From positions 23,676,101-23,740,100 of the forward strand of contig JAJEKV010000011.1 in NCBI GenBank assembly GCA_021234155.1: a stretch of DNA of 64,000 nucleotides, given 5' to 3'. Positions 1-64,000 of this stretch are shown here, piece by piece. Both the position numbers and the translations under genes were made by a program. The DNA comes from Isoetes taiwanensis (lineage: Eukaryota > Streptophyta > Lycopodiopsida > Isoetales > Isoetaceae). The notes below the pieces were generated by a model that was not told the origin of the DNA, searched no databases, and saw nothing but the letters and a program-made list of their open reading frames with translations. Positions within the stretch are counted from its first letter, which is position 1. Every line of letters begins with the position of its first letter.

Positions 1-9
1 CGTTGGATT

Positions 10-1071
10 CTATTGCAAGGAGCCAGGTAAAGGGTCAAGCAAAGCAGCCACAGCCTGGTCCTGATCAAGAGTCATTTCTCCCCAAGGATCAGCATATTCG
101 GGGTAGGATGACAGAGGCAGACTCGCAGGTGGAGCCTGAACTTGATAAATATTCTGAGCTTCCTCAGAATCTGTGTCTGAGAGAGAGGGTTCAGCATGTT
201 CAACAGAAATGATCTTGCCTGTTTCCAAGTCCATGGTGGCATTGAGGTGACCATCAGTGATGACCAACTGATCCGTGGCCCAATAATGGATACTCTTGGC
301 CTGGCGGAGAAAAGGTCGGCCAACCAACATTTCATAATCACCAGGATCTTCGCCAGCCTTCCAAACTCCAAATTCCATGGGGAATCGGAGATCACCGATG
401 TTGATGTGAAGAAGAGGCGTGACGCCTTGAGGTCTGGTGATATGGCCATTAGCCAACTTGATGTCATATGGGGCACGAAAGAGTTGTTTGATGCCCATTT
501 GTTTGCGGAGTTTATCCGTGATGAGATTGACTGCGCTACCTCCGTCTATTTGAACATGGTTGACTTGCTGATTACCCACCGTGGCATGGACCGTGGGTGT
601 AGAGGTAGCCACAGCCCCAACTAAAACAGTTGGGAGTGGTAACTGGTCCTTGAGAGCAGGACAGAGTTTCAAAATGGTTGCCAAGCTTAAAGGAATTTTG
701 ATCTTGGCTAGCTCCTCTTGGAGTTCCAGAGGCACATGAGAAAAAGGATCTGCTGGTTCCACGGGTGCTGGAGTGCGTGGTAGTGAAGCAGCAACTTCTT
801 TGAGTAAGTCAACCTCTGCAGCAATATTGGGATATGTCTGAGAGCGTGGAGGTTGAGATGTGGAAGGTGTATCTTGTCTTTGTTGAGCTCTGGTGGTGGC
901 ATGAACATTTGCTAGCGTGCGGCCTTCAGCAGCTTGCATGAGATTCAAAATGCTTTGGCGAACTTTAGGCATGACATGTGGCATGAGTTTCTCCAAGTCA
1001 GGTGCAAAATGAACCTTTTTTTCTTCCTCATGAGGAATGGTGTCAACCGCAAAGGCGGGGTTGCGTGCCAT
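10..1071 (-). pseudogene. Ty3/gypsy-like retropepsin region of pol (partial)
   Basis: An open frame of 353 codons. Its middle holds an aspartic-protease active site of the plant gypsy type (IDGGSAVNLI), followed by a flap and C-terminal region of pepsin-like fold (LVGRPFLRQA). The protease would cut the element's Gag-Pol polyprotein. The reading frame leaves the window on the left, where reverse transcriptase and integrase would be expected. It overlaps the preceding gag/zinc-knuckle frame by about 130 bases in another phase. That could be a programmed frameshift or decay; in-frame breaks elsewhere in the element favour decay. The family assignment is firm, the intact state is not. Confidence 0.75.
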
Positions 1072-1856
1072 TTGGAATAATGGTCAAGGGGCGTGGCACG
1101 CCCAGTGCGGCGTGAAACCAAACCAACCCAATTTGATGGCTGAACTGGAGGGTTTAGTGCCTGAAAAATTTCTTCCTGTGCTTGTTGATCCAGCTGAGGT
1201 TGATTTGCAGGAGCTGATTGATATCGTGATTGCTTTGGCGCGCTAGGGTGGCTTCTTGAGAACAGGGGCCGGCCTTGTTTGCCATTAGCAATCCAGAGTT
1301 GGTAAGCCGTGAGGCAGACCGATGTGGTCTGATTGGTGCCAGGAAGCTGTACCTGAACTTGTGGAAGTTCAGGGCACGCCGTGGTGGTATGACCCCATTC
1401 TTGACAGTGGTAACACTGAGCTTTTGAAGGATCAAAAGGAGGACGTGGGTTTGGTCCCCGTTGTTGCTCCTGTTGCTGATAGAGTTGATTCGGTTGCGCT
1501 AGAAGTGGTGGCTGCTGATAGTGCGATTGTTGCTGAGGTGTTGTTTGCACTTGATAAACGAGTTTGTTGCGGAAAGGCGTGGGATGAGTGCGAGTGCACT
1601 CTTCCGTGGCATGATTGCACATGTTGCATCGCTTGCAATGAGGCGGGCCATTGGTTGAGTTGCACTCATTTGCCAAATGGCCTTGGTATTTGCAAATATG
1701 GCACCAGATCTGACTGCGCTGTGGATTGGCGTGTTGAGGCTGGACAGTCGTCTGTGGAACCATGACAGGTGGAATGAAAGGGAGCTCTTGAAGAGCCACG
1801 CCACGGGAGGAAACATTGGCCCGAAAGTGATTGACAAGGTCGATAGCCCGCTCCAA
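945..1856 (-). pseudogene. Gag C-terminal part with three CCHC zinc knuckles
   Basis: Three CX2CX4HX4C knuckles are visible in order: CHICKYQGHLANEC, CKRCNMCNHATEEC and CYHCQEWGHTTTAC, separated by glutamine- and proline-rich linkers. Such knuckles bind retrotransposon RNA in the nucleocapsid. The frame continues the gag domain found just to the right (1988-2812) after a short stretch with stops. It runs into the protease frame on its left. The order gag, knuckles, protease reads right to left, so the element is on the minus strand. The breaks between frames suggest an inactive copy. Confidence 0.75.
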
Positions 1857-1987
1857 AGTCTTGGGATGCGGTATTCATCATGAGTCAATAGCTGGAGGAA
1901 GTCCTTGGAGAAACCAGACCAAAATCGGCTCGTGGTTGGGTACTCCTTGAGTTTCTTCGCGAGAATGTGAAGTCGATCGCAAAAATC

Positions 1988-2812
1988 TCAGGCGGACTCC
2001 GTGGGCTCTTGTTGAAGTTCATTGAGTTGCTTGAGATGAAGTTGATCATCATCCGTGGTCCTATAATGAGAAAGAAAAGCAGTTCTCATTTCAGACCAAT
2101 CTTGTTTCCAGTGGCTTTTGTTGGACATGAGCCATTGATGAGGAGAGCCACGCAGGGTGGTGGAAAAGATGTGGAATTTCAGTTGAGGTTGCGCATGACC
2201 ATTTAGGACAGCTAGAGCCTCAAATTCTTCCATGTGGGCCTGAGCACTTTGGTCTAAGGGTTTGCCTTTCGTGTTGCTAAAAGTAGGATAAGTCAGTTTC
2301 AGAGTCTGAAAGGTAGATGTGAAAGTGCTTGGCTGGACAGAACAAGGATAGTGAGGATATTGAGGTTGAGTTGGAGGTGGCATGGTGCCCGGGGACCCCG
2401 ATGAAGGGGTGTCAAGGGTTGAGGAACCGAAGGTGCCCGAGCATTGGTTTTGAGATCCATAAGGTTGTAAACAGGAAGTGCAAAGCGGGGAAATATAGGG
2501 AAGGAAATTCCCGGGTAGGCTTAAAAAGAGACCTGCCAGGATATCCCCGCCCCACCCGGGAGATGATGGTTGTGAAGGAAGAGGCGATGGCCCGAAGAAT
2601 GATGGATGTAGGCATGTTCGTGGGTATGAAAGTAAGGTTGAGAAGGTTGAGCCCGATAGGGCTCCCCGAGCAGTGATGAGGTGGATCGAGGTCGGGAGCA
2701 ATGTTTGCACACTTGGGGGCGGAACCGGACGACAGACACGAGGTGTGGGTGGCGCCGACCGAGCCCTAGACCGGCGGTGGCCTCCCCTCAATGTCATAAG
2801 CGATCCATACAT
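1988..2812 (-). pseudogene. Retrotransposon Gag domain
   Basis: The first half is low-complexity, rich in proline and serine. The C-terminal half matches the usual plant retrotransposon gag pattern: a fully hydrophilic segment ending in SHWKQDWSEMRTAFLSHYR, followed by a region rich in glutamine and leucine. Gag forms the virus-like particle of LTR retrotransposons. The frame stops at the left end and resumes in another phase toward the zinc knuckles, so this copy is probably dead. The first ATG is at 2812, but a true start could lie further right. Confidence 0.65.
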
Positions 2813-2829
2813 GTCGCCGTAATCAGCTT

Positions 2830-3530
2830 CCGACGATGGCGCCCAAGCGAGATGCCGCTCGAGAAAGGAGTTCTTCCGGGCGTGAAGTTTCTACGCACAT
2901 GGCGCATGGCGAGAAAGTAGGATTGAATCGTGACCCGCAGCCGGGCGATGTTTTTGGGGTCCGGGTTCGAACTCCCCGAAGACAGCCCTCTGTGGAGGAC
3001 CCGTGGATCTAACAGAGAGTCCGGGGACTATGTCACGCGGGATTTGCAAGAAGAGAACAAGAAGAAGAAAACAGAACAAATGAGAGGAAAATGATAAGCT
3101 TCCTTGATATCAATGATGAACATACATGAGCCCTCGCAATCGAGAGAAGACTGAAAAGAGACAAGACTCAAAAACTCATCTAGCCTTCATGTGCTAGCTC
3201 TACTCATATATATAGTGCAATGGCCTTTGGCCCAATATAGACACTCTGACTGATCTCGGTGCCGACTCCTTGAAGGAGGCCTGATTTGCAGGAATGCTGG
3301 CGGTGCCTCTTGAGGTGCCTAAGATCACGCTGACGCGGGCGGTGAGGGGCCATCACTTGTCTGAGCGGCGCCTCTTGTTGACGGGCGCAGGCTTTGGCTG
3401 CGTGGTCTGCTGCTTGGTCTTCTGCTGAGCCTTTGATGGCTGACCCGTGGCTGACTGTGGATCCTTGAGCTTGACCTGGTTCGTCGTATGCATGAATAGT
3501 CCTGTATCAGGAGGCACAGGACTAACACAT
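2830..3530 (-). repeat. Putative 5' LTR and leader of the gypsy-like element
   Basis: This stretch lies upstream of gag on the minus strand. A TATA-like run (minus strand TATATATGAG, about 3,205-3,215) sits in its middle, as expected of an LTR promoter. The candidate outer end begins TGTTAG near 3,527. The second LTR lies outside the window, so the borders cannot be proven by comparison. A plus-strand GGTTCGAACTC near 2,965 resembles a tRNA T-arm or pol III B box. I could not identify a convincing primer-binding site. Confidence 0.35.
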
Positions 3531-3846
3531 TTTATGCTTCGTCCGACCTAATACCTTAAAGATCTGCAGTGTATAAAATGTGTTTTGATTTAGTGAGCCA
3601 CTGCGAGCTTCTTTTATAGGACACGATGATATAGGCCAGGTCATGCAGAACATTGTGCCAGTATAAAAATGTTGATTCCTCACGAAGATAAAATGCTTAC
3701 GATTTTCATATTGTAGTTGGCGAATAGGTTGGACTATTGCTGTTGGGTGAGCACAGGCAGATGTTTGGATTGAATGAAAAGAATTAGTCACTTCATAACA
3801 TCCAGAAACATTAGAGCTATTTTTCTTAAGTCGTTTACTATACTAG

Positions 3847-4455
3847 GTGCAATTGAAATCTGGCCTGAAAATGGAGACAAAAGCTTGACGAAAATCACTT
3901 TTAGAACTATTAGTCAAAGTCTGCAAAATTTAACTGAGGTAAACCTGTCAATGTATTTGAGGATGCATCACATATAATCTTTATCTTACTGATAATTTCT
4001 TTGTATTTGAACAGATACCAAGCAAATTTCTAGTTGGCAGAAAGTTAGAGAATATTATTGTGGGGATATGTGATGAAAAGGGAAAGATTGACGATACAGT
4101 TGATGTAGGACATAGTCTAGAAATGGACTGGCAGAGGAATGTCAAACTGCCCTTTTACCAAAGGAAAATGTCAATTGCCTGACATAATTTTGCCATCACC
4201 ACCTGGCATCTGGTCTGGAAACGTGTCACATGCTCTCGACCTCGACCGTGGACTTCGACTAACTATCCAGGTGTTTACTACTTCCTAAGTTGAAATTGGG
4301 CATCTTGCATCTTTTTTGCTGAAAATCGTACTGCTTAGGTTAAGGTTGAGATGAACAAGGCCAAAACAGTTATAGCAGAAAACAAGCTCATGGAAGCATT
4401 TTCCGGGAGCCAATGCATTCTAAACTTTTCAGCAAGGAATGATCAAAATTTTCCA
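3847..4455 (+). pseudogene. Exon set of a broken plant gene, possibly GMI1/SMCHD1-like
   Basis: Three exon-like blocks with good splice borders are seen: 3847-3938 (ends GAG before GTAAAC), 4015-4270 (starts after ACAG, ends CCAG before GTGTTT) and 4339-4455 (starts after TTAG, ends CCAG before GTTATT). Block 1 encodes an IEIWPENGDKSLTKITF peptide. Block 2 encodes LVGRKLENIIVGICDEKGK and, after a one-base frameshift near 4,165, LPDIILPSPPGIWSGNV. This pattern recalls the repeat region of SMC-hinge proteins such as GMI1/SMCHD1, but I am not sure of the family. The frameshift and the absence of further clear exons suggest a pseudogene fragment. Confidence 0.4.
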
Positions 4456-5172
4456 GGTTATTTGACAGAAGAGATGATTAATAATGTAAGCTGAGCAGAT
4501 TTATATTTATGTTCCTTGATCCAGGCGATTTTAACCATAATTTGTGGATGCATGTAGCTTGAGTTTTGCAGTATGAAAATACTTGGTGGTCGTAGCTTTT
4601 GTGCAAAAAAGAAGATGGATACGGTCATCATTTTTTGTCCAGCTTCTTGGTTTACATCGCATATATTGATGCTACAACTGTGAGTGCTGGTTTCAGCTGG
4701 TCTTGGAATACAAGGGTCTCCGCACTTTGTTTTTGGCATTGAATACATCTAGCGACATTCCGGAGATATCAAGTATTCTGCCAAATCAAATTCATGATAT
4801 GATATGCAGACATAAATTACTAGCTTCTTTATAATGGAGTAAAGCATTAGATCTGCTGGCAAGGCAATATATGCTAGATATTATCGTATACAAATGGCTA
4901 TCATATATTAGACCTTCAATATGGTGGATGCCAAAGGATCAATGCAAGTTCTTTGATACTTGAATGAACCATTCACAAATGTTCAATCGATTAGAAACAT
5001 ATCGAGGTAATGAAAAAAGATTATATTGCATTCAAGAGTTATTAAGTTATTGAACTATTCAATATTCTTGTAACATATGCTTGAAACAGATGCTTGAAGT
5101 CTTTATTTTCCTCTTTGAAGTCTTTTTTTTCCTGTTTGCCTTCAAATCTTTTGATAACATAAATCATTAATA
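4456..5172. other. Noncoding stretch
   Basis: AT-rich sequence with many stops in all frames. I see no gene, repeat or structured element in it. Confidence 0.5.
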
Positions 5173-5755
5173 ATCTCCAACAACTCTAATTATACTCCCC
5201 CCTTAATAATAGAACTCGTATTTTGAGTTTTATTCGCGTTTATGGATTTTTAGCAAAAAAAATTTTTAAGCTATAACGCAAACCATTACATTACACGCAT
5301 TAAAATTAAATTCCCCCTTAAACCCCCTTTTATTTGGGTGCATATTCACAGGGGGGTGACGTAGGGCAGTGAGAGCCCTTATAATTATGTTTTGCATGTA
5401 CAAAATTAACACCATATAGTATATTGCTTGAAATCTTATAGTATTTTACAAATTTTGTTATACAGTATAACAAATTCTGTACATCTAGACCCCACAAACG
5501 AGGAACTTTGTGTACGGTGTAGATTAAGGAATAAGGGGTGAATATGCCTATCCAACAGCTCTCGTTGCCCGGAGTTACACCCCGTGTGAATATGCACCCA
5601 AATAAAAGGGGGTTTAAGGGGGAATTTAATTTTAATGCATGTAATGTAATGGTTTGCGTTATAGCTTAAAATTTTTTTTTGCTAAAAATCCATAAACGTG
5701 AATAAAACTCAAAATATGAGTTCTATTATTAAGGGGGGAGTATAATTAGAGTTGT
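5173..5755. mobile_element. Foldback/MITE-like element with about 185-bp inverted arms
   Basis: The left arm (about 5173-5357) and right arm (about 5569-5755) are nearly perfect inverted copies. Both ends read CAACTCTAATTATACTCCCC inward and carry the runs TTAAGGGGGGAG and TTTATTTGGGTGCATATTC in mirrored order. A unique core of about 210 bp separates them. The element directly abuts a LINE reverse-transcriptase frame on its right. No coding capacity is seen and I could not identify a target-site duplication. It could be a nonautonomous DNA transposon or a foldback element. Confidence 0.75.
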
Positions 5756-6870
5756 ACCTGCCTTCACTGCGGAGGTCAACAACTGCGAGAGGGCCTCTGC
5801 AACGATGGTAAAGAGGAAGGACGCCAAAGGGCATCCCTGGCGAACTCCACGCCCCACGCTAAAGATCGGCGACGACTCGCCGTGACATAGAAGGGTGGCT
5901 CTGGAGGACGTCAAGAGCTTCAAAGTCACTGCCGTAAAGCTCTCACCACACCCAAAAGCTAGCATCATCTTTTCCAAAAACTCCCAACGAACACTATCAT
6001 TGACCTTCGCGAAGTCCAGCTTCAGCTGCAGGTACACAATTTGCTGACCTGTTCTGCGCGCCCAGTGAATGCCCTCAAATGCCGCCGCTACATTATTAAG
6101 AATCTGCATGCCTGGAATGAAGCCAGGCTGCATGGGACTAATAGCCTCCTTCAGACAACTTACAGTCTAAGCGAGAGTGCCTTCGCGATAATTTTGTACA
6201 CTGCCGACAGAAGCGTGATGGGGCGCCAATCAAAAATGACAGACGGCTCCTTCACCTTCGGTATTAACGAAATGCAGCCAGTGTTGAGTCTATAGTCTAG
6301 CGCCTCTGCCTGAAGCAGATCTTGATAGGTCTGCAGCACTGAGTCCCCCACCCAATCCCAATATTCTTGGAAGAACTCCACCGGAATCCTATCCAGACCA
6401 GGGCACTTATGAGGGGCCAATGCACGACAAGCCTTCTCAAGCTCCTGCTTTGTAAGCGGGCGCTGTAATGCCTGCCTTCTATCCGCAGACACCTTGCAAG
6501 ACACGTTACTGAGCACAATCTCCTCCATCACGTCCGAGTAGGGATATCGCTTTTCTTGAAAAAACTGAGAGAAATGCTGGAAAGTAGCATGTTTGATGTC
6601 TACGAGCGAATGCAGAATACGACCATCGGCTAATGCCAGAGATGACATTGAGGCCGCATACTTCTTCAGTCGCGTAGCCCTGAAGAACATATACGAATTG
6701 GTGTCCCCTTCCCGCAGCCAGGTGATCCCCGACCAACAAGTTTTCATCCATAATGCTTTTAGCATACTTAAAAGTGGCAGTTGTCTTAAGGATTGAAATG
6801 ATGCTACTGTTAATGAACTATTACCAGTTTGCGATCCAAACCTGGATGGCCAATAAAGCACGCATTTCAA
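5756..6870 (-). pseudogene. LINE reverse transcriptase fragment, frameshifted
   Basis: Two minus-strand frames together cover the N-terminal and central part of a plant L1-type reverse transcriptase. The first (6160-6870) holds the WLREGDTNSYMFF region, the ALAPHKCPGLDRIPVEFFQ motif and SLIPKVKEPSVIFDWRPITL. After a phase change near 6,150 the second (5756-6133) holds QPGFIPGMQILNNV, LKLDFAKVNDSVRWEFL and GVRQGCPLASFLFTIVAEAL. The YxDD catalytic motif that should follow is missing because the frame ends at the foldback element. This is a truncated, frameshifted copy with no function of its own. Confidence 0.85.
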
Positions 6871-6904
6871 TGGGATATTGTTAGCCCCAAGAGCTAAAGA
6901 AGAG

Positions 6905-7205
6905 TTTAATTGACACTTGACAGACTATTTCTTCAATTAAGAGGAGATTTATAAGACGTACTATTTCGTTCAGTTAAGAGGAGATTGATAAGCACATGAC
7001 ACCCTCCTTCTAAAGTTAAGAAGCACATCACAGACTATTTCTTTAGTTAAGAGGAGATTGATAAGACACACTACTTCTTCAGTTAAGAGGCGATTGATAA
7101 GACAGACTAATTCTTTAGTTAAGAGGAGATTGATAAGCACATGACAGACTATTTCTTCAATTAAAAAGAGATTGATAAGCGCGTCACAGGCTATTTGTTC
7201 CATTA
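6905..7205. repeat. Degenerate minisatellite, units about 40-50 bp
   Basis: Six or so imperfect copies of a unit with the core TTAAGAGGAGATTGATAAG, each followed by a variant of CACATGACAGACTATTTCTT. Unit length and spacer vary. A minus-strand frame across it merely translates the repeat. Confidence 0.8.
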
Positions 7206-7776
7206 AGAAGCAGTAAAACTTTCTTTCTGTTCACTACTAGTTGAATAGCGATATAGTATTTAAAGGAGCATTTTGAATTGGATTTGGAATGATACAAATG
7301 CTTGGGTCCAATGTTAATGCTGGGTAGCCGAAGATCTCATGGCCCATTGTCAATGGATAGTCATTTTGCATTTTGGAAGATGGATAGAGCTCTATTTAAA
7401 TGTGGTCAAAATGGGAAGAAAAAAATAGGTGCAGTTTCCTCATTGCGTCTTGACATTAAATATCTATTTCAAGGGTAAAGAAACATGTTTTGCAAATATA
7501 GAGGAAGAAAAGTAGCAGCTATGAGAACAATTGAGTTTTGGCTAATTGGCATGTCAATAGCCTTAGTAGGATGACCTAAGTAGAAGACAATTGTAGGGAT
7601 GTGCTGAAGAAATAATTTCTCCTTCTCAAACTTGCACTTTTGGTTAAGCAAAGCATTTTTAACCACCAAAAAATAATGAATGTGGAAAGATGGAGTTTGA
7701 TTAGGATAAATTTGTATCTTTTGAGTGATGCATATCGATGGAGAGGGATATGCATAAAGAATTACCTTGCATTGAT
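7206..7776. other. Noncoding stretch
   Basis: AT-rich, without long frames or recognisable domains. Nothing further is seen. Confidence 0.5.
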
Positions 7777-7998
7777 AGACAAAACAGGTACACTTTAATC
7801 TGTACTTTCCAACTTTCTATTAATCATGAAGTAAAAATATTCTAGAAAATCTTCATTCAAAATTTAATATATGAGTTAAACTTAGACAAAATAGGTACAT
7901 TTTAATCTGTACTTTTCAACTTTCTATTAATCATGAAGTGAAAGTATTCTAGAAATAATCGATATCTTCATTCAAAATTTAATATATGAGTTAAACTT
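7777..7998. repeat. Tandem duplication, about 107 and 115 bp
   Basis: Two adjacent copies (7777-7883 and 7884-7998), both running from AGACAAAA(C/T)AGGTACA to TATATGAGTTAAACTT. The second copy carries a short extra ATCGAT-containing insertion. Noncoding. Confidence 0.8.
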
Positions 7999-10200
7999 CT
8001 TACTTGCAAAAATGCGTCATATCTCTTAATTTAATTGCACTAGAAACGTGTGCCCGGCGATGCCGAGCATTAATCATGGATGTGTGGAATGGGTAAATGA
8101 AATTTTGATTGTGTTTGCGTCCATAGATGTAATGCGTCGCTGGGCTAATCTCCTGACATGTGTTTTTACTCGGTCTTTAACGTCTATATGTGCAACTTCA
8201 ACAACAGTAATGTTGATATTGGCAAGAATAGACATTACTTGCTTTTATAATCATTTTTGTTATTGAAATTGTCTAATGATAGTTTTATCAATGTATTAAC
8301 TTTCTGTTTATGGATTTCAGAAGAGAAAACAATGCTTTATAACGAACATGAGAGGCAATTAAATCTACCTCTAAAGACGAAAATTTGGAAAGACAGATCC
8401 AAAACTTATGCTCAAAATGTCACCCTTAGTGGTTAAGTACATAAAAAAAAATAGGTAAAACATCTCGAACTGACGCTGATTTAGCAGTAGGGCAAAACCT
8501 CCTTGGGCACCTGCCAGTCGGTGTAGCTAAAAATCGACGGATGGTCGATATGTGAAAATCCCACCCTGAGTCAGAAGGTTTGAGTGGTGACATATATCTA
8601 AAGATGGAAAATGGATAGGCCGTAGGCCCCGACTTGTGGGGTCAGAAGTTATATTGAAAGCAGAACTGGCAGCGCTTTTTTCTTGGTTGTTGAAAAGTTG
8701 ACGCATATTAGTAATCCATGATGCTCATTCTGTATTGCACCGAGCCAATACGATGAACATATTTGTGTCTCTCTAGGTATGCCATTCTATCGCATTTCAA
8801 TTTTAAGTCTATAAGCGTTTAATGTAAATTGCACGAATATCCATTTCCCAATGCTCCTTTTAATCATGTTCTCGTATGTCAACATTAGGTTTACTTCCTC
8901 TTCATACCAAGCTTGTGAACCACTTTCTCTACAACGTTAGGCTATTTTATTTCAAGAATGACCAAATCTAATACATCATCTCTATCACAAACATGGGCCA
9001 ATGCTCAATATCTAGGATTGCCCATTTAGCAAACCTCTCTATGTCTATCGTGTTCTATAGAAACCCTACATTCAAGGTGGTCATGAAATGGTGAATAACG
9101 AATGAGAGTAATAATTCAATAGGAAAAAAGAAGTTGGAAGAAGACACTTTTAAGTAAGGCGCCTCTGTAATTTGATAATTTAAACTTACACTTTGGTTAT
9201 TCTAAAAGCTTTTGGTAGTTTCTCTAAGCATTATAATTTACACACTTCTCCCAAAATGGATGCTTGAATGTCTCACCACTGCATCAAAAAATAGATGATT
9301 AATTGTTTTGGCAATTGCGTACTTGTCGTACCTCATTTACGTCCTTTAAGTTGACCAAGTCCATATATGCTCATGTGCATGTCATAATGTGCACTTTTCA
9401 TAGAATTTCCAAATGTGATATGAAGATTGAATTAAAGATTGGAAGCAAAGAAAAATGCATCTCTCAATATGACATGCTACAACAAAGAAAAATACATCTT
9501 TCAAAATTATAGTGACAGAACATATAGAAGAACCATACAACCAAAGCATGGATTTTGGTTTTTTATTTGGACTTTTATCTCACCTGACCTAGTAACCGCA
9601 ATTATCTTATCTGTAGTTATCTTATCTGCAATCCTGACATGTCCAACTTTTTGTTTCCAACATGCAAGAAAAGCATACTGCAATCATGGGTTGGATGCAT
9701 AAAACCATGAGTTGAAGTGTAAAGACCATTCAAAACGTAAATTGGCTGCACGGCACAAAGTGCACTAAGAAAAGTCACTATGAAGAATAGATTGCAAAGG
9801 AGAATTTCAGCAACCTGATATTATTATTGACAACCCGTTTTTTTTTTTAACATTTCTCCAAAATTTAAAATGTAGAAGTTTAAAGAGAATTAAAAAAGCA
9901 GGAAAATTTATTGGAACCATCTCACACTTGCCTCTTCCTCCATTCTAGTTCTCTCTAGTTCTTTATGGCTAGATTGTTGAGCTCCTAGTTTCATCAGAAA
10001 TATTATTCAACATTTTAGAAAAGCAAGAAGCTTTGTTGAACCATTCCACACTTGTCTTTTCCATTCTAGTTCTTTATAGCTGGATCGTTGAGTGTTTTGT
10101 TTCATCGAAAATAATATTCAGCTGTGCTAGATTTACCCAAGGGTGGCTCAAAACAACAAAGGTACTAAAAGGGTCCAAGCACAATATAGTGGGTCAAAAA
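7999..10200. other. Noncoding stretch with one local duplication
   Basis: No convincing gene. Near 9,905-10,110 two diverged copies of a segment (accatctcacacttg ... ttctagttctttat ... tttcatc) lie in tandem. Short open frames elsewhere have no recognisable motif. Confidence 0.5.
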
Positions 10201-10359
10201 AGTCAGTTTTCGAACTATGAAAGTAGTTGGAAAATTAGTGGGAAATTTAGGTTGTATTTTGAATTTTCCGAAGTTAACGGGGAAAGGGAGGGCTCGGGAC
10301 GAAATACCAAGAATGGGAGATGGGAGGGAATTCGTTTGTTGCCGAATCTTCTGGGTCCA

Positions 10360-10560
10360 TTCTGATTCAACATCCCACTTCCGTTACACAGCTAAAGCGG
10401 CCTCAAGTTTTCTCCTATCCTCTGGTTTTTCCCTCAGTTTTTTCCCTCAGGTTTGTCTTCCCTCAGGTTTTTCTTCCGGCCCTGCTAATTCTCTAGTTTA
10501 TGAACTCTCAAGTTTTTTTGCCCTGAAACTTTCTCTCATTCCATCAAAGGATTAGAATGG
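10360..10560 (+). promoter_or_regulatory. Possible pyrimidine-rich leader of the downstream gene
   Basis: A CT-rich tract with a repeated TTTTTCCCTCAG/TTTTCTTCC pattern lies about 0.5 kb before the first coding exon candidate at 11,060. Leaders of this kind are common in plant 5' exons. No TATA box stands out, so the assignment is only a suggestion. Confidence 0.25.
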
Positions 10561-11059
10561 GGATTTCTTTTTTATTGTCCACGTTTGTGCTACAAGCAGG
10601 AACAAGGGAAAAGGCAAATGCAGTTTCTTTCTTTTCTTGTTAAACTTGGCGTTTATTTCTTGTTGGGTGATGTAGTGATGAGTCTTAATTTCATACATGT
10701 TGTGGTCATCTCTCTAGATAGCTTGTTGGGTAATGCTGGAACTTAAGTTTTCACATGCATTGTTGATCTCTCTTGGCAGGGAAAATCCAGGACTATAATA
10801 GATCTTGTGCACATAAAGCATCTCTAGCCAATTGTTACAAAACCGTTAGTTTTAATTCAAGCTAGCCATATCTAACTTTAAATTCTTGCTCTGATTTATT
10901 ATGAGAATTTATAACACTATTACTCTATGATTGTAGGAAATTTGAAAAAGACAACGCTGCCTCTCTTCTTGTGTACAGTTAGTTGTGCATATTTTTGAAT
11001 GTTTATGCAAATTTAGTTAAGCCTTGTCTTACTGATGTGCATGTAGGTAGTTGTATCTC

Positions 11060-11582
11060 ATGGAGTCAGTTCCAAGCGATGCAATTCCAGATTTGAGCAA
11101 CAGAGGTTTGACCTTTAGGGAGTTATATAAATCAGAGGAAGGGAATGTTGATGACAATGACATGCGGAGGATGTGGGGTCCAAAGGTAAATGGCAAGTCT
11201 TGTTACAGGTTCAGGTTGTTGAAAGAAAACAAGAAGGAGGAGTTCCTATTGCTATATAAGAAAATACATGATAGAAAGAAGGTTTTAGGAGGGCAGGTGC
11301 CTCAAGCATTGGCAGTAGCATTTCTCTTGCATTGCAATGGTCGTGAAATAAATTGGATGAGTTTCTACAAGCATGCAAAGTCAGCAGCAAAGAGTAGAGC
11401 ACTTTCAAACAGTGACTATGACGATGGGCTGAAAAACGGGACAGCAAATGTTGTTTCTCAACAGACATTGTCTCCAATTGCGTCAGTGCTTGTTGAGAAG
11501 CCCTCTTCACAAATCTTTATTAGCTCTAATGTGACATGTAAGACCAAGGTGAATGATGCCAATTATGAAAAAAAGATACCAG
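11060..11582 (+). CDS. Exon of a hypothetical protein, perhaps 5' part of the NLI-phosphatase-like gene
   Basis: A 174-codon open exon that follows a plausible acceptor (GCATGTAG, near 11,046) and ends ATACCAG before GTACTA. The peptide is lysine-rich and hydrophilic. It starts with MESVPSDAIPDLSNRG and contains LLLYKKIHDRKKVLGGQVP and an alanine-rich helix candidate (HAKSAAKSRALSNS). I do not recognise the domain. It lies on the same strand 0.7 kb before the phosphatase-like exon and may belong to one transcript, but no exon links them clearly. The intervening segment (11.6-12.3 kb) is dominated by a low-complexity TTGCAGCTTGTGTC repeat. Confidence 0.45.
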
Positions 11583-12300
11583 GTACTATTTGATTCTTGT
11601 TTCTCTATTTTGTAGCTAATTTCTTAACCACTGAGGTCATAGCAGCTTCTTATTATATTCAATTATTATGTTTATCTTTAGCTACATAAATTAATTTTTA
11701 GTTGTAGCTACATGGAGTTGAAGTAGTTGTTGTATTCATAGTTAGAGGCATGTTGTTGTAAGGTATAATTGCATGTTTTAAGCCAAAGTTGAAGCTCATA
11801 GGTAGAATCATGTAGTTATGAGTTGCAGCTACAAGCTTAAGCTTAGTCACATGTTGTAGTTGATATTTACAACCATTTTGATTATTCCAGTTGCAGGTGC
11901 AGATTGCAGCTGGAAGCTTACAGTTGCTTGTTGCAGATGCACCACACCTTACTAGTTACAGTCTCAGTCTTAGCCATAGTGCACCATGCCTTAGTAGTTG
12001 CAGTTTCAGTCACAGTCATAGTGAGAGAGTGTATCAGGAAGTTACAGCTTGCACCTTGTGTCTTCTAGCTCAAGTCACAGCTTGCAGCTTGTGTCCTATA
12101 GTTGCAGCTTGTGTCATATAGTTGCAGCTTGTGTCCTTTGCCATCGAGATGCTCTGAAGCTATAGGCCAAGCTTTTGCAGATCACCATAATGAGCACTCA
12201 AACTCTTGCTGATAGGCTGGTTAATCTTCTAGCCCATTGACTGATGTAATTCAAGTTTATTCACGTCTAAAGCAATAGAGCAAAATGTTAGAGCTTTCTT
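11583..12300. repeat. Intronic/intergenic low-complexity run of TTGCAGCTTGTG-type repeats
   Basis: Between 11,890 and 12,140 short variants of AGTTGCAGCTTGTGTC(C/A)T and AGTCTCAGTC(T/A)TAG recur in tandem. The 76-codon frame over it is a translation of the repeat and carries no domain. Confidence 0.55.
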
Positions 12301-12731
12301 TCTTTATACTATTGCCCAGCTGTGTCATGGATGGTGCAGAACTAAAGCACCTCAATCATACAAAGTTAGCTGTGTTGCGTCCGAGGGCAAGGGATCTTTT
12401 AGATTGGTGTTTGGAGCACTTTGAGATTGCTGTTTGGACAAGATTGAGCAGCACGGCGGCCAATCTTATTATTAATCAAATGTTTCAACAAGCTGTCAAA
12501 CAGAAATTACATTTTACTTGGTCTTCAGGAAAGTGCACAAACACATCGTTCAAGATTGATAGAAAGCCTATTATGTTGAAGGAGTTGAGCAAGGTATATC
12601 AGGAATCAAAGGGAGTGTGGAATGAAAAGAATACATTGTTAATAGATGATATGCTGTACCATGGTTTCAAAAACAGTCTGCATTCAATGGTATGTCCCAA
12701 TACTTACCAACCATCTCGAATAGATGGTGAC

Positions 12732-13084
12732 CAGTGTTGCAAAAATACGCGTATTTTTTGAAAATGATCCATTCCGTACCGTACTTGTACGTACGTACGT
12801 ATTTTTAAAAAATACTTCTGACGTTTTTTTTTTAAATACTACTTGTTTTTCACAAAACAGTAAACTTGCACTTACCAAGAATTGAACCTGGGCCTCCTAG
12901 ATAGCAAACTAACAAGCTAACCAACTTCCCCTACATCAGTTTTACGTTTTACTTCACTGTTTTATTCTATTTAAACACTGTTTTTTGATTTTTAAAAAAT
13001 ACTCCAAACGTACGTAAGGTACGTATGGCTGAAAAAAACGTATTTTTTAAAAAATACGTACAGTACGCGTACGGGACAACACTG
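12732..13084. mobile_element. Nonautonomous hAT-like element (353 bp) with 8-bp TSD
   Basis: The element begins CAGTGTTG and ends CAACACTG. It is flanked by a perfect 8-bp duplication ATGGTGAC (12724-12731 and 13085-13092), the hallmark of hAT insertions. Inside both ends are dense CGTACG/GTACGT motifs resembling the subterminal repeats hAT transposases bind. It has no coding capacity. A second, longer member of the same family lies at 24591-25383. Confidence 0.88.
12863..12937 (-). other. tRNA-like segment inside the hAT-like element
   Basis: On the minus strand the segment holds an A-box-like TTGGTTAGCTTGTTAG and a B-box-like GGTTCAATTCT. It can form a 5-bp T stem (CCAGG/CTTGG) around a TTCAATT loop. 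The acceptor stem is not convincing, so I do not call a functional tRNA gene. It may be a captured tRNA or SINE head. Confidence 0.45.
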
Positions 13085-13242
13085 ATGGTGACTTCCTCTA
13101 CGAACATTTGAGACCTTGGCTGGAAGGATTATTAGAAAATGAAAGTGTGGAAGTCTATGCGAAAGCAAATCCATTGACCAACTTTCTGGATAAGGTTTCT
13201 AAAAGAGCAGTGGAAATTCTCAAGAAATATCGGTATCATTGA

Positions 13243-14340
13243 CATTGAGTGAGTGGAAGACTATGAAGCTCTGAAGTATTTTGATACGTGTCATTTGTAC
13301 ACGAATTAAATTGTTTTTGTTCAATGACTATTTGGCTTTTGCCTTACATTTGTATTTGGCTTTTGCCTCACATTTTTATCAAATGATGGTTTTCAGCAGA
13401 TTTTTATGGAAATGCTTTGTTTATAGTGCAAATGGTAATGTGCATCTCTGCTTCTTCTTAGAACATAATGTGTATTGACATGGAACTGGCCCTGTAAGTC
13501 CCTGCATATTCATTGGACACTGCTGGTATTAGAAACTGTACTCCAAAACCATGTGCGTAAGGAAAGATTGTACAAGATTTACATGGCAACACAAAGCATG
13601 TGCATATGAATGAAGCAAAGAAATCTGCTTACGCATTTTGTAGATTGGAAGCGGGAAAACATTAGATCCATATTTGCATCGAAGAGAAATTGAGGTCTAG
13701 GTCGGATACTTAATATCCGAATGCTATCAAATTTAGAAAGATCATTCATGCAGGTTGCTAATGGAATTGCCGATATCCAAAGCATCTGACCATTGTTTTC
13801 AAGACTTTTGTAGAGTCCTTGTGAGTAGCAAGCTAAAAGATTAAGGCAATTGCTTTCACTAAATTATGCACAAGCATTTTGGTATCTAAACCCTATGCTG
13901 CTACAAAGAATGACATGGTCGAGGCTTTTGCATGCAATTAACTTGTCGAATAAGCGATTCAATAGGTAATGTCATGATGTAGAAGTCCTGAAGTAGAAGT
14001 TGTGTTTACAAGTGAAGCATTTCTGAACTTGTATTAAAGAAAACTTGTATTAAAGAAAACTTGTATTAATCGTGGTATTACAAAGGAATGTTTTTAGATG
14101 TTGCATGCTATGTCAAGCATGTATGTGCAAGAATAGCATATCTTTGAGCAAAGATCTTTGAGCAAAGATCTTTGAGAATTGTATGGATCGGATCATTAGA
14201 ATAATAACATCAAAAGGAAAATAGAAGTCAGAATTCAACAGAACTTAAAGACTGCTTCCTTTAACAGAACATAAACAATGAACACATATGTAAAACCATA
14301 TTATATTATATTAGTCAACCTGTTTACAAAAATGCCATAA
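13243..14340. other. Noncoding stretch downstream of the phosphatase-like exon
   Basis: Probably 3' UTR, then intergenic. It has short direct repeats such as three AACTTGTATTAA units near 14,030-14,070 and two AAAGATCTTTGAGC units near 14,150. No gene is seen. Confidence 0.45.
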
Positions 14341-14349
14341 GGCTTTCAC

Positions 14350-15370
14350 ATACCAAAAAAACAAGGTGCTGCGCACGATGGGTTGCCCTCCGGTGTCGCG
14401 AAAGTGTGATTTTATGTGCTAACGCCGCTCGCGGGCGGCGCCGCTGCTGCCGGTTTCCAGCCGGAAACCACGAAAAGGTGGCGGCTCCCAGCCGTAATCC
14501 CCTGCTCCCCTGGAAATTCCGTGCACCATTTTTTTTCTCTCTCCTCTCTGTTTCGCGATGGCGGAGGTCCGGCGATGGCGGAGTCCGGCGATCTTGGCGT
14601 AGGTGTTGGCGCTGGGCTCCATTTCTGCAGCAATGGTAAGCAGGGATGTAGGGGCGACCTTAGGGATGTTTTCTTCCTGATTTTTCATCCTTTTTTTTCT
14701 TTCTAATCTTTTCTTCTTTCCTTTTTCAAGGATAACTGCTTTGGTGCAGATTTATTTTACGATTTTGTAGTCGGATTTGTTCTTTACAAGCTTGGCATTG
14801 CTCTATTTGTGGAGTAAAGAATTGGAAGGCGAAAAACAGAGCACGTAGTGCAGGTTTGATCATTTTAAGCTGTTAGAAATATCAAAGATCGATAACTCTA
14901 GCATGGAAAAGGGGATTGCAAAGGACAATAATGAAGAAAACGAGTATTCCGGTTGGCCTCTCTGTCTGGAGCCGATGAATATCAAAATCAGATTACTCGA
15001 TACATTATCGCTAGCAGAGGAGCATGCGAATGCCATTAATCTAGGATCGTCAGGTTTTTCGTCTATTTCGTCTTCCAATTTGGAAACAGTGGTAACAATA
15101 GGCAAAATCTATCTATCTTTTATACTTTTTCCTGATTATTTGTTTGATCTGATTGCCGGAATGGCGTCTTCTTTATTTCAGAGATCATCTTCTTCGAGCT
15201 TTTGCCACAACCGGACGATTACCAAAAATTTAATGTATTAATGTTTTTGTCTGTAGTGGCGGCGCTGTAAGCGGCGCCGCCAGGAAACTTTTGCCTAAAA
15301 AATACCAAAAGAAACTTACACTGGAAATTCGAGGAATTTCCAGGGGACAGGGGTTTACGGTTTCTGTTTT
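14350..15370. repeat. GC-rich segment bounded by an imperfect inverted repeat
   Basis: About 30 bp around 14,490-14,520 (CCCCTGCTCCCCTGGAAATT) recurs inverted at about 15,335-15,365, where CTGGAAATTCGAGGAATTTCCAG also makes a local hairpin. GCGGCGCCGC runs lie near both sides (14,437 and 15,275). The ends of a transposon are not proven. A small gene start lies between the repeats. Confidence 0.45.
14560..15090 (+). CDS. 5' part of a small plant protein gene (WPLxLxPxN type)
   Basis: A GC-rich leader ends with a good donor (GCAATG before GTAAGC at 14,635). After an intron the coding frame starts with ATG at 14,903. The peptide MEKGIAKDNNEENEYSGWPL continues to CLEPMNIKIRLLD and SSGFSSISSSNLET, then meets a donor-like GTAACA near 15,091. 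The spaced GWPL...P.N...SSS.LET pattern recalls the N-terminus of a plant family of unknown role (Arabidopsis At3g17950-like). This is from memory and weak. No clear downstream exon was found, so the gene may be a fragment carried within the surrounding inverted repeat. Confidence 0.4.
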
Positions 15371-15834
15371 TCCAAGTTTTTGAGATTAATATTGCTTACT
15401 CCGTAGATTGTGTGTGGGCAAGCAATCTATATTTTAACTTGTTACTATCAAAAGATTTATATGTTCCCTACTATGATATTTTAAATGCCACTGTTTTTTG
15501 ATAAAATACAAGCTTATATGGCATCACAATGCAATGTATCAATTTCATTAGAAAAGAAAAACTAACCGTATGTGCAAGACAGTCCACCAACTTTCAGTTT
15601 ACATCATGTGTTCATGGAACAATAATGAAAAAGTTCCATTACATTTCGAGAGCAAATGCTTGTGTAGAAATGCCATAAAACCAAAATTGTAAAGCCCCAG
15701 CTTTCCTACTATGTTCATTTTTAGTTCAATAATGAATACATTTACATGCTTTGGCAATATTGAAGTTAATGTTGGCGTTGATCTTGAAACCAGATCTAAT
15801 CTTTAATGTGAAGTGCCCTTGCTCCTTCTAGTCA

Positions 15835-16000
15835 TGGCTGGCCTGTTGTTCATATATGCCAGGGCATGACCCTTGAGAAAGTAGAAACCGATCTTTCAAG
15901 GGGTTTTGAGTATGTATGGTTTATGCTGCACTTTCTAGAGTGAGAAACCTTGAAGGTTTGATGCTCCTAGGTTTTGAGCCATCAAAATTAAGGTGCATTC
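15835..16000 (+). pseudogene. PIF1-type DNA helicase C-terminal fragment
   Basis: Two frames of the same short segment spell the end of a PIF1 helicase: QGMTLEKVETDLSRGFE up to about 15,912, then after a phase change MVYAALSRVRNLEGLMLLGFE and PSKLR. These match the helicase VI region (SQGMTL..V..DLS..F..G..YVALSR....L.LLGF). The frameshift and the absence of upstream Walker motifs show a scrap rather than a working gene. The wording is that of cellular PIF1 rather than the Helitron RepHel type. Confidence 0.75.
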
Positions 16001-16129
16001 AAAAGTTATATCATTCTATCAGAAGTTGTATCACTATCATTCTATCAACTGAAAGTTGTATTCATCATATTGAAAAGCGTGAGAGGTCTATAAACTTGTT
16101 GATATGGTGTTTTAGAATGTAAAATTTGT

Positions 16130-18340
16130 AGCTAACTTGATGCTTTTAACTAAAGTGTCTGATATAACAGTGTTAATCTGGAAATGCACTTGATCACAGA
16201 ACTTGGCAGTCAAGAATTCCTACTATACTAAGGTTTCCTTGTTTAGCATGTAATATGAAGTGAACTGTTAAATTCAGAAAGACATGCAGTTGAGATGTAT
16301 TCCCAAGCTAAGATTGTATGCTAAGTGATCAAGGTAAGAGTGCCTAAGGTAAACTTAAAACTTCACGAGTTTCACAAAGACCTATAAAATTTTTAAGTAT
16401 ATCATTCTTATCTACAATTTGTCGAAAGCAAATAGCCCAGTTACTAAATCCACGTATAGAGTTAGGGAGAAAATGGAGCTTACATCGTGGAGGAAAAATA
16501 ACCAAAAGACTTGATTGCCCTAGTTGCAGAGACATGTCTGTCAGACATACAATTCGGGTAAGGTGATGCCAATGGAACATTTTTGTCCTGACACAGTATT
16601 TTTGGTATTTCCATTTGCTTATAATAGCATAGGGATGTCCAACCACCAAATTGTGGCTATATAACAATTGACCAAAAGATGTATGAATACTCCTGTAAGC
16701 ATGGGTAGCCTGCAAATCAAACTTTCTAGAAATATGGCTCCATAATAGGGTCTCTATCATTTTGTTTCCTATTAAATACACAAAGTTTTAACTACTATAA
16801 CGCAATTTGGAATGATGCCAACCCAAAACAAGGATAATACACAGGAAATACACAGGGAGAATTGACTAGTGCCTTTAACGCATATCTTCCTTAAGATTTT
16901 ACCTTCTCATTTCAAGTGTCATATCACACAAATGGGAATATGGATCTAGAGCAAGGTCAAGAAGTACTAAATTAAATCCCTTGCCTCTACCTTTCATGAG
17001 TTTAAAAATGCTTGTTTCTTACAAATACACAACAATTTGATCGGGAAATACATGTATATGGAAGGTTGCCTGATCAATATGATTAGAAAACACATGAAGT
17101 AATCCTAGGTTGCCTTGGGTCTAGTGTTGAAAATATGTAGTTGATGGTCTTAAGCTGCTATTTCTGTTTACTCGCTGACACATTATGCGAAAGATATGCC
17201 GCTAGATCCGATGGCCCAGGTATATGTGTGTACTCTAGGTTGCTTCCACCTTGGTTTCTACTTCGATATTCTCTTCTTGGAAGTAACAATATAATGGTAC
17301 AAAGCTACACTATTAACGCCAACCAAAAGAGAACGTCTTATAAGACCTTCATGTTAAGACGTCCTTCATATGCCCATCTGAGATGATTCTAAGCAGTTTT
17401 GAAACACGATTTTGAAACACTACTCTAGAGGTTAGAACATATAGTCCAACAAAGCCATCATGCATCAAATTGTTGAGACTATGTCCCATTTGGAAACCAG
17501 TACATTGATTCCATAATGTTATTGAATCTGTTATTTTTACCTTGATTGTAACATATACCTCATGTATTCTCAAACAACCGCATAATCGGGTACTTATCCC
17601 GATGTAGAAATTAATCCAGCCCTCCCATTCCCCTATGAAAAATATTATTATTTCAAAGGTTATCGATGACAAATTATTGAAACAAAAGAGAACAAAAAGA
17701 CAGGACAATAGTTCAGGATTGGCAGACATAGAAAAGCATAAATCTTATTCATAGAAAATCATAAATCTTATTCATAGAAAAGCATAAATGCGCTTGGCTC
17801 TTGAAGGCAAAGATGCAAGCAAAATACATATCGATTGCTTTTGCAAATAGTTTTTGCAAATTTTTTAGCTTCCCTAGCCTTCTGCCACTGTCATATAGAG
17901 CTGCAGAGATTCTTTAAATGTCCCATGTTGGCATGCACAACAGGGAATAAGATGAGATCTAAGAGGCGCAACTCCTTTGGCAAATCACCATTCAAAGTAA
18001 TTCCTGCCGTAATCAGTGTCAGAGACTTCTGCTTATGGATAAGCCGTGAACATAAGAGTGCTCACAGTTGATTGACGAATAAATGTGGTTTAAATAACAA
18101 TGATGCTCTATACCCAACTACTCCAAGCATCAAGGAAAACCCACAATATATATGCCCGAGTTGACTAATATCATCATGTTGGGACGTACTCAGATAATGG
18201 GATCCACAAAAGTGGCAGAAAAATGAATTTGTAGATTATTAATCATGACAAACTCAAGCAAAATTATGCAACTAGTTAGGCTGGCTCCTGAGCTGAATGT
18301 GAGATGTTAACAAAGAGGCCGACTAGACTTCGCGATGCTC
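16130..18340. other. Noncoding stretch
   Basis: AT-rich. A 145-codon minus-strand frame at 16344-16781 has no recognisable motif and no supporting splice or promoter context. I do not call it a gene. Confidence 0.45.
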
Positions 18341-18348
18341 CTAACAGT

Positions 18349-18687
18349 TCAATTTCTTCTATGTGCTGGCCCTGCATCAATAGTCCATATCCATAACCAA
18401 CGGCATAAAAAAACTCCAATCATTAAAAATAAAACCAATAAGAACCTATTAGCACTGGTTCTGTTATGAGGTCCATCGTAACAATGGACAGCGGAAGAAT
18501 GATCTGGAGCTGACCCAGATGCTGAAGCACTATTTTTTGCTGAAGAACCTGCACCCCAACCACTGCCGGACCAACGAAATACAGGTGCTTTTGGACCAGG
18601 AGACACATATACAATCAGTGAAGGCCGCTGCAGCTCAATATAACTGGGTATCACATTAGGAACAATCATAGTGCCAACCTTAAACAT
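18349..18687 (-). CDS. Last exon of a hypothetical membrane protein
   Basis: An open minus-strand exon encoding a peptide with IELQRPSLIVYVSPGPKAPV, a serine/alanine/glycine-rich spacer, and a strongly hydrophobic segment (FLLVLFLMIGVFLCRWLWIW) near the C-terminus. It ends with a short polar tail and a stop at 18,349. This suggests a tail-anchored protein. The family is not recognised. The exon could join upstream minus-strand exons (candidate at 21,623-21,901), but the 3 kb between them has no clear coding block, so the gene model is uncertain. Confidence 0.35.
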   Translation of the reverse strand: MFKVGTMIVPNVIPSYIELQRPSLIVYVSPGPKAPVFRWSGSGWGAGSSAKNSASASGSAPDHSSAVHCYDGPHNRTSANRFLLVLFLMIGVFLCRWLWIWTIDAGPAHRRN

Positions 18688-18689
18688 CC

Positions 18690-21620
18690 TAAATCCAGAT
18701 CAATAAGTTGCATGGCGATGTTACTGCAATCACAATCATAAATAGATAACTTAGGTCACTTGCCTAGCCTTTAGGCTTAAAATCAAGCAAGTTCAAAATT
18801 AGTAAGTACTATGCAAAACCATTACCTTGAAAGGCAGAAAAGTCAGCTGCATAATTCAACATTTGTCCCCAAGCCTCATTCTATATCTGCATCCAGTTGA
18901 TTTATATAGTTAAACACATAACTTATTAACCATATGAACATAAAGCATCACTTCTCAGAAGAAGCTGTAGTGAAATAAACGCAGGTTTAAAAATGGGCAC
19001 TAAAGATGTGAGAAGGATGGGAGACGCAACAAACTCTGCCAAAGCTACAAATCTAAGAAACCGGCTTGCAAATATCTTGGCAAAATCAACCTGGCATTTA
19101 CAGCCAAATAAAAATGTGTACAATCATCTCCTTACCTTTGCTGAATCGCTAAGATTGTCATTGGATGTAACTTTAGAAGCAAATGATTTCGGCCAACTTA
19201 CATCTTCTTAGCACCTTGGAGACCTATAAAGCATTGGCAGGGCAAAGCGATTTAGCATTTGGAAAACAAAGCATTTAGCAAGCAAGTATGGCAGCCGAGC
19301 TAAGGATACTTGAAGTGGAAGGAGCCACAGGAATGTCACGAGAAGCAAAAGCTTTACCTGCTATATTGTTGAAAAAATCGCCGCATCATCCAAGCCACAA
19401 GAGCTTTCCTTGGGCCAATAAAATACAGGCACTGCCAAGAACTTGGATCACGCAACACATACAACCAGTTTTCTTGACAATCTCCAGTACATTTATAAAA
19501 TGGGCAGTGGAAAAACCATCCGACAGTGGAATACAACTTAGACTATAAAACCGGATACGAAATTTCAACTCTCAAACGAATCAGCAATTATCCGATTGGC
19601 AACATGGCATTCATGCCAAAATCCTGTGTAAAACATTGCTGCCTTATTGCAGGTAGTATAACAGGAAGAACTGTGAAGTCTTTATATGTTTAGGTAATTT
19701 ACACGAGAAATAACCTTCAAATGTTTCCTTCTTGTTTCACTGAGTTGTAAAAAAGCAGCAGTTGAATATAATCGCAGCTTCTGTAACTTTACTTTATCGA
19801 TACCGTGGTCTTGCCCCTTCTGTAATGCACCTAATCAGACGAGAAATTCAGTAAGAAATAAGGATGGAAATGTAACAGAGATAGACAATCTAAGTGATTA
19901 ATTTCAAATTTGAGGTTCTTGTTGAAACCATGACAACCTGCTGCCATATGCACCTTCCACTTTATTTCCATACACAGTTATCAAAACCTTACATCACGTA
20001 GTAGGATCCTTTAAAGATTAAAGAATAAGCATTGAACCAAAACACAGGGACAGGGGTTTCCATGGTGTTTTTAGTATATGTCATTCCTCCACATTACATG
20101 ATACTGATTAACATGTCAATTCAAGCTGTTTGATGCTGACAGACGGACAGGAAAATGGAGGCCAACATCTGTCTGTCCCTTGTGCTATTGGCAACGGAGT
20201 CTTTTTCTAAGAAAATGTTAAGAGACATCAATTAACTGAATCTCATTTAAGTGCATTCTAAGATGTTATCAGAAGTTCATGGATTTGTGACATGTAGGAC
20301 TAAGAAAGTTCCTATACATAAACAAAGTACGCTCATAATTTAGCTACTTCACATTTCTCATAATAACGCACCTCAATAATGCTGCACCAGCATGTATTCC
20401 AGGCAATCCACAAGAAATTTCGCCACATAATGAGTCACTGGAGATGGAAACGAAATCCTGAAAGGAGTCACAATAGAAAAAAAAATGTTAAGAAGCTGCA
20501 AGAAAGTTCTAAAGAAAGAGAATTTCTCACACAACAGCAGTGGACTGCTTATCGCAACGTTCTCACACAACAGCAGTGGACTGCTTATCGCAACGTTAAA
20601 GGTCTTGAATTTTGCATCATTCATAGAAAGTGGTGTTTAAATGATATATCTTGTTGTCATCCATTCCGATGGTGGCCTGCACAAGTAGTTGAACTCAGGA
20701 GGCATACCAATTGGTAGGTTATTCCTCCAATACTCTAAGCCATTGCAATCTGAAAGAAGGAATGATCCATAAGTTAAGACCTTACATAATCAGCGAAATT
20801 TACTTGAACTGGTTGTAAGAGGTAAAGTTCTTGAATCAGATCTTCCCTGTTGGCCAGTTGAGATGCCATCATGGCATAATAATCGCAAAATTAGCATAAC
20901 TCTCCAATCCCTTCATGTTACTGCTGGCTGGACAGTAGAGATGTCATGTAGCACCAAGTAAATAAACGGATTCCCATCCGTTAAAAGTGCTAGATAACTC
21001 TAGCAAGTAATTAAGAAACAAAATACAGTGGGAAAGCTTATTATGGAAGAACGATTTCTTGGTAAAGCAGGAAGAACGATTTCTGTAACAAAGGTCCGGT
21101 TGCACCAAACCGAGCAGAAATCTCATTGAAATGAAGCTACAAAACTATTTTACCTGATACCCAAGCCGAACTGCAAAAACGACTCAGTTATGGCGCCTAA
21201 ATAAGAAAGAACATTTTGTTGAAGAGTCCAAAGAAGCTAGACTCTTGCATCATAAATTTTTTAGATGGTTCGGATATTGAGACGGCGATCTGTAGCCCAT
21301 TTCCTGCCTCTCCGGTTAGCCAGTTTCAAGAGTGGCTGCCCAACAACGAAAACGACCTAACATTTACAGCCAATAAGGGGTTTTTAGCAGTCATAGGCAT
21401 ATTTCAAGCATATACTGGCATATACCTATAATATGCCACAAACCCACATAAACAAGGGTTTGCCCCCTTAGGGGCAACCCAAAAACAGTTATATCATGAT
21501 AAATCCGTCAACATTTTACAGGAACACCCAGTACACATATTCACAACCCTGTTCTGTAGCCGAAAAACTAAAAAGCATAAGATACTATTCTATACTTTAT
21601 AGTAGACTGCAGATCACTCT
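18690..21620. other. Noncoding or intronic stretch with a 36-bp tandem duplication
   Basis: Mostly AT-rich. Near 20,522-20,595 a 36-bp unit (TTCTCACACAACAGCAGTGG...CGCAACG) is directly duplicated. No convincing coding exon is seen in this interval. Confidence 0.45.
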
Positions 21621-21622
21621 AA

Positions 21623-21877
21623 TCAAGGCATCTTCAGCTGAATTTTGAGGCCACCGTCTCCATCAACTTCAATCTTCATCTTGAGAAGGCGTTCCTCATG
21701 GAGGCAGGAACGATCTATCCAATGCTGCACTTTTTCAGAAATATCAACTCCTTCTGTTTGCAAAACCATCACCTCGGAACAATTGAACCGAGCTCTTGCA
21801 CTAAGTTTTTGAAGTTTTTGGGAAGAACCGACAGATTCCTCCATTGGCCTCTTTTCTGTGATCTTAATCCGCGCCAT
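21623..21877 (-). CDS. Hypothetical protein, about 84 aa
   Basis: A minus-strand frame whose second ATG begins MARIKITEKRPMEESVGSSQ and ends KIEVDGDGGLKIQLKMP. The composition is hydrophilic and helix-friendly. A GGTTT-poor, AT-rich upstream follows. Nothing in it is a known domain. It could be a first exon or a small gene; I rate coding status as slightly better than chance because of its length and codon texture. Confidence 0.35.
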   Translation of the reverse strand: MARIKITEKRPMEESVGSSQKLQKLSARARFNCSEVMVLQTEGVDISEKVQHWIDRSCLHEERLLKMKIEVDGDGGLKIQLKMP

Positions 21878-22069
21878 CTCTAGAGCTGTGAAGCAATGCA
21901 ATCCGACTGTTCGCTATTTATTCAAAATTTTGCATGCAGAAATGAATAGTCATCCTATATAGATCCTATATCTAGGAACTTATTATCCTGTACGAAAAAG
22001 GTAGCCTATAATAAAAGCTCGATAGGACCTATATAAGGATAGATCCTTAGAATATTCTACTTTTATTTG

Positions 22070-22738
22070 TTTTAAGAAAATGTCAAGTTGTCTCATGTCA
22101 AGTTGTCTCATGCCATGCCAAGTTGTCTCATGCCATGTCATCATGCCATGTTGTTTCATGCCATGTCATCATGCCATGTCATCATGCCATGTGGACAAGT
22201 ACCGTCATCATGTGCCAGTCCAAGTGGCAGTGCTTAGAATATTCTACTTTTATTTGTTTTAAAAAAATGTTACATCTCTAAGCCAAGTTGTTTCATGCCA
22301 TGTCATCATGCCACGTGTGCCAAGTGGGTGCCACCTAGGCCTAAGGGTATCAACATGCCACGTGTGCCAAGTGGGTGCCACCTAGGCCTAAGGGTATCAA
22401 CATAATCTCAAAGTGTTATTACACATAATTACTCTGACTTGCCACCTAGGTGTAAGGAAGTGCCATGTGTGCCACGTGTGCCAAGTGGGTGCCACCTAGG
22501 TCTAAGGGTATCAACATAATCTCAAAGTGTTATTACACATAATTACTCTGACTTGCCACCTAGGGTGTAAGGAAGTGCCACGCAGTGTGCCACGTGCTAC
22601 GTGGTGCCAAGTGGGTGCCACCTAGGCCTAAGGGTATCAACATGCCACGTGTGCCAAGTGGGTGCCACCTAGGCCTAAGGGTATCAACATAATCTCAAAG
22701 TGTTATTACACATAATTACTCTGACTTGCCACCTAGGT
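22070..22738. repeat. CACGTG-rich satellite, left block
   Basis: It starts with short CATGCCATGTCAT repeats (22,080-22,200). It passes into higher-order units containing GCCACGTGTGCCAAGTGGG, TGCCACCTAGGCCTAAGGG, TATCAACATAATCTCAAAG and TTACTCTGACTTGCCACC. Units are about 114 bp, or about 161 bp when a 47-bp sub-block is doubled. The block is continuous in sequence with the one at 23,669. Confidence 0.9.
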
Positions 22739-22743
22739 GTAAG

Positions 22744-23668
22744 AATAGAATAGAATAGAATAGAATAGTTTTTTTATCGTCCACTGAGACCAATCGGCCT
22801 ATGGGACCCAGAAGAAGCGCAGCAAACTTATTACTGTCCGGGTTAAAAAACCCCCGCCCCGAAGGGTTTTCGAGGGAAAAACCGTGGCGTAATAAGAATG
22901 TTTGTCAAACCGCATGGTATACATCATCATGAAATAAATGTGTATGTACATGTCAAGTGTGCGTGCGAGGACATAGCCGATCTCGCATGTCCATGACCTC
23001 CTCGGCAGGTATGATCCTAGCATCCGCGGATGCCGCGGCTCAATGTCACATGTAGCGGCCGGCCAGGCCCGACCAACTCGGCATAAGCGTCACGATTTGA
23101 TCATATCTTTGGGCAACTTTGAAGGGTATGAGATTCATCCTCGATGACTCCCATTTGGCAAAGATTGACAGAGCCCGGCCCCGACGTGGCTCACCAATCC
23201 ATCCGCTTTGTCTCAATTCAAGATGATGTGCCCCCGTGGCGAATGGAGGCAATGAGTCTCGCGTCTTTTCATGGGCAAGTGGGTGCGCAGTAGCATTGTG
23301 GGCCTCGCCCAATGTGGGATTTATGTGGCCCGTAGTGTGTCTTTTTCTTGACTGCTTCAAGGGCGCCGGCATCCCAAAGCTTGCCGATGAAGCAAGCGCC
23401 AAGATATTGCCTCAAGCTATGGCGATCCCTGCTTGCACATGTATGCACTGTCCCCCGCACATTCCATCTAGCCATCCATTGAGCTCTCTTTTCCCTCCAG
23501 CAGGCCTTGAGGCGTTGTGGCCCCATTGCCATGATATAAGCTAGTTTTGGGAGACGAGCATCGTGCATGTTGACCACCTTCTGAAAATAGACAATGTGGC
23601 GATCAAGGGCCGCCCTCTGAAGAGGCAAGAATCCTGTTTCCTACAGTAGAATTTGATATGGGACTGTG
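22744..23668 (-). mobile_element. 5'-truncated LINE inserted in the satellite
   Basis: Read on the minus strand, the element ends with a short 3' tail of TATTC repeats at 22,744. It is flanked by a 5-bp duplication GTAAG (22739-22743 and 23669-23673) that splits one satellite unit. A frame at 23269-23628 encodes the end of the ORF2 protein (RLPKLAYIMAMGPQRLKACW, LRQYLGACFIGKLWDAGALE). The 3' UTR has a G/C-rich hairpin around 22,840-22,890. It is the same family as 28343-29104. Confidence 0.85.
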
Positions 23669-24210
23669 GTAAGGAAGTGCCACGTGTGCCACGTGTGCCA
23701 AGTGGGTGCCACCTAGGCCTAAGGGTATCAACATGCCACGTGTGCCAAGTGGGTGCCACCTAGGCCTAAGGGTATCAACATAATCTCAAAGTGTTATTAC
23801 ACATAATTACTCTGACTTGCCACCTAGGTGTAAGGAAGTGCCACGTGTGCCACGTGTGCCAAGTGGGTGCCACCTAGGCCTAAGGGTATCAACATAATCT
23901 CAAAGTGTTATTACACATAATTACTCTGACTTGCCACCTAGGTGTAAGGAAGTGCCACGTGTGCCACGTGTGCCAAGTGGGTGCCACCTAGGCCTAAGGG
24001 TATCAACATGCAACGTGTGCCAAGTGGGTGCCACCTAGGCCTAAGGGTATCAACATAATCTCAAAGTGTTATTACATATAATTACTCTGACTTGCCACCT
24101 AGGTGTAAGGAAGTGCCACGTGTGCCACGTTTGCCAAGTGGGTGCCACGTGTGCCAAGTGTGCCACCGTGTGCCAAGTGTGCCATGTGTGCCAAGTGGGT
24201 GTTTAGGATG
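23669..24210. repeat. CACGTG-rich satellite, right block
   Basis: Successive unit starts (GGAAGTGCCACGTG) fall at 23,673, 23,834, 23,948 and 24,109, giving steps of 161, 114 and 161 bp. The long steps contain a second copy of the 47-bp GTGCCAAGTGGGTGCC...ATCAACATG sub-block. The array ends in degenerate GTGCCAAGTGTGCC repeats. It is noncoding. Confidence 0.9.
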
Positions 24211-24429
24211 CAATTTGCTATTTCAGGAAGTGCATTGTTTAGGACTCATAAAATAAATTTGAATGGTCCTTGAAGAGTGTGCGACCAGACCCTAGTGAAC
24301 AGTAAATATTTCAGGCTAACCTTTATGATAGGAAGGTTATTGAAGCAAAAATTCTCAACACACATGAGTTGCTTTTGTTTCGAAAAGAATTTGAAAAAAG
24401 GCCCATAACAGTTGAATAGCATTGGTATT

Positions 24430-24550
24430 TGGTAAGCTCGGGCAGTTTCAACTTATATTGAAGTTCCAGCTTATATTGAAGTTCTGGCTATTAGGTAAGC
24501 TCGGGCAGTTCCAACTTATATTGAAGTTCCAGCTTATATTGAAGTTATGT
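24430..24550. repeat. Tandem duplication, about 65 bp
   Basis: Two copies of a GGTAAGCTCGGGCAGTT(T/C)C unit followed by AACTTATATTGAAGTTCCAG and a nested repeat of TTATATTGAAGTT. Confidence 0.8.
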
Positions 24551-24590
24551 GAATCCTCTAACAATTTACTCGAGATTTGATGCTCCCTAG

Positions 24591-25383
24591 CAGTGTTGTC
24601 ATGTACGTCCTGTACAAGTACGGTACTAGACGTACACAAGCGTACAGGACGCTTAGAAGACGTTCGGAGTTCAAAGTACGTTAAGTACGTTTTTTTGGTT
24701 TTGTTTAGTACGCGTACAGTACGTTGCGTACGTCTAGTACGTCTAGTACGTCTGCCAAATGTCCATTTGCCCATTTTTCATAGTTATGCTATCTGACCAT
24801 GGGCCTCGCTACCAGTGACAGAATCTCTTTGCACTCCTATTAAATATATATGAAATTGCAATTATTTATACAAAAAAAAGCCAAAGCCAAAGCCAAAGCC
24901 TCTTATTTAACAAAGCCAAAGCCTCTTATTTTTTAACAATTGCAATGAAAAAGCCATGTGTTGAATCACGAAAAACTTTTTTTAAAGCAAAGCCTTAGTT
25001 CACGTTGCTTTGCAATAAGGTACACAAGATATGTTGATTTTTTTTGCATGTTACTTTAGATAAAGATACTTTTGCATGCTCCAGGTCCCTAATTAACTTG
25101 CCAAATGATGTATTAGCTTGGTAAAAATGATGTATTTCACCCTAGCAATGGGCCTAAGGGGTGCAAGGAAAAGTAATGGCCATATTGTAAAAAGTTGCAT
25201 TTAGACATGTTTAGTACCTTATTAGGACGTTAAGTACGTCCCGTACAAGTACTTATGATAAGTACGGTACTTAAAAATTTTCAAAGAACTTTTGCAGTTT
25301 TTTTTCATGTACAGCACGTCTAGTACTTTCCATGAGGTACTGGACGTCCATAAAGGATACGTACGCGTACGTAAACAACACTG
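24591..25383. mobile_element. Nonautonomous hAT-like element (793 bp) with 8-bp TSD
   Basis: It begins CAGTGTTGTC and ends ACAACACTG. A perfect 8-bp duplication CTCCCTAG lies at 24583-24590 and 25384-25391. Both flanks inside the ends are packed with GTACGT/CGTACG motifs (for example ACGTCTAGTACGTCTAGTAC near 24,730). A middle portion holds AAGCCAAAGCC repeats. It shares terminal sequence with the 353-bp element at 12732-13084 and has no coding region. Confidence 0.9.
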
Positions 25384-25391
25384 CTCCCTAG

Positions 25392-25780
25392 CAACCATGT
25401 CTGTATGAATTTTGACTAATGGAAATGTTCATGTCTGTATGAATTTTGACTAATATCAGAATAACAAAATAACAAGCAAATATGAGAACAACAAAAATCT
25501 GAGAATTACTAAAATATGAGAACAACAAAGCTGAGCTGAGCTGAGCTATAGTCATATGTAGATTCAAAGCTTAGGATTAAGAGTATTTATCCTTGTTTGA
25601 GCAAATCTGAGCAATTATGATAAATGAAAATCTGAGAGCAATTCTCAGCAAACATTTATCTGAGTCAACAGTATGAATCCATTGAGATAGTTGTGACCTG
25701 CAACAAGTGAAAGGTATCAATGGAAATGATGTCTAAAATAGTAACCTTACATTCAACTAACATTACAAAATGTACGTGCA
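25392..25780. other. Noncoding stretch
   Basis: AT-rich with a short GAGCTGAGCTGAGCT run and duplicated ATGTCTGTATGAATTTTGAC words. Probably the 3' flank of the minus-strand gene to the right. Confidence 0.45.
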
Positions 25781-27664
25781 GGGTGTTAGTCTTCATCATC
25801 TGATAATACATCTGGTAGATTGTCCAAGATCTTCTCACTATCAGCCTCTCTGAGTGTGTATACAGTCTTGCCCTTCACTCGGTGTTTTGCTTGTGGCATG
25901 TCCACTTTAATTGCACAAATTTGGGTTGCATAAACTATCGCCTTTGGCTCATTAGAGCATAAAATATAGCTTGTACGTGATCTTGGTACCTTTTCAAAAT
26001 AAGTACCTTCAAGAAGTTCCTCTCCTCTATAAAATGTTTGTCCATTTAACTCAAAGTCTTCCTCCACAACATACTTAGTCTTTGTGCATAGTACCATCCA
26101 AAATAGTGCACCCTCTTCATTATCCTTTGGAGCTACCACAGCAAACGTATCACCTACTATTACGGCATCACTCAACATGGCTGACCCTGAAGAGAAAATT
26201 GTTCTTTTGGATTTTATGTGAGCTCAAATTCATCGCCTAGAACCTTGCTAGGTTCAATAACTACAAGCTTCCAATCATATACATACTCTTTGTTCATACA
26301 TTTACCCCATTGAGCATCAAGGCAATTTGCACAAAAGCATGACAAACACCTTACCTGCAATTGGGTAGGGCATTCTGGATTAAATGCATGAACAGAATGG
26401 ATGTTTCGTGTGTCCTCCACCGCCTCTCTCTGCCCAAAGGTTGTTTCTATTCACCCCCACCACTTCCCAAAACCATCTTCGTCTTGGCTTCTTGTTCACA
26501 CTAGATGATGGAGCCCCGATGAGAAGCTCTCCCTAGCTATCTTCACTATATCTGCCGACGCTCTATTTTCGGATCTTGTCTGTCTCTTCATCAATTCCCT
26601 CAACCATCTCTTCAATTCTGCAGCTTTTCCATCATGCTCCCCTTTCCCATGGTTGGAACAAAAAGGTTCCACATCATCTGTATATGTGTGGCATGTGCAT
26701 ACCTTCCGACAAAGTAAAAGGTCTTGCTTGCCTTAAACCGAGATGTCGCTCCATCCGAAAAGACCCAATGTTTATTTGGATCCATTCCTTGTTGTTGCAT
26801 AAATTCATAATGCATCATAAATGCATCTTTGAACAAACAAAGTATCATGCTTTGTGTCATCCGATATATAATAATGGGTATCCTTCATCACATCATTTGA
26901 TACGGGATCTACAAAGTATGTAATATGCACTAAGATAGTAACTTTGTTTGCTAGTCCAATATGCGATTGGACCTGATTTTGTAGCCGATACTAAAGTTCT
27001 CAAAGAAAATCTACAACCGACAAAAGAGTACCCGGTGGAAGATTTTCCAAAGAACTCCTTAAATTGCTTGGCCTCGCCACTTATGCCCTCAAACTATGCA
27101 AAGGAAATTTAGCCAACTGTCAATTAACTTGTGTACTAAAGCTCATGCCTCGGTTTCTTTCCACAAACGCTTCAGTATTTTCTTTGGCTTTCCCCACTTA
27201 TCTTTTCCACCTTCTTCATAATCCCAGTACTCCCAACTAACAGATCCTTCAGTTGCTAACTCTAGTGGACATATGGATAGCTGGGATATACCACAATTAG
27301 TGCAAACTCCATCTATGCAATCTTTTTTGTGGAATTCCTGGTTCTCCTCCTTTGCACAAAGAATAGACTGCCACAACTCTGTAGTTGTCTTATATTTCTT
27401 TCTCTTGGCAAAACAAGCTTCTCCCACATCTCCCACATGATGACATACATCACATGTACAATTGCAAGGATTCACATGTTGATTTCTCAATCTATTAAAG
27501 CCATCTAAAAGCATTTGCAACCGCACGTGATGTATGCAACAACAAGAGTTAAATTGCTTCAATTTCAATACGTACCATGGCTTTAATTTCTCAAAAGCCC
27601 TTTGGCGGATCTTCACTGCCGGATATTGCTCTTTGAATTTGAGGAACATTTCTGACTGGATAAT

Positions 27665-28257
27665 AACAACAATAGTAATCAGTTTACATGCATGATGTCT
27701 TAGGTGCAAAACTAAGACTTCACAATGACTAACTACAACTAGAACTGAATCTATTGCACCTAAAACAGTCTGGTCAGGTTTGTGGCATCTACGACTACTA
27801 CTATTTGGTAAGTTGTAACTATCACCTAACCTGGACCTGCACCTGAAATTGCCACCTGCTACTGTCACCTAAAACTGCCAACTAGAACTAACACCTGCAA
27901 CTTGCAACTGCCACCTGCAACTGTCACCTGCAACTTCAGACTATGACCTGCAACTATCTCTAAAACTACGGCCTTTAAGTGCAAGGTAAGTCCATAACAT
28001 GTCACACTGTAACCTGTAACTTGGACTGCAACCTGCAAATGCATACTGTAACATGGAACTAAAACATAAGTTACTACTATGGTTGGGACTCCAACTTGCA
28101 AGTATCTCACAACTACATAGTGCCTAAATCATTTAGGAAAATTAGCAAACACCATTCATCAAACACATATATTTGAGTTCAATCTAACCAAATAAAATAC
28201 ATCAAACATGCTACCAAAACTTTGGAAACAAGTAAGCGCAAAATAAGGCAATAAACT
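27665..28257 (-). other. Intron of the transposase-like gene with CAACTTGCAACTGCCACC-type low-complexity repeats
   Basis: On the minus strand the donor reads ACACAG before GTTAGT and the acceptor TTATCCAG before TCAGAA. Joining them is consistent with the family's peptide order. The inside is rich in AGTTGCAGGTGACAG-like repeats. Confidence 0.6.
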
Positions 28258-28342
28258 AACCTGTGTATCTTCCAGATAATGAGTTGCATGCTCCTCTTTA
28301 ACATTCTTCTCCAACCTTTTATATCTCACGTCTTTTACATTT

Positions 28343-29104
28343 GGCGAGACCCTTGGCTGAATCTCCTCAGCGTTTGAAACGATGTTGGAAAGAGCATTGC
28401 ACTACATGGTTTGCACGTTGGGCTGTGCAACCAGAGCACTGCCTGATGCTTGCCAGTTCTGATCCTGAGCTTTTGCAACAATATCTTAATGGTCGTTTTT
28501 CTCAAAAGATATGGGACGCAGTTACTTTGGCCCAAGTGAAAACTGGTCATTATCATGCACACATAAATCCCACTTTGGCACCAGGGCCCCAAGCTTATTT
28601 GCTTGCTTCATTGTCCAGGAACAAGCTTGTAGCTATTGCATCAATTCGCACGGGGTCCCACAGGCTACGGATTGAGACAGGTAGATGGGAGCGGCCGCAA
28701 TTGCCGCGAGAAGCGAGACTATGTGCCTGTTGCCAGTTACAGGTTATTGAAGATGAAAGCCATACTCTTCTGAGTTGCCCTACTTTTGAGATAGTCCGGA
28801 ATCATTTTTCGACCTTAGCATTCCATTCCACGCTTCCACAACTTCTCAGCGCACCATCTGTGCATGACTTGGCATTATACATACTTGAGGTTCTAGATAA
28901 ACGTCTGCAATTACTGAGCCCTCAGTAGTCATTATCTAAGCTTGTCTAGTATCATCATTACTGCAAAGGTTTTTCCCTTGAAAACCTTTCGAGGCAGGGG
29001 TTTTTTAATCCTAGTAGTAATGATTGTACTAGCCCATTGTATGGGTCCCATGACCTATTGGTCTTCGTGGACGTTAAAAAAACTATTCTATTCTATTCTA
29101 TTGT
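28343..29104 (+). mobile_element. 5'-truncated LINE copy inside the transposase-like gene
   Basis: An open frame to 28,928 encodes the C-terminal end of LINE ORF2, with IRTGSHRLRIETGRW, a zinc-finger-like CACCQ...H...CP and a terminal leucine-rich part. The 3' UTR carries a hairpin (AAAGGTTTTCCC... near 28,970) and a tail of TATTC repeats. The flanking duplication is ATTT (28339-28342 and 29105-29108). Removing the element rejoins the minus-strand frame FWDIN with VKDVR exactly. Confidence 0.88.
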
Positions 29105-29724
29105 ATTTATGTCCCAAAAATTCTGGACCAACTCAATAATATCATTTCCAATTGAATCGATCCTCTTTGACCTTTTATAAAACACCCATCCAGTTTTATT
29201 AGTGACTATCTCCTTGTGTTTATCCCTTGCAATCGCAATATTTCTTGGATGGATTCCCAAAACTTTTCCCAAACTTCTCTTACTAACAATTTCACTGGTG
29301 CAACCTTGTCCAATAGACATCGCAAGTACACTCTGCTTTGCAGCCATAGAATCTGTACGAGTAGAAGATTTTACCGACTGGATATTTTCTCTAATATTAT
29401 CAATTAAATGGTTCTTCACCTCCATATTCCTGAATTGGTCATCAAGAAACTCTGCAACTTCCTTTTGCTTCATGAACTCCTTTAGAACTTCTCTCTTTGC
29501 TTCGCTGTCCATTCGAGAAGTTTTTCTCACAAAGAAGAGTACTAAACTAGCTACAATCTTATTCTTTTGAATTTTACTATGGCTGGTACTAGTAGAACCC
29601 TCTTGCATAATAGTCATCAATTCCTGTTTTCTACGTTTTCTCTGCATTCTTTTTTTCAAAGTTTCCTGCTCTGTTGTTCTCTTTCTTTTCCTTTTGGAAT
29701 TGTCTGTTGTATCTTCCATCACTA

Positions 29725-32700
29725 GATATAATTATCAGAAGAATGGAGAAGTAACAGAGGCTTACCGGTTACCGGCCTAATGTCATGTTTGCAAAAATAA
29801 ACCGTGATGCCAAAATCAATTAATTACTCAAAGATAGAAACCAACGAGGATTCTTTCTCGATATACATCCCGAAATCTCCGTTCCACCTAGTAAATGCGG
29901 TGCTTTCATTTCATTAGTTCTCCTCAACGCTTAGGAAGTTAAAATGTAATACGTAAAGAAAATCAAACTATGTATAAAAAGATAGGTTTATCAGGTTATA
30001 TGGTTTGCATCAAGAGGGTCTTGATTCATGGGATCATCCTCTATCCTCCCGGTCAAGCATTGAGACCTATCCGACAGCACCGAGTTTGCTTGGGATCTGA
30101 ACTTTGGGTTCGAGGTTCTTGGAAAATTTTAAAAAATTTTCTACGCATGATAAGCTGCCATAAAAGGCCAAAAGAATTAGTAAGGAACCAGGCCACTTCT
30201 TTAACTATTTTGGGGACAAGGAGGACAAGCTAATCGAACTAATTATAGTGTGCTTCATCCAAAAGTGCCATGTTTCGACTCCCATGTTAGTTCAATGTCC
30301 CAAGATTGCTAATTATGGAATCAAAGATACAAAAGGCATTTTAACTCCCAGCTTCACAATAATATTCAAACATGTATACTAAACCATGAACTGACATGGA
30401 TACTAAACTATAAACATATTCTCCCTATGAACAGCAGCATTTTATACTTACATTCATGAAGAGGCTTCGCAGAATTCAAAAACTTGGCAATAATAAACCC
30501 ACTTATGACAAATCACTCTATGGCAAACATCTATTGAATGCAATGTCTAAAAATAAAACAAAATAGGGTCATTTATGGTGCATTTTGCCAAACTTCCGTG
30601 ATGCGCCTATTGGATGTAGTGCGCTATGTAGATGAATGTAGCAACAACTACCCGCTTGTTTTGTCTTCACAAAGATCGCATTGTTAGAGTTCTATTTCCC
30701 TCAGGAGGCTATGGTGCGGTGCATATGCAGCCATAGGTAGAGCCGGGTCTAATTCAGTAGTGTATATGAAGTTTGATCATAAAAGAGAGGAGCCAAGCTT
30801 CTGAGAAAAGTTACAACCGTAATACTCATTGCAAAGTCAGTTGCTATGCTCTTTTGGACATGTGTGCCATATGTAGCCACCTTTTTACCATAGTATCAAG
30901 AACTCCACTTTGAAAAATGCACTACTTTTGTTTCGCAATCTAAGCTCTATGTAAGAACATATGCATAGACATGAGAAATAATAAAGCACGAAAACTAATT
31001 ATCTCATCTTACATTGAACTCAATGTTGTATTTAATAATCGCCAGATTAGCCTTCCATTTTTTTATAATGCACACACTAAGGTAGGAACCTGCAAAGAAA
31101 CAAATGCGCTTAGCATGTGATCATGCCCAAATGCTCTAACAAAAATATCATTTTGCATGAAAGAAAAAAATAGAAAAATTCAGAATGGGCATAAAGGATG
31201 GACAGAAAGATGTCTTTGTAAGCCTGCGGCTAGTTCCTCGGCTGCTCAAAATTAAATGTTGTTGCAACATCCATGCCATGTTCACCTAAGCTTCCTTACA
31301 ACTTATTCCTTCACTCTAAGCCCGGATCTATAACTCCCTTGTACTTTAATGGAAACCAAGCCAGCCATCTACAAAACAGAGGGCTCAGAATAATTCTGGT
31401 CGGGCTGAGTAGCGGCTGAAATCTAAAGTATACCGCTTCCACGCCCAAACAAACAAGTAAAACAGCAAGTAAAAGGAAATGCTGGCTACACAAAACGGAT
31501 GTGACATTGTATGTGTAAAGAAGTTAGTCCAATCCAAGAAGGGAACTATGTAAAGAACCATTTGTAAAGCAACTCCAGAGAGAAAAGGGCTAATTATTGC
31601 TATGGAGGAAGCTATTGCTGCCTATTTTCTCTCGCCATATATTTGAAGTCGCGGATGAAAACACAAAAGACAATAATATGTATAATGCCAAGGGAGCACA
31701 ATTGAGCCATATTAAAATTCTGTAAAAGCAAGAAATACCGCCCCTCGTGACATGGGAAGGACACCGGGTTGCACTCCAGATCGCTAGGGGTCAAATCCCA
31801 AATCGCACGCGAATAAGGTGGTTGTAAGCGCAGCCCAACCGAGCAATGTAGTGTGGTGTGGTCACATATCTGCTTGATGTCGCCTAGTGTCGCCGCTAAA
31901 ATATCACCTATCTATCTAAAATAAAGTAAATTATGCCAAGAGAAACATCCTTATGGCCACAAATTTTTAACATCACTTTCTAACAAGAAAGGATTTCGTA
32001 AGCAATGAGATTAAAAACAAAGATTTTCATGCATTATCTCTATGCATCTCTTTATCTCACGTGGAAATAAAAAAAAAAGGTTGGATAATCCAAATCCATG
32101 TTTGCATACCTCATTCATAAAACACCGCTTTGAATGCCTTTTGTATCAATACTTTCTCCTTTAGCTAGTAAGAATAATGAATGCCGAAAAGTCGCTCTCG
32201 TCGTGAAAAATGCTAGTTTAAAGTAATCAAGGACTTTTGATCCGATAACCTTACTCGCACATAAACTCTTCCTTTAAAGAAATCCATTTCTCGAAATCGC
32301 TTTCGCTTAACCCTCGCAGTGCATCTCTACATTTCATCCAAACTCTAAATGAAATGGACGATTAAGAGAGTATGCCATGTATATATACAAATACCAGCTT
32401 CTGGCGCCGAGAGAATCGGGTTGTGGGATCCTCCTCGGGCCATTTCAAAAGCTCGATGCTATCATTGACGGTGGAGGATGCCAAAATGTCTCTCGATATG
32501 TTCTCGTGGAAATTTTATGAGCAAGAAAATCCAACCGGCCCAGAAACGCTTTTGCTATCCTGGGTAAAACTAAATCCAATAGGTTGAGTGTGCCTCACTG
32601 GGTCGATTCCCTTTGGAAAGTGGCAGCATTTCAGTACCCCTCGACCGCCATCGCCCTCAAACCTCGTGGAAAGGAAAGCGCAGAGGAGGAAAGATCCGGA

Positions 32701-34380
32701 AAGATGAAAGCCATAGCCCCGGGCCCCGGGTGTTGAGCATCATGTCTTCGCAAAGCAAATGATTTGAACCTCGTGAAGGTAGGAGAGAAAAAACATACCA
32801 TCAAAATAGTCCCGCGAGGCGGAGAGGGAACGTCGCTGCGGCGCTATATGCGTATGCTCCTGCTAATGTTCCAACACCTTTCCATTTTAAAAAAGAAGAT
32901 AAGGCTTAAGAACATAATTGAATAACAAGAACAACAATGTAGAACAAAGAGTCTGAAACAACTCCAGACTGTATTACAAGCTGCCATTGACGTTAACAAG
33001 AGCATGTCTCCCATCCAACAGAGCAGGTGTGCCAACAATATACACTCCAATTACAAATCAAGTTAAAACAGAAATCCAGCAAAACGTCACAACATGTTCA
33101 TTTGCCCTGTCTGCAAACAAGCATAGGAATGTGCTTGCAAGAAGCTTGTTAGAACTACCTGTATGGAAGTCAAGAAGGAAAAATGAAAATTCAAATAGAA
33201 GACCATGAATCATGCCCACTACAATAACCTTGCAGCATGCACGCATCTTCTCAATGAACCCACAAATTCACCTACTAGAATTGGCCAACATAAGGAAGGG
33301 CAGTCGTTGGAGCAATATCCTTATCCTCAGAAATTGGAGGCCTGGCTATGGCGGCAGAGGGTTGGCCTATAAAACAATTTCACCAACAACCATAGTCATA
33401 GAACGAACACACAAGGTTTGGCCTAGCCACAACCACCGCCTTCACAAGCTTAAGAGCCATCGCTATTTCCTTTCATGATGTATGCATTGAATCTGCTAAG
33501 GAGACAATTCTATTCTAACAAACAAACGCGGAAACAAAGTATAAACATTGGAAGTGACAAAGATAAATAATTTTAGAGCAACCTCCACAACTTAAATGAA
33601 AGAGGTTATTTCTAGTTGTTATATGTGGTGATATGATTGTTGGCCATGGAAATCTACACATTCATGTGTAACGAAGTAATAATGAGATATGGAGAAGAAT
33701 TTTGATCATTATGATGGTGTGTCTATGCCACTATGTTAAATGCTGGGTTGGAAACAGAATTTGCTGGTTGTAAAAATATATAAGCATGACTCCAATAGAT
33801 AGTTGCAATTCCTATCTCTGTTTGCTTCACTACAATGAATAATGACTCCTAATTTTCCTTCATTACATATGGATAGCCACGTTCCATTACAATGTACATG
33901 GAGTGACACGGTTAACCTTGAGGATTGCAAAATATTGCATTGAAGATCTTGTAGTCATATTTTTCAATATGCAATAAACAACCATGGTAACGATGAAGTT
34001 CAAACCAATTTGTACAAATCCAAATAAAAGCCTGAGAATGATGGCTTCATCAATTCCACATGCTCTTATATATCTAATACTGTTATTGGATACAGCTCTT
34101 TGGTTTTCATGCAGAATGTCCATCAGTAACATCTTTGTAACCGTTGATCCAATGTACTTGCATCCAATATTTTGAATGCTCCAACTATATCGGCACACAA
34201 TACTTGAATATTTGAAATACGGGTGCCTTGTGTTACTTAACAGAATTGCTAAGTGTAAGCTAAATGGGCTATCCAGAAGAGTCGGCCAAATGAACTATCC
34301 AGAAGAGTTAGTGGTGTAGAAAACATTAGTTCGAATATGAAATTCAGTTAATATTGCTTAGTTCAAATCATAGCTTCAAA
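29725..34380. other. Noncoding stretch
   Basis: Predominantly AT-rich with only short frames. A plus-strand frame at 32372-32587 (ending LLLSWVKLNPIG) and a minus-strand frame at 33887-34198 have no recognisable motif. A B-box-like GGGTCAAATCCC occurs near 31,790 without a matching A box. I see no supported gene. Confidence 0.45.
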
Positions 34381-34386
34381 ACAATC

Positions 34387-36160
34387 TACATTTTTGAAGC
34401 ATAAGAATGCCAACTTGTCCCAAAACACCTTTTTTTCCTGATGATGGCTTGCCATTTCACACTCCATAATGGACCCAATACTAATCTGCTCTTTTTAAGA
34501 GAATATTCTTACACCTAAGTACAATAAAGTGCAACTACAATAGAGACAAAACAATATAAATACCTATTATATGCTCCTTTAGACCATCTCCACGCATAGA
34601 GAAGGCAATAATGGAAGATGTCAAAGTACATTGAAGCTAGTTGACATTTTTCAGACTCAATGTCATAATTTGTCAATGCAATGGACCCAAAGGCACACTG
34701 TAATCATGTAATAGCCAGCTCCTCAGACAACTTATGGTGGATAATGAGGACATATCCAACTCTATTTGCTGAATTCCTCTGCAATCTGCAAGGTATGCAG
34801 TGCTATTTCAATCTGTGAAAAAAATGTGAAAAAAATTAGCTTATGTGTGCAAACCATGCTACAAAACGATGTCTGTTCATAATTGATGTGTGATTATTCC
34901 AGAGACATATTAGCAACAATTTGGAAAAGCTAATGCAGTATTTAGATCATAAGTTAAGTTCAATACCAGCCGTTGTAAGAAATTTCAAAGACGTTTCCAC
35001 CTCATCTAGAAACACAATAAGGATAGCAAATTACATCGAGCATACTAATTCCAAGCAAAATTCAAGGAAATCTATTGTACCTTACATATAGGGCCTGAGC
35101 TTTTTAGAAATATGTCATTGAAATCTATCTCTTGGAGCAAAATGCTTCACAAATGGCGAAGGCCATTATTCTGCCAGTTGGATCTTCCTCTTACCATGTT
35201 AAGCCAGTCACCACAAAAGCTTTGGCGAGATAACATCATATCACACTCTACCCACTTATAATGTAGTTCCAAACATAACATGGGTCTACATTTTTGAAGC
35301 ATAAGAATGGCAACCTGTCCCAAAATACCTTTTTTTCCCGATGATGACTTGCCATTTCACACTCCATAATGGACCCAATACTAATACGTTCTTTTTAAGA
35401 GAATATTCTTACACCTAAGTACAATAAAGTGCAACTACAATAGAGACAAAACAATATAAATACCTATTATATGCTCCTTTAGACCATCTCAATGCAGAGA
35501 GAAGGCAATAATGAAAGGCATTGAAGCTAGTTGACATTTTTCAAACTCAATGTACGTAATTTGTCAATGCAATGGACCCAAAGGCACACTGTAATCATGT
35601 AATAGCCAGCTCCTCAAACAACTTATGGTGGATAATGAGGACATAGCCAACTCTATTTACTGAATTCCTCTGCAATCTGCAAGTGCATACCATTTCAATC
35701 TGTGAAAAAAATTAGCTTTATGTGTGCAAACCATGCTACAAAACCATCGCTGTTCATAATTGATGTATGATTATTCCAGAGACATATTAGCAACAATTTG
35801 GAAAAGCTAATGAAGTATTTAGATTTCATAAGTTGAGTTCAATAGCAGCCGTTGTAAGAAACTTCAAAGACGTTTCCACCTCATCTAGAAACACAATAAG
35901 GATAGGAAATTACATCGAGCATACTATTGCCAAGCAAAATTCAAGGAAATCTAGTGTACCTTACATATAGGCCTGAGCTTTTTAGAAATATGTCATTGAA
36001 ATCTATCTGTTGGAGCAGAATGCTCCACAAATGGCGGAGGCCATTATTCTGCCAGTTGGATCTTCCTCTTACCATGTTAAGCCAGTCACCACAAAAGCTT
36101 TGGCGATATAACATCATATCACACTCTACCCACTTATAATGTAGTTCCAAACATAACATG
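34387..36160. repeat. Tandem duplication, about 0.89 kb units
   Basis: Two adjacent copies (about 34387-35286 and 35287-36160) run from TACATTTTTGAAGCATAAG to CCACTTATAATGTAGTTCC. They differ by scattered substitutions and small indels. Short frames in each copy (for example MSLKSICWSRMLHKW) are not recognised. Confidence 0.88.
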
Positions 36161-36164
36161 GGGC

Positions 36165-36840
36165 ATATAAACAAATAGATCCGTAGATGCCATTTCGCTT
36201 TCAAGTACAGGATACATTGTAGAAGGCCTCAAGCCATGGAAATGATAAGTTCGAGAGTAATGCATTGAACTGCAATTCCAGGCTGTAGCAAAATGTAGCA
36301 GATGTAGAAACAACCTTCGATATTGTAGAATAAGAAAGCATCAGCATTCTGATATCTTGCTCCCTTAAATAGTTAGCGATTTAAGCAATACGTTGCACTC
36401 TACATATACAGGGATGGTAAGTATGGCAATGAAGCATTTGATTGAAACCCATTTGTCTTACAAATGGCGGTGTATTTTCATCTATTACCTTTAGTTGAAG
36501 TATTTTCATCTATTACCTTTAGTTAACTTGAGTGTTCTGAACTTCTGAAACACCAATATGTTGGATGCACAATATTCAGCTTGGCATGCAGCATAGATAC
36601 GCTTTATTTTCTACCGTGCTCTCCTGTGTGTGACTCCAACGACATTATCTTTGCTTTTTCTTACTACCTGCTACAAATATCTTTTATCATAAAGCATAAA
36701 CCTTTGGATGTTTCAGTTTGATCCATGGTCAGGGATGGGATGCCTTAGTTGTAGCAATGGTGCTAAATGTTTTATGTATTGACCAGCTATTAGTTAAGTT
36801 TGAGCTTTATATTCATTATCCTGCTAACATAAGGCTAAAA
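36165..36840. other. Noncoding stretch with a 27-bp direct repeat
   Basis: A duplicated AGTATTTTCATCTATTACCT unit occurs near 36,468-36,520. A plus-strand frame from 36,718 runs into the first copy of the next array. No domain is recognised. Confidence 0.45.
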
Positions 36841-39226
36841 CATGTAACTAAGCAGCATTTTTGTAAGCACTCAGAAGTTCATATTGAAAAATTCGTATTG
36901 AAGCACGTTTTCAGAGGTGTTCTAGTAATGTCCCCGCATGGTAAGAAACCAAATGCCTATCCACAATGTCTTGTAACCATAGATTGCTTCTTCCTGCATG
37001 AACAGTGCAACAAAACCCGTTTGTATCTAACACCTGGGAAGAAGTCTAGATTAACTCAGACTTTGCTATAAACACATGATATTTACTAAGAGTCAGTCAT
37101 GGTTTAGAGAGAGGAATGGTGTGCAAATGATCTACAAAATGTGGACCTTATTAGTCATCTAAGAGGTGTAACCTACCCAGTAATCTGTTTGCCCAGTAAT
37201 ACCAGCTTGCAAAGGGATTATGGAGCTACTTACAGGGCATAGTACTTTGCCAGCTAGAGACATGTATTTGAATCAAAATTTCAACATAAAATCCTACGAC
37301 AGGGGCAAATTGTCCCTGATGTTTATCAGTGCATTCTTACATTCATAAAGTTAGTTCTAAGATTTTGGACAGAAACTAAACAGCATTTTTGTAAGCACTC
37401 AGCAGTTCATATTGAAAAATTCGTATTGAAGCACGTTTTTGGAGGTGTTCTAGTAATGTCCCGCATGGTAAGAAACCAAATGCCTATCCACAATGTCTTG
37501 TAACCATAGATTGCTTCTTCCTCCATGAACAGTGCAACAAAACCCGTTTGTATCTAACACCTGGGAAGAAGTTTAGATTAACTCAGACTTTGCTATAAAC
37601 ACATGATATTTACTAAGAGTCAGTCACGGTTCAGAGAGAGAAATGGTGTGCAAATGATATACAAAATGTGGGCCTTACTAGTCATTTAAGAGGTGTAACC
37701 TACCCAGTAATCTGTTTGCCCAGTAATACCAGCTTGCAAAGGGATTATGGAGCTACTTACAGGGCATAGTATTTTGCCAGCTAGAGACATGTATTTGAAT
37801 CAAAATTTCAACGTAAAATCCTAAGACAGGGACAAATTGTCCCTGATGTTTATCAGTGCATTCTTACATTCATAAAGTTAGTTCTACTAAGATTTTGGGA
37901 ATGAAAACTAAAAGGCATTTTTGTAAGCACTCAGAAGTTCAGATTGAAAAATTCGTATTGAAGCACGTTTTCGGAGCTGTTCTAGTAATGTCCCCGCATG
38001 GTAAGAAACCAAATGCATATCCACAATGTCTTGTAACCATAGATTGCTTCTTCCTGCATGAACAGTGCAACAAAACCCGTTTGTATCTAACACCTGGGAA
38101 GAAGTTTAGATTAACTCAGACTTTGCTATAAACATATGATATTTACTAAGAGTTAGTCATGGTTCACAGAGAGAAATGGTGTGCAAATGATATACAAAAT
38201 GTGGGCCTTATTAGTCATTTAAGAGGTGTAACCTACCGGGTAAGAGCATGTTAGGGCCTACATGTTTTGGAAACTACCTGGAAAATACTCTGGGTAGTCA
38301 AAGATAATGATATATTTGAGTTCTTAACATCTTCTTGACATCACAAAGTACCTTACAACATGTATGTACTACTACTCTTGAACATAACACAATTTCTTTT
38401 AGTCACTCTTGTAGTCTAGGTACTTTAAAATACAATTATGTACTTGCACAGAAGTACACAGAAAAGTACCTTTTTGGTAATTTTTTATGTAGGCCCTAAC
38501 ATGCTTTCACCCTACCCAGTAATCTGTTTGCCCAGTAATACCAGCTTGCAAAGGGATTATGGAGCTACTTACAAGGCATAGTATTTTGCCAGCTAGAGAC
38601 ATGTATTTGAATCAAAATTTCAACGTAAAATCCTAAGACAGGGGCAAATTGTCCCTGATGTTTATTAGTGCATTCTTACATTCATAAAGTTAGTTCTACT
38701 AAATTTTGGACAGAAACTAAGCAGCATTTTTGTAAGCACTCAGAAGTTCATATTGAAAAATTCGTATTGAAGCACGTTTTCGGAGGTGTTCTAGTAATGT
38801 CCCCGCATGGTAAGAAACCAAATGCCTATCCACAATGTCTTGTAACCATAGATTGCTTCTTCCTGCATGAACAGTGCAACAAAACCCGTTTGTATCTAAC
38901 ACCTGGGAAGAAGTTTAGATTAACTCAGACTTTGCTATAAACACATGATATTTACTAAGAGTCAGTCATGGTTCACAGAGAGAAATGGTGTGCAAAAATT
39001 AGTCATTTAAGAGGTGTAACCTACCTAGTAATCTGTTTGCCCAGTAGTACCAGCTTGCAAAGGGATTATGGAGCTACTTATAGGGCATAGTATTTTGCCA
39101 GCTAGAGACATGTATTTGAATCAAAATTTCAACGTAAAATCCTAAGACAGGGGCAAATTGTCCCTGATGTTTATCAGTGCATTCTTACATTCATAAAGTT
39201 AGTTCTACTAAGATTTTGGACAGAGT
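36841..39226 (+). repeat. Tandem array of four about 0.53-kb units
   Basis: Unit starts are about 36,841, 37,377, 37,912 and 38,714. Each contains a plus-strand frame of about 75 codons with KHVFGGVLVMSPHGKKPNAY and LVTIDCFFLHEQCNKTRLYL. The second copy has lost one base in TCCCCGC, breaking the frame. The third unit is enlarged by a 274-bp insertion (38238-38511). Whether the frame is coding is unknown; conservation may just reflect recent duplication. Confidence 0.9.
38238..38511. mobile_element. MITE (about 274 bp) inserted in the third array unit
   Basis: The ends are inverted copies of GGGT(A/G)A(G/A)AGCATG followed by TTAGGGCCTACAT. The other units show the empty site (AACCTACCCAGTAATC). 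The filled copy has a short duplicated TACC flank, about 4 bp. No coding region. Length and ends fit a small TIR DNA transposon; the superfamily is not determined. Confidence 0.8.
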
Positions 39227-39229
39227 TTA

Positions 39230-40460
39230 GGCATGCAGCATTTGTAAGTAATATGAGTACGCCTAGATGCAAGAAATAAAACTCTTAGTCTATGTATTAT
39301 CATGCTATCAATACTGAAGATCTGCAAATGAAAGTATACCTGTGCCTTGTGATTTGATTATCCTGCTTGAATACAACCTGTTGCAACAACCATAAGGATC
39401 CAAAATAGTATCCTGCTTGAATACAACCTGTTGCAACAACCATAAGGATCCAAAATAGGCATCTGCACATACAAATACGTCCAAGATCTTGCTCAAATAT
39501 CCAATTAGGATTAAAAAGCTGTAAGATATATGCTTTCAGATATGGCGATTTACTGAATGCCCCGTGAATGTTAAATGGTTAAAATAGAATGAGACAACCA
39601 TAGAAATTTGATTCAAATAGAACAAACATGCTCAAATTTGGCTTTCCTGCTTCAACAAAGGATGATGTGCAACCATATGGGTCTATTACAGGCATTTACA
39701 TATATAAAACAATAGGAGATAAGATCAAAATAATCTATAAAGCTTTGATAAAATCTAAACTATGAAGCTACAAACAGCTATATACAAACAAACCTGTTAA
39801 GGATTTCGATGGATTTCCATGATTTCGGACTTGGTGTTCTTCATAGATCAGGATAATAACCTTGCATATATGCCAAGGTCTTCCTTCCTTAAGCCCTAAC
39901 TCGTTTATGCAGGCGTATCATGTATGCTCTAATGGTTTTGAGAAAGACATTTGAAGGAAAGGGTTAATAGCACCAGTCAAATGTATAGCAAACAAAAAGT
40001 TCCATGAATCATCTTCTATCATGCATATAGATGCCACTACTTGGCTGGATTACTATGAAACCCTGCATGATCTGAGCAACAATGGCCGACATGCCGAGGA
40101 TAAGACATCGATTTGCCCGATTCATAAGATGTTGAGCTCTTGAGCAATCGTAGCATGCATGCCACGCTGCAGCCCGAAAGGAAAAAAATTGACCTGAGCA
40201 CGCCAGCCGAATTTGCATGGCCAGGAGAAGGAAAACAATGCCCAATTCATGCGAAAAGAAAATATTTCGATTTTTGGATTGTCGAAAATATTTTACGGCG
40301 TCCAAAAACATTTAAAATCTTAGCAAATGGGCCTAAAAAAAATTCCAAAAAACATTTTCCACCAAACCAGAAAATCCCAAATTGACAAGATTGATTTCAA
40401 CATAAACAAAAATCTAGCACGATGTTTATAAAATCATTTTAAACAAAAAGTCTAGCAATA
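39230..40460. other. Noncoding stretch with a 50-bp direct duplication
   Basis: A unit starting TATCCTGCTTGAATACAACC occurs twice in tandem near 39,358-39,458. No gene is supported. Confidence 0.5.
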
Positions 40461-40512
40461 GGTGATGTTTGTACTATTCATTAGCACGTGATGTTTGTAC
40501 TATTCATTAGCA
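40461..40512. repeat. 25-bp tandem duplication next to the MULE
   Basis: Two direct copies of GTGATGTTTGTACTATTCAT plus TAGCA lie immediately left of the target-site duplication of the 9-kb element. Confidence 0.8.
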
Positions 40513-40529
40513 CGTTTGCACAAATGCAA

Positions 40530-40592
40530 CGAGGTCTTTTTTGGCTCCCGAAATCGGGGTCCCCCGCGGACAGAAATCGCTTAAGCGATTTT
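40530..40592. repeat. Left terminal inverted repeat of the MULE
   Basis: It pairs with 49496-49558. The match covers GCTCCCGAAATCGGGGTC, a GCGGAC block and the first palindrome copy. It includes an internal small palindrome CCCGAAATCGGG. Confidence 0.88.
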
Positions 40593-40995
40593 GGGCTGGA
40601 AAATCGCTTAAGCGATTTTCCGGCCTGAAAAGGGCGCGCCGGAAAATCATCATAAGGGGAAAAAAAAAAAAAAACAGGAAATCGCTTAAGCGATTTTCGG
40701 CTGGCGCGTGCGCAGGCCCCGCGCCCCTGCCCGCGCGAGGCCCGAGGCGCCCGTGGCCTGCCGCACGGCCCTGGCCGCACGAGGCCCGAGCGCTGAAAAT
40801 CGCTTAAGCGATTTTCAGCCTGCCGCACGGCCTGGCCGCAGCGGCGCGCGGCAGCCGAGAGAAAATCGCTTAAGCGATTTTCAAAATCGCTTAAGCGATT
40901 TTCAGGTTTTAGAATCGCTCATATTTGAGGTTTCAGGTTGAAGCGATTTTCAGGTTTCAGAATCGCTCATATTTGAGTTTCCAGGCTTAAGCGAT
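40574..40995. repeat. Left palindrome array (six exact copies plus half sites)
   Basis: Exact AAATCGCTTAAGCGATTT copies start at 40574, 40601, 40679, 40797, 40863 and 40884. Most extend to GAAAATC...GATTTTC. Half sites (AAGCGATTTTCAGG, TTAAGCGATTTTCACG) follow near 40,940 and 40,987. The array sits between the left end and the first plus-strand exon at 41,349. Confidence 0.95.
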
Positions 40996-41348
40996 TTTCA
41001 CGTTTCCATAAGGTATTTAATATGTGCCCATTTGTATTTGTATTGTAGATTTTGTGCCTAGATTTTGTATTCTTTAATATGTGCCTGCATTTTGTATTCT
41101 AGATTTTGTATTCTAAATTTTGTATTCCAGATTTTGTCTTGATATGCCTAGATTTGTCTTGATATGCCTTTGTTGTATTCTAAAACCATGGGCCTTTTGA
41201 ACCATTGCCATTATAACCATGGTCTTGAGTAAGTTGAACATATTCTGACTTCCTTCTTTATACACCCTACCTTCATATGTTGTTTATGATAATTAGATTT
41301 ACTTTACTAACAACACATTCGGCATATTCCCCAAGCAGGCATTACAAA

Positions 41349-41971
41349 ATGGCAACAGGTGACCGATGGGGCAGAGATCTTACGCAGGAGAGCCGCCCGA
41401 TAGGGATGGACGAGAGTGGGCTCCCGGATTACGTCAACCGCGGACAGCCGGGCGAGGTTGGGTACATCACTTTTTGGTAAGTACCGTCAGACCCCCATTA
41501 GATAGCTTGCATAGTTGTGTCTCTAGAGTTTTTTCATTTGTACTTGCAGGTTGTATTTATGTCTCTAGAGTTTTTTTCATTTGTACTTGTATGTTTGACA
41601 GGGAATATCGAGGCATATGGTCGACCGGTGCGCCCGGGCCCCCAACAACGGCCCGTGGCACACATAGTTTGGGCACTTACTGGTACTGCGACGCACCCGG
41701 GTGTCCCCATACAGCGGACAAGGTACGGGTGAATCGTCTGTGGGCAGGTCTGACGAGGGACGGTGCCATTGGGCACCATAATGCATATCACAGAGATATG
41801 TGGTGGCCATTGAGGGAACGTGGTCGTCCCAGGAATGACCCTTCGCAGCCATCCCCTCTCACAGATGAGGAGAGGGAGCCCCTCAATGAACCGGGCACGG
41901 CAGGACAAATGAACGGCAATGGCAAGAGCGAATGTAATCAAGGGCGGCAGTGCGAGACAAGCGTGCTTTAA
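41349..41971 (+). CDS. N-terminal exons of the MULE plus-strand gene, zinc-finger-like
   Basis: Exon 1 (41349-41476) starts MATGDRWGRDLTQESRPIGM and ends at a GTAAGT donor. Exon 2 starts at 41,602 after TTTGACAG and joins in phase (ITFW, EYRGIW). It encodes CDAPGC followed 23 residues later by HHNAYH, a possible C2H2-like metal site with a long spacer. It ends in an acidic region (LTDEEREPLNEP). The frame closes at 41,971, and connection to the protease part downstream passes through an unresolved stretch. It could be the DNA-binding N-terminus of the Ulp1 gene or a separate small gene. Confidence 0.6.
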
Positions 41972-42471
41972 CGAGGACGATCAGTCCGTATGTAGGCTCC
42001 ATGCCCAATATTTCTTGCTAGTCTGGCGGCATTACCCCGGGCCGGGCGATGAGGCATTGGACACTGACTCCGGCCTCAAAGATCAGGGCATACGTGAGGT
42101 GGTGCACCCTCTATACCTGCAGGAGGCGCGGGTACGCTATGATCATCAGGACGCAGCCACCGAGGAGGATCTCGATGAACGCGTCTGGTGATGAGTGGAT
42201 GAGCCAGCCCGGATGTCGCAGAGCCCCTCCCACCTACACCCGGAGATCATGGAGTATGCAACAAGGCCGGGTGCGGGAAGAGGAGCAAAAGAAGGGGGGC
42301 ATTATCGTGCGGAGAGCAGCCACCGTCGCGAGAGCAGCCACCATGCGCGAGCATCCATCGCATGCGAAGGGCGGCGTTGAACCCACACTATGGAGAGCGT
42401 GACACGGCGCTATAGCTTTGAACACAATGATTTGCATTTCGCTGGCATGTCGTCCCTCCGCGGCATAGCAC
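41972..42471 (+). other. Unresolved part of the MULE plus-strand gene
   Basis: Two plus-strand frames (41919-42191 with RLHAQYFLLVWRHYPGPG; 42049-42402) look protein-like but shift phase. I could not choose splice sites. They may be exons or frameshifted remains between the zinc-finger-like part and the protease. Confidence 0.4.
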
Positions 42472-44092
42472 GCCGACCCGACAGGGCCATTCTTACGTCC
42501 GCCCGAGACGAGTCCCTCAGCGGCTATTGAGGACATACCAGACGACCTGTTCATTCACACGCCACCTCCACTGCATGTGATAGAGCCTCGTGCTTCGAGG
42601 CCGATCTTTGATGAGCTGCGGGAGAGCGGTCGCAGCACATACGCTCAGATTATACAGGAGGAGATGGTTCGTTCCCCTAGCTTGGCATCATTGGTTTCAC
42701 CTTTTCCTCCGGCTGCAGATGCACATGACCGATACCGGTGGCATAGGGACAGGGCTAGAGGGTTCTTTCTGTACTGGGATGGAGTTTGGGGCAGGGCACA
42801 GCTTTATGCCTACTATTTGCTGCAGCCGTTGCGGGGGTGGGCCGGAGGTGGCAGAGAGGCACAGTATGCACGAAACATTGTGCTACATCCGGGTTTGATG
42901 TTGCCTCTCTATTTCTGGGAGGAGGTTTATATTTTTGGGGACTCGTACACAGACGAGATATGCCGCGAGGTATGGCGAGCGGTTGATAGCACACCACCCC
43001 CACGTACCCACAGAGATCTTGTCGACTCGGTCAGAACGCAGAATGTCATTGTTGGGGCCAGCTTCCTTGCGGCGTTGGATGCGAGAGCAGACAGAAGGCA
43101 ATCGTTGCGAATCAGTGAAGAGTGGGAGGCAGATCATGTCAGGGTAATTATCAGGTACGTGTCCTAGCACGATTTCATTCATGTGTTGTCAACCTTTTTC
43201 GCTGACCATGTAGCACGCATGTGCAGTGCCTGCATGCATCAGTTCCAACCAGATGATAGATCCACATTTGCAATGGTGGACCCTCGCTGGTTCGAAGATC
43301 ACGAGATCATGGCCCTGGACCTGCTCCCACAGTACCAGATACGATGGGAGAGCTTGCGAGCTATCATTTGGCCCATCTGTCATGGGTACGTGGCATAGTC
43401 CCTATCCCCTCTCTTGTCTCCATAGGTACTCATGCAGTGTGAGCTGGTTGCAGGGGACACTGGTACGTTCTGGTGCATATTGCAGACCCTGTAGTACGGG
43501 AGAGACTCGGGTGGCCCAGGCGTTTCGAGGGCTTTTGGTGCATGGATTCCCTGCCTGGCAGGGTGGGCCATACCGGGACTCAAATACGAGTGCAACCCGC
43601 GGACGTACAACGGTGAGTTCTTTGCCTGCTGACTTCCTTAATTTTAGTTGTCTTCAATGCGTGCAACAAGTCCTTACCGTGTTGGGACAGGGTATTGCAG
43701 CCGTGGCTGTACCACACTCATGCCCCGGACCACTGGCGCGAGCGTTTCAGAAATCGGTTGGAGCTGCGGCGGGCGCCAGTCCCAGCACAGAACCAGCATT
43801 GGTCTTGTGGTGCCCATGTCTGTCTAAACATCCGGCATGTCATGAAGGCTTTCCTATGGCCAGAGACAGACATAGACTTGCAGGTTGGACTCTATCCCTC
43901 CCCACCACCTCATTAATCAGTTATATATGCCCCGCATGACATCCGAAGCCTTTCACCTTGCAGGTACGCCCGAACATGCATACCGACGAGGATGTGGCAC
44001 GGCTCAGGCGAAACTTCTTTACACTCATTGCTTGCCTGTACGCGAAGGCATATTGGTTCAACTACCAAATAATGAGGCGTGCCGGCCCCTAG
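42472..44092 (+). CDS. Ulp1/C48-like cysteine protease encoded in the MULE
   Basis: Five exons splice in phase: about 42472-43154, 43227-43385, 43454-43612, 43691-43883 and 43964-44092 (stop TAG). Exon 1 encodes a tyrosine/tryptophan-rich domain (GRAQLYAYYLLQPL, LPLYFWEEVYIFGDSYTDEI). Exon 2 encodes STFAMVDPRWFEDHEIM and WESLRAIIWPICHG. Exon 3 places the catalytic His in GGHWYVLVHIADP and the Asp in FWCMDSLPGR. Exon 4 has the oxyanion Gln and nucleophile Cys in AQNQHWSCGAHVCLNI. All four catalytic signatures of C48 SUMO/NEDD-type proteases are thus present in order. The role in MULEs is not established. The start is uncertain: an in-frame stop lies just before 42,472, so an upstream exon is likely. 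Confidence 0.8.
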
Positions 44093-44167
44093 TGTACTTT
44101 TTACTATGCAATAGAAACATTGTCATTGATTTAAATGCCATGTACCATCCACATCATCACCGAGTGA

Positions 44168-46187
44168 TCAGTCAAATCTGAGGCGACGCCAGGTCGACCC
44201 TCTCCTCCCACGTGGCCGCGGCGGCGTTTCGCGTTGCACAGAGGCTACACGACGTGGCGTTGAAAAGTTACGCACCCGTGCTCCCGCCTGCTGAGTTGCA
44301 TAGCCCCCTCGCATTGGGACGTTTCTCGGTGCCGCCGCATCACGGAACGCCCTTAGGCGACGTCGCACCTCCGCAAGCAATGGAGCCAGGTCTTCCTCGT
44401 CTATGTGTTCTTGGTTCATTACCTCCGTCTGCCAGTATTGCATTTCCTCGCCCATTGCCTGCAACCACTGACTAACCACCAATCTCAACGTGTCTTCGTC
44501 CACTACAGGTGCCGGTGGCCGCTCGATGTGCTGGAGCTCCGCTTCCCGTCCGGGATATAGCACTTCGAAGAGTTGGGGACGGTACCTAAAGAGAAACATA
44601 TCTCCTGCTATGAGGTGCTTGCACACTGGGACATCAGCGGGACAGGTGCAATAGTGCTGCATCATCAAAACCGTATAGCGGACCCCATCATCTGCCCCGG
44701 ATGCGATGGACAGTTCAACGGTCTCGTCGTCCACTACTGTGATTGTGTTTGCATCTCCCTCAAACCGTTGCAGCAGATCTTGTGCACCTGCACGTCGTTT
44801 GCGATAGGATCGCGGGCTGTACCGGCCGAAGTCAGCTGAAGCAAAGGGAAGGGAACGTGATTAGAATGGAAGAGCATTCTTAACTATGTGCTTTGCTAGA
44901 GACATACCTAGGCTCCAACGCTCCCTGCACCGCGTCAAAATTGTGCCTCCCGGGGGATCATCACCATTTGGATATCCTACTAGCGAACAAATTAGAGTGT
45001 ACATCCGCAGGTTAACCTTGCAACCCAAAGTTTGCACCTTCAACACCCTCCAATGGGCCTCCACGTAGTTGGTAGTGTCCATGTATCCATGGGGCCACAA
45101 CCTCTGGTGTCGCTGCCATTTCCCTTCCCACACGCCGCCCCACAACCAGTTGTGGGCAAGATAGCTGGGGATGCCAGGTGTATTGCTGCACGTCAACTAC
45201 GAAACGATATTTCTAATCAATAGCTCGACAAAGACACTTACTCGAAGATCTCGGCACTGTTACCATAGGCATTGTAGAAGTGATTTTCCAAGTGCTCATA
45301 CCGCTCCAGGTCGGGCTCCAACATGAGATTAGATAGCCTTTGCCAGACATCTTGGCGTATGAGCGGGTCTTGTATCCTCGGCATGAGGTTGTCATGCCAT
45401 GCTCGCTTGCAATGGAACCAACAAGATATGACACAGCCTGCGATCTGCACGAGCATTACATCTAGGAAAACGCAAATAGTGACAAGCAAAGTTCTTTACA
45501 CCTTTCGCCGTGCTTCGTTGAAACAAGATGGGTCGCAAGCTGCCTCTTCTATGGCCACTCTCTCCTCTCCGTCCATGTCAATGGTGATGGACCTTGGCCT
45601 TACATGCCCCATCCGTTCAAACACCAGTGTAAGCGCTTTTCGTAATGCATTCTTTGTCTGCTGCGACCCCTTCTTATGTGTACACAGCATGTAGAAGACT
45701 GGATATCCAACCCCGCATGCAACTGGAACCACGGCTGCGTAGAGCGGTATCCGCCACATGTTGGTGCCGAATGTCGAGTCGAGGGCCCACCCCGAGTTTT
45801 GGCTGTACTGTATCGCCGCCCTACGCATAGTGTCATCTTGCAGAACTAGGATCCATGGGCGGCGTTCCGGATCCGCAGCGTGAGCCGCGAATGGCTGGTG
45901 GTAGAGGACCTTTCCTGCATGTGCCCAGCCCTCTATGTTCTCCTCAAGGCTGTCCCAGTCGGCCATTGCGCCACCGCCTGAAACATAGTCACGTTCGAGC
46001 CAAGGCAAGTGAGTGCGCAGACAATTACAAGCCTAATTAGACATGACATTCGCTCACCAAACATTCGATACTTGTTGCAGAGACGCCACACATCCTCCTG
46101 GCTCATGTCAAACCGATATGTGACGCGCTCGACTGCCGTGGTCTCCTCCCTGAGCATGGGACCCACTGCCTTCGCCATGTCCCACAC
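44168..46187 (-). CDS. MULE transposase (central and C-terminal exons)
   Basis: Minus-strand exons with in-phase junctions: about 46187-46058, 45977-45502, 45444-45242, 45185-44908 and 44835-44168. The DDE core is visible: the first Asp in GWALDSTFGTNMWRIPLYAA, the second in RPRSITIDMDGEERVAIEEA, then the joined CFNEARRKIAGCV and FHCKRAWHDNL, and the Glu in MDTTNYVEAHWRVLK. A SWIM zinc finger (YCTCPADVPVCKHLIAGD) and an arginine-rich tail (RPRGRRGSTWRRLRFD) follow. The protein cuts and joins the element ends in the nucleus. All five exons are open, so this part looks functional. The N-terminus further right is not resolved. Confidence 0.85.
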
Positions 46188-47320
46188 AGCCTTTGTCTGC
46201 CGTTTCCGCGTTTCTCATTAAGCGCACGGCTCTTTCTATCGAGATTAGGGTGAACCGGTAGAGACCACCTCTCGCGCTTACAGATGGATCGTGCCGGAAT
46301 GCACTGGCGCCGCAAATATCCGAGTCCGCTCACCGTCCTCCGCGCGACCATTCGGCGTCTTGTCGCGAAGCCTATCGTCGCGACAACGTCGCGTGACTCC
46401 TCCGGACACGCTTTGGAAGTTGTGGGCTGCGCACGGGATTCCTCCACCACGGTGGCGGGCAAAATCATCCACCCTCATCTGCCGGGCCCACCCCCGGTCA
46501 CGATCGCGGCGTGTGGATGTGCACAAGGCGGACCGCGGTCTCGCTTTTGCACCTCTCCCACTCGATGTCGGTCACGGGCGGCGGATTGCTGAGTCTCATG
46601 TTGAGGGAAGTCATTATCCTTCATGTACATGCGAACCTTGCAACCGCACACACGCAGAGCACCGGGTCACGTATTCGGCGGGATCCCGGTGCCGCTATAT
46701 CTGTCTCCCAGCGTGATCTTATTTCTTCTAGGGTCTGCGTCTTGACAAGTCGTTGGCCATTGGCAATGTGGCACTGCGCCACTAGATTGTTCAATCCTCT
46801 ACCCAAGGCACACACTTTTTAAGGATCGCGATCCCACCCTATGCAAATAGGAAACATGACCGAGCGACTCCCGCGTATAGCCCCTCACGGTATTGCTCCC
46901 CACCGTCCCTCATATCTATGCCACTTTCGGAAAGAACATGCACATGCGGTCTGCGTGGAAGGGGAGGAAAATGCGGGTCTGCGATCCCGATGTCGCCGCG
47001 GATCACGGGGTCTACCTTCGTTGGCGGAAGCAATCATAAGATCATATGTTGCTTTCAAGAACACATACCCATGCATGGAACTCCTCGGGCCCGTTCTTTG
47101 CCTAAGCCGGTCGCCGGATCGGGATACATCCGAACCACCTCACGCACAACATTGGAACCACCGGGGGCCGCGAGGTGCACTTGTGGCAACGGACGGTTGT
47201 AGAGCAATGCGGCATCTGAATGGTCGGATGAATCCTCCCAATAGTCGCTATTGCCATCATCCGGCTTCGCTCAAAGGAACCCTCATCCTCATAATCAATC
47301 CGACATTCTAACAAAGCCTA
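46188..47320 (-). other. Unresolved N-terminal region of the MULE transposase
   Basis: Several overlapping minus-strand frames (for example YVFLKATYDLMIASANEGR near 47,060 and LVAQCHIANGQRLVKTQTLE near 46,780) are GC-rich and protein-like but shift phase. An acceptor-like GGCAG precedes the first clear exon. The MULE N-terminal domain is expected here; small introns or frameshifts cannot be told apart by eye. Confidence 0.45.
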
Positions 47321-47435
47321 TCAAACAAAAGCCGCACTATGCTTGGGAGAACTTCGAACTAACTTCTGGCGGATCGGCTTAAAGCGCTCCTTTCACGCAT
47401 ATGGTAGCCCCAAAGGCTTGTTTTATATTGAATGC

Positions 47436-47589
47436 AAAATCGCTAAGCGATTTTCAAATTTTTTTTTTTTTTCCTCCTACTTTTCGGTGACGACAGACCT
47501 TATCTTCGAAAATCGCTTAAGCAATTTCGTATTTTTTTTGGGCAGGTGATTGCTGACAGGCTGACACGCGAAAATCGCTTAAGCGATTT
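47436..47589. promoter_or_regulatory. Palindrome cluster upstream of the transposase
   Basis: One exact AAATCGCTTAAGCGATTT at 47,572 and two variants (CGCTAAGCG near 47,440; GCTTAAGCAATTT near 47,510), separated by poly-T tracts. The cluster lies between the presumed transposase start and the next ORF. Confidence 0.8.
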
Positions 47590-47830
47590 TCAATTTTTTT
47601 TTTTTTTTTTCCTCTTGCTTTCGGCACTGCATATGCTTTTATAATGAAATTGAGTGAAAACACTTATGTGCACTGACCACGAAATTACATAGATGTCAAA
47701 AATTTTTGGTGCTACTCTCAAATGTTTCGTATTCTTTCACATGAAGAAAATACATAGGTCTCACAAGACATGGCTAATTCAAACAAACATACTACATAAT
47801 ACACAACGTATAATAGAAAACACCAAAGCT

Positions 47831-48331
47831 TCACTCTATGCCCACTTCAGCCTCGATGAGATCCTCCATATCGAACTCATCAATATGTCTTCGACTGTAC
47901 AGATCCGCCCAATCATCCAGCTTCTTGATAGAATGACCACTGCTGACGATGAGCTTGTTTACCATAGCCCCGCATAGTCTTTTTTGCTTCTTGTAAAGCT
48001 TCTTAAACACAGGTCGGAACGTATTGTGCATCCAAACCTCCTCCATCTTCAGCAGCCTTTTTAGTGCCTTTGCCCTGTAAATAAGGCGTTTAAAAGATAT
48101 GAGGCACTCCTCCAGCTCCCCCTTACTGAGTTGTTCCTCGTCGCCATTCCTTATGAACCCATCACCTTGGAGGAGCTTCGTGAATTGGGCGCTAACTTCT
48201 CTCGTTCGGATCTGGCTCATCTCGTTTTGTACCTCCAGCTGCAACTGATTCGCATGGGCTAAGATTGGCCCACTAATATGAGACTGCATTTCGGTGATGG
48301 TGTGTCCCCGTCTGCGCCTTGTTTCGGCCAT
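47831..48331 (-). CDS. MULE accessory ORF B, about 166 aa, unknown
   Basis: Starting at the ATG at 48,331 (MAETRRRRGHTITEMQSHIS) the frame runs to KKLDDWADLYSRRHIDEFDM and an acidic end. It is rich in lysine, arginine, glutamate and leucine with helix-forming stretches (ELEECLISFKRLIYRAKALK). It has a clean stop and palindrome clusters on both sides. I do not recognise a family. Position in the element and GC texture like its neighbours favour a real accessory gene. A role in binding DNA or the transposase is only a guess. Confidence 0.6.
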   Translation of the reverse strand: MAETRRRRGHTITEMQSHISGPILAHANQLQLEVQNEMSQIRTREVSAQFTKLLQGDGFIRNGDEEQLSKGELEECLISFKRLIYRAKALKRLLKMEEVWMHNTFRPVFKKLYKKQKRLCGAMVNKLIVSSGHSIKKLDDWADLYSRRHIDEFDMEDLIEAEVGIE

Positions 48332-48502
48332 TTTGAGTGTTCTGAAAAGAATGTAAGAGAGCACGAGGAGCAAAAACCCTATAATCTTACCCTATCAAAC
48401 AAGCTGCAAAAACGAGGAGCAAAAACCCTATATTCTTACCCTATCGCGAATCGCTTAAGCACTCCTTTCACGGAACACGCATGTTTATTTTATATTGAAT
48501 TG

Positions 48503-48579
48503 AAAATCGCTTGAGCGATTTTCAATTTTTTTTGGAAGGTGATTGTTGACATGACACTTGAAAATCGCTTAAGCGATTT
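48503..48579. promoter_or_regulatory. Palindrome pair upstream of ORF B
   Basis: A variant (CGCTTGAGCG, near 48,503) and an exact copy at 48,562 with poly-T on its right. They lie 170-250 bp before the ORF B start and directly behind ORF A. Confidence 0.75.
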
Positions 48580-48632
48580 TCAAAATTTTTTTTTTTTTTC
48601 TTCGTTTTTTTTTTCCCATTCATAAAAGCAAA

Positions 48633-49031
48633 TTACACATTGTCTTTGTCCATCCCCAGGACGTGACAATTTAACGCAACCATTTGCATCATTATCTGCA
48701 CATTTAACATCGTTTCATCTCTGTTTGGCTCGTTGAGCCATTCTACCAGTCGTTCGCTGCACGGAACGCCCGACGTTAAAGCAGTGACAAGCTCCCTTTC
48801 ACTCATTCTTGCGACGATGGTGAAAGGAGCGGCAGAAGCAGGGGGGTTGCTGTCCCTTGGAGGAGGAGCAGGGGGATTGCTGATGATGTCCCTCGGAGGA
48901 GGAGGAGGAGGCGGATTACTGGTAGAAGGGACATATCGTGCCCACACGGTCTTTAACTGTCGGACCATTTCAACAAGATAGGCAGGGAGATTAGAACTCG
49001 GATTAGAGGCGCGCTTTGACGCATATGGCAA
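48633..49031 (-). CDS. MULE accessory ORF A, about 132 aa, proline-rich
   Basis: It begins MPYASKRASNPSSNLPAYLV, followed by a short helix (VRQLKTVWARYV), a polyproline linker with repeated PPPRD(I/S) units, and a C-terminal helical part (ERLVEWLNEPNRDETMLNVQ, MQMVALNCHVLGMDKDNV). No domain is recognised. It lies first behind the right palindrome array on the minus strand. The two-helix-plus-linker layout would suit an adaptor or DNA-bound protein, but that is inference. Confidence 0.55.
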   Translation of the reverse strand: MPYASKRASNPSSNLPAYLVEMVRQLKTVWARYVPSTSNPPPPPPPRDIISNPPAPPPRDSNPPASAAPFTIVARMSERELVTALTSGVPCSERLVEWLNEPNRDETMLNVQIMMQMVALNCHVLGMDKDNV

Positions 49032-49117
49032 GCTGTTTTTTATAAAAAATTTGAAAAAAACTTACGCGATTTTCAAAATTTTTTTTTTTTATTTTCCCTG
49101 CCGACACTGACACGCGA

Positions 49118-49514
49118 AAATCGCTTAAGCGATTTTCAAATTGCTTTCCTCTTGCTTTCGGCGCTTACTTTCGGCGCTGACAAGGCCGAAAATCGCTTAA
49201 GCGATTTCTGATTTTTTTTTTTCACCTGGGCTGACGGACCGATCGCTGACGGACGCTGACAGCCGAAAATCGCTTAAGCGATTTTCGATCGCTGAGCTGA
49301 CGGATCGATCGCTGACGGACGCTGATAGCCGAAAATTGCTTAAGCGATTTTCGATTTTTATTTAAAACCACCTGGAGGTGAGCCGAGTTTCCGGTAACGG
49401 AAAACGAAAATCGCTTAAGCGATTTTCACCTTCCCCTTTGAAAATCGCTTAAGCGATTTTCGCAAGTGCCCGAAAATCGCTTAAGCGATTTTCCCTAAAT
49501 CGCTTAAGCGATTT
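49118..49514. repeat. Right palindrome array (seven exact copies plus one variant)
   Basis: Exact copies start at 49118, 49190, 49267, 49408, 49442, 49474 and 49497, and a variant with ATTGC lies near 49,332. Spacing near the end falls to 23-34 bp. Duplicated GACGGACGCTGA(C/T)AGCCG spacers show local amplification. The array lies upstream of ORF A. Confidence 0.95.
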
Positions 49515-49558
49515 TCGTCCGCACGAGACCCCGATTTCGGGAGCCAAAGAAGGCACCG
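49496..49558. repeat. Right terminal inverted repeat of the MULE
   Basis: Inverted partner of 40530-40592, with the same GACCCCGATTTCGGGAGC block. Its outer end abuts the imperfect 9-bp duplication. Confidence 0.88.
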
Positions 49559-49567
49559 CAAACGCAA

Positions 49568-50360
49568 GTGGACACTTTGAAGCAATTCTAGAGTGTCCAC
49601 GTTGCTGCCAGGTGAGACTTTTGTGTGTTTCCATCGTTGAATTTGATATACGATCAAGAAAATTCAAGGAAATTCCAGCGTGTTCATGGCACATTTGGGA
49701 AGTTATGCCCGCACCACTTTGCCAAATCGATTTGATTTTTAGAAACCATTTGGTTTGTTCTTGCGGCACTCTGGCGGCAAGTAATTTCTTGTATTTCAAA
49801 GCTATTTAGAAGTTTGCAAGTCTGTCGGCAGGTAAATTTTTGTATTTCAAAGCTATTTTAAAGATGCAATGGAAGTAATGTTTTTGTGTACGACTATGTC
49901 GTGGCAACCGGATTCTGCTTTCTTGGATCGTTCCATGCTGGATGCATGTAAAATACAGATGGATTCGTGTTTGGTGGAGCTCCGAAATCTTGCCCTGTTT
50001 TTGGGCAAATGTTGCATTTCTTTACTAGTGTTTAAACCACAGTAGAGTTCCATCCGATGACATCAATTTGATCTTCTGGAGATATGGAGCAAAAGCCAGA
50101 GGAGCAAAAACCAAGTCTGGAGATATGGAGCAAAAGCCAGAGGAGCAAAAACCAAGAGACCCTGTTGTTGCAGTGCAGGTAAAAATGATGTTATGTTTCG
50201 TGGCTCTTCTGCCGTATAACACACACAAAACAACATCCTCAGACACACGAAGCACATGATTGTTCCTTCTCTACCGAACCGTGAGTATTTTCCTCTTCCC
50301 TTGAGCATTTCCCTTGAGCATTTGTATTGTTAAGCGGGTGAAATTCGAATTGGTCCATTC
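49568..50360. other. Noncoding stretch with a 42-bp tandem duplication
   Basis: Two copies of TCTGGAGATATGGAGCAAAA plus GCCAGAGGAGCAAAAACCAAG lie in tandem near 50,074-50,160. No gene is supported. Confidence 0.5.
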
Positions 50361-50368
50361 TTCTGCAG

Positions 50369-50500
50369 TGTGGCCTTGTGGTTGTGGGATTTCTTGGGAT
50401 CGGCAAAACAGAAGCTGCAACCTTTCAATTCCAAAAAACCTTACAAGAATTGGGTCCAAATACCCATTGTGGCTATGAGCTTGCCAGATAAATTTCAGGG
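50369..50500 (+). other. Possible exon with a P-loop-like motif
   Basis: After a CTGCAG acceptor a frame reads CGLVVVGFLGIGKTEAATFQ, a hydrophobic strand followed by GxxxxGKT. It then continues LQELGPNTHC and stops near 50,490. It may be an exon of a P-loop NTPase or a relic. No other motif supports it. Confidence 0.3.
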
Positions 50501-53400
50501 CGGAGTTCGCCTAGCACGGCTTGTTATAGAAAAAATGTACGCATTTTACTGCTTTAAATTGTTTTGTTTATATCTCTTATTTCTTTGTCCATGCCATATG
50601 AATCCTGCCTATGTGTTTATTCTGGTTGGATACATAAGCTGGTTGATGTGCAATGTCATAGATGGGAGAAACTTCAGCAGTCCAACGTCCATTTCTACAA
50701 CACAAGTAGCCTTTGTAAGTGGTGTCCAAGGAAGCTGGCGGACTTCTCTTTTATATTCCCTGCTGAATCATGCTTTTGCATTTGGATTTTAGCCTGAACA
50801 TCATGTGGTTGTGATGTTGCATATTCATAACTGGTTTTTAACCATTTTTCTAGCACCAGAATTTGGAATTGAACAACATTTCTGACATAAGAAATTATTT
50901 AAGTTGAAAAGCTAGCTAGATTTCATATGATGTTGATTGAACTTGATCAAATATCAATCAGTTTCCTAGCCAAGAGCAAGTTTCATTGTGTACCTACATG
51001 CCATCATTGTACCTCCTTGAAAAGATGCAATCTCTGCCACGCTGTTTGACAGCTTGATTTTGAAGTCAGCAAAGTTGATGTTCTAGCCTCTCTACAGTTC
51101 GTTTCTTTAACTTTTTGTTTTTTTGGTGGACTTCCATTAATAAACAAACTTGGTTCAAAGATTCCACTTTGGGACTGTTATAACTAGCGTTTAACTGGGA
51201 TATGCTAATTTCTGGACTGTTTATAGATGTTCAATGTGCCTGGAGCTCAAGCTGCCGGCTGCTAATGCTTCTTTCTGGTATTTAACACATGCCCAATGTA
51301 TGTGTATGGTTTGATTGAATATGGCAGGTTTTGCATTTGAATTTGTTGATATTCTTTGGATCAGATATACATTTAGGAGGCTTTGACCTACTGGTCTCTA
51401 TCTAATAGTCTATATAATGCATCATTTTCGAGTATCCCTGGTGTTTTGTGTTGGACCTTAGACTTCTAGGATTACTATGACTTCATTTAAACCCTGTTTA
51501 TATTTTGATCTGCCTTCTGAACACTATATGAGTAGACTTTGGTTCTAATGCAATGAATTGTGTAGATCTGCAAGTGGTTTAGTCATAATTTTGCATATGC
51601 ACATATAACTTAGTATTATCACATTGTAAGCTTAGTTCCTTTGGATGTAGTGATGAAGTTGACAAATTCGTGTTGTTTAGTTTCTCCTGCTGTTATGCCC
51701 TACCATGAATCGTCATCTGATACAGTAGCAGCATTTTTTAGATCCTTGGAACTTTTAGACCTTGGTTTTATTCATAATTTAGCATATGCATGTATATGTT
51801 TGTTATTTTACATGGTAAGCATGGTTCATTTGACTGTATTGATGAATTTAACAAGTCTGTGCCATTAAATTTCTCCTGCTATTTAGGTCCCACCATGAAC
51901 CATTGTTGCAGCATTGTTTAGCTTTTTGGAACCCTTAGATTTTGGGAGTTGCCTTCTTTTTACCTCTTCATGTAGCCATGGGTGGCAATATAATTCTAAC
52001 AAGCTTGATCTGCTGTTATTGCGCTGCTCCTTAAATCATTTAACCCTGTTCACGGTTTGTTTGTCTTGTGACCATTATATCAGTAGATGGTGCGGTCAGT
52101 AAAATGAATCATGTAGATCTGGTAGGAATTTATTCATAATTCTGCATATGAACATTTTACTTTGAATTATCCCATGGTAAGCCTGTTTCCTTTGGCTATA
52201 TTGAAGGATTTAACATGTCTGTGCTAATACTGTTTTCCTGATTTTCTAATCCTACCATGAACCTTTGTGATATACTTTAGGTCTTTGGAACCTTTTAAGC
52301 TTGGGCTTTGTTTTTGTTGCAGCCTTTAAGCCTTTTTATTTAGCCGTGTGTGACAATGAAATTCTAAAATGCTTAATCTGCCTAAATTGTTCTTCTGTTC
52401 CTTATGTACTTTAACCATTATGTCCTGATTTTTTCAGCAGTATATTAGGCTTTCCATGATAAGGATGTTATTATAACAATTGACGTGTCTCTCACATACT
52501 CTGCAATTGGCCCTCCTTGTTGCTTGGGGTGATCAGAAATGTTAGTTACGCTGTCTGCAATTGACCCTCTTTGTTGCTTGGGGAATCACAGGATAAGATG
52601 TCTTTAACTTCAATTCAAAACCCCATCATGAAGGTCAACCAGGAATTTAAACTAAAATTATTTGATTTTTAAAGAAGTAAAATGAGGAGAAGAAAATGAC
52701 CTCAACATTGGGCCTTCTGCAAGAAGCATGTTATTGCAATGCGTGAAGTGTTTGTTACATGGTTTGCAAGTGTTTGACGTGGCCATGGGACAGAATGTCC
52801 TTAAACTTATTATCGACCCACATCGTTCAAGAATTAAGATCAGAATTGTGATTTCATTTTTAACATTTGAAGAGGAAAATAGATAACCTAGATGTGGGAT
52901 GTTTTCCAGTGCTAGAGATGATATTTGTTTATTTGGTCTCGACAGATGGAACACACTGAACTGGCACCAATATTGATATGTTTTTTCATTGTTTCTTACT
53001 AAAAATCCCATCCATACACCATAAGGGCCGCTTCTGCTTATGCATGCCATCAAATGGCCCTCCCTTATGCACTGTGGTTTGCATTGAAATAGGTCAATAG
53101 GTAAATGATTGTGTATATCTATAGATATGCTGGGAAACATGAGGCATGACGGCGAGCTATTGATCGGCTGTGGGCATGTTAAGAGAGCAAAGCGTGCCTA
53201 GAGAATGTTGTGCTAGAGAATGTTGTGCTTTATTTAGTTGATTTTTGTATGATTTAGCTTTGGCTTTGATCTATTTTATCATTTCGCAAGTCTGAGCTAT
53301 GCAAAGGCCTTGGGCTTAAAATATTCGAGCAAACTGAACTCAGTTTGATGGTTATAATGGGATTCTTTTTCGCCCTTTGATTTAAATTTCATGCAACAAG
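50500..53400. repeat. Noncoding stretch with diverged tandem copies of about 200-300 bp
   Basis: Near 51,600, 51,800 and 52,150 the text (GATGAA(G/T)TT(G/A)ACAA...TCTCCTGCT...TACCATGAA, then CTTTGGAACC) recurs in diverged form. This shows an old duplication series. Frames are short. Confidence 0.45.
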
Positions 53401-56400
53401 TTCCTTAAGCCTTGAACTTATCTACAAATATAAATATTCATTATAGATCCCATGGCATTGCATATAAAGGAGATTGTGTATGTGTGGCTTTTACAATATT
53501 CTACAATGTCTCCAATAGTACATGGTCTTTTACAATGTTCCATAATAACTTTTTTTTTTTTGTTTTTTCCTTTTTTTTCTTTTTTTTTGCTTTGGGGGGT
53601 GGGCTGCCTAGCAAACAAAAACCTAACATTTTAAGAATGTGCATAAGAAGTTTGAGTACCTTATTAAGCAATCTCACCCATCTAATTGAGGTTCCCAATC
53701 ACTTATTTATTTTAATCTATGGGGCACCCAATAACTATAGGTCATCGAGTAGAAACAATTTCGAAGCTCCCGATATGTACGAAGATTCTAAGGTCCATTT
53801 TGGGGCACTCGATGCTACCAATGTCAATATGACTTTTTTTTTTTTAACGATAATGTCATGCACTTTATGTCCCAAGCTAAAGTATCACAAAATGTTAATT
53901 TTCATAATAATTTTCTCTAGTATTGCACTTCAAACAAGGGGGAGGCTTTCCAGAATGTTGATGTTAGTGGGACACCCATTAATTTTGGGCCATATAATGG
54001 TTATTCAACCCTAGCATATAGATCGCTCAGTGATTATAGGTCAAACAATAATTATAGACCTCCAAATAACAATTGCGTCATGCTCCAGCCTAATATATCA
54101 GAATAATTTTCCTAACATTGGAAGTACTTCCAACGCGCGAGTGCGCTAACACTCAACATAAGAACTTCTAGAGAAAAATATTGCAATTCAAACATAATTG
54201 TTTAAAGGAAAGCTTGGACCTGGCAAAAACAAATCTAGCTTGTCAACATTCTAAGACTAGCATAAGTAGTTTGAGTAGCTTATATCCTGCTAAATTTACC
54301 TGTCAACAATTTAAAAAGAAGAACATACGTTCAATGGAATCTTGCCAACATTTTGAGAATGGCATAAGAAATTTAAGTACCTTATATTTATGCTAGAATT
54401 ACCTATGACCTTGGAACAAAACAACGTTTTCATGGGATTTCTGCCTCAACAATACTTGATGACCTGAAAAGAATAAATAAATGACAACAAAGAACTCACT
54501 TCAACAATTTGCATCCACCTTCATAGGTATAGTGCATGATCTAATGCCAAGCCCAACACATATGAAATAAAATTGCTGGCTCCAATACCACTTCTTTGCC
54601 AAACAAATCACAATTGGCTAGAAATAAAATCTCAGGTTTAGAAAAGCTTCAAATTATAAAGCACAAAGCCAGCACCTCTATCCACCTTTGGGAGCCAAAT
54701 CCAAAAATATCGCAGTAGAAGATCCCCTTTCCCCCCTCTTTTTTTAACCTATGATGGCCCTGGGTGGTATAATGTAGCTAACAATATTTTAAATTGAATC
54801 ACTATAAGATGCATGACGCATTGTCATGAGGCAACTTTTGTGTCCTGCATTTACTTCTACCACCATAGCCGTACATAGCTGTAACTCCACCTATAAGGCC
54901 CATAATGACAATGATGTGCATATCATCATTCTTTCTAGTCTGGCATCTTGGAGCCATCATTTTGACAGAGGCAATTGTTCGTTTTGGATTCTTATGCAAC
55001 TCAATTCTTATGTTGATGGTCTTAATTGAATTTTGGAGAATCTAACCAGAAATTGGAGATCTTCGAGAATCGGAACCTAAAAGAATCTAGGAGAATGTAA
55101 AGAAAATTTCCCTAAAATCTTCTATTTGCTTTTCCATGATGGTTTACAACGTAGACAAAAAAAAATCATAGAGAAAAGTCCACAAAGAATCTACATACAC
55201 TGACCATCTCATAAAATCTACACGAATGTAATGGATTTTTATAATATCTTGGAGACCGTCATAAGATCTTTAGGAATCTAGAAAGCCTTTGAGAACCTGG
55301 GACAGCAGGTGGCTGCTGTTTCCGTCGTTGGATTTCATCTACGACTTCAAACATTCATGGAAATTCCAAGTCAGAGGCAGTTATGGCTGCGCCGAAATAT
55401 CTTGCGGAAGAGTGTTCCTGGCCTTGTGCCTCGACAGCACCTTCATCCTCCCGTTTCATAACTATACCAAAGGAAAGACAGAGCCATCATGATATGTCCT
55501 CAATTTGGCTTCAGATCTTGCAACACTGGTTATATGTCCCTTGAACTACATCCTAGAATTTGCTTATTGACAATAAGCATACATATGTTTCTTTATATGA
55601 CTAGCTGAATATCCAGCAAAGTTAATTTCAAATTACAAAGCTATAAATCCTACCTCTGGATTTGGACGTGTTGGTTTAGGTCTTTCTTCCCCCCCTTAAT
55701 AAACAAAGCCAGTGCCCTATATATATGTGGCTATGCTATTTAATTAGAGACAGGTCTGGCATCATGGAAAATCCTACATATTCAATCCATAATTGTTCAT
55801 AACAGGGAAAGCAACATGTTGGATGATGCAGAATGATATTTGAGCAATATAACATCTTACTAGTAGGAAACTTAAAAAAACATTTTTATACAAAGCCTCT
55901 TCTTTGACAGCTGTGAACTTCAAAATTCGGAGGAACTCTTTTAAATGCATGGCCATGATCCTGCACCAGGAGAAAATCCATTTGTTGCAAACAGGTGACA
56001 AATAAATTCGTAATGGATGCTAAAATCAAATGGACCAACTTCAAAGAGCTGAATGGGCATGCCAATGAAGCTTGGCCTGCACTGTACAATGACCTGCAGA
56101 TTCATTTGTTTCTAAGATAAGCAGCATCAACTCAACATGCTTGCAACATCTTCCACTAAAATTACATTAGATGCGCATGGGATTCACTTATATACAACAA
56201 ATTATAAACAATTTTGTTACCTAAATGCAGGAGCTTGGAAAATGCACATAAAGTATTTGCTATGATAAGTAGGCCTAGTGTGATCTCATTGAACACCATA
56301 ATTTCAGCAAATGCGGAGAATGGGCAAAAGAAAGAAGCAATTCATCTTTTCAATTAAATGAGATTGCAAAATGAAAGACCAGATAGGGTCAGTTTTATTG

Positions 56401-56980
56401 CTATCCTTCCGTTGTATGTTCTTTACTGATCAAAATGTATGAAGAGTGCCAAAATTTGCCAAGCCAGTAGTTTGCCAACAAACATGTTCATGTCGTTGTC
56501 ATGTGCCTAACTATTCTTGCCAAAACTTTAATAATGTTCACATTTTCCAAAGTTAGCAAACAATCAACTCATGAGTATGTGAGTATGGGAACTTACACCT
56601 CGCTATGATATCACATATGGCATTCAAAAACATAATCGATGCAATATAATCATCATATAATATTGCAACAGATAATATATTATTGCAATATAATTATGAT
56701 ATCTCAGAGGATGGGAATTATGGATGATCTACTGCAAAGTGTTGTTGCGTTGTACTAGAGAGTCCATGTTTTAGGAGATTCCAATGTCTTTGCGAAGCAT
56801 TTGGAAGATGACATTGATATACATATTACAAATTCAAGGGGCAAAAACAACATTATCAAGTCATGTATCAAACGTGTGGATTTTTTGTAACTTGTGATGG
56901 TTATGCAATGAGGCCGAAAATGGACAACTACATATATAACTTCGGAATCCAGTATCGGCTGATAACTGGTCGAGAGGATA
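53401..56980. other. Noncoding stretch
   Basis: It contains long T tracts (53,550-53,595) and AT-rich intergenic DNA. A plus-strand frame of 200 codons at 53412-54014 spans the T tract, is compositionally skewed and shows no domain. I see no supported gene. Confidence 0.5.
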
Positions 56981-56989
56981 AAAATTAGT

Positions 56990-57771
56990 ATGGCAGCTCT
57001 TCTTCACTTACAAGGTGCCATTCAGATTGCGATTCCTCCTGCTCCTTTTCCAATTCAAAGCTTTAAAAAGGGCGAGCTGAGCAGATGGACTTGTTCCATT
57101 AGCAAAAGGAAATGGAGCCTCCATTCTTCTCAACAGGACTTTTCCTCCAAAATTTTGGAAGGCGATGTGATTGAATATGATTTGGACGATTTGGGTAACC
57201 TTGCCCTTGGAGTGGTTGTAGATATTGGGAGAGAATCTTCTGCCACGTTGTGCCTGGAGCCCCTCACCCAGGAGGTACTGTACTACAATTCTAGGAGAGT
57301 CGGAATGTGGCATTTAATTTTTGGGGGCAATAACATAGAAAAAGAAGATTCATAGAATTTCTTAGCATAACACAATGGGATTTAAACAGATCAAAGATCA
57401 TTATGGTTGAGATAAAGTTGTATAGAAATGCAGTTCATTAGTCAGACGCATTGTATCCACCAACAAGTTTATTTGTTAATGATATGACATAGGGATTATG
57501 ACATAGGGACTCATTAAGCTTTCTATGATCAGGATCCAAATTCCCATGAATGGGTTATTGATTCTGAAAAAGATCCAGTAATTATTCCCCAGAAGAAGGT
57601 AACATTCTGAGTTATGCTGTATTCCGTGATTTATTATCATCTTGCACTAAATATCTGCTTCAGGTTCGTTTATTGAAGTCATGGTACATGCAAAGAATGG
57701 TACCTGATCGAATTAGTAACCCTCATGGGGAACATGCCGAAAGTGTTTGGTTAATTGAGGATCACTCGTGA
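56990..57771 (+). CDS. Three-exon gene for a 152-aa probable plastid protein, unknown
   Basis: The exons, all in phase 0, are 56990-57274, 57533-57598 and 57664-57771 (stop TGA). Borders are GAG before GTACTG, ATCAG before GATCCA, AAGAAG before GTAACA, and TTCAG before GTTCGT. The N-terminus is rich in serine, lysine and hydrophobics with few acids (MAALLHLQGAIQIAIPPAPF), as in plastid transit peptides. The mature part starts around EGDVIEYDLDDLGNLALGVV, which looks like a small beta-barrel or SH3-like strand pattern. It ends SWYMQRMVPDRISNPHGEHA and VWLIEDHS. I do not recognise the family. The clean splicing makes this the best-supported intact host gene in the window. Confidence 0.75.
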
Positions 57772-58280
57772 TACAGATCATTTGCCTGAAAGTTGTAGAT
57801 TGTACCTATCAGTTCTCACTGCTATGCTTTCTGTTGTTTCCCTGAATGTTTGTAAGGTATGACATCTCCTTGGTTATTGATGCTATGCAATTTAACAGAA
57901 ACATATGTAATTTTCTCCTAGAAGATTTTGCTGACTTTTATAAGCAGGATAAGAAGAGTTTATGTTAGCTAAAGAAAACTACTTGAGGAACATTTAGGAA
58001 CAGATATTTTAGCATATAGATTTTAATAACAAATTGGAAAAACCTAATGATAATTTTATACAAGAGATACTTGCAAGAATCAATTGTTGCAAGCATACGT
58101 TACTGTCAAGGACTTTGTAATTCCAAGTACACGATCGAAGGCTAAATGAGTCATTGATTGATTATAGTTTTTTCTTTTCTCAAAAAAAGTAAGGCTCTGG
58201 CTTGTCCAGGTTGTAAGCTATCCACGGAGGTTGATCAAGCATGGGAAGCAGCAGAATGATATACAGTTAGAGATCCACGT
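57772..58280. other. Downstream noncoding stretch
   Basis: Likely the 3' UTR of the three-exon gene and intergenic DNA. Nothing else is seen. Confidence 0.45.
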
Positions 58281-58289
58281 TCCATGCAC

Positions 58290-59700
58290 TATGAAAATGC
58301 AGCAAATGGCCAGACTATGATCAGTGCACCCTTCATTGGGATTATGGAATTTGAATGCATGGAACACCTGATGAATTGAAAATTTCTAGCATGCGGTACA
58401 CATGAAAGCATGCTCCCGTAGGAATATGGAACTGAGGCCCAACAATTGGTGGATGTTAATTCCAATCGTTTTATGCCAAACATACATAAGGATCTTGTCA
58501 TAAAACATACATTTGGAAGGATTTAAGACGGTCAAATAAGGACTTTGGTTGAAGGATTAATGAGTGGGAAACACAGAGAGCAAGAAATAAAATTGAGCTT
58601 CAACATGCCATGGCTTTCACTGGCTAATCAAATAGAAACGCAGTAATGCAAGGTGCCTGAACCCTTTCAACAGCAAGGTAACATGGCCGAATACAATTGT
58701 GGAATACCATAGTGTCATGCAGGATGCAAAGCAGTTTGGCTTTGACTACATGTGAGTGAAGGAACCACTCAAGGCAAACCTGGCTTCCATGAGCTAATGA
58801 TAAACAGAAACCCCTCTCTCTCACCTCCAAATCAAAGACATGACCTGGTCTGAAAGGCATGAACCTGAGCCCAGCTTCTTTTACAAAGCCACTGTGGCTA
58901 CAATATTGAATCTGAACAAATGTCACATCATTTAGGAAGGTACCTTCCTTCCTGATACAATTATTGATACGCCTGGTGATTTTCAGCATGCCCACGCTGG
59001 CATATAATGTGTCTTTTCTGCATTTTCAAGTCCAACACCCTTGCCATACATCTTGAATAGCAGTTCCAACGACACATTTTTATGCAGGCCATTGCCCTGT
59101 TATTACTTTTAGTGCTGTCTGGCTAAGACAAATGCTAACAAAGGTAATGGCATCCAGCCTTCTGCTGCATGTGAACAAAAAGTTTATGCGCCAAACTATT
59201 ATGCTCATGTAGAGAACCGAGATTCTAATAGGTAATTTATTAAAAGCATAGCATGAAGCTTCAGTTCCAGAATTGTTTTACACACTGATAATGGAAGATC
59301 CGAGATCCACCTTGAAATTAAATCCATACTTTACTATATGTGCATGCATCCACTTATCTGTGGCTGGTGCTAGATAACCATGGCGTGCATTCAAAGGTAG
59401 CGGTATATTTTCCTGCTGTATTTGCCTGCTATGTTTTCCTGCTATATATTGACTATAACTGGTATTTATGGAGTCCAGGTAAATGCACAAACTGCAGTTG
59501 CTGGTCTTTCTCACATGTAATGCACAAACATAATCTAGCCTAGGGACTTTGTCAAAACCGAGAGACCTCCTCCATACTGCAACATTTACCATGCAAGTTA
59601 CAAGAGCAGTAAACAGATAATTTATTTCATTGCATGAATTTGTAATTACTAGGTTAACAGCCATTGACCCCATGGTTCACCCATGGTTCCATGAGCCCAT
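58290..59700 (-). pseudogene. PPR (pentatricopeptide repeat) pseudogene
   Basis: Minus-strand frames carry PPR hallmarks. MHAHIVKYGFNFKVDLGSSI and ISV lie near 59,300, where DMYAKCG would follow. EGTFLNDVTFVQIQYCSHSG with FVKEAG lies near 58,900. These are remnants of plant PLS-class PPR repeats, RNA-binding organelle proteins. Stops and frame shifts occur between the blocks and the order is right to left. It is not a working gene. Confidence 0.65.
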
Positions 59701-60290
59701 GTAAGCTCTTTATTCCATAAAACTTTCCCTGGTTCTTTTCTAACCTGTGAGTTTCAGCATATATCTTCTCTGGTTGGAATAAAAACCTGCTGGAGCATCA
59801 TCTTTTCACCATATCAGGGTTGAGTAGGAGATCACAGACAAACTGATGGAAATGTTTTCATGCAGATGAATGAAGCCAGTCTTAGCCTTTCTGGGTGCTG
59901 TAAACTTATCATATGGGAACATGCAGTTTTTCTCCAATTTCAAACTGAGGTTCTTAGGAAGGGGCTAGGAGACCAAGGAATCTCCAGTTTATACTAGAAA
60001 CTAACTCATTGCTTCATAGTATCATAATGCAATAGACTGACTACGAGGTTCTCCTGTTTCTCCATCCTCTGGCATATTCAACATTATTTCCATACATTCG
60101 CACTATCCAGCACTATCCAGCTTCAATTTTGCCGTTGACCATCAAATTGAAAGTGAGCCTTCCAAGCTAATGATGTGCGATACCTCCTGAAAGAGCCATT
60201 TTAAAAAATCTTCTTAATTTAATAGATAAGTTTAGGAAATTTTCTATTACTATGGATCCTTTTTAGTTAGAGAAGAGATCAGAGACTGCA
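59701..60290. other. Noncoding stretch
   Basis: AT-rich, no recognised feature apart from a short doubled CACTATCCAG near 60,100. Confidence 0.45.
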
Positions 60291-60295
60291 CAAAG

Positions 60296-60775
60296 GATTA
60301 TGGCATTTTTGTTTCTTCAATTTTATTTTTTACTTCTTCCATGTATGATTATTTGATATGCTGTTCCAGCAGGATGGATATGTCTCCTGCTCCTAGACTA
60401 GCTTACTGCGTGTCAATTTCAGGATCAACTATTGTGGCACAGAATCATTATGTTTTTCATATTAACTCAAAATAGTGTAATCCCCTGGGCAAAGGGAAAA
60501 CATAGTTTTATTCAAATTTCCCCAAACTTAAAATTTTTCTCGTTACCACAAAGGATTATGGCATTTTTGTTTCTTCAATTCAATTTTTACTTCTGATTAT
60601 TTAATATGATGTTGCAGCAAGATGGATATGTCTCCTGCTAAGATTAGCTTACTGCGTGTCAATTTCAGGATCAACTACTGTGACACAGAATCATTATGTT
60701 TTTCATATTAACTCAAAATAGTGTAATCCCTGGGCAAAGGGAAAACATAGTTTATTCAAATTTCCCAAAACAAAA
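60296..60775. repeat. Tandem duplication, about 230-250 bp
   Basis: Two copies (about 60296-60530 and 60550-60775) share AAAGGATTATGGCATTTTTG, GGATGGATATGTCTCCTGCT and ATCATTATGTTTTTCATATT. The left copy keeps a few extra bases. Noncoding; the right copy abuts the 3' end of the minus-strand gene. Confidence 0.85.
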
Positions 60776-60812
60776 TACAAAAGCTTATCAAAATCCCTCT
60801 TTATTGGCCGCT

Positions 60813-61181
60813 CTAATTCTGAGCCGAAATCTCGTCACTATCTATACGGAGAACACGGTAGGATGGATTAAGATCATCACCAACTTTGACGAATGGTAGA
60901 GCCATATTATCCTTGGCACGGATACGAAGATAATCACTATGAGCATTCATCTGGTGCAAAATCTTCAGCATATTTGGACCTGGTAGCTTTTCTGGGCGCC
61001 GGATGCGAAAATAATCCCGTTGAGCATCTAATTGATGCATAATCTTAAGCATATTGGGATCAGGAGCTGCATGATGAGATAATGAAGGCACAGAAGGTGG
61101 AGCCAAGGCAGTAGAAGGAGAAGCTTGAGCAGAGCAGGCGATTGAAGTGGTTGCCGGAATAGTGCGAAGCAGAGAGCTCAT
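60813..61181 (-). CDS. Small gene, 122 aa, with a duplicated PNMLKI motif
   Basis: From the ATG at 61,181 the product starts MSSLLRTIPATTSIACSAQA, a serine/threonine/alanine-rich, acid-poor leader suited to organelle targeting. Two copies of a 20-residue motif follow: PNMLKIMHQLDAQRDYFRIR and PNMLKILHQMNAHSDYLRIR, joined by a short spacer. A hydrophilic end reads VLRIDSDEISAQN. The family is not recognised. A plausible TATA box lies about 75 bp upstream. I prefer this ATG over one 36 bases further right because the leader is then cleaner. The gene is intronless and open throughout. Confidence 0.6.
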   Translation of the reverse strand: MSSLLRTIPATTSIACSAQASPSTALAPPSVPSLSHHAAPDPNMLKIMHQLDAQRDYFRIRRPEKLPGPNMLKILHQMNAHSDYLRIRAKDNMALPFVKVGDDLNPSYRVLRIDSDEISAQN

Positions 61182-61253
61182 ATTTTTCTGTAGAACGCGA
61201 TGACTTGTGATGGGCAACTTTTATTTAGAGATGGGTAGTTGAAAAAGGCAGGA

Positions 61254-61259
61254 TTTATA
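61254..61259 (-). promoter_or_regulatory. TATA box of the small gene
   Basis: On the minus strand the sequence reads CCTATAAATCC, 73 bp before the ATG at 61,181, at a normal distance for a plant core promoter. Confidence 0.5.
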
Positions 61260-64000
61260 GGCTCAAATTGGGGCCCTAGATTTCCATTATATTCTTTGGC
61301 GTTTGGAGTCTCTGCCACGTTAAACCAATTTGATTCGAATGTGGACCTAGGGGAGGAGCGCCATATTTGGCCCACTTAAGGTTAAACCATTATAAAAACA
61401 TTGAAATACATCCTAACTATATCATTAGAAACCTTAGATTCTAGGCTTTCTAATGATAGCCTCTCCTACCCCATCTGATGGGCCTAGCTTTGGCAATTCC
61501 GTTTTGAATGAAAGGGGGTCTTTGCACCCAATTGTTGACATAATGTTCCATCATTGGTGCACTTGTGTACCTTGAATGGAGGTTATAAGAGTGTTCTATT
61601 AATGCCGCACTAGCCTACCATTGATGGTGCCGCATATTTCTAGCCTCTTATTAATAGGACTCCACATTTGCCAATTATCCATGCCAAACTTATTGATTTG
61701 TGCATAGTCAATTATCTTGGTTGTCCTTTGATTTGATCCCTAGCTTTTCATCACTTTGATCTCCCTATTTAGAGCATTATGCAGCATGTACGAAATGAAT
61801 ATCTATCAGCATTATGCGAAATGAATATCTACCGGCATATACATTATATCAATAGCCACACCAAAGATTGAAAAAATGTCAAGCAATGAATCCAAGAACA
61901 ACAAGAGTGTTTGCACTATAAAATTTTGATATGCAAGGGACAAATTGGGTTTTACAAGTAATATTCTTTTACCTAGATTAGATTCACTTCTCTCCAAGTT
62001 TGCTTTCATGCTTGTATGCCATCTTATCCATATAGATTTTGCATAGATTAATAGGAAAAACCAGCTCTTGCACGATGTGGCAGGCAGTCTGCAACAAATG
62101 CATTAAAAGAGCATCGGCTGGATATTGCCAACCTATCTTGTTGCATGAAATATCTTGAGATCAGTACTAAACATTAAGTAACTTTTGCCATTTCTATAAT
62201 AATGTTATTATTGCTGTGGGATAGAAACAGAAACTGCCCTTGAAATTGTGGATATTATTTAAGATATTTCCAAACTCTGTCTATTGATATTTCTAGATTA
62301 TGTATTTCCAAATGCTTAGATAATCCATTCCTGTCTGTGAGAATGGACTAGGGTCAGTATCCCTTGTTAATAGTTGACCAACACAAATAAACTCCATCCA
62401 AATGTTGGCCAAACACTTAAATGTCAGAGTTCCACTTGTGCGATCCGACATGTAACGATCAATAACAATCCTGACTACTTCACTTTCTGGAAACTTGCAT
62501 GTGCCTACATCACGTTCCTTCCCTGCATTAAAGCAAGTATATTGATGTGCATTAGATCTGTTTCATAGGAGGAATACAAGGAATTGCCTAGGTTTCTTGT
62601 ATCTGAAACTTAGTTCAACATGAAACTCTGTGAAAAGAGAAAGCAACCAAACGACACAAGACATGTAACTTATAAATGCAAAATTAGATATTATACAAGC
62701 CAAATAAGATATCACAAGAGTAAAATAAGATGGGTTCTACAACAAATACTAATATATCTGCACCAAGCTTTAAAATGCAGCATGCAACTTTCAAAATGAA
62801 AAAATGCAAAAACATCGGTGAAGCGAGACCTCTCCCTACACTGAGCTCCTGATCCAGCCAGAATCTGCACATGAAGAACTGCTATATGAGTAATTCCTGT
62901 CTACTGTTTTGTCAGACATATCATCTACTGTTTTGTCAGACATGTCAGCTATATGGTTTATCTACTCTATAACAAAATCATCACAAACAGAGAAATAGAG
63001 GCATGCGTAACCTTAAACCATCTAGACTATTATATGTGTCTAATGGAACTATATAATGTATCAAAAATTAAAAAGCGAAAAACAATTTTGAAAAACATTG
63101 TCTCAATCTGAAATGGGTTTGGCTGTCATCTCAGTATGAGTTCACACTACACTATTTCGTATTTCTGGCACATACCACGAGATCAGATTGTGTCTTTTAG
63201 ATGCTTGCATTTGTTACCTTTTACTCATGGTCAAACAGGGTGTTGCCATGTTTGAGTACACCACATATTCAGGATATGGGCGGTTGTACTTAGGCTGCTG
63301 TTGAAATAAGACAGAATTTTCTCTCTTTATGGTAGCAATACTTTATGGCTGCCTGCACAATGTAGGTTCTCTCATATCCATACTTGATACGTTTTGCTGC
63401 TGGAATTTTCACAAACAAGGTAATACAACTGTACAAAGGGAAGACTGACCTTGAGGTTTGATTTTTCAACCTCCTTGTTGGTGGTACCAATGTACGTTGT
63501 ACTTAGATCCTTTTTATCTGAATTTCTAGTAAATGAGTCATTAACTGAACGCTACAAGGTTTTGGGGTTTGAAATTTCAGCTCCCTTCCTTGCCTTGAAA
63601 TTTCAGCTCCCTTCCTTGCCTTCAGACCCATTGAGAGTTTGGAATTTGATTTCAATCATATGGGCACCCGCCTTCTGCATCCTTAACAGATATAGAACAT
63701 TTCTTGGTTGTACATGCACTGTAAAATCATCTCTTTCCTGATCAAAAATAATCAGAAGATTCAGTACGTAGTAGGATTGGCTTTGTCACTTGGATCAGAG
63801 CTATTCCTGAGTTTCTAATTCACTAAAGATACATCTCATGTACATGCTTCCAAAAGCCTAAGCATCAGGACAAAATCATGGCATTGCATTCTAGAAAAGT
63901 GCCCAAAGACCAATAAATTCTCGCTCTTGCTTAGAAGATTAGAGAAGACACTTGCATGTAAAAATATCAGCAAAAAATGGCTGATATCACTGCAAAGATT
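61260..64000. other. Noncoding stretch to the window end
   Basis: AT-rich, short frames only. Near 63,575-63,640 a 31-bp unit (TTGAAATTTCAGCTCCCTTC...CCTTGCC) is directly duplicated. The doubled ATCTACTGTTTTGTCAGACAT occurs near 62,900. No gene is supported. Confidence 0.5.

Follow-up and report, generated by a model that had tools for sequence, protein, structure and literature searches.

A 22-bp palindrome at the termini and TATA boxes of a Mutator-like transposon family in Isoetes taiwanensis

A 22-bp palindrome is present 20 times, as 15 exact copies and 5 variants, in a complete Mutator-like element (MULE) of Isoetes taiwanensis, where it lies at a set distance inside both termini and next to the TATAAAA boxes of three putative promoters, and in the loci sampled it is confined to one element family. 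MULEs rank with the most active transposons of plants and, to our knowledge, the cooperation of their accessory genes and noncoding repeats is understood for few families. On the basis of its sequence context, the palindrome is probably a dimeric recognition site for a protein of the element, serving both transposition and the co-regulation of the element genes.

Results

The window, which is the whole stretch of 64,000 nucleotides that was analyzed, contains a MULE of 9,029 bp (40530-49558) delimited by terminal repeats and a target duplication (Table 1). The duplication is 9 bp long, with one mismatch between CAAATGCAA and CAAACGCAA, and perfect duplications of 9-10 bp were found at L012, L013, L016 and L020 (594-1,292 bp) as well as at L017 (3,380 bp, with transposase fragments). 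Clear inverted terminal repeats on both sides of family members, target duplications in the 8-11 bp range of MULEs and an RNase H-like transposase of MULE type identify the class of the element. The transposase matched ZSWIM1-3_RNaseH-like at 28.2 bits against a cut-off of 27.2 (25.8 bits with a longer hand-joined protein), its MULE domain was detected at E 0.001, under the family cut-off, and four relatives at 36-39% identity carry PF10551.

Table 1. Features of the Mutator-like element and its palindromes, in window coordinates.
Feature	Position	Strand	Remarks
Left target site duplication	40521..40529	+	CAAATGCAA, 9 bp
Complete Mutator-like element	40530..49558	.	9,029 bp; terminal repeats, target duplication, MULE-type transposase domains
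Left terminal inverted repeat	40530..40593	+	contains outermost palindrome 40572-40593
Left cluster, six palindromes	40572..40903	.	18-mer starts 40574, 40601, 40679, 40797, 40863, 40884
Single half-sites beyond left cluster	40941, 40989		
Plus-strand gene, multi-exon	41349..44092	+	N-terminal Cys/His-rich segment, C-terminal Ulp1-like (Peptidase_C48) domain; exons joined by eye
Transposase gene, multi-exon	44168..47330	-	upper limit approximate; RNase H-like MULE domain (exon about 45499-46005), SWIM-type motif
Transposase promoter module (putative)	47421..47591	-	TATAAAA 47421-47427; proximal 21-bp palindrome 47435-47455; palindromes 47508-47529, 47570-47591
ORF B	47831..48331	-	166 aa; no Pfam family; related full-length ORF also outside element family
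ORF B promoter module (putative)	48488..48581	-	TATAAAA 48488-48494; palindromes 48502-48523, 48560-48581
ORF A	48633..48968	-	111 aa from first ATG downstream of TATA box; no Pfam family above cut-off
ORF A promoter module (putative)	49038..49137	-	TATAAAA 49038-49044; degenerate proximal palindrome 49053-49074; distal 49116-49137
Right subterminal cluster, seven palindromes	49188..49516	.	last one inside right terminal repeat
Right terminal inverted repeat	49495..49558	-	contains outermost palindrome 49495-49516
Right target site duplication	49559..49567	+	CAAACGCAA, 9 bp; one mismatch vs left

Three further genes accompany the transposase. The plus-strand gene encodes a Peptidase_C48 domain (E 1.9e-5, 25.1 bits against a cut-off of 20.7, exons joined by eye), which was the single Pfam match of the hand-joined protein when its two halves were scanned with an E threshold of 1; a weak Ulp2 match around the catalytic Cys had E 0.23, and no protein relatives were found among the 8,000 candidates scored. 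ORF B gave no Pfam match and no protein relatives among 27 candidates scored, and for ORF A the one Pfam match, to Calcipressin, was under the cut-off.

The 18-mer AAATCGCTTAAGCGATTT, the inner part of the palindrome, occurs 15 times in the window, always within 40574-49514. The five variants, which also lie within the element, differ from it by one mismatch each at 47510, 48504 and 49333, by four mismatches at 49055, and by one missing central T at 47435, which gives a 21-bp form. Searching with the 22-bp form GAAAATCGCTTAAGCGATTTTC at up to 3 mismatches returned 18 matches in the window and none in each of 100 dinucleotide-preserving shuffles. Information content drops steeply beyond 22 bp, in flanks that are otherwise unrelated; in this profile the inner 18 columns were ascertained by selection and the flanking columns were not.

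A preliminary description had already reported fifteen exact copies with at least four variants, and its count agrees with ours, as does its placement of the clusters: one between the plus-strand gene and the left end, the others upstream of the three minus-strand genes, at 47.4-47.6 kb for the transposase, at 48.5-48.6 kb for ORF B and from 49.05 kb to the right end for ORF A. Its span of 40574..49514 holds all exact copies, but the element itself is longer. All palindromes of the window element fall outside the inferred genes, and some are local duplications, namely tandem units at 66-bp and 48-bp spacing and the promoter modules. No common helical phase was found in the spacings, as judged by eye. 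The 10-mer CGCTTAAGCG occurs in 42 papers, with no transposon paper by title among the 20 matches listed.

Genome-wide, the exact 18-mer was found 769 times in 1.66 Gb, with no matches for the reversed control, and nearly all sampled copies come from a single element family. The terminal repeat has 181 genomic matches when up to 2 mismatches are allowed. The earlier statement that the motif occurs only inside this element therefore holds within the window and not for the genome. At 28 loci identified through the terminal repeat, a set apart from the window's own two loci, 113 exact copies lay inside element sequence (34,288 bp) and none outside it (50,524 bp). A motif common across the genome without relation to the element, which would have spoken against the preliminary description, was thus not borne out in the loci sampled. 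The exact 18-mer was located between bases 26 and 150 in 26 of these 28 loci and absent from those bases in two, one of which (L041) had no exact copy anywhere in the stretch examined. Among 17 loci picked by motif, one (L006) showed no element similarity by either method.

This distribution bears on the idea that the palindrome is a site for a host transcription factor, exploited as a strong promoter or enhancer module with no binder encoded by the element. Such a factor would be consistent with palindromes adjoining TATA boxes and with the CTGACA box, which adjoins a palindrome in all five of its occurrences in the element (eight others elsewhere in the window have none). However, a host factor should have targets in the host, whereas the exact motif was absent from the 50.5 kb outside element sequence around the 28 loci, all but one of the motif-picked loci had element similarity, and short copies retain their sites at a constant distance from the ends; we regard this explanation as improbable.

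The position of the palindrome at the ends is largely fixed. Of 37 ends scanned over bases 26-75 only, short derivatives included, 32 have a palindrome that starts 42-43 bp from the terminus, usually followed by a second copy starting about 23-33 bp further inward. In 13 of the 28 terminal-repeat loci the two ends lie no more than 1.5 kb apart; 12 of these loci hold at least one exact copy, and none of the 13 gave a BLAST match of at least 150 bp to the gene region. The retention of the palindrome at a fixed terminal distance in such short derivatives, which have no recognizable genes, suggested a function in transposition first.

Within the element, the proximal palindrome is separated from TATAAAA by 7-8 bp in all nine putative minus-strand promoters compared (three copies), which is a sharper placement than the position in front of the element genes noted previously. 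The three modules are paralogous and share the order palindrome-spacer-palindrome-TATA. The proximal palindrome of ORF A, degenerate in the window copy, is perfect in four of eight aligned copies. A search for the palindrome-TATA composite across the genome at up to 2 mismatches gave 63 matches and none for the control; 59 of the 63 keep TATAAAA, and at least two are right-subterminal sites with TTTAAAA instead (C907:43872302 and C1081:2919957). Three composites per element were found in C1075, C1038, C1072 and C919:7.37 Mb, and the window gives just one, since changes have occurred in two of the three palindromes next to its TATA boxes.

Between the three modules, palindrome columns are 88-93% identical compared with 60-62% in the remaining aligned columns (A-runs excluded), although the palindrome columns were picked by motif likeness, which biases the comparison in their favor. 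Between copies of the element, the palindromes are kept no better than other noncoding columns (0.828 vs 0.809, with 0.828 for random 22-bp blocks; the right part was compared in eight copies, and its first stretch in four), and the share of the modal 18-mer was 66/100 vs 0.621 for noncoding blocks (P = 0.30). Between-copy conservation was consequently rejected as proof of selection. The other seven aligned copies each have a disrupted ORF A or ORF B, so that these copies may be decaying neutrally, and the conservation test itself gives no sign of selection.

These comparisons also concern the proposal that the palindromes have no protein partner, and either form cruciforms or are duplicates that slippage and gene conversion have multiplied. 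The local duplication of some copies and a between-copy conservation not above background would fit it. The higher identity of palindrome columns in the duplicated modules, with its selection bias, and the sharp 22-bp edges within unrelated flanks argue against it, and a spacer-less palindrome of 22 bp is short for cruciform extrusion. We consider this account very improbable.

Discussion

In the dimeric-site reading that we favor, the palindrome 42-43 bp inside each terminus, together with its usual second copy, would be part of the transposition end, and short gene-less derivatives would keep it for that reason. The copies that lie before the plus-strand gene and directly upstream of the three minus-strand TATA boxes would be operators, making the expression of the element genes depend on how much binding protein is present. 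The TATAAAA boxes are presumed promoters, and binding, dimerization, the sign of the regulation (repression or activation) and a requirement in transposition are likewise predicted. The likeliest binders would be the transposase or the plus-strand Cys/His-Ulp1 protein.

ORF B was weakened as the main candidate binder because L055 has a full-length ORF B without palindromes in the 1.3 kb examined (dN about 0.087 and dS about 0.145 relative to the window copy). The ORF B stretch alone was covered by at least 12 genomic matches, L055 among them, at 86-91% identity, nine spanning query positions 306-1043 exactly, one 312-1043 and two 383-1043; this count is a lower bound, with 40 of 1,243 first-look candidates scored.

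The preliminary description had likened the array to the motifs bound by VANC anti-silencing proteins, and a VANC-like role is possible. The comparison is strengthened by the Ulp1 domain of the plus-strand gene, a domain that some Arabidopsis VANC genes are reported to carry (PMC13317346), but is at odds with the palindromic form, since VANC21 motifs are reported to be arrayed in one orientation (PMC5735166), and with the short copies. In a rival reading, the array would be primarily a VANC- or Kaonashi-like target, the plus-strand Cys/His-Ulp1 protein binding noncoding palindromes and demethylating family copies. An Ulp1-domain gene opposite the transposase, as reported for KI-MULEs (PMC2528002), would suit this reading, as would the reviewed action of Ulp1-carrying VANC genes on noncoding-region motifs (PMC13317346) and the position of the window palindromes outside the inferred genes. 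CpG observed/expected ratios, an indirect indication of methylation, point the same way, being 0.97 for the element and 1.28 for its noncoding parts minus exact palindromes, whereas the flanks have 0.54 and 0.37. However, the broken relics L014 and L008 also have ratios of 1.05 and 1.09, so that youth or base composition may account for the high CpG of the element. CpG transitions show a modest excess in relics, of about 1.5- to 4-fold depending on direction and pair. Additionally, Pfam found Peptidase_C48 alone in the plus-strand gene, VANDALs are reported to have degenerate terminal repeats whereas the present family has clear ones (PMC10398659), and a fixed terminal site in short copies better fits transposition. 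Altogether, a primarily anti-silencing array appears unlikely.

A bolder form of the dimeric-site reading is that one dimeric regulator, the plus-strand Cys/His-Ulp1 protein, reads the palindrome at the ends and at three promoters, in an operator-type regulon joining transposition, gene control and silencing escape, independently of VANC. We offer it tentatively and think it doubtful on present sequence evidence.

One sharp motif marks the ends and TATA boxes of full elements and occurs in short derivatives, and its fixed places in both make roles in mobility, gene control and silencing separable by point mutation. The function of MULE Ulp1 proteins has been called unknown by a recent review (PMC13317346); an Ulp1 gene in a palindrome-bearing element offers a place to ask what they do.

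Amongst known systems, MuDR/Mutator shares the MULE type of transposase, the 9-bp target duplication and ends that combine transposition signals with promoters, its terminal repeats being reported to contain both transposase sites and promoters (PMC3310237). Its transposase MURA is reported to bind one conserved motif of about 32 bp, whereas the window element has its 22-bp palindrome 20 times, variants included, and also at internal promoters.

The VANDAL and KI elements are likewise described as MULEs with extra genes and motif arrays in noncoding parts (PMC5735166, PMC2528002, PMC13317346). The Ulp1 (C48) gene opposite the transposase is a Kaonashi trait that the window element shares (plus vs minus strand, exons joined by eye). 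Kaonashi elements are non-TIR MULEs, and VANDALs combine degenerate terminal repeats with motifs in a single orientation; the element described here instead has clear terminal repeats and palindromic sites, and no further Pfam domain was detected.

Subterminal repeats (nine 12-bp units) are reported for Muta1 and related MULEs of Aedes aegypti, together with many non-autonomous derivatives of variable repeat number, but these repeats are tandem and lie inside the terminal repeat (PMC5225508). Internal promoter copies and an Ulp1 gene are not described in the accessible part of that source. The fixed palindromes of the short derivatives are closer to the subterminal repeats of Muta1 or Spm/CACTA elements than to VANC motifs.

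Spm/En and Tgmt* are reported to repeat one short motif many times close to both ends, with a motif-binding regulator and defective copies that keep the sites; TNPA of Spm binds to the subterminal repeats and acts as a regulator of its own element, and inverted motif copies in Tgmt* are able to form palindromes (PMC2613891). The present family has the same array near both ends, kept in defective copies. In Spm/En and Tgmt* the palindromes are assembled from separate repeats, and TATA-abutting copies at several internal promoters are not described in the accessible text (PMC2613891). These elements belong to the CACTA superfamily, with a 3-bp duplication, unlike the window element, which with its 9-bp duplication and MULE transposase is not a CACTA element; the likeness is one of the way of working.

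The palindrome array and its element

The palindrome array put forward in the preliminary description is real, and it is more organised than was described there, with copies at a fixed terminal offset and others adjoining TATA sequences. Its inner 18-mer, AAATCGCTTAAGCGATTT, has 15 exact copies in the window, all within 40574-49514, and the 22-bp form GAAAATCGCTTAAGCGATTTTC gave 18 matches at up to 3 mismatches and none in 100 dinucleotide-preserving shuffles. With five variants, the palindrome totals 20 sites in the window, all inside the Mutator-like element (MULE). Two lone half-sites, AAGCGATTTTC, also lie in the element, and none was found elsewhere within the window.

Features of the window
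Feature	Position	Strand	Remark
Retroelement gag-type aspartyl protease similarity	13-1083	-	under Pfam cut-offs
Exon, NLI-interacting-factor phosphatase similarity	12279-12758	+	above Pfam cut-off
Perfect 26-bp tandem duplication	40462-40513		directly outside left end of element
Element	40530-49558		flanks CAAATGCAA/CAAACGCAA
Lone half-sites	40941, 40989		
Plus-strand gene	41349-44092	+	
Transposase	44168-47330	-	
Palindrome variants	47435, 47510, 48504, 49055, 49333		47435 is 21 bp
ORF B	47831-48331	-	
ORF A	48633-48968	-	

The ends of the element were set by comparing family copies. Perfect 9-10 bp target duplications surround five related loci (L012, L013, L016, L017 and L020), as detected by a script trying offsets up to 3 bases and lengths of 8-10; the offset was zero in four, and L017 needed 1 base. 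The duplication GAATCAAAG, common to the insertions L013 and L017, perhaps reflects a target preference.

Pfam profile matches identified the minus-strand gene as a MULE-type transposase with a SWIM-type motif; the SWIM and MULE matches fall under their cut-offs, and an RNase H-like match was above its cut-off in one scan and below it with a longer, hand-joined protein. Four relatives of 36-39% identity were found among 8,000 candidates scored from 5.8 billion proteins. The plus-strand gene, its exons joined by eye, carries a Peptidase_C48 (Ulp1) domain (E 1.9e-5), and its protein matches Ulp2 weakly around the catalytic cysteine (E 0.23). No Pfam family matched ORF B, and none matched ORF A above cut-off. 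The ORF B stretch (47625-48362) recurs on its own, the remainder of the query being absent, in at least 12 scored matches (86-91% identity), and a full-length 166-aa relative lies at 300-1040 of L055, a fetched locus with no palindromes. Because of this palindrome-free relative, ORF B is possibly a captured gene, or one that another element also has, and its candidacy as a palindrome binder is weakened.

Genome-wide distribution

The 18-mer has 769 exact copies in the 1.66 Gb assembly, where its reversed control has none. Seventeen motif-picked regions, covering the first 50 of these places in contig order, held 52 exact copies; with palindromes and homopolymers masked, 15 showed similarity to the element, some in the terminal repeat only, and a sixteenth (L015) has ends of the element's type, though degenerate. 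Unlike these 16, L006 holds a single palindrome by itself, without element similarity.

Because these regions had been chosen by motif, a second search used the terminal repeat alone; allowing up to 2 mismatches, it gave 181 matches, against 0 for the control. The first 30, all without mismatch, were examined, and 28 were counted after the window's own two (L032, L033) were dropped; L038 and L039 are opposite ends of the same element. These 28 loci contained 113 exact 18-mers in 34,288 bp of element sequence and none in the 50,524 bp outside it, and 26 carried one in bases 26-150. Across almost all the loci sampled, the motif is thus confined to a single MULE family, L006 being the exception.

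On contig C907, three same-orientation terminal-repeat matches of an identical variant (43376249, 43378987 and 43381716) lie about 2.7 kb apart, possibly element ends arrayed in tandem. The genome holds a second copy of nearly full length, at C963:609114-618096 (L038, L052, L039), which shares about 87-91% identity with the window copy and has broken ORF A and ORF B frames.

Fixed position at the termini

Bases 26-75 were scanned at 37 ends, including the window's two and loci L022-L024, which overlap the motif-picked sample. The palindrome (up to 6 errors) was present in 36 of the 37, starting at offset 42-43 in 32, and the exact 18-mer in 24. Both ends lay within 1.5 kb in 13 of the 28 terminal-repeat loci; 12 of these short copies retained at least one exact 18-mer, and none matched a gene region by BLAST over 150 bp or more.

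Promoter-like modules

The transposase, ORF B and ORF A each have a putative promoter region upstream; the three align as a single module, in which a distal palindrome is followed by a GTGTCA box, a spacer, an A-run, a proximal palindrome and finally TATAAAA. Between the proximal palindrome and TATAAAA lie 7, 7 and 8 bp in the window and in L053, and 7, 7 and 7 bp in L054; in both L053 and L054 the aligner matched the transposase module's middle palindrome to the distal ones of the others. With A-runs excluded, identity among the three modules in the three copies was 88%, 92% and 93% in palindrome columns, a figure inflated by their choice for motif likeness, and 62%, 60% and 60% in the remaining columns.

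With up to 2 mismatches allowed, the composite of palindrome and NATTCNATATAAAA matches 63 times across the genome (control 0), and 59 of these retain TATAAAA; those at C907:43872302 and C1081:2919957 are right-subterminal sites with TTTAAAA instead. Elements on C1075, C1038, C1072 and C919 (7.37 Mb) have three composites each; in the window copy two of the three proximal palindromes are altered, which leaves a single composite. Among eight aligned copies, the ORF A-proximal palindrome is degenerate in the window (49055) and perfect in L053, L054, L025 and L029. All five CTGACA sequences in the element (47553-49262) adjoin right-half palindromes, with eight more elsewhere in the window; CTGACA is possibly a second box of the same complex.

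Conservation between copies

The right part was aligned in eight copies (window, L053, L054, C963 from joined L052 and L039, L025, L029, L036 and L043), of which only the first four extend to the transposase promoter. Pairwise identity was 0.828 in palindrome columns, 0.809 in other noncoding sequence, 0.828 in random 22-bp noncoding blocks, 0.897 in ORF A and 0.909 in ORF B. The modal 18-mer was retained in 66 of 100 instances; across 609 noncoding blocks the corresponding share was 0.621 (P=0.30). Since palindrome columns match background conservation, this comparison gave no evidence that the palindromes are under selection. The seven non-window copies may evolve neutrally, as ORF A or ORF B is broken in each. 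The outermost palindrome core is intact in all eight copies, most of which were picked by an intact terminal repeat. The element has a CpG observed/expected of 0.97, and its noncoding sequence clear of exact palindromes has 1.28; the ratio is 0.54 and 0.37 in the two flanks, and 1.05 and 1.09 in the relics L014 and L008.

Proposed mechanism and known systems

The palindrome is a perfect dyad that spans about two turns of the helix and is repeated with sharply defined edges where the surrounding sequence is unrelated, a form that a dimeric DNA-binding protein would read; the transposase and the plus-strand protein are candidates. Its presence at 43-64 from the terminus, in short copies as well as full ones, suggests a component of the transposition end, and its abutment on TATA at three promoters suggests an operator, a putative role for which it is well placed. 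Through both uses, a single protein could monitor element dosage and control how much transposase and accessory protein is supplied.

MuDR ends combine a MURA site with promoters (PMC3310237). TNPA binds the subterminal repeats of CACTA elements and regulates the element that encodes it; in Tgmt*, such repeats can give palindromes (PMC2613891). VANC21 recognises YAGTATTAY in one-orientation arrays in noncoding DNA (PMC5735166), and Ulp1 is carried by some VANC genes according to a review (PMC13317346). Ulp1-bearing MULEs are described from Arabidopsis, grapevine, melon and rice (PMC2528002), and the Aedes MULE Muta1 has both subterminal repeats and numerous non-autonomous derivatives (PMC5225508). 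The literature searched, which covered few subscription journals, yielded no TIR-bearing Ulp1 MULE in which a perfect palindrome occupies fixed end sites and also three TATA promoters. Subterminal recognition arrays are already known, and the palindrome array is a variant form of them.
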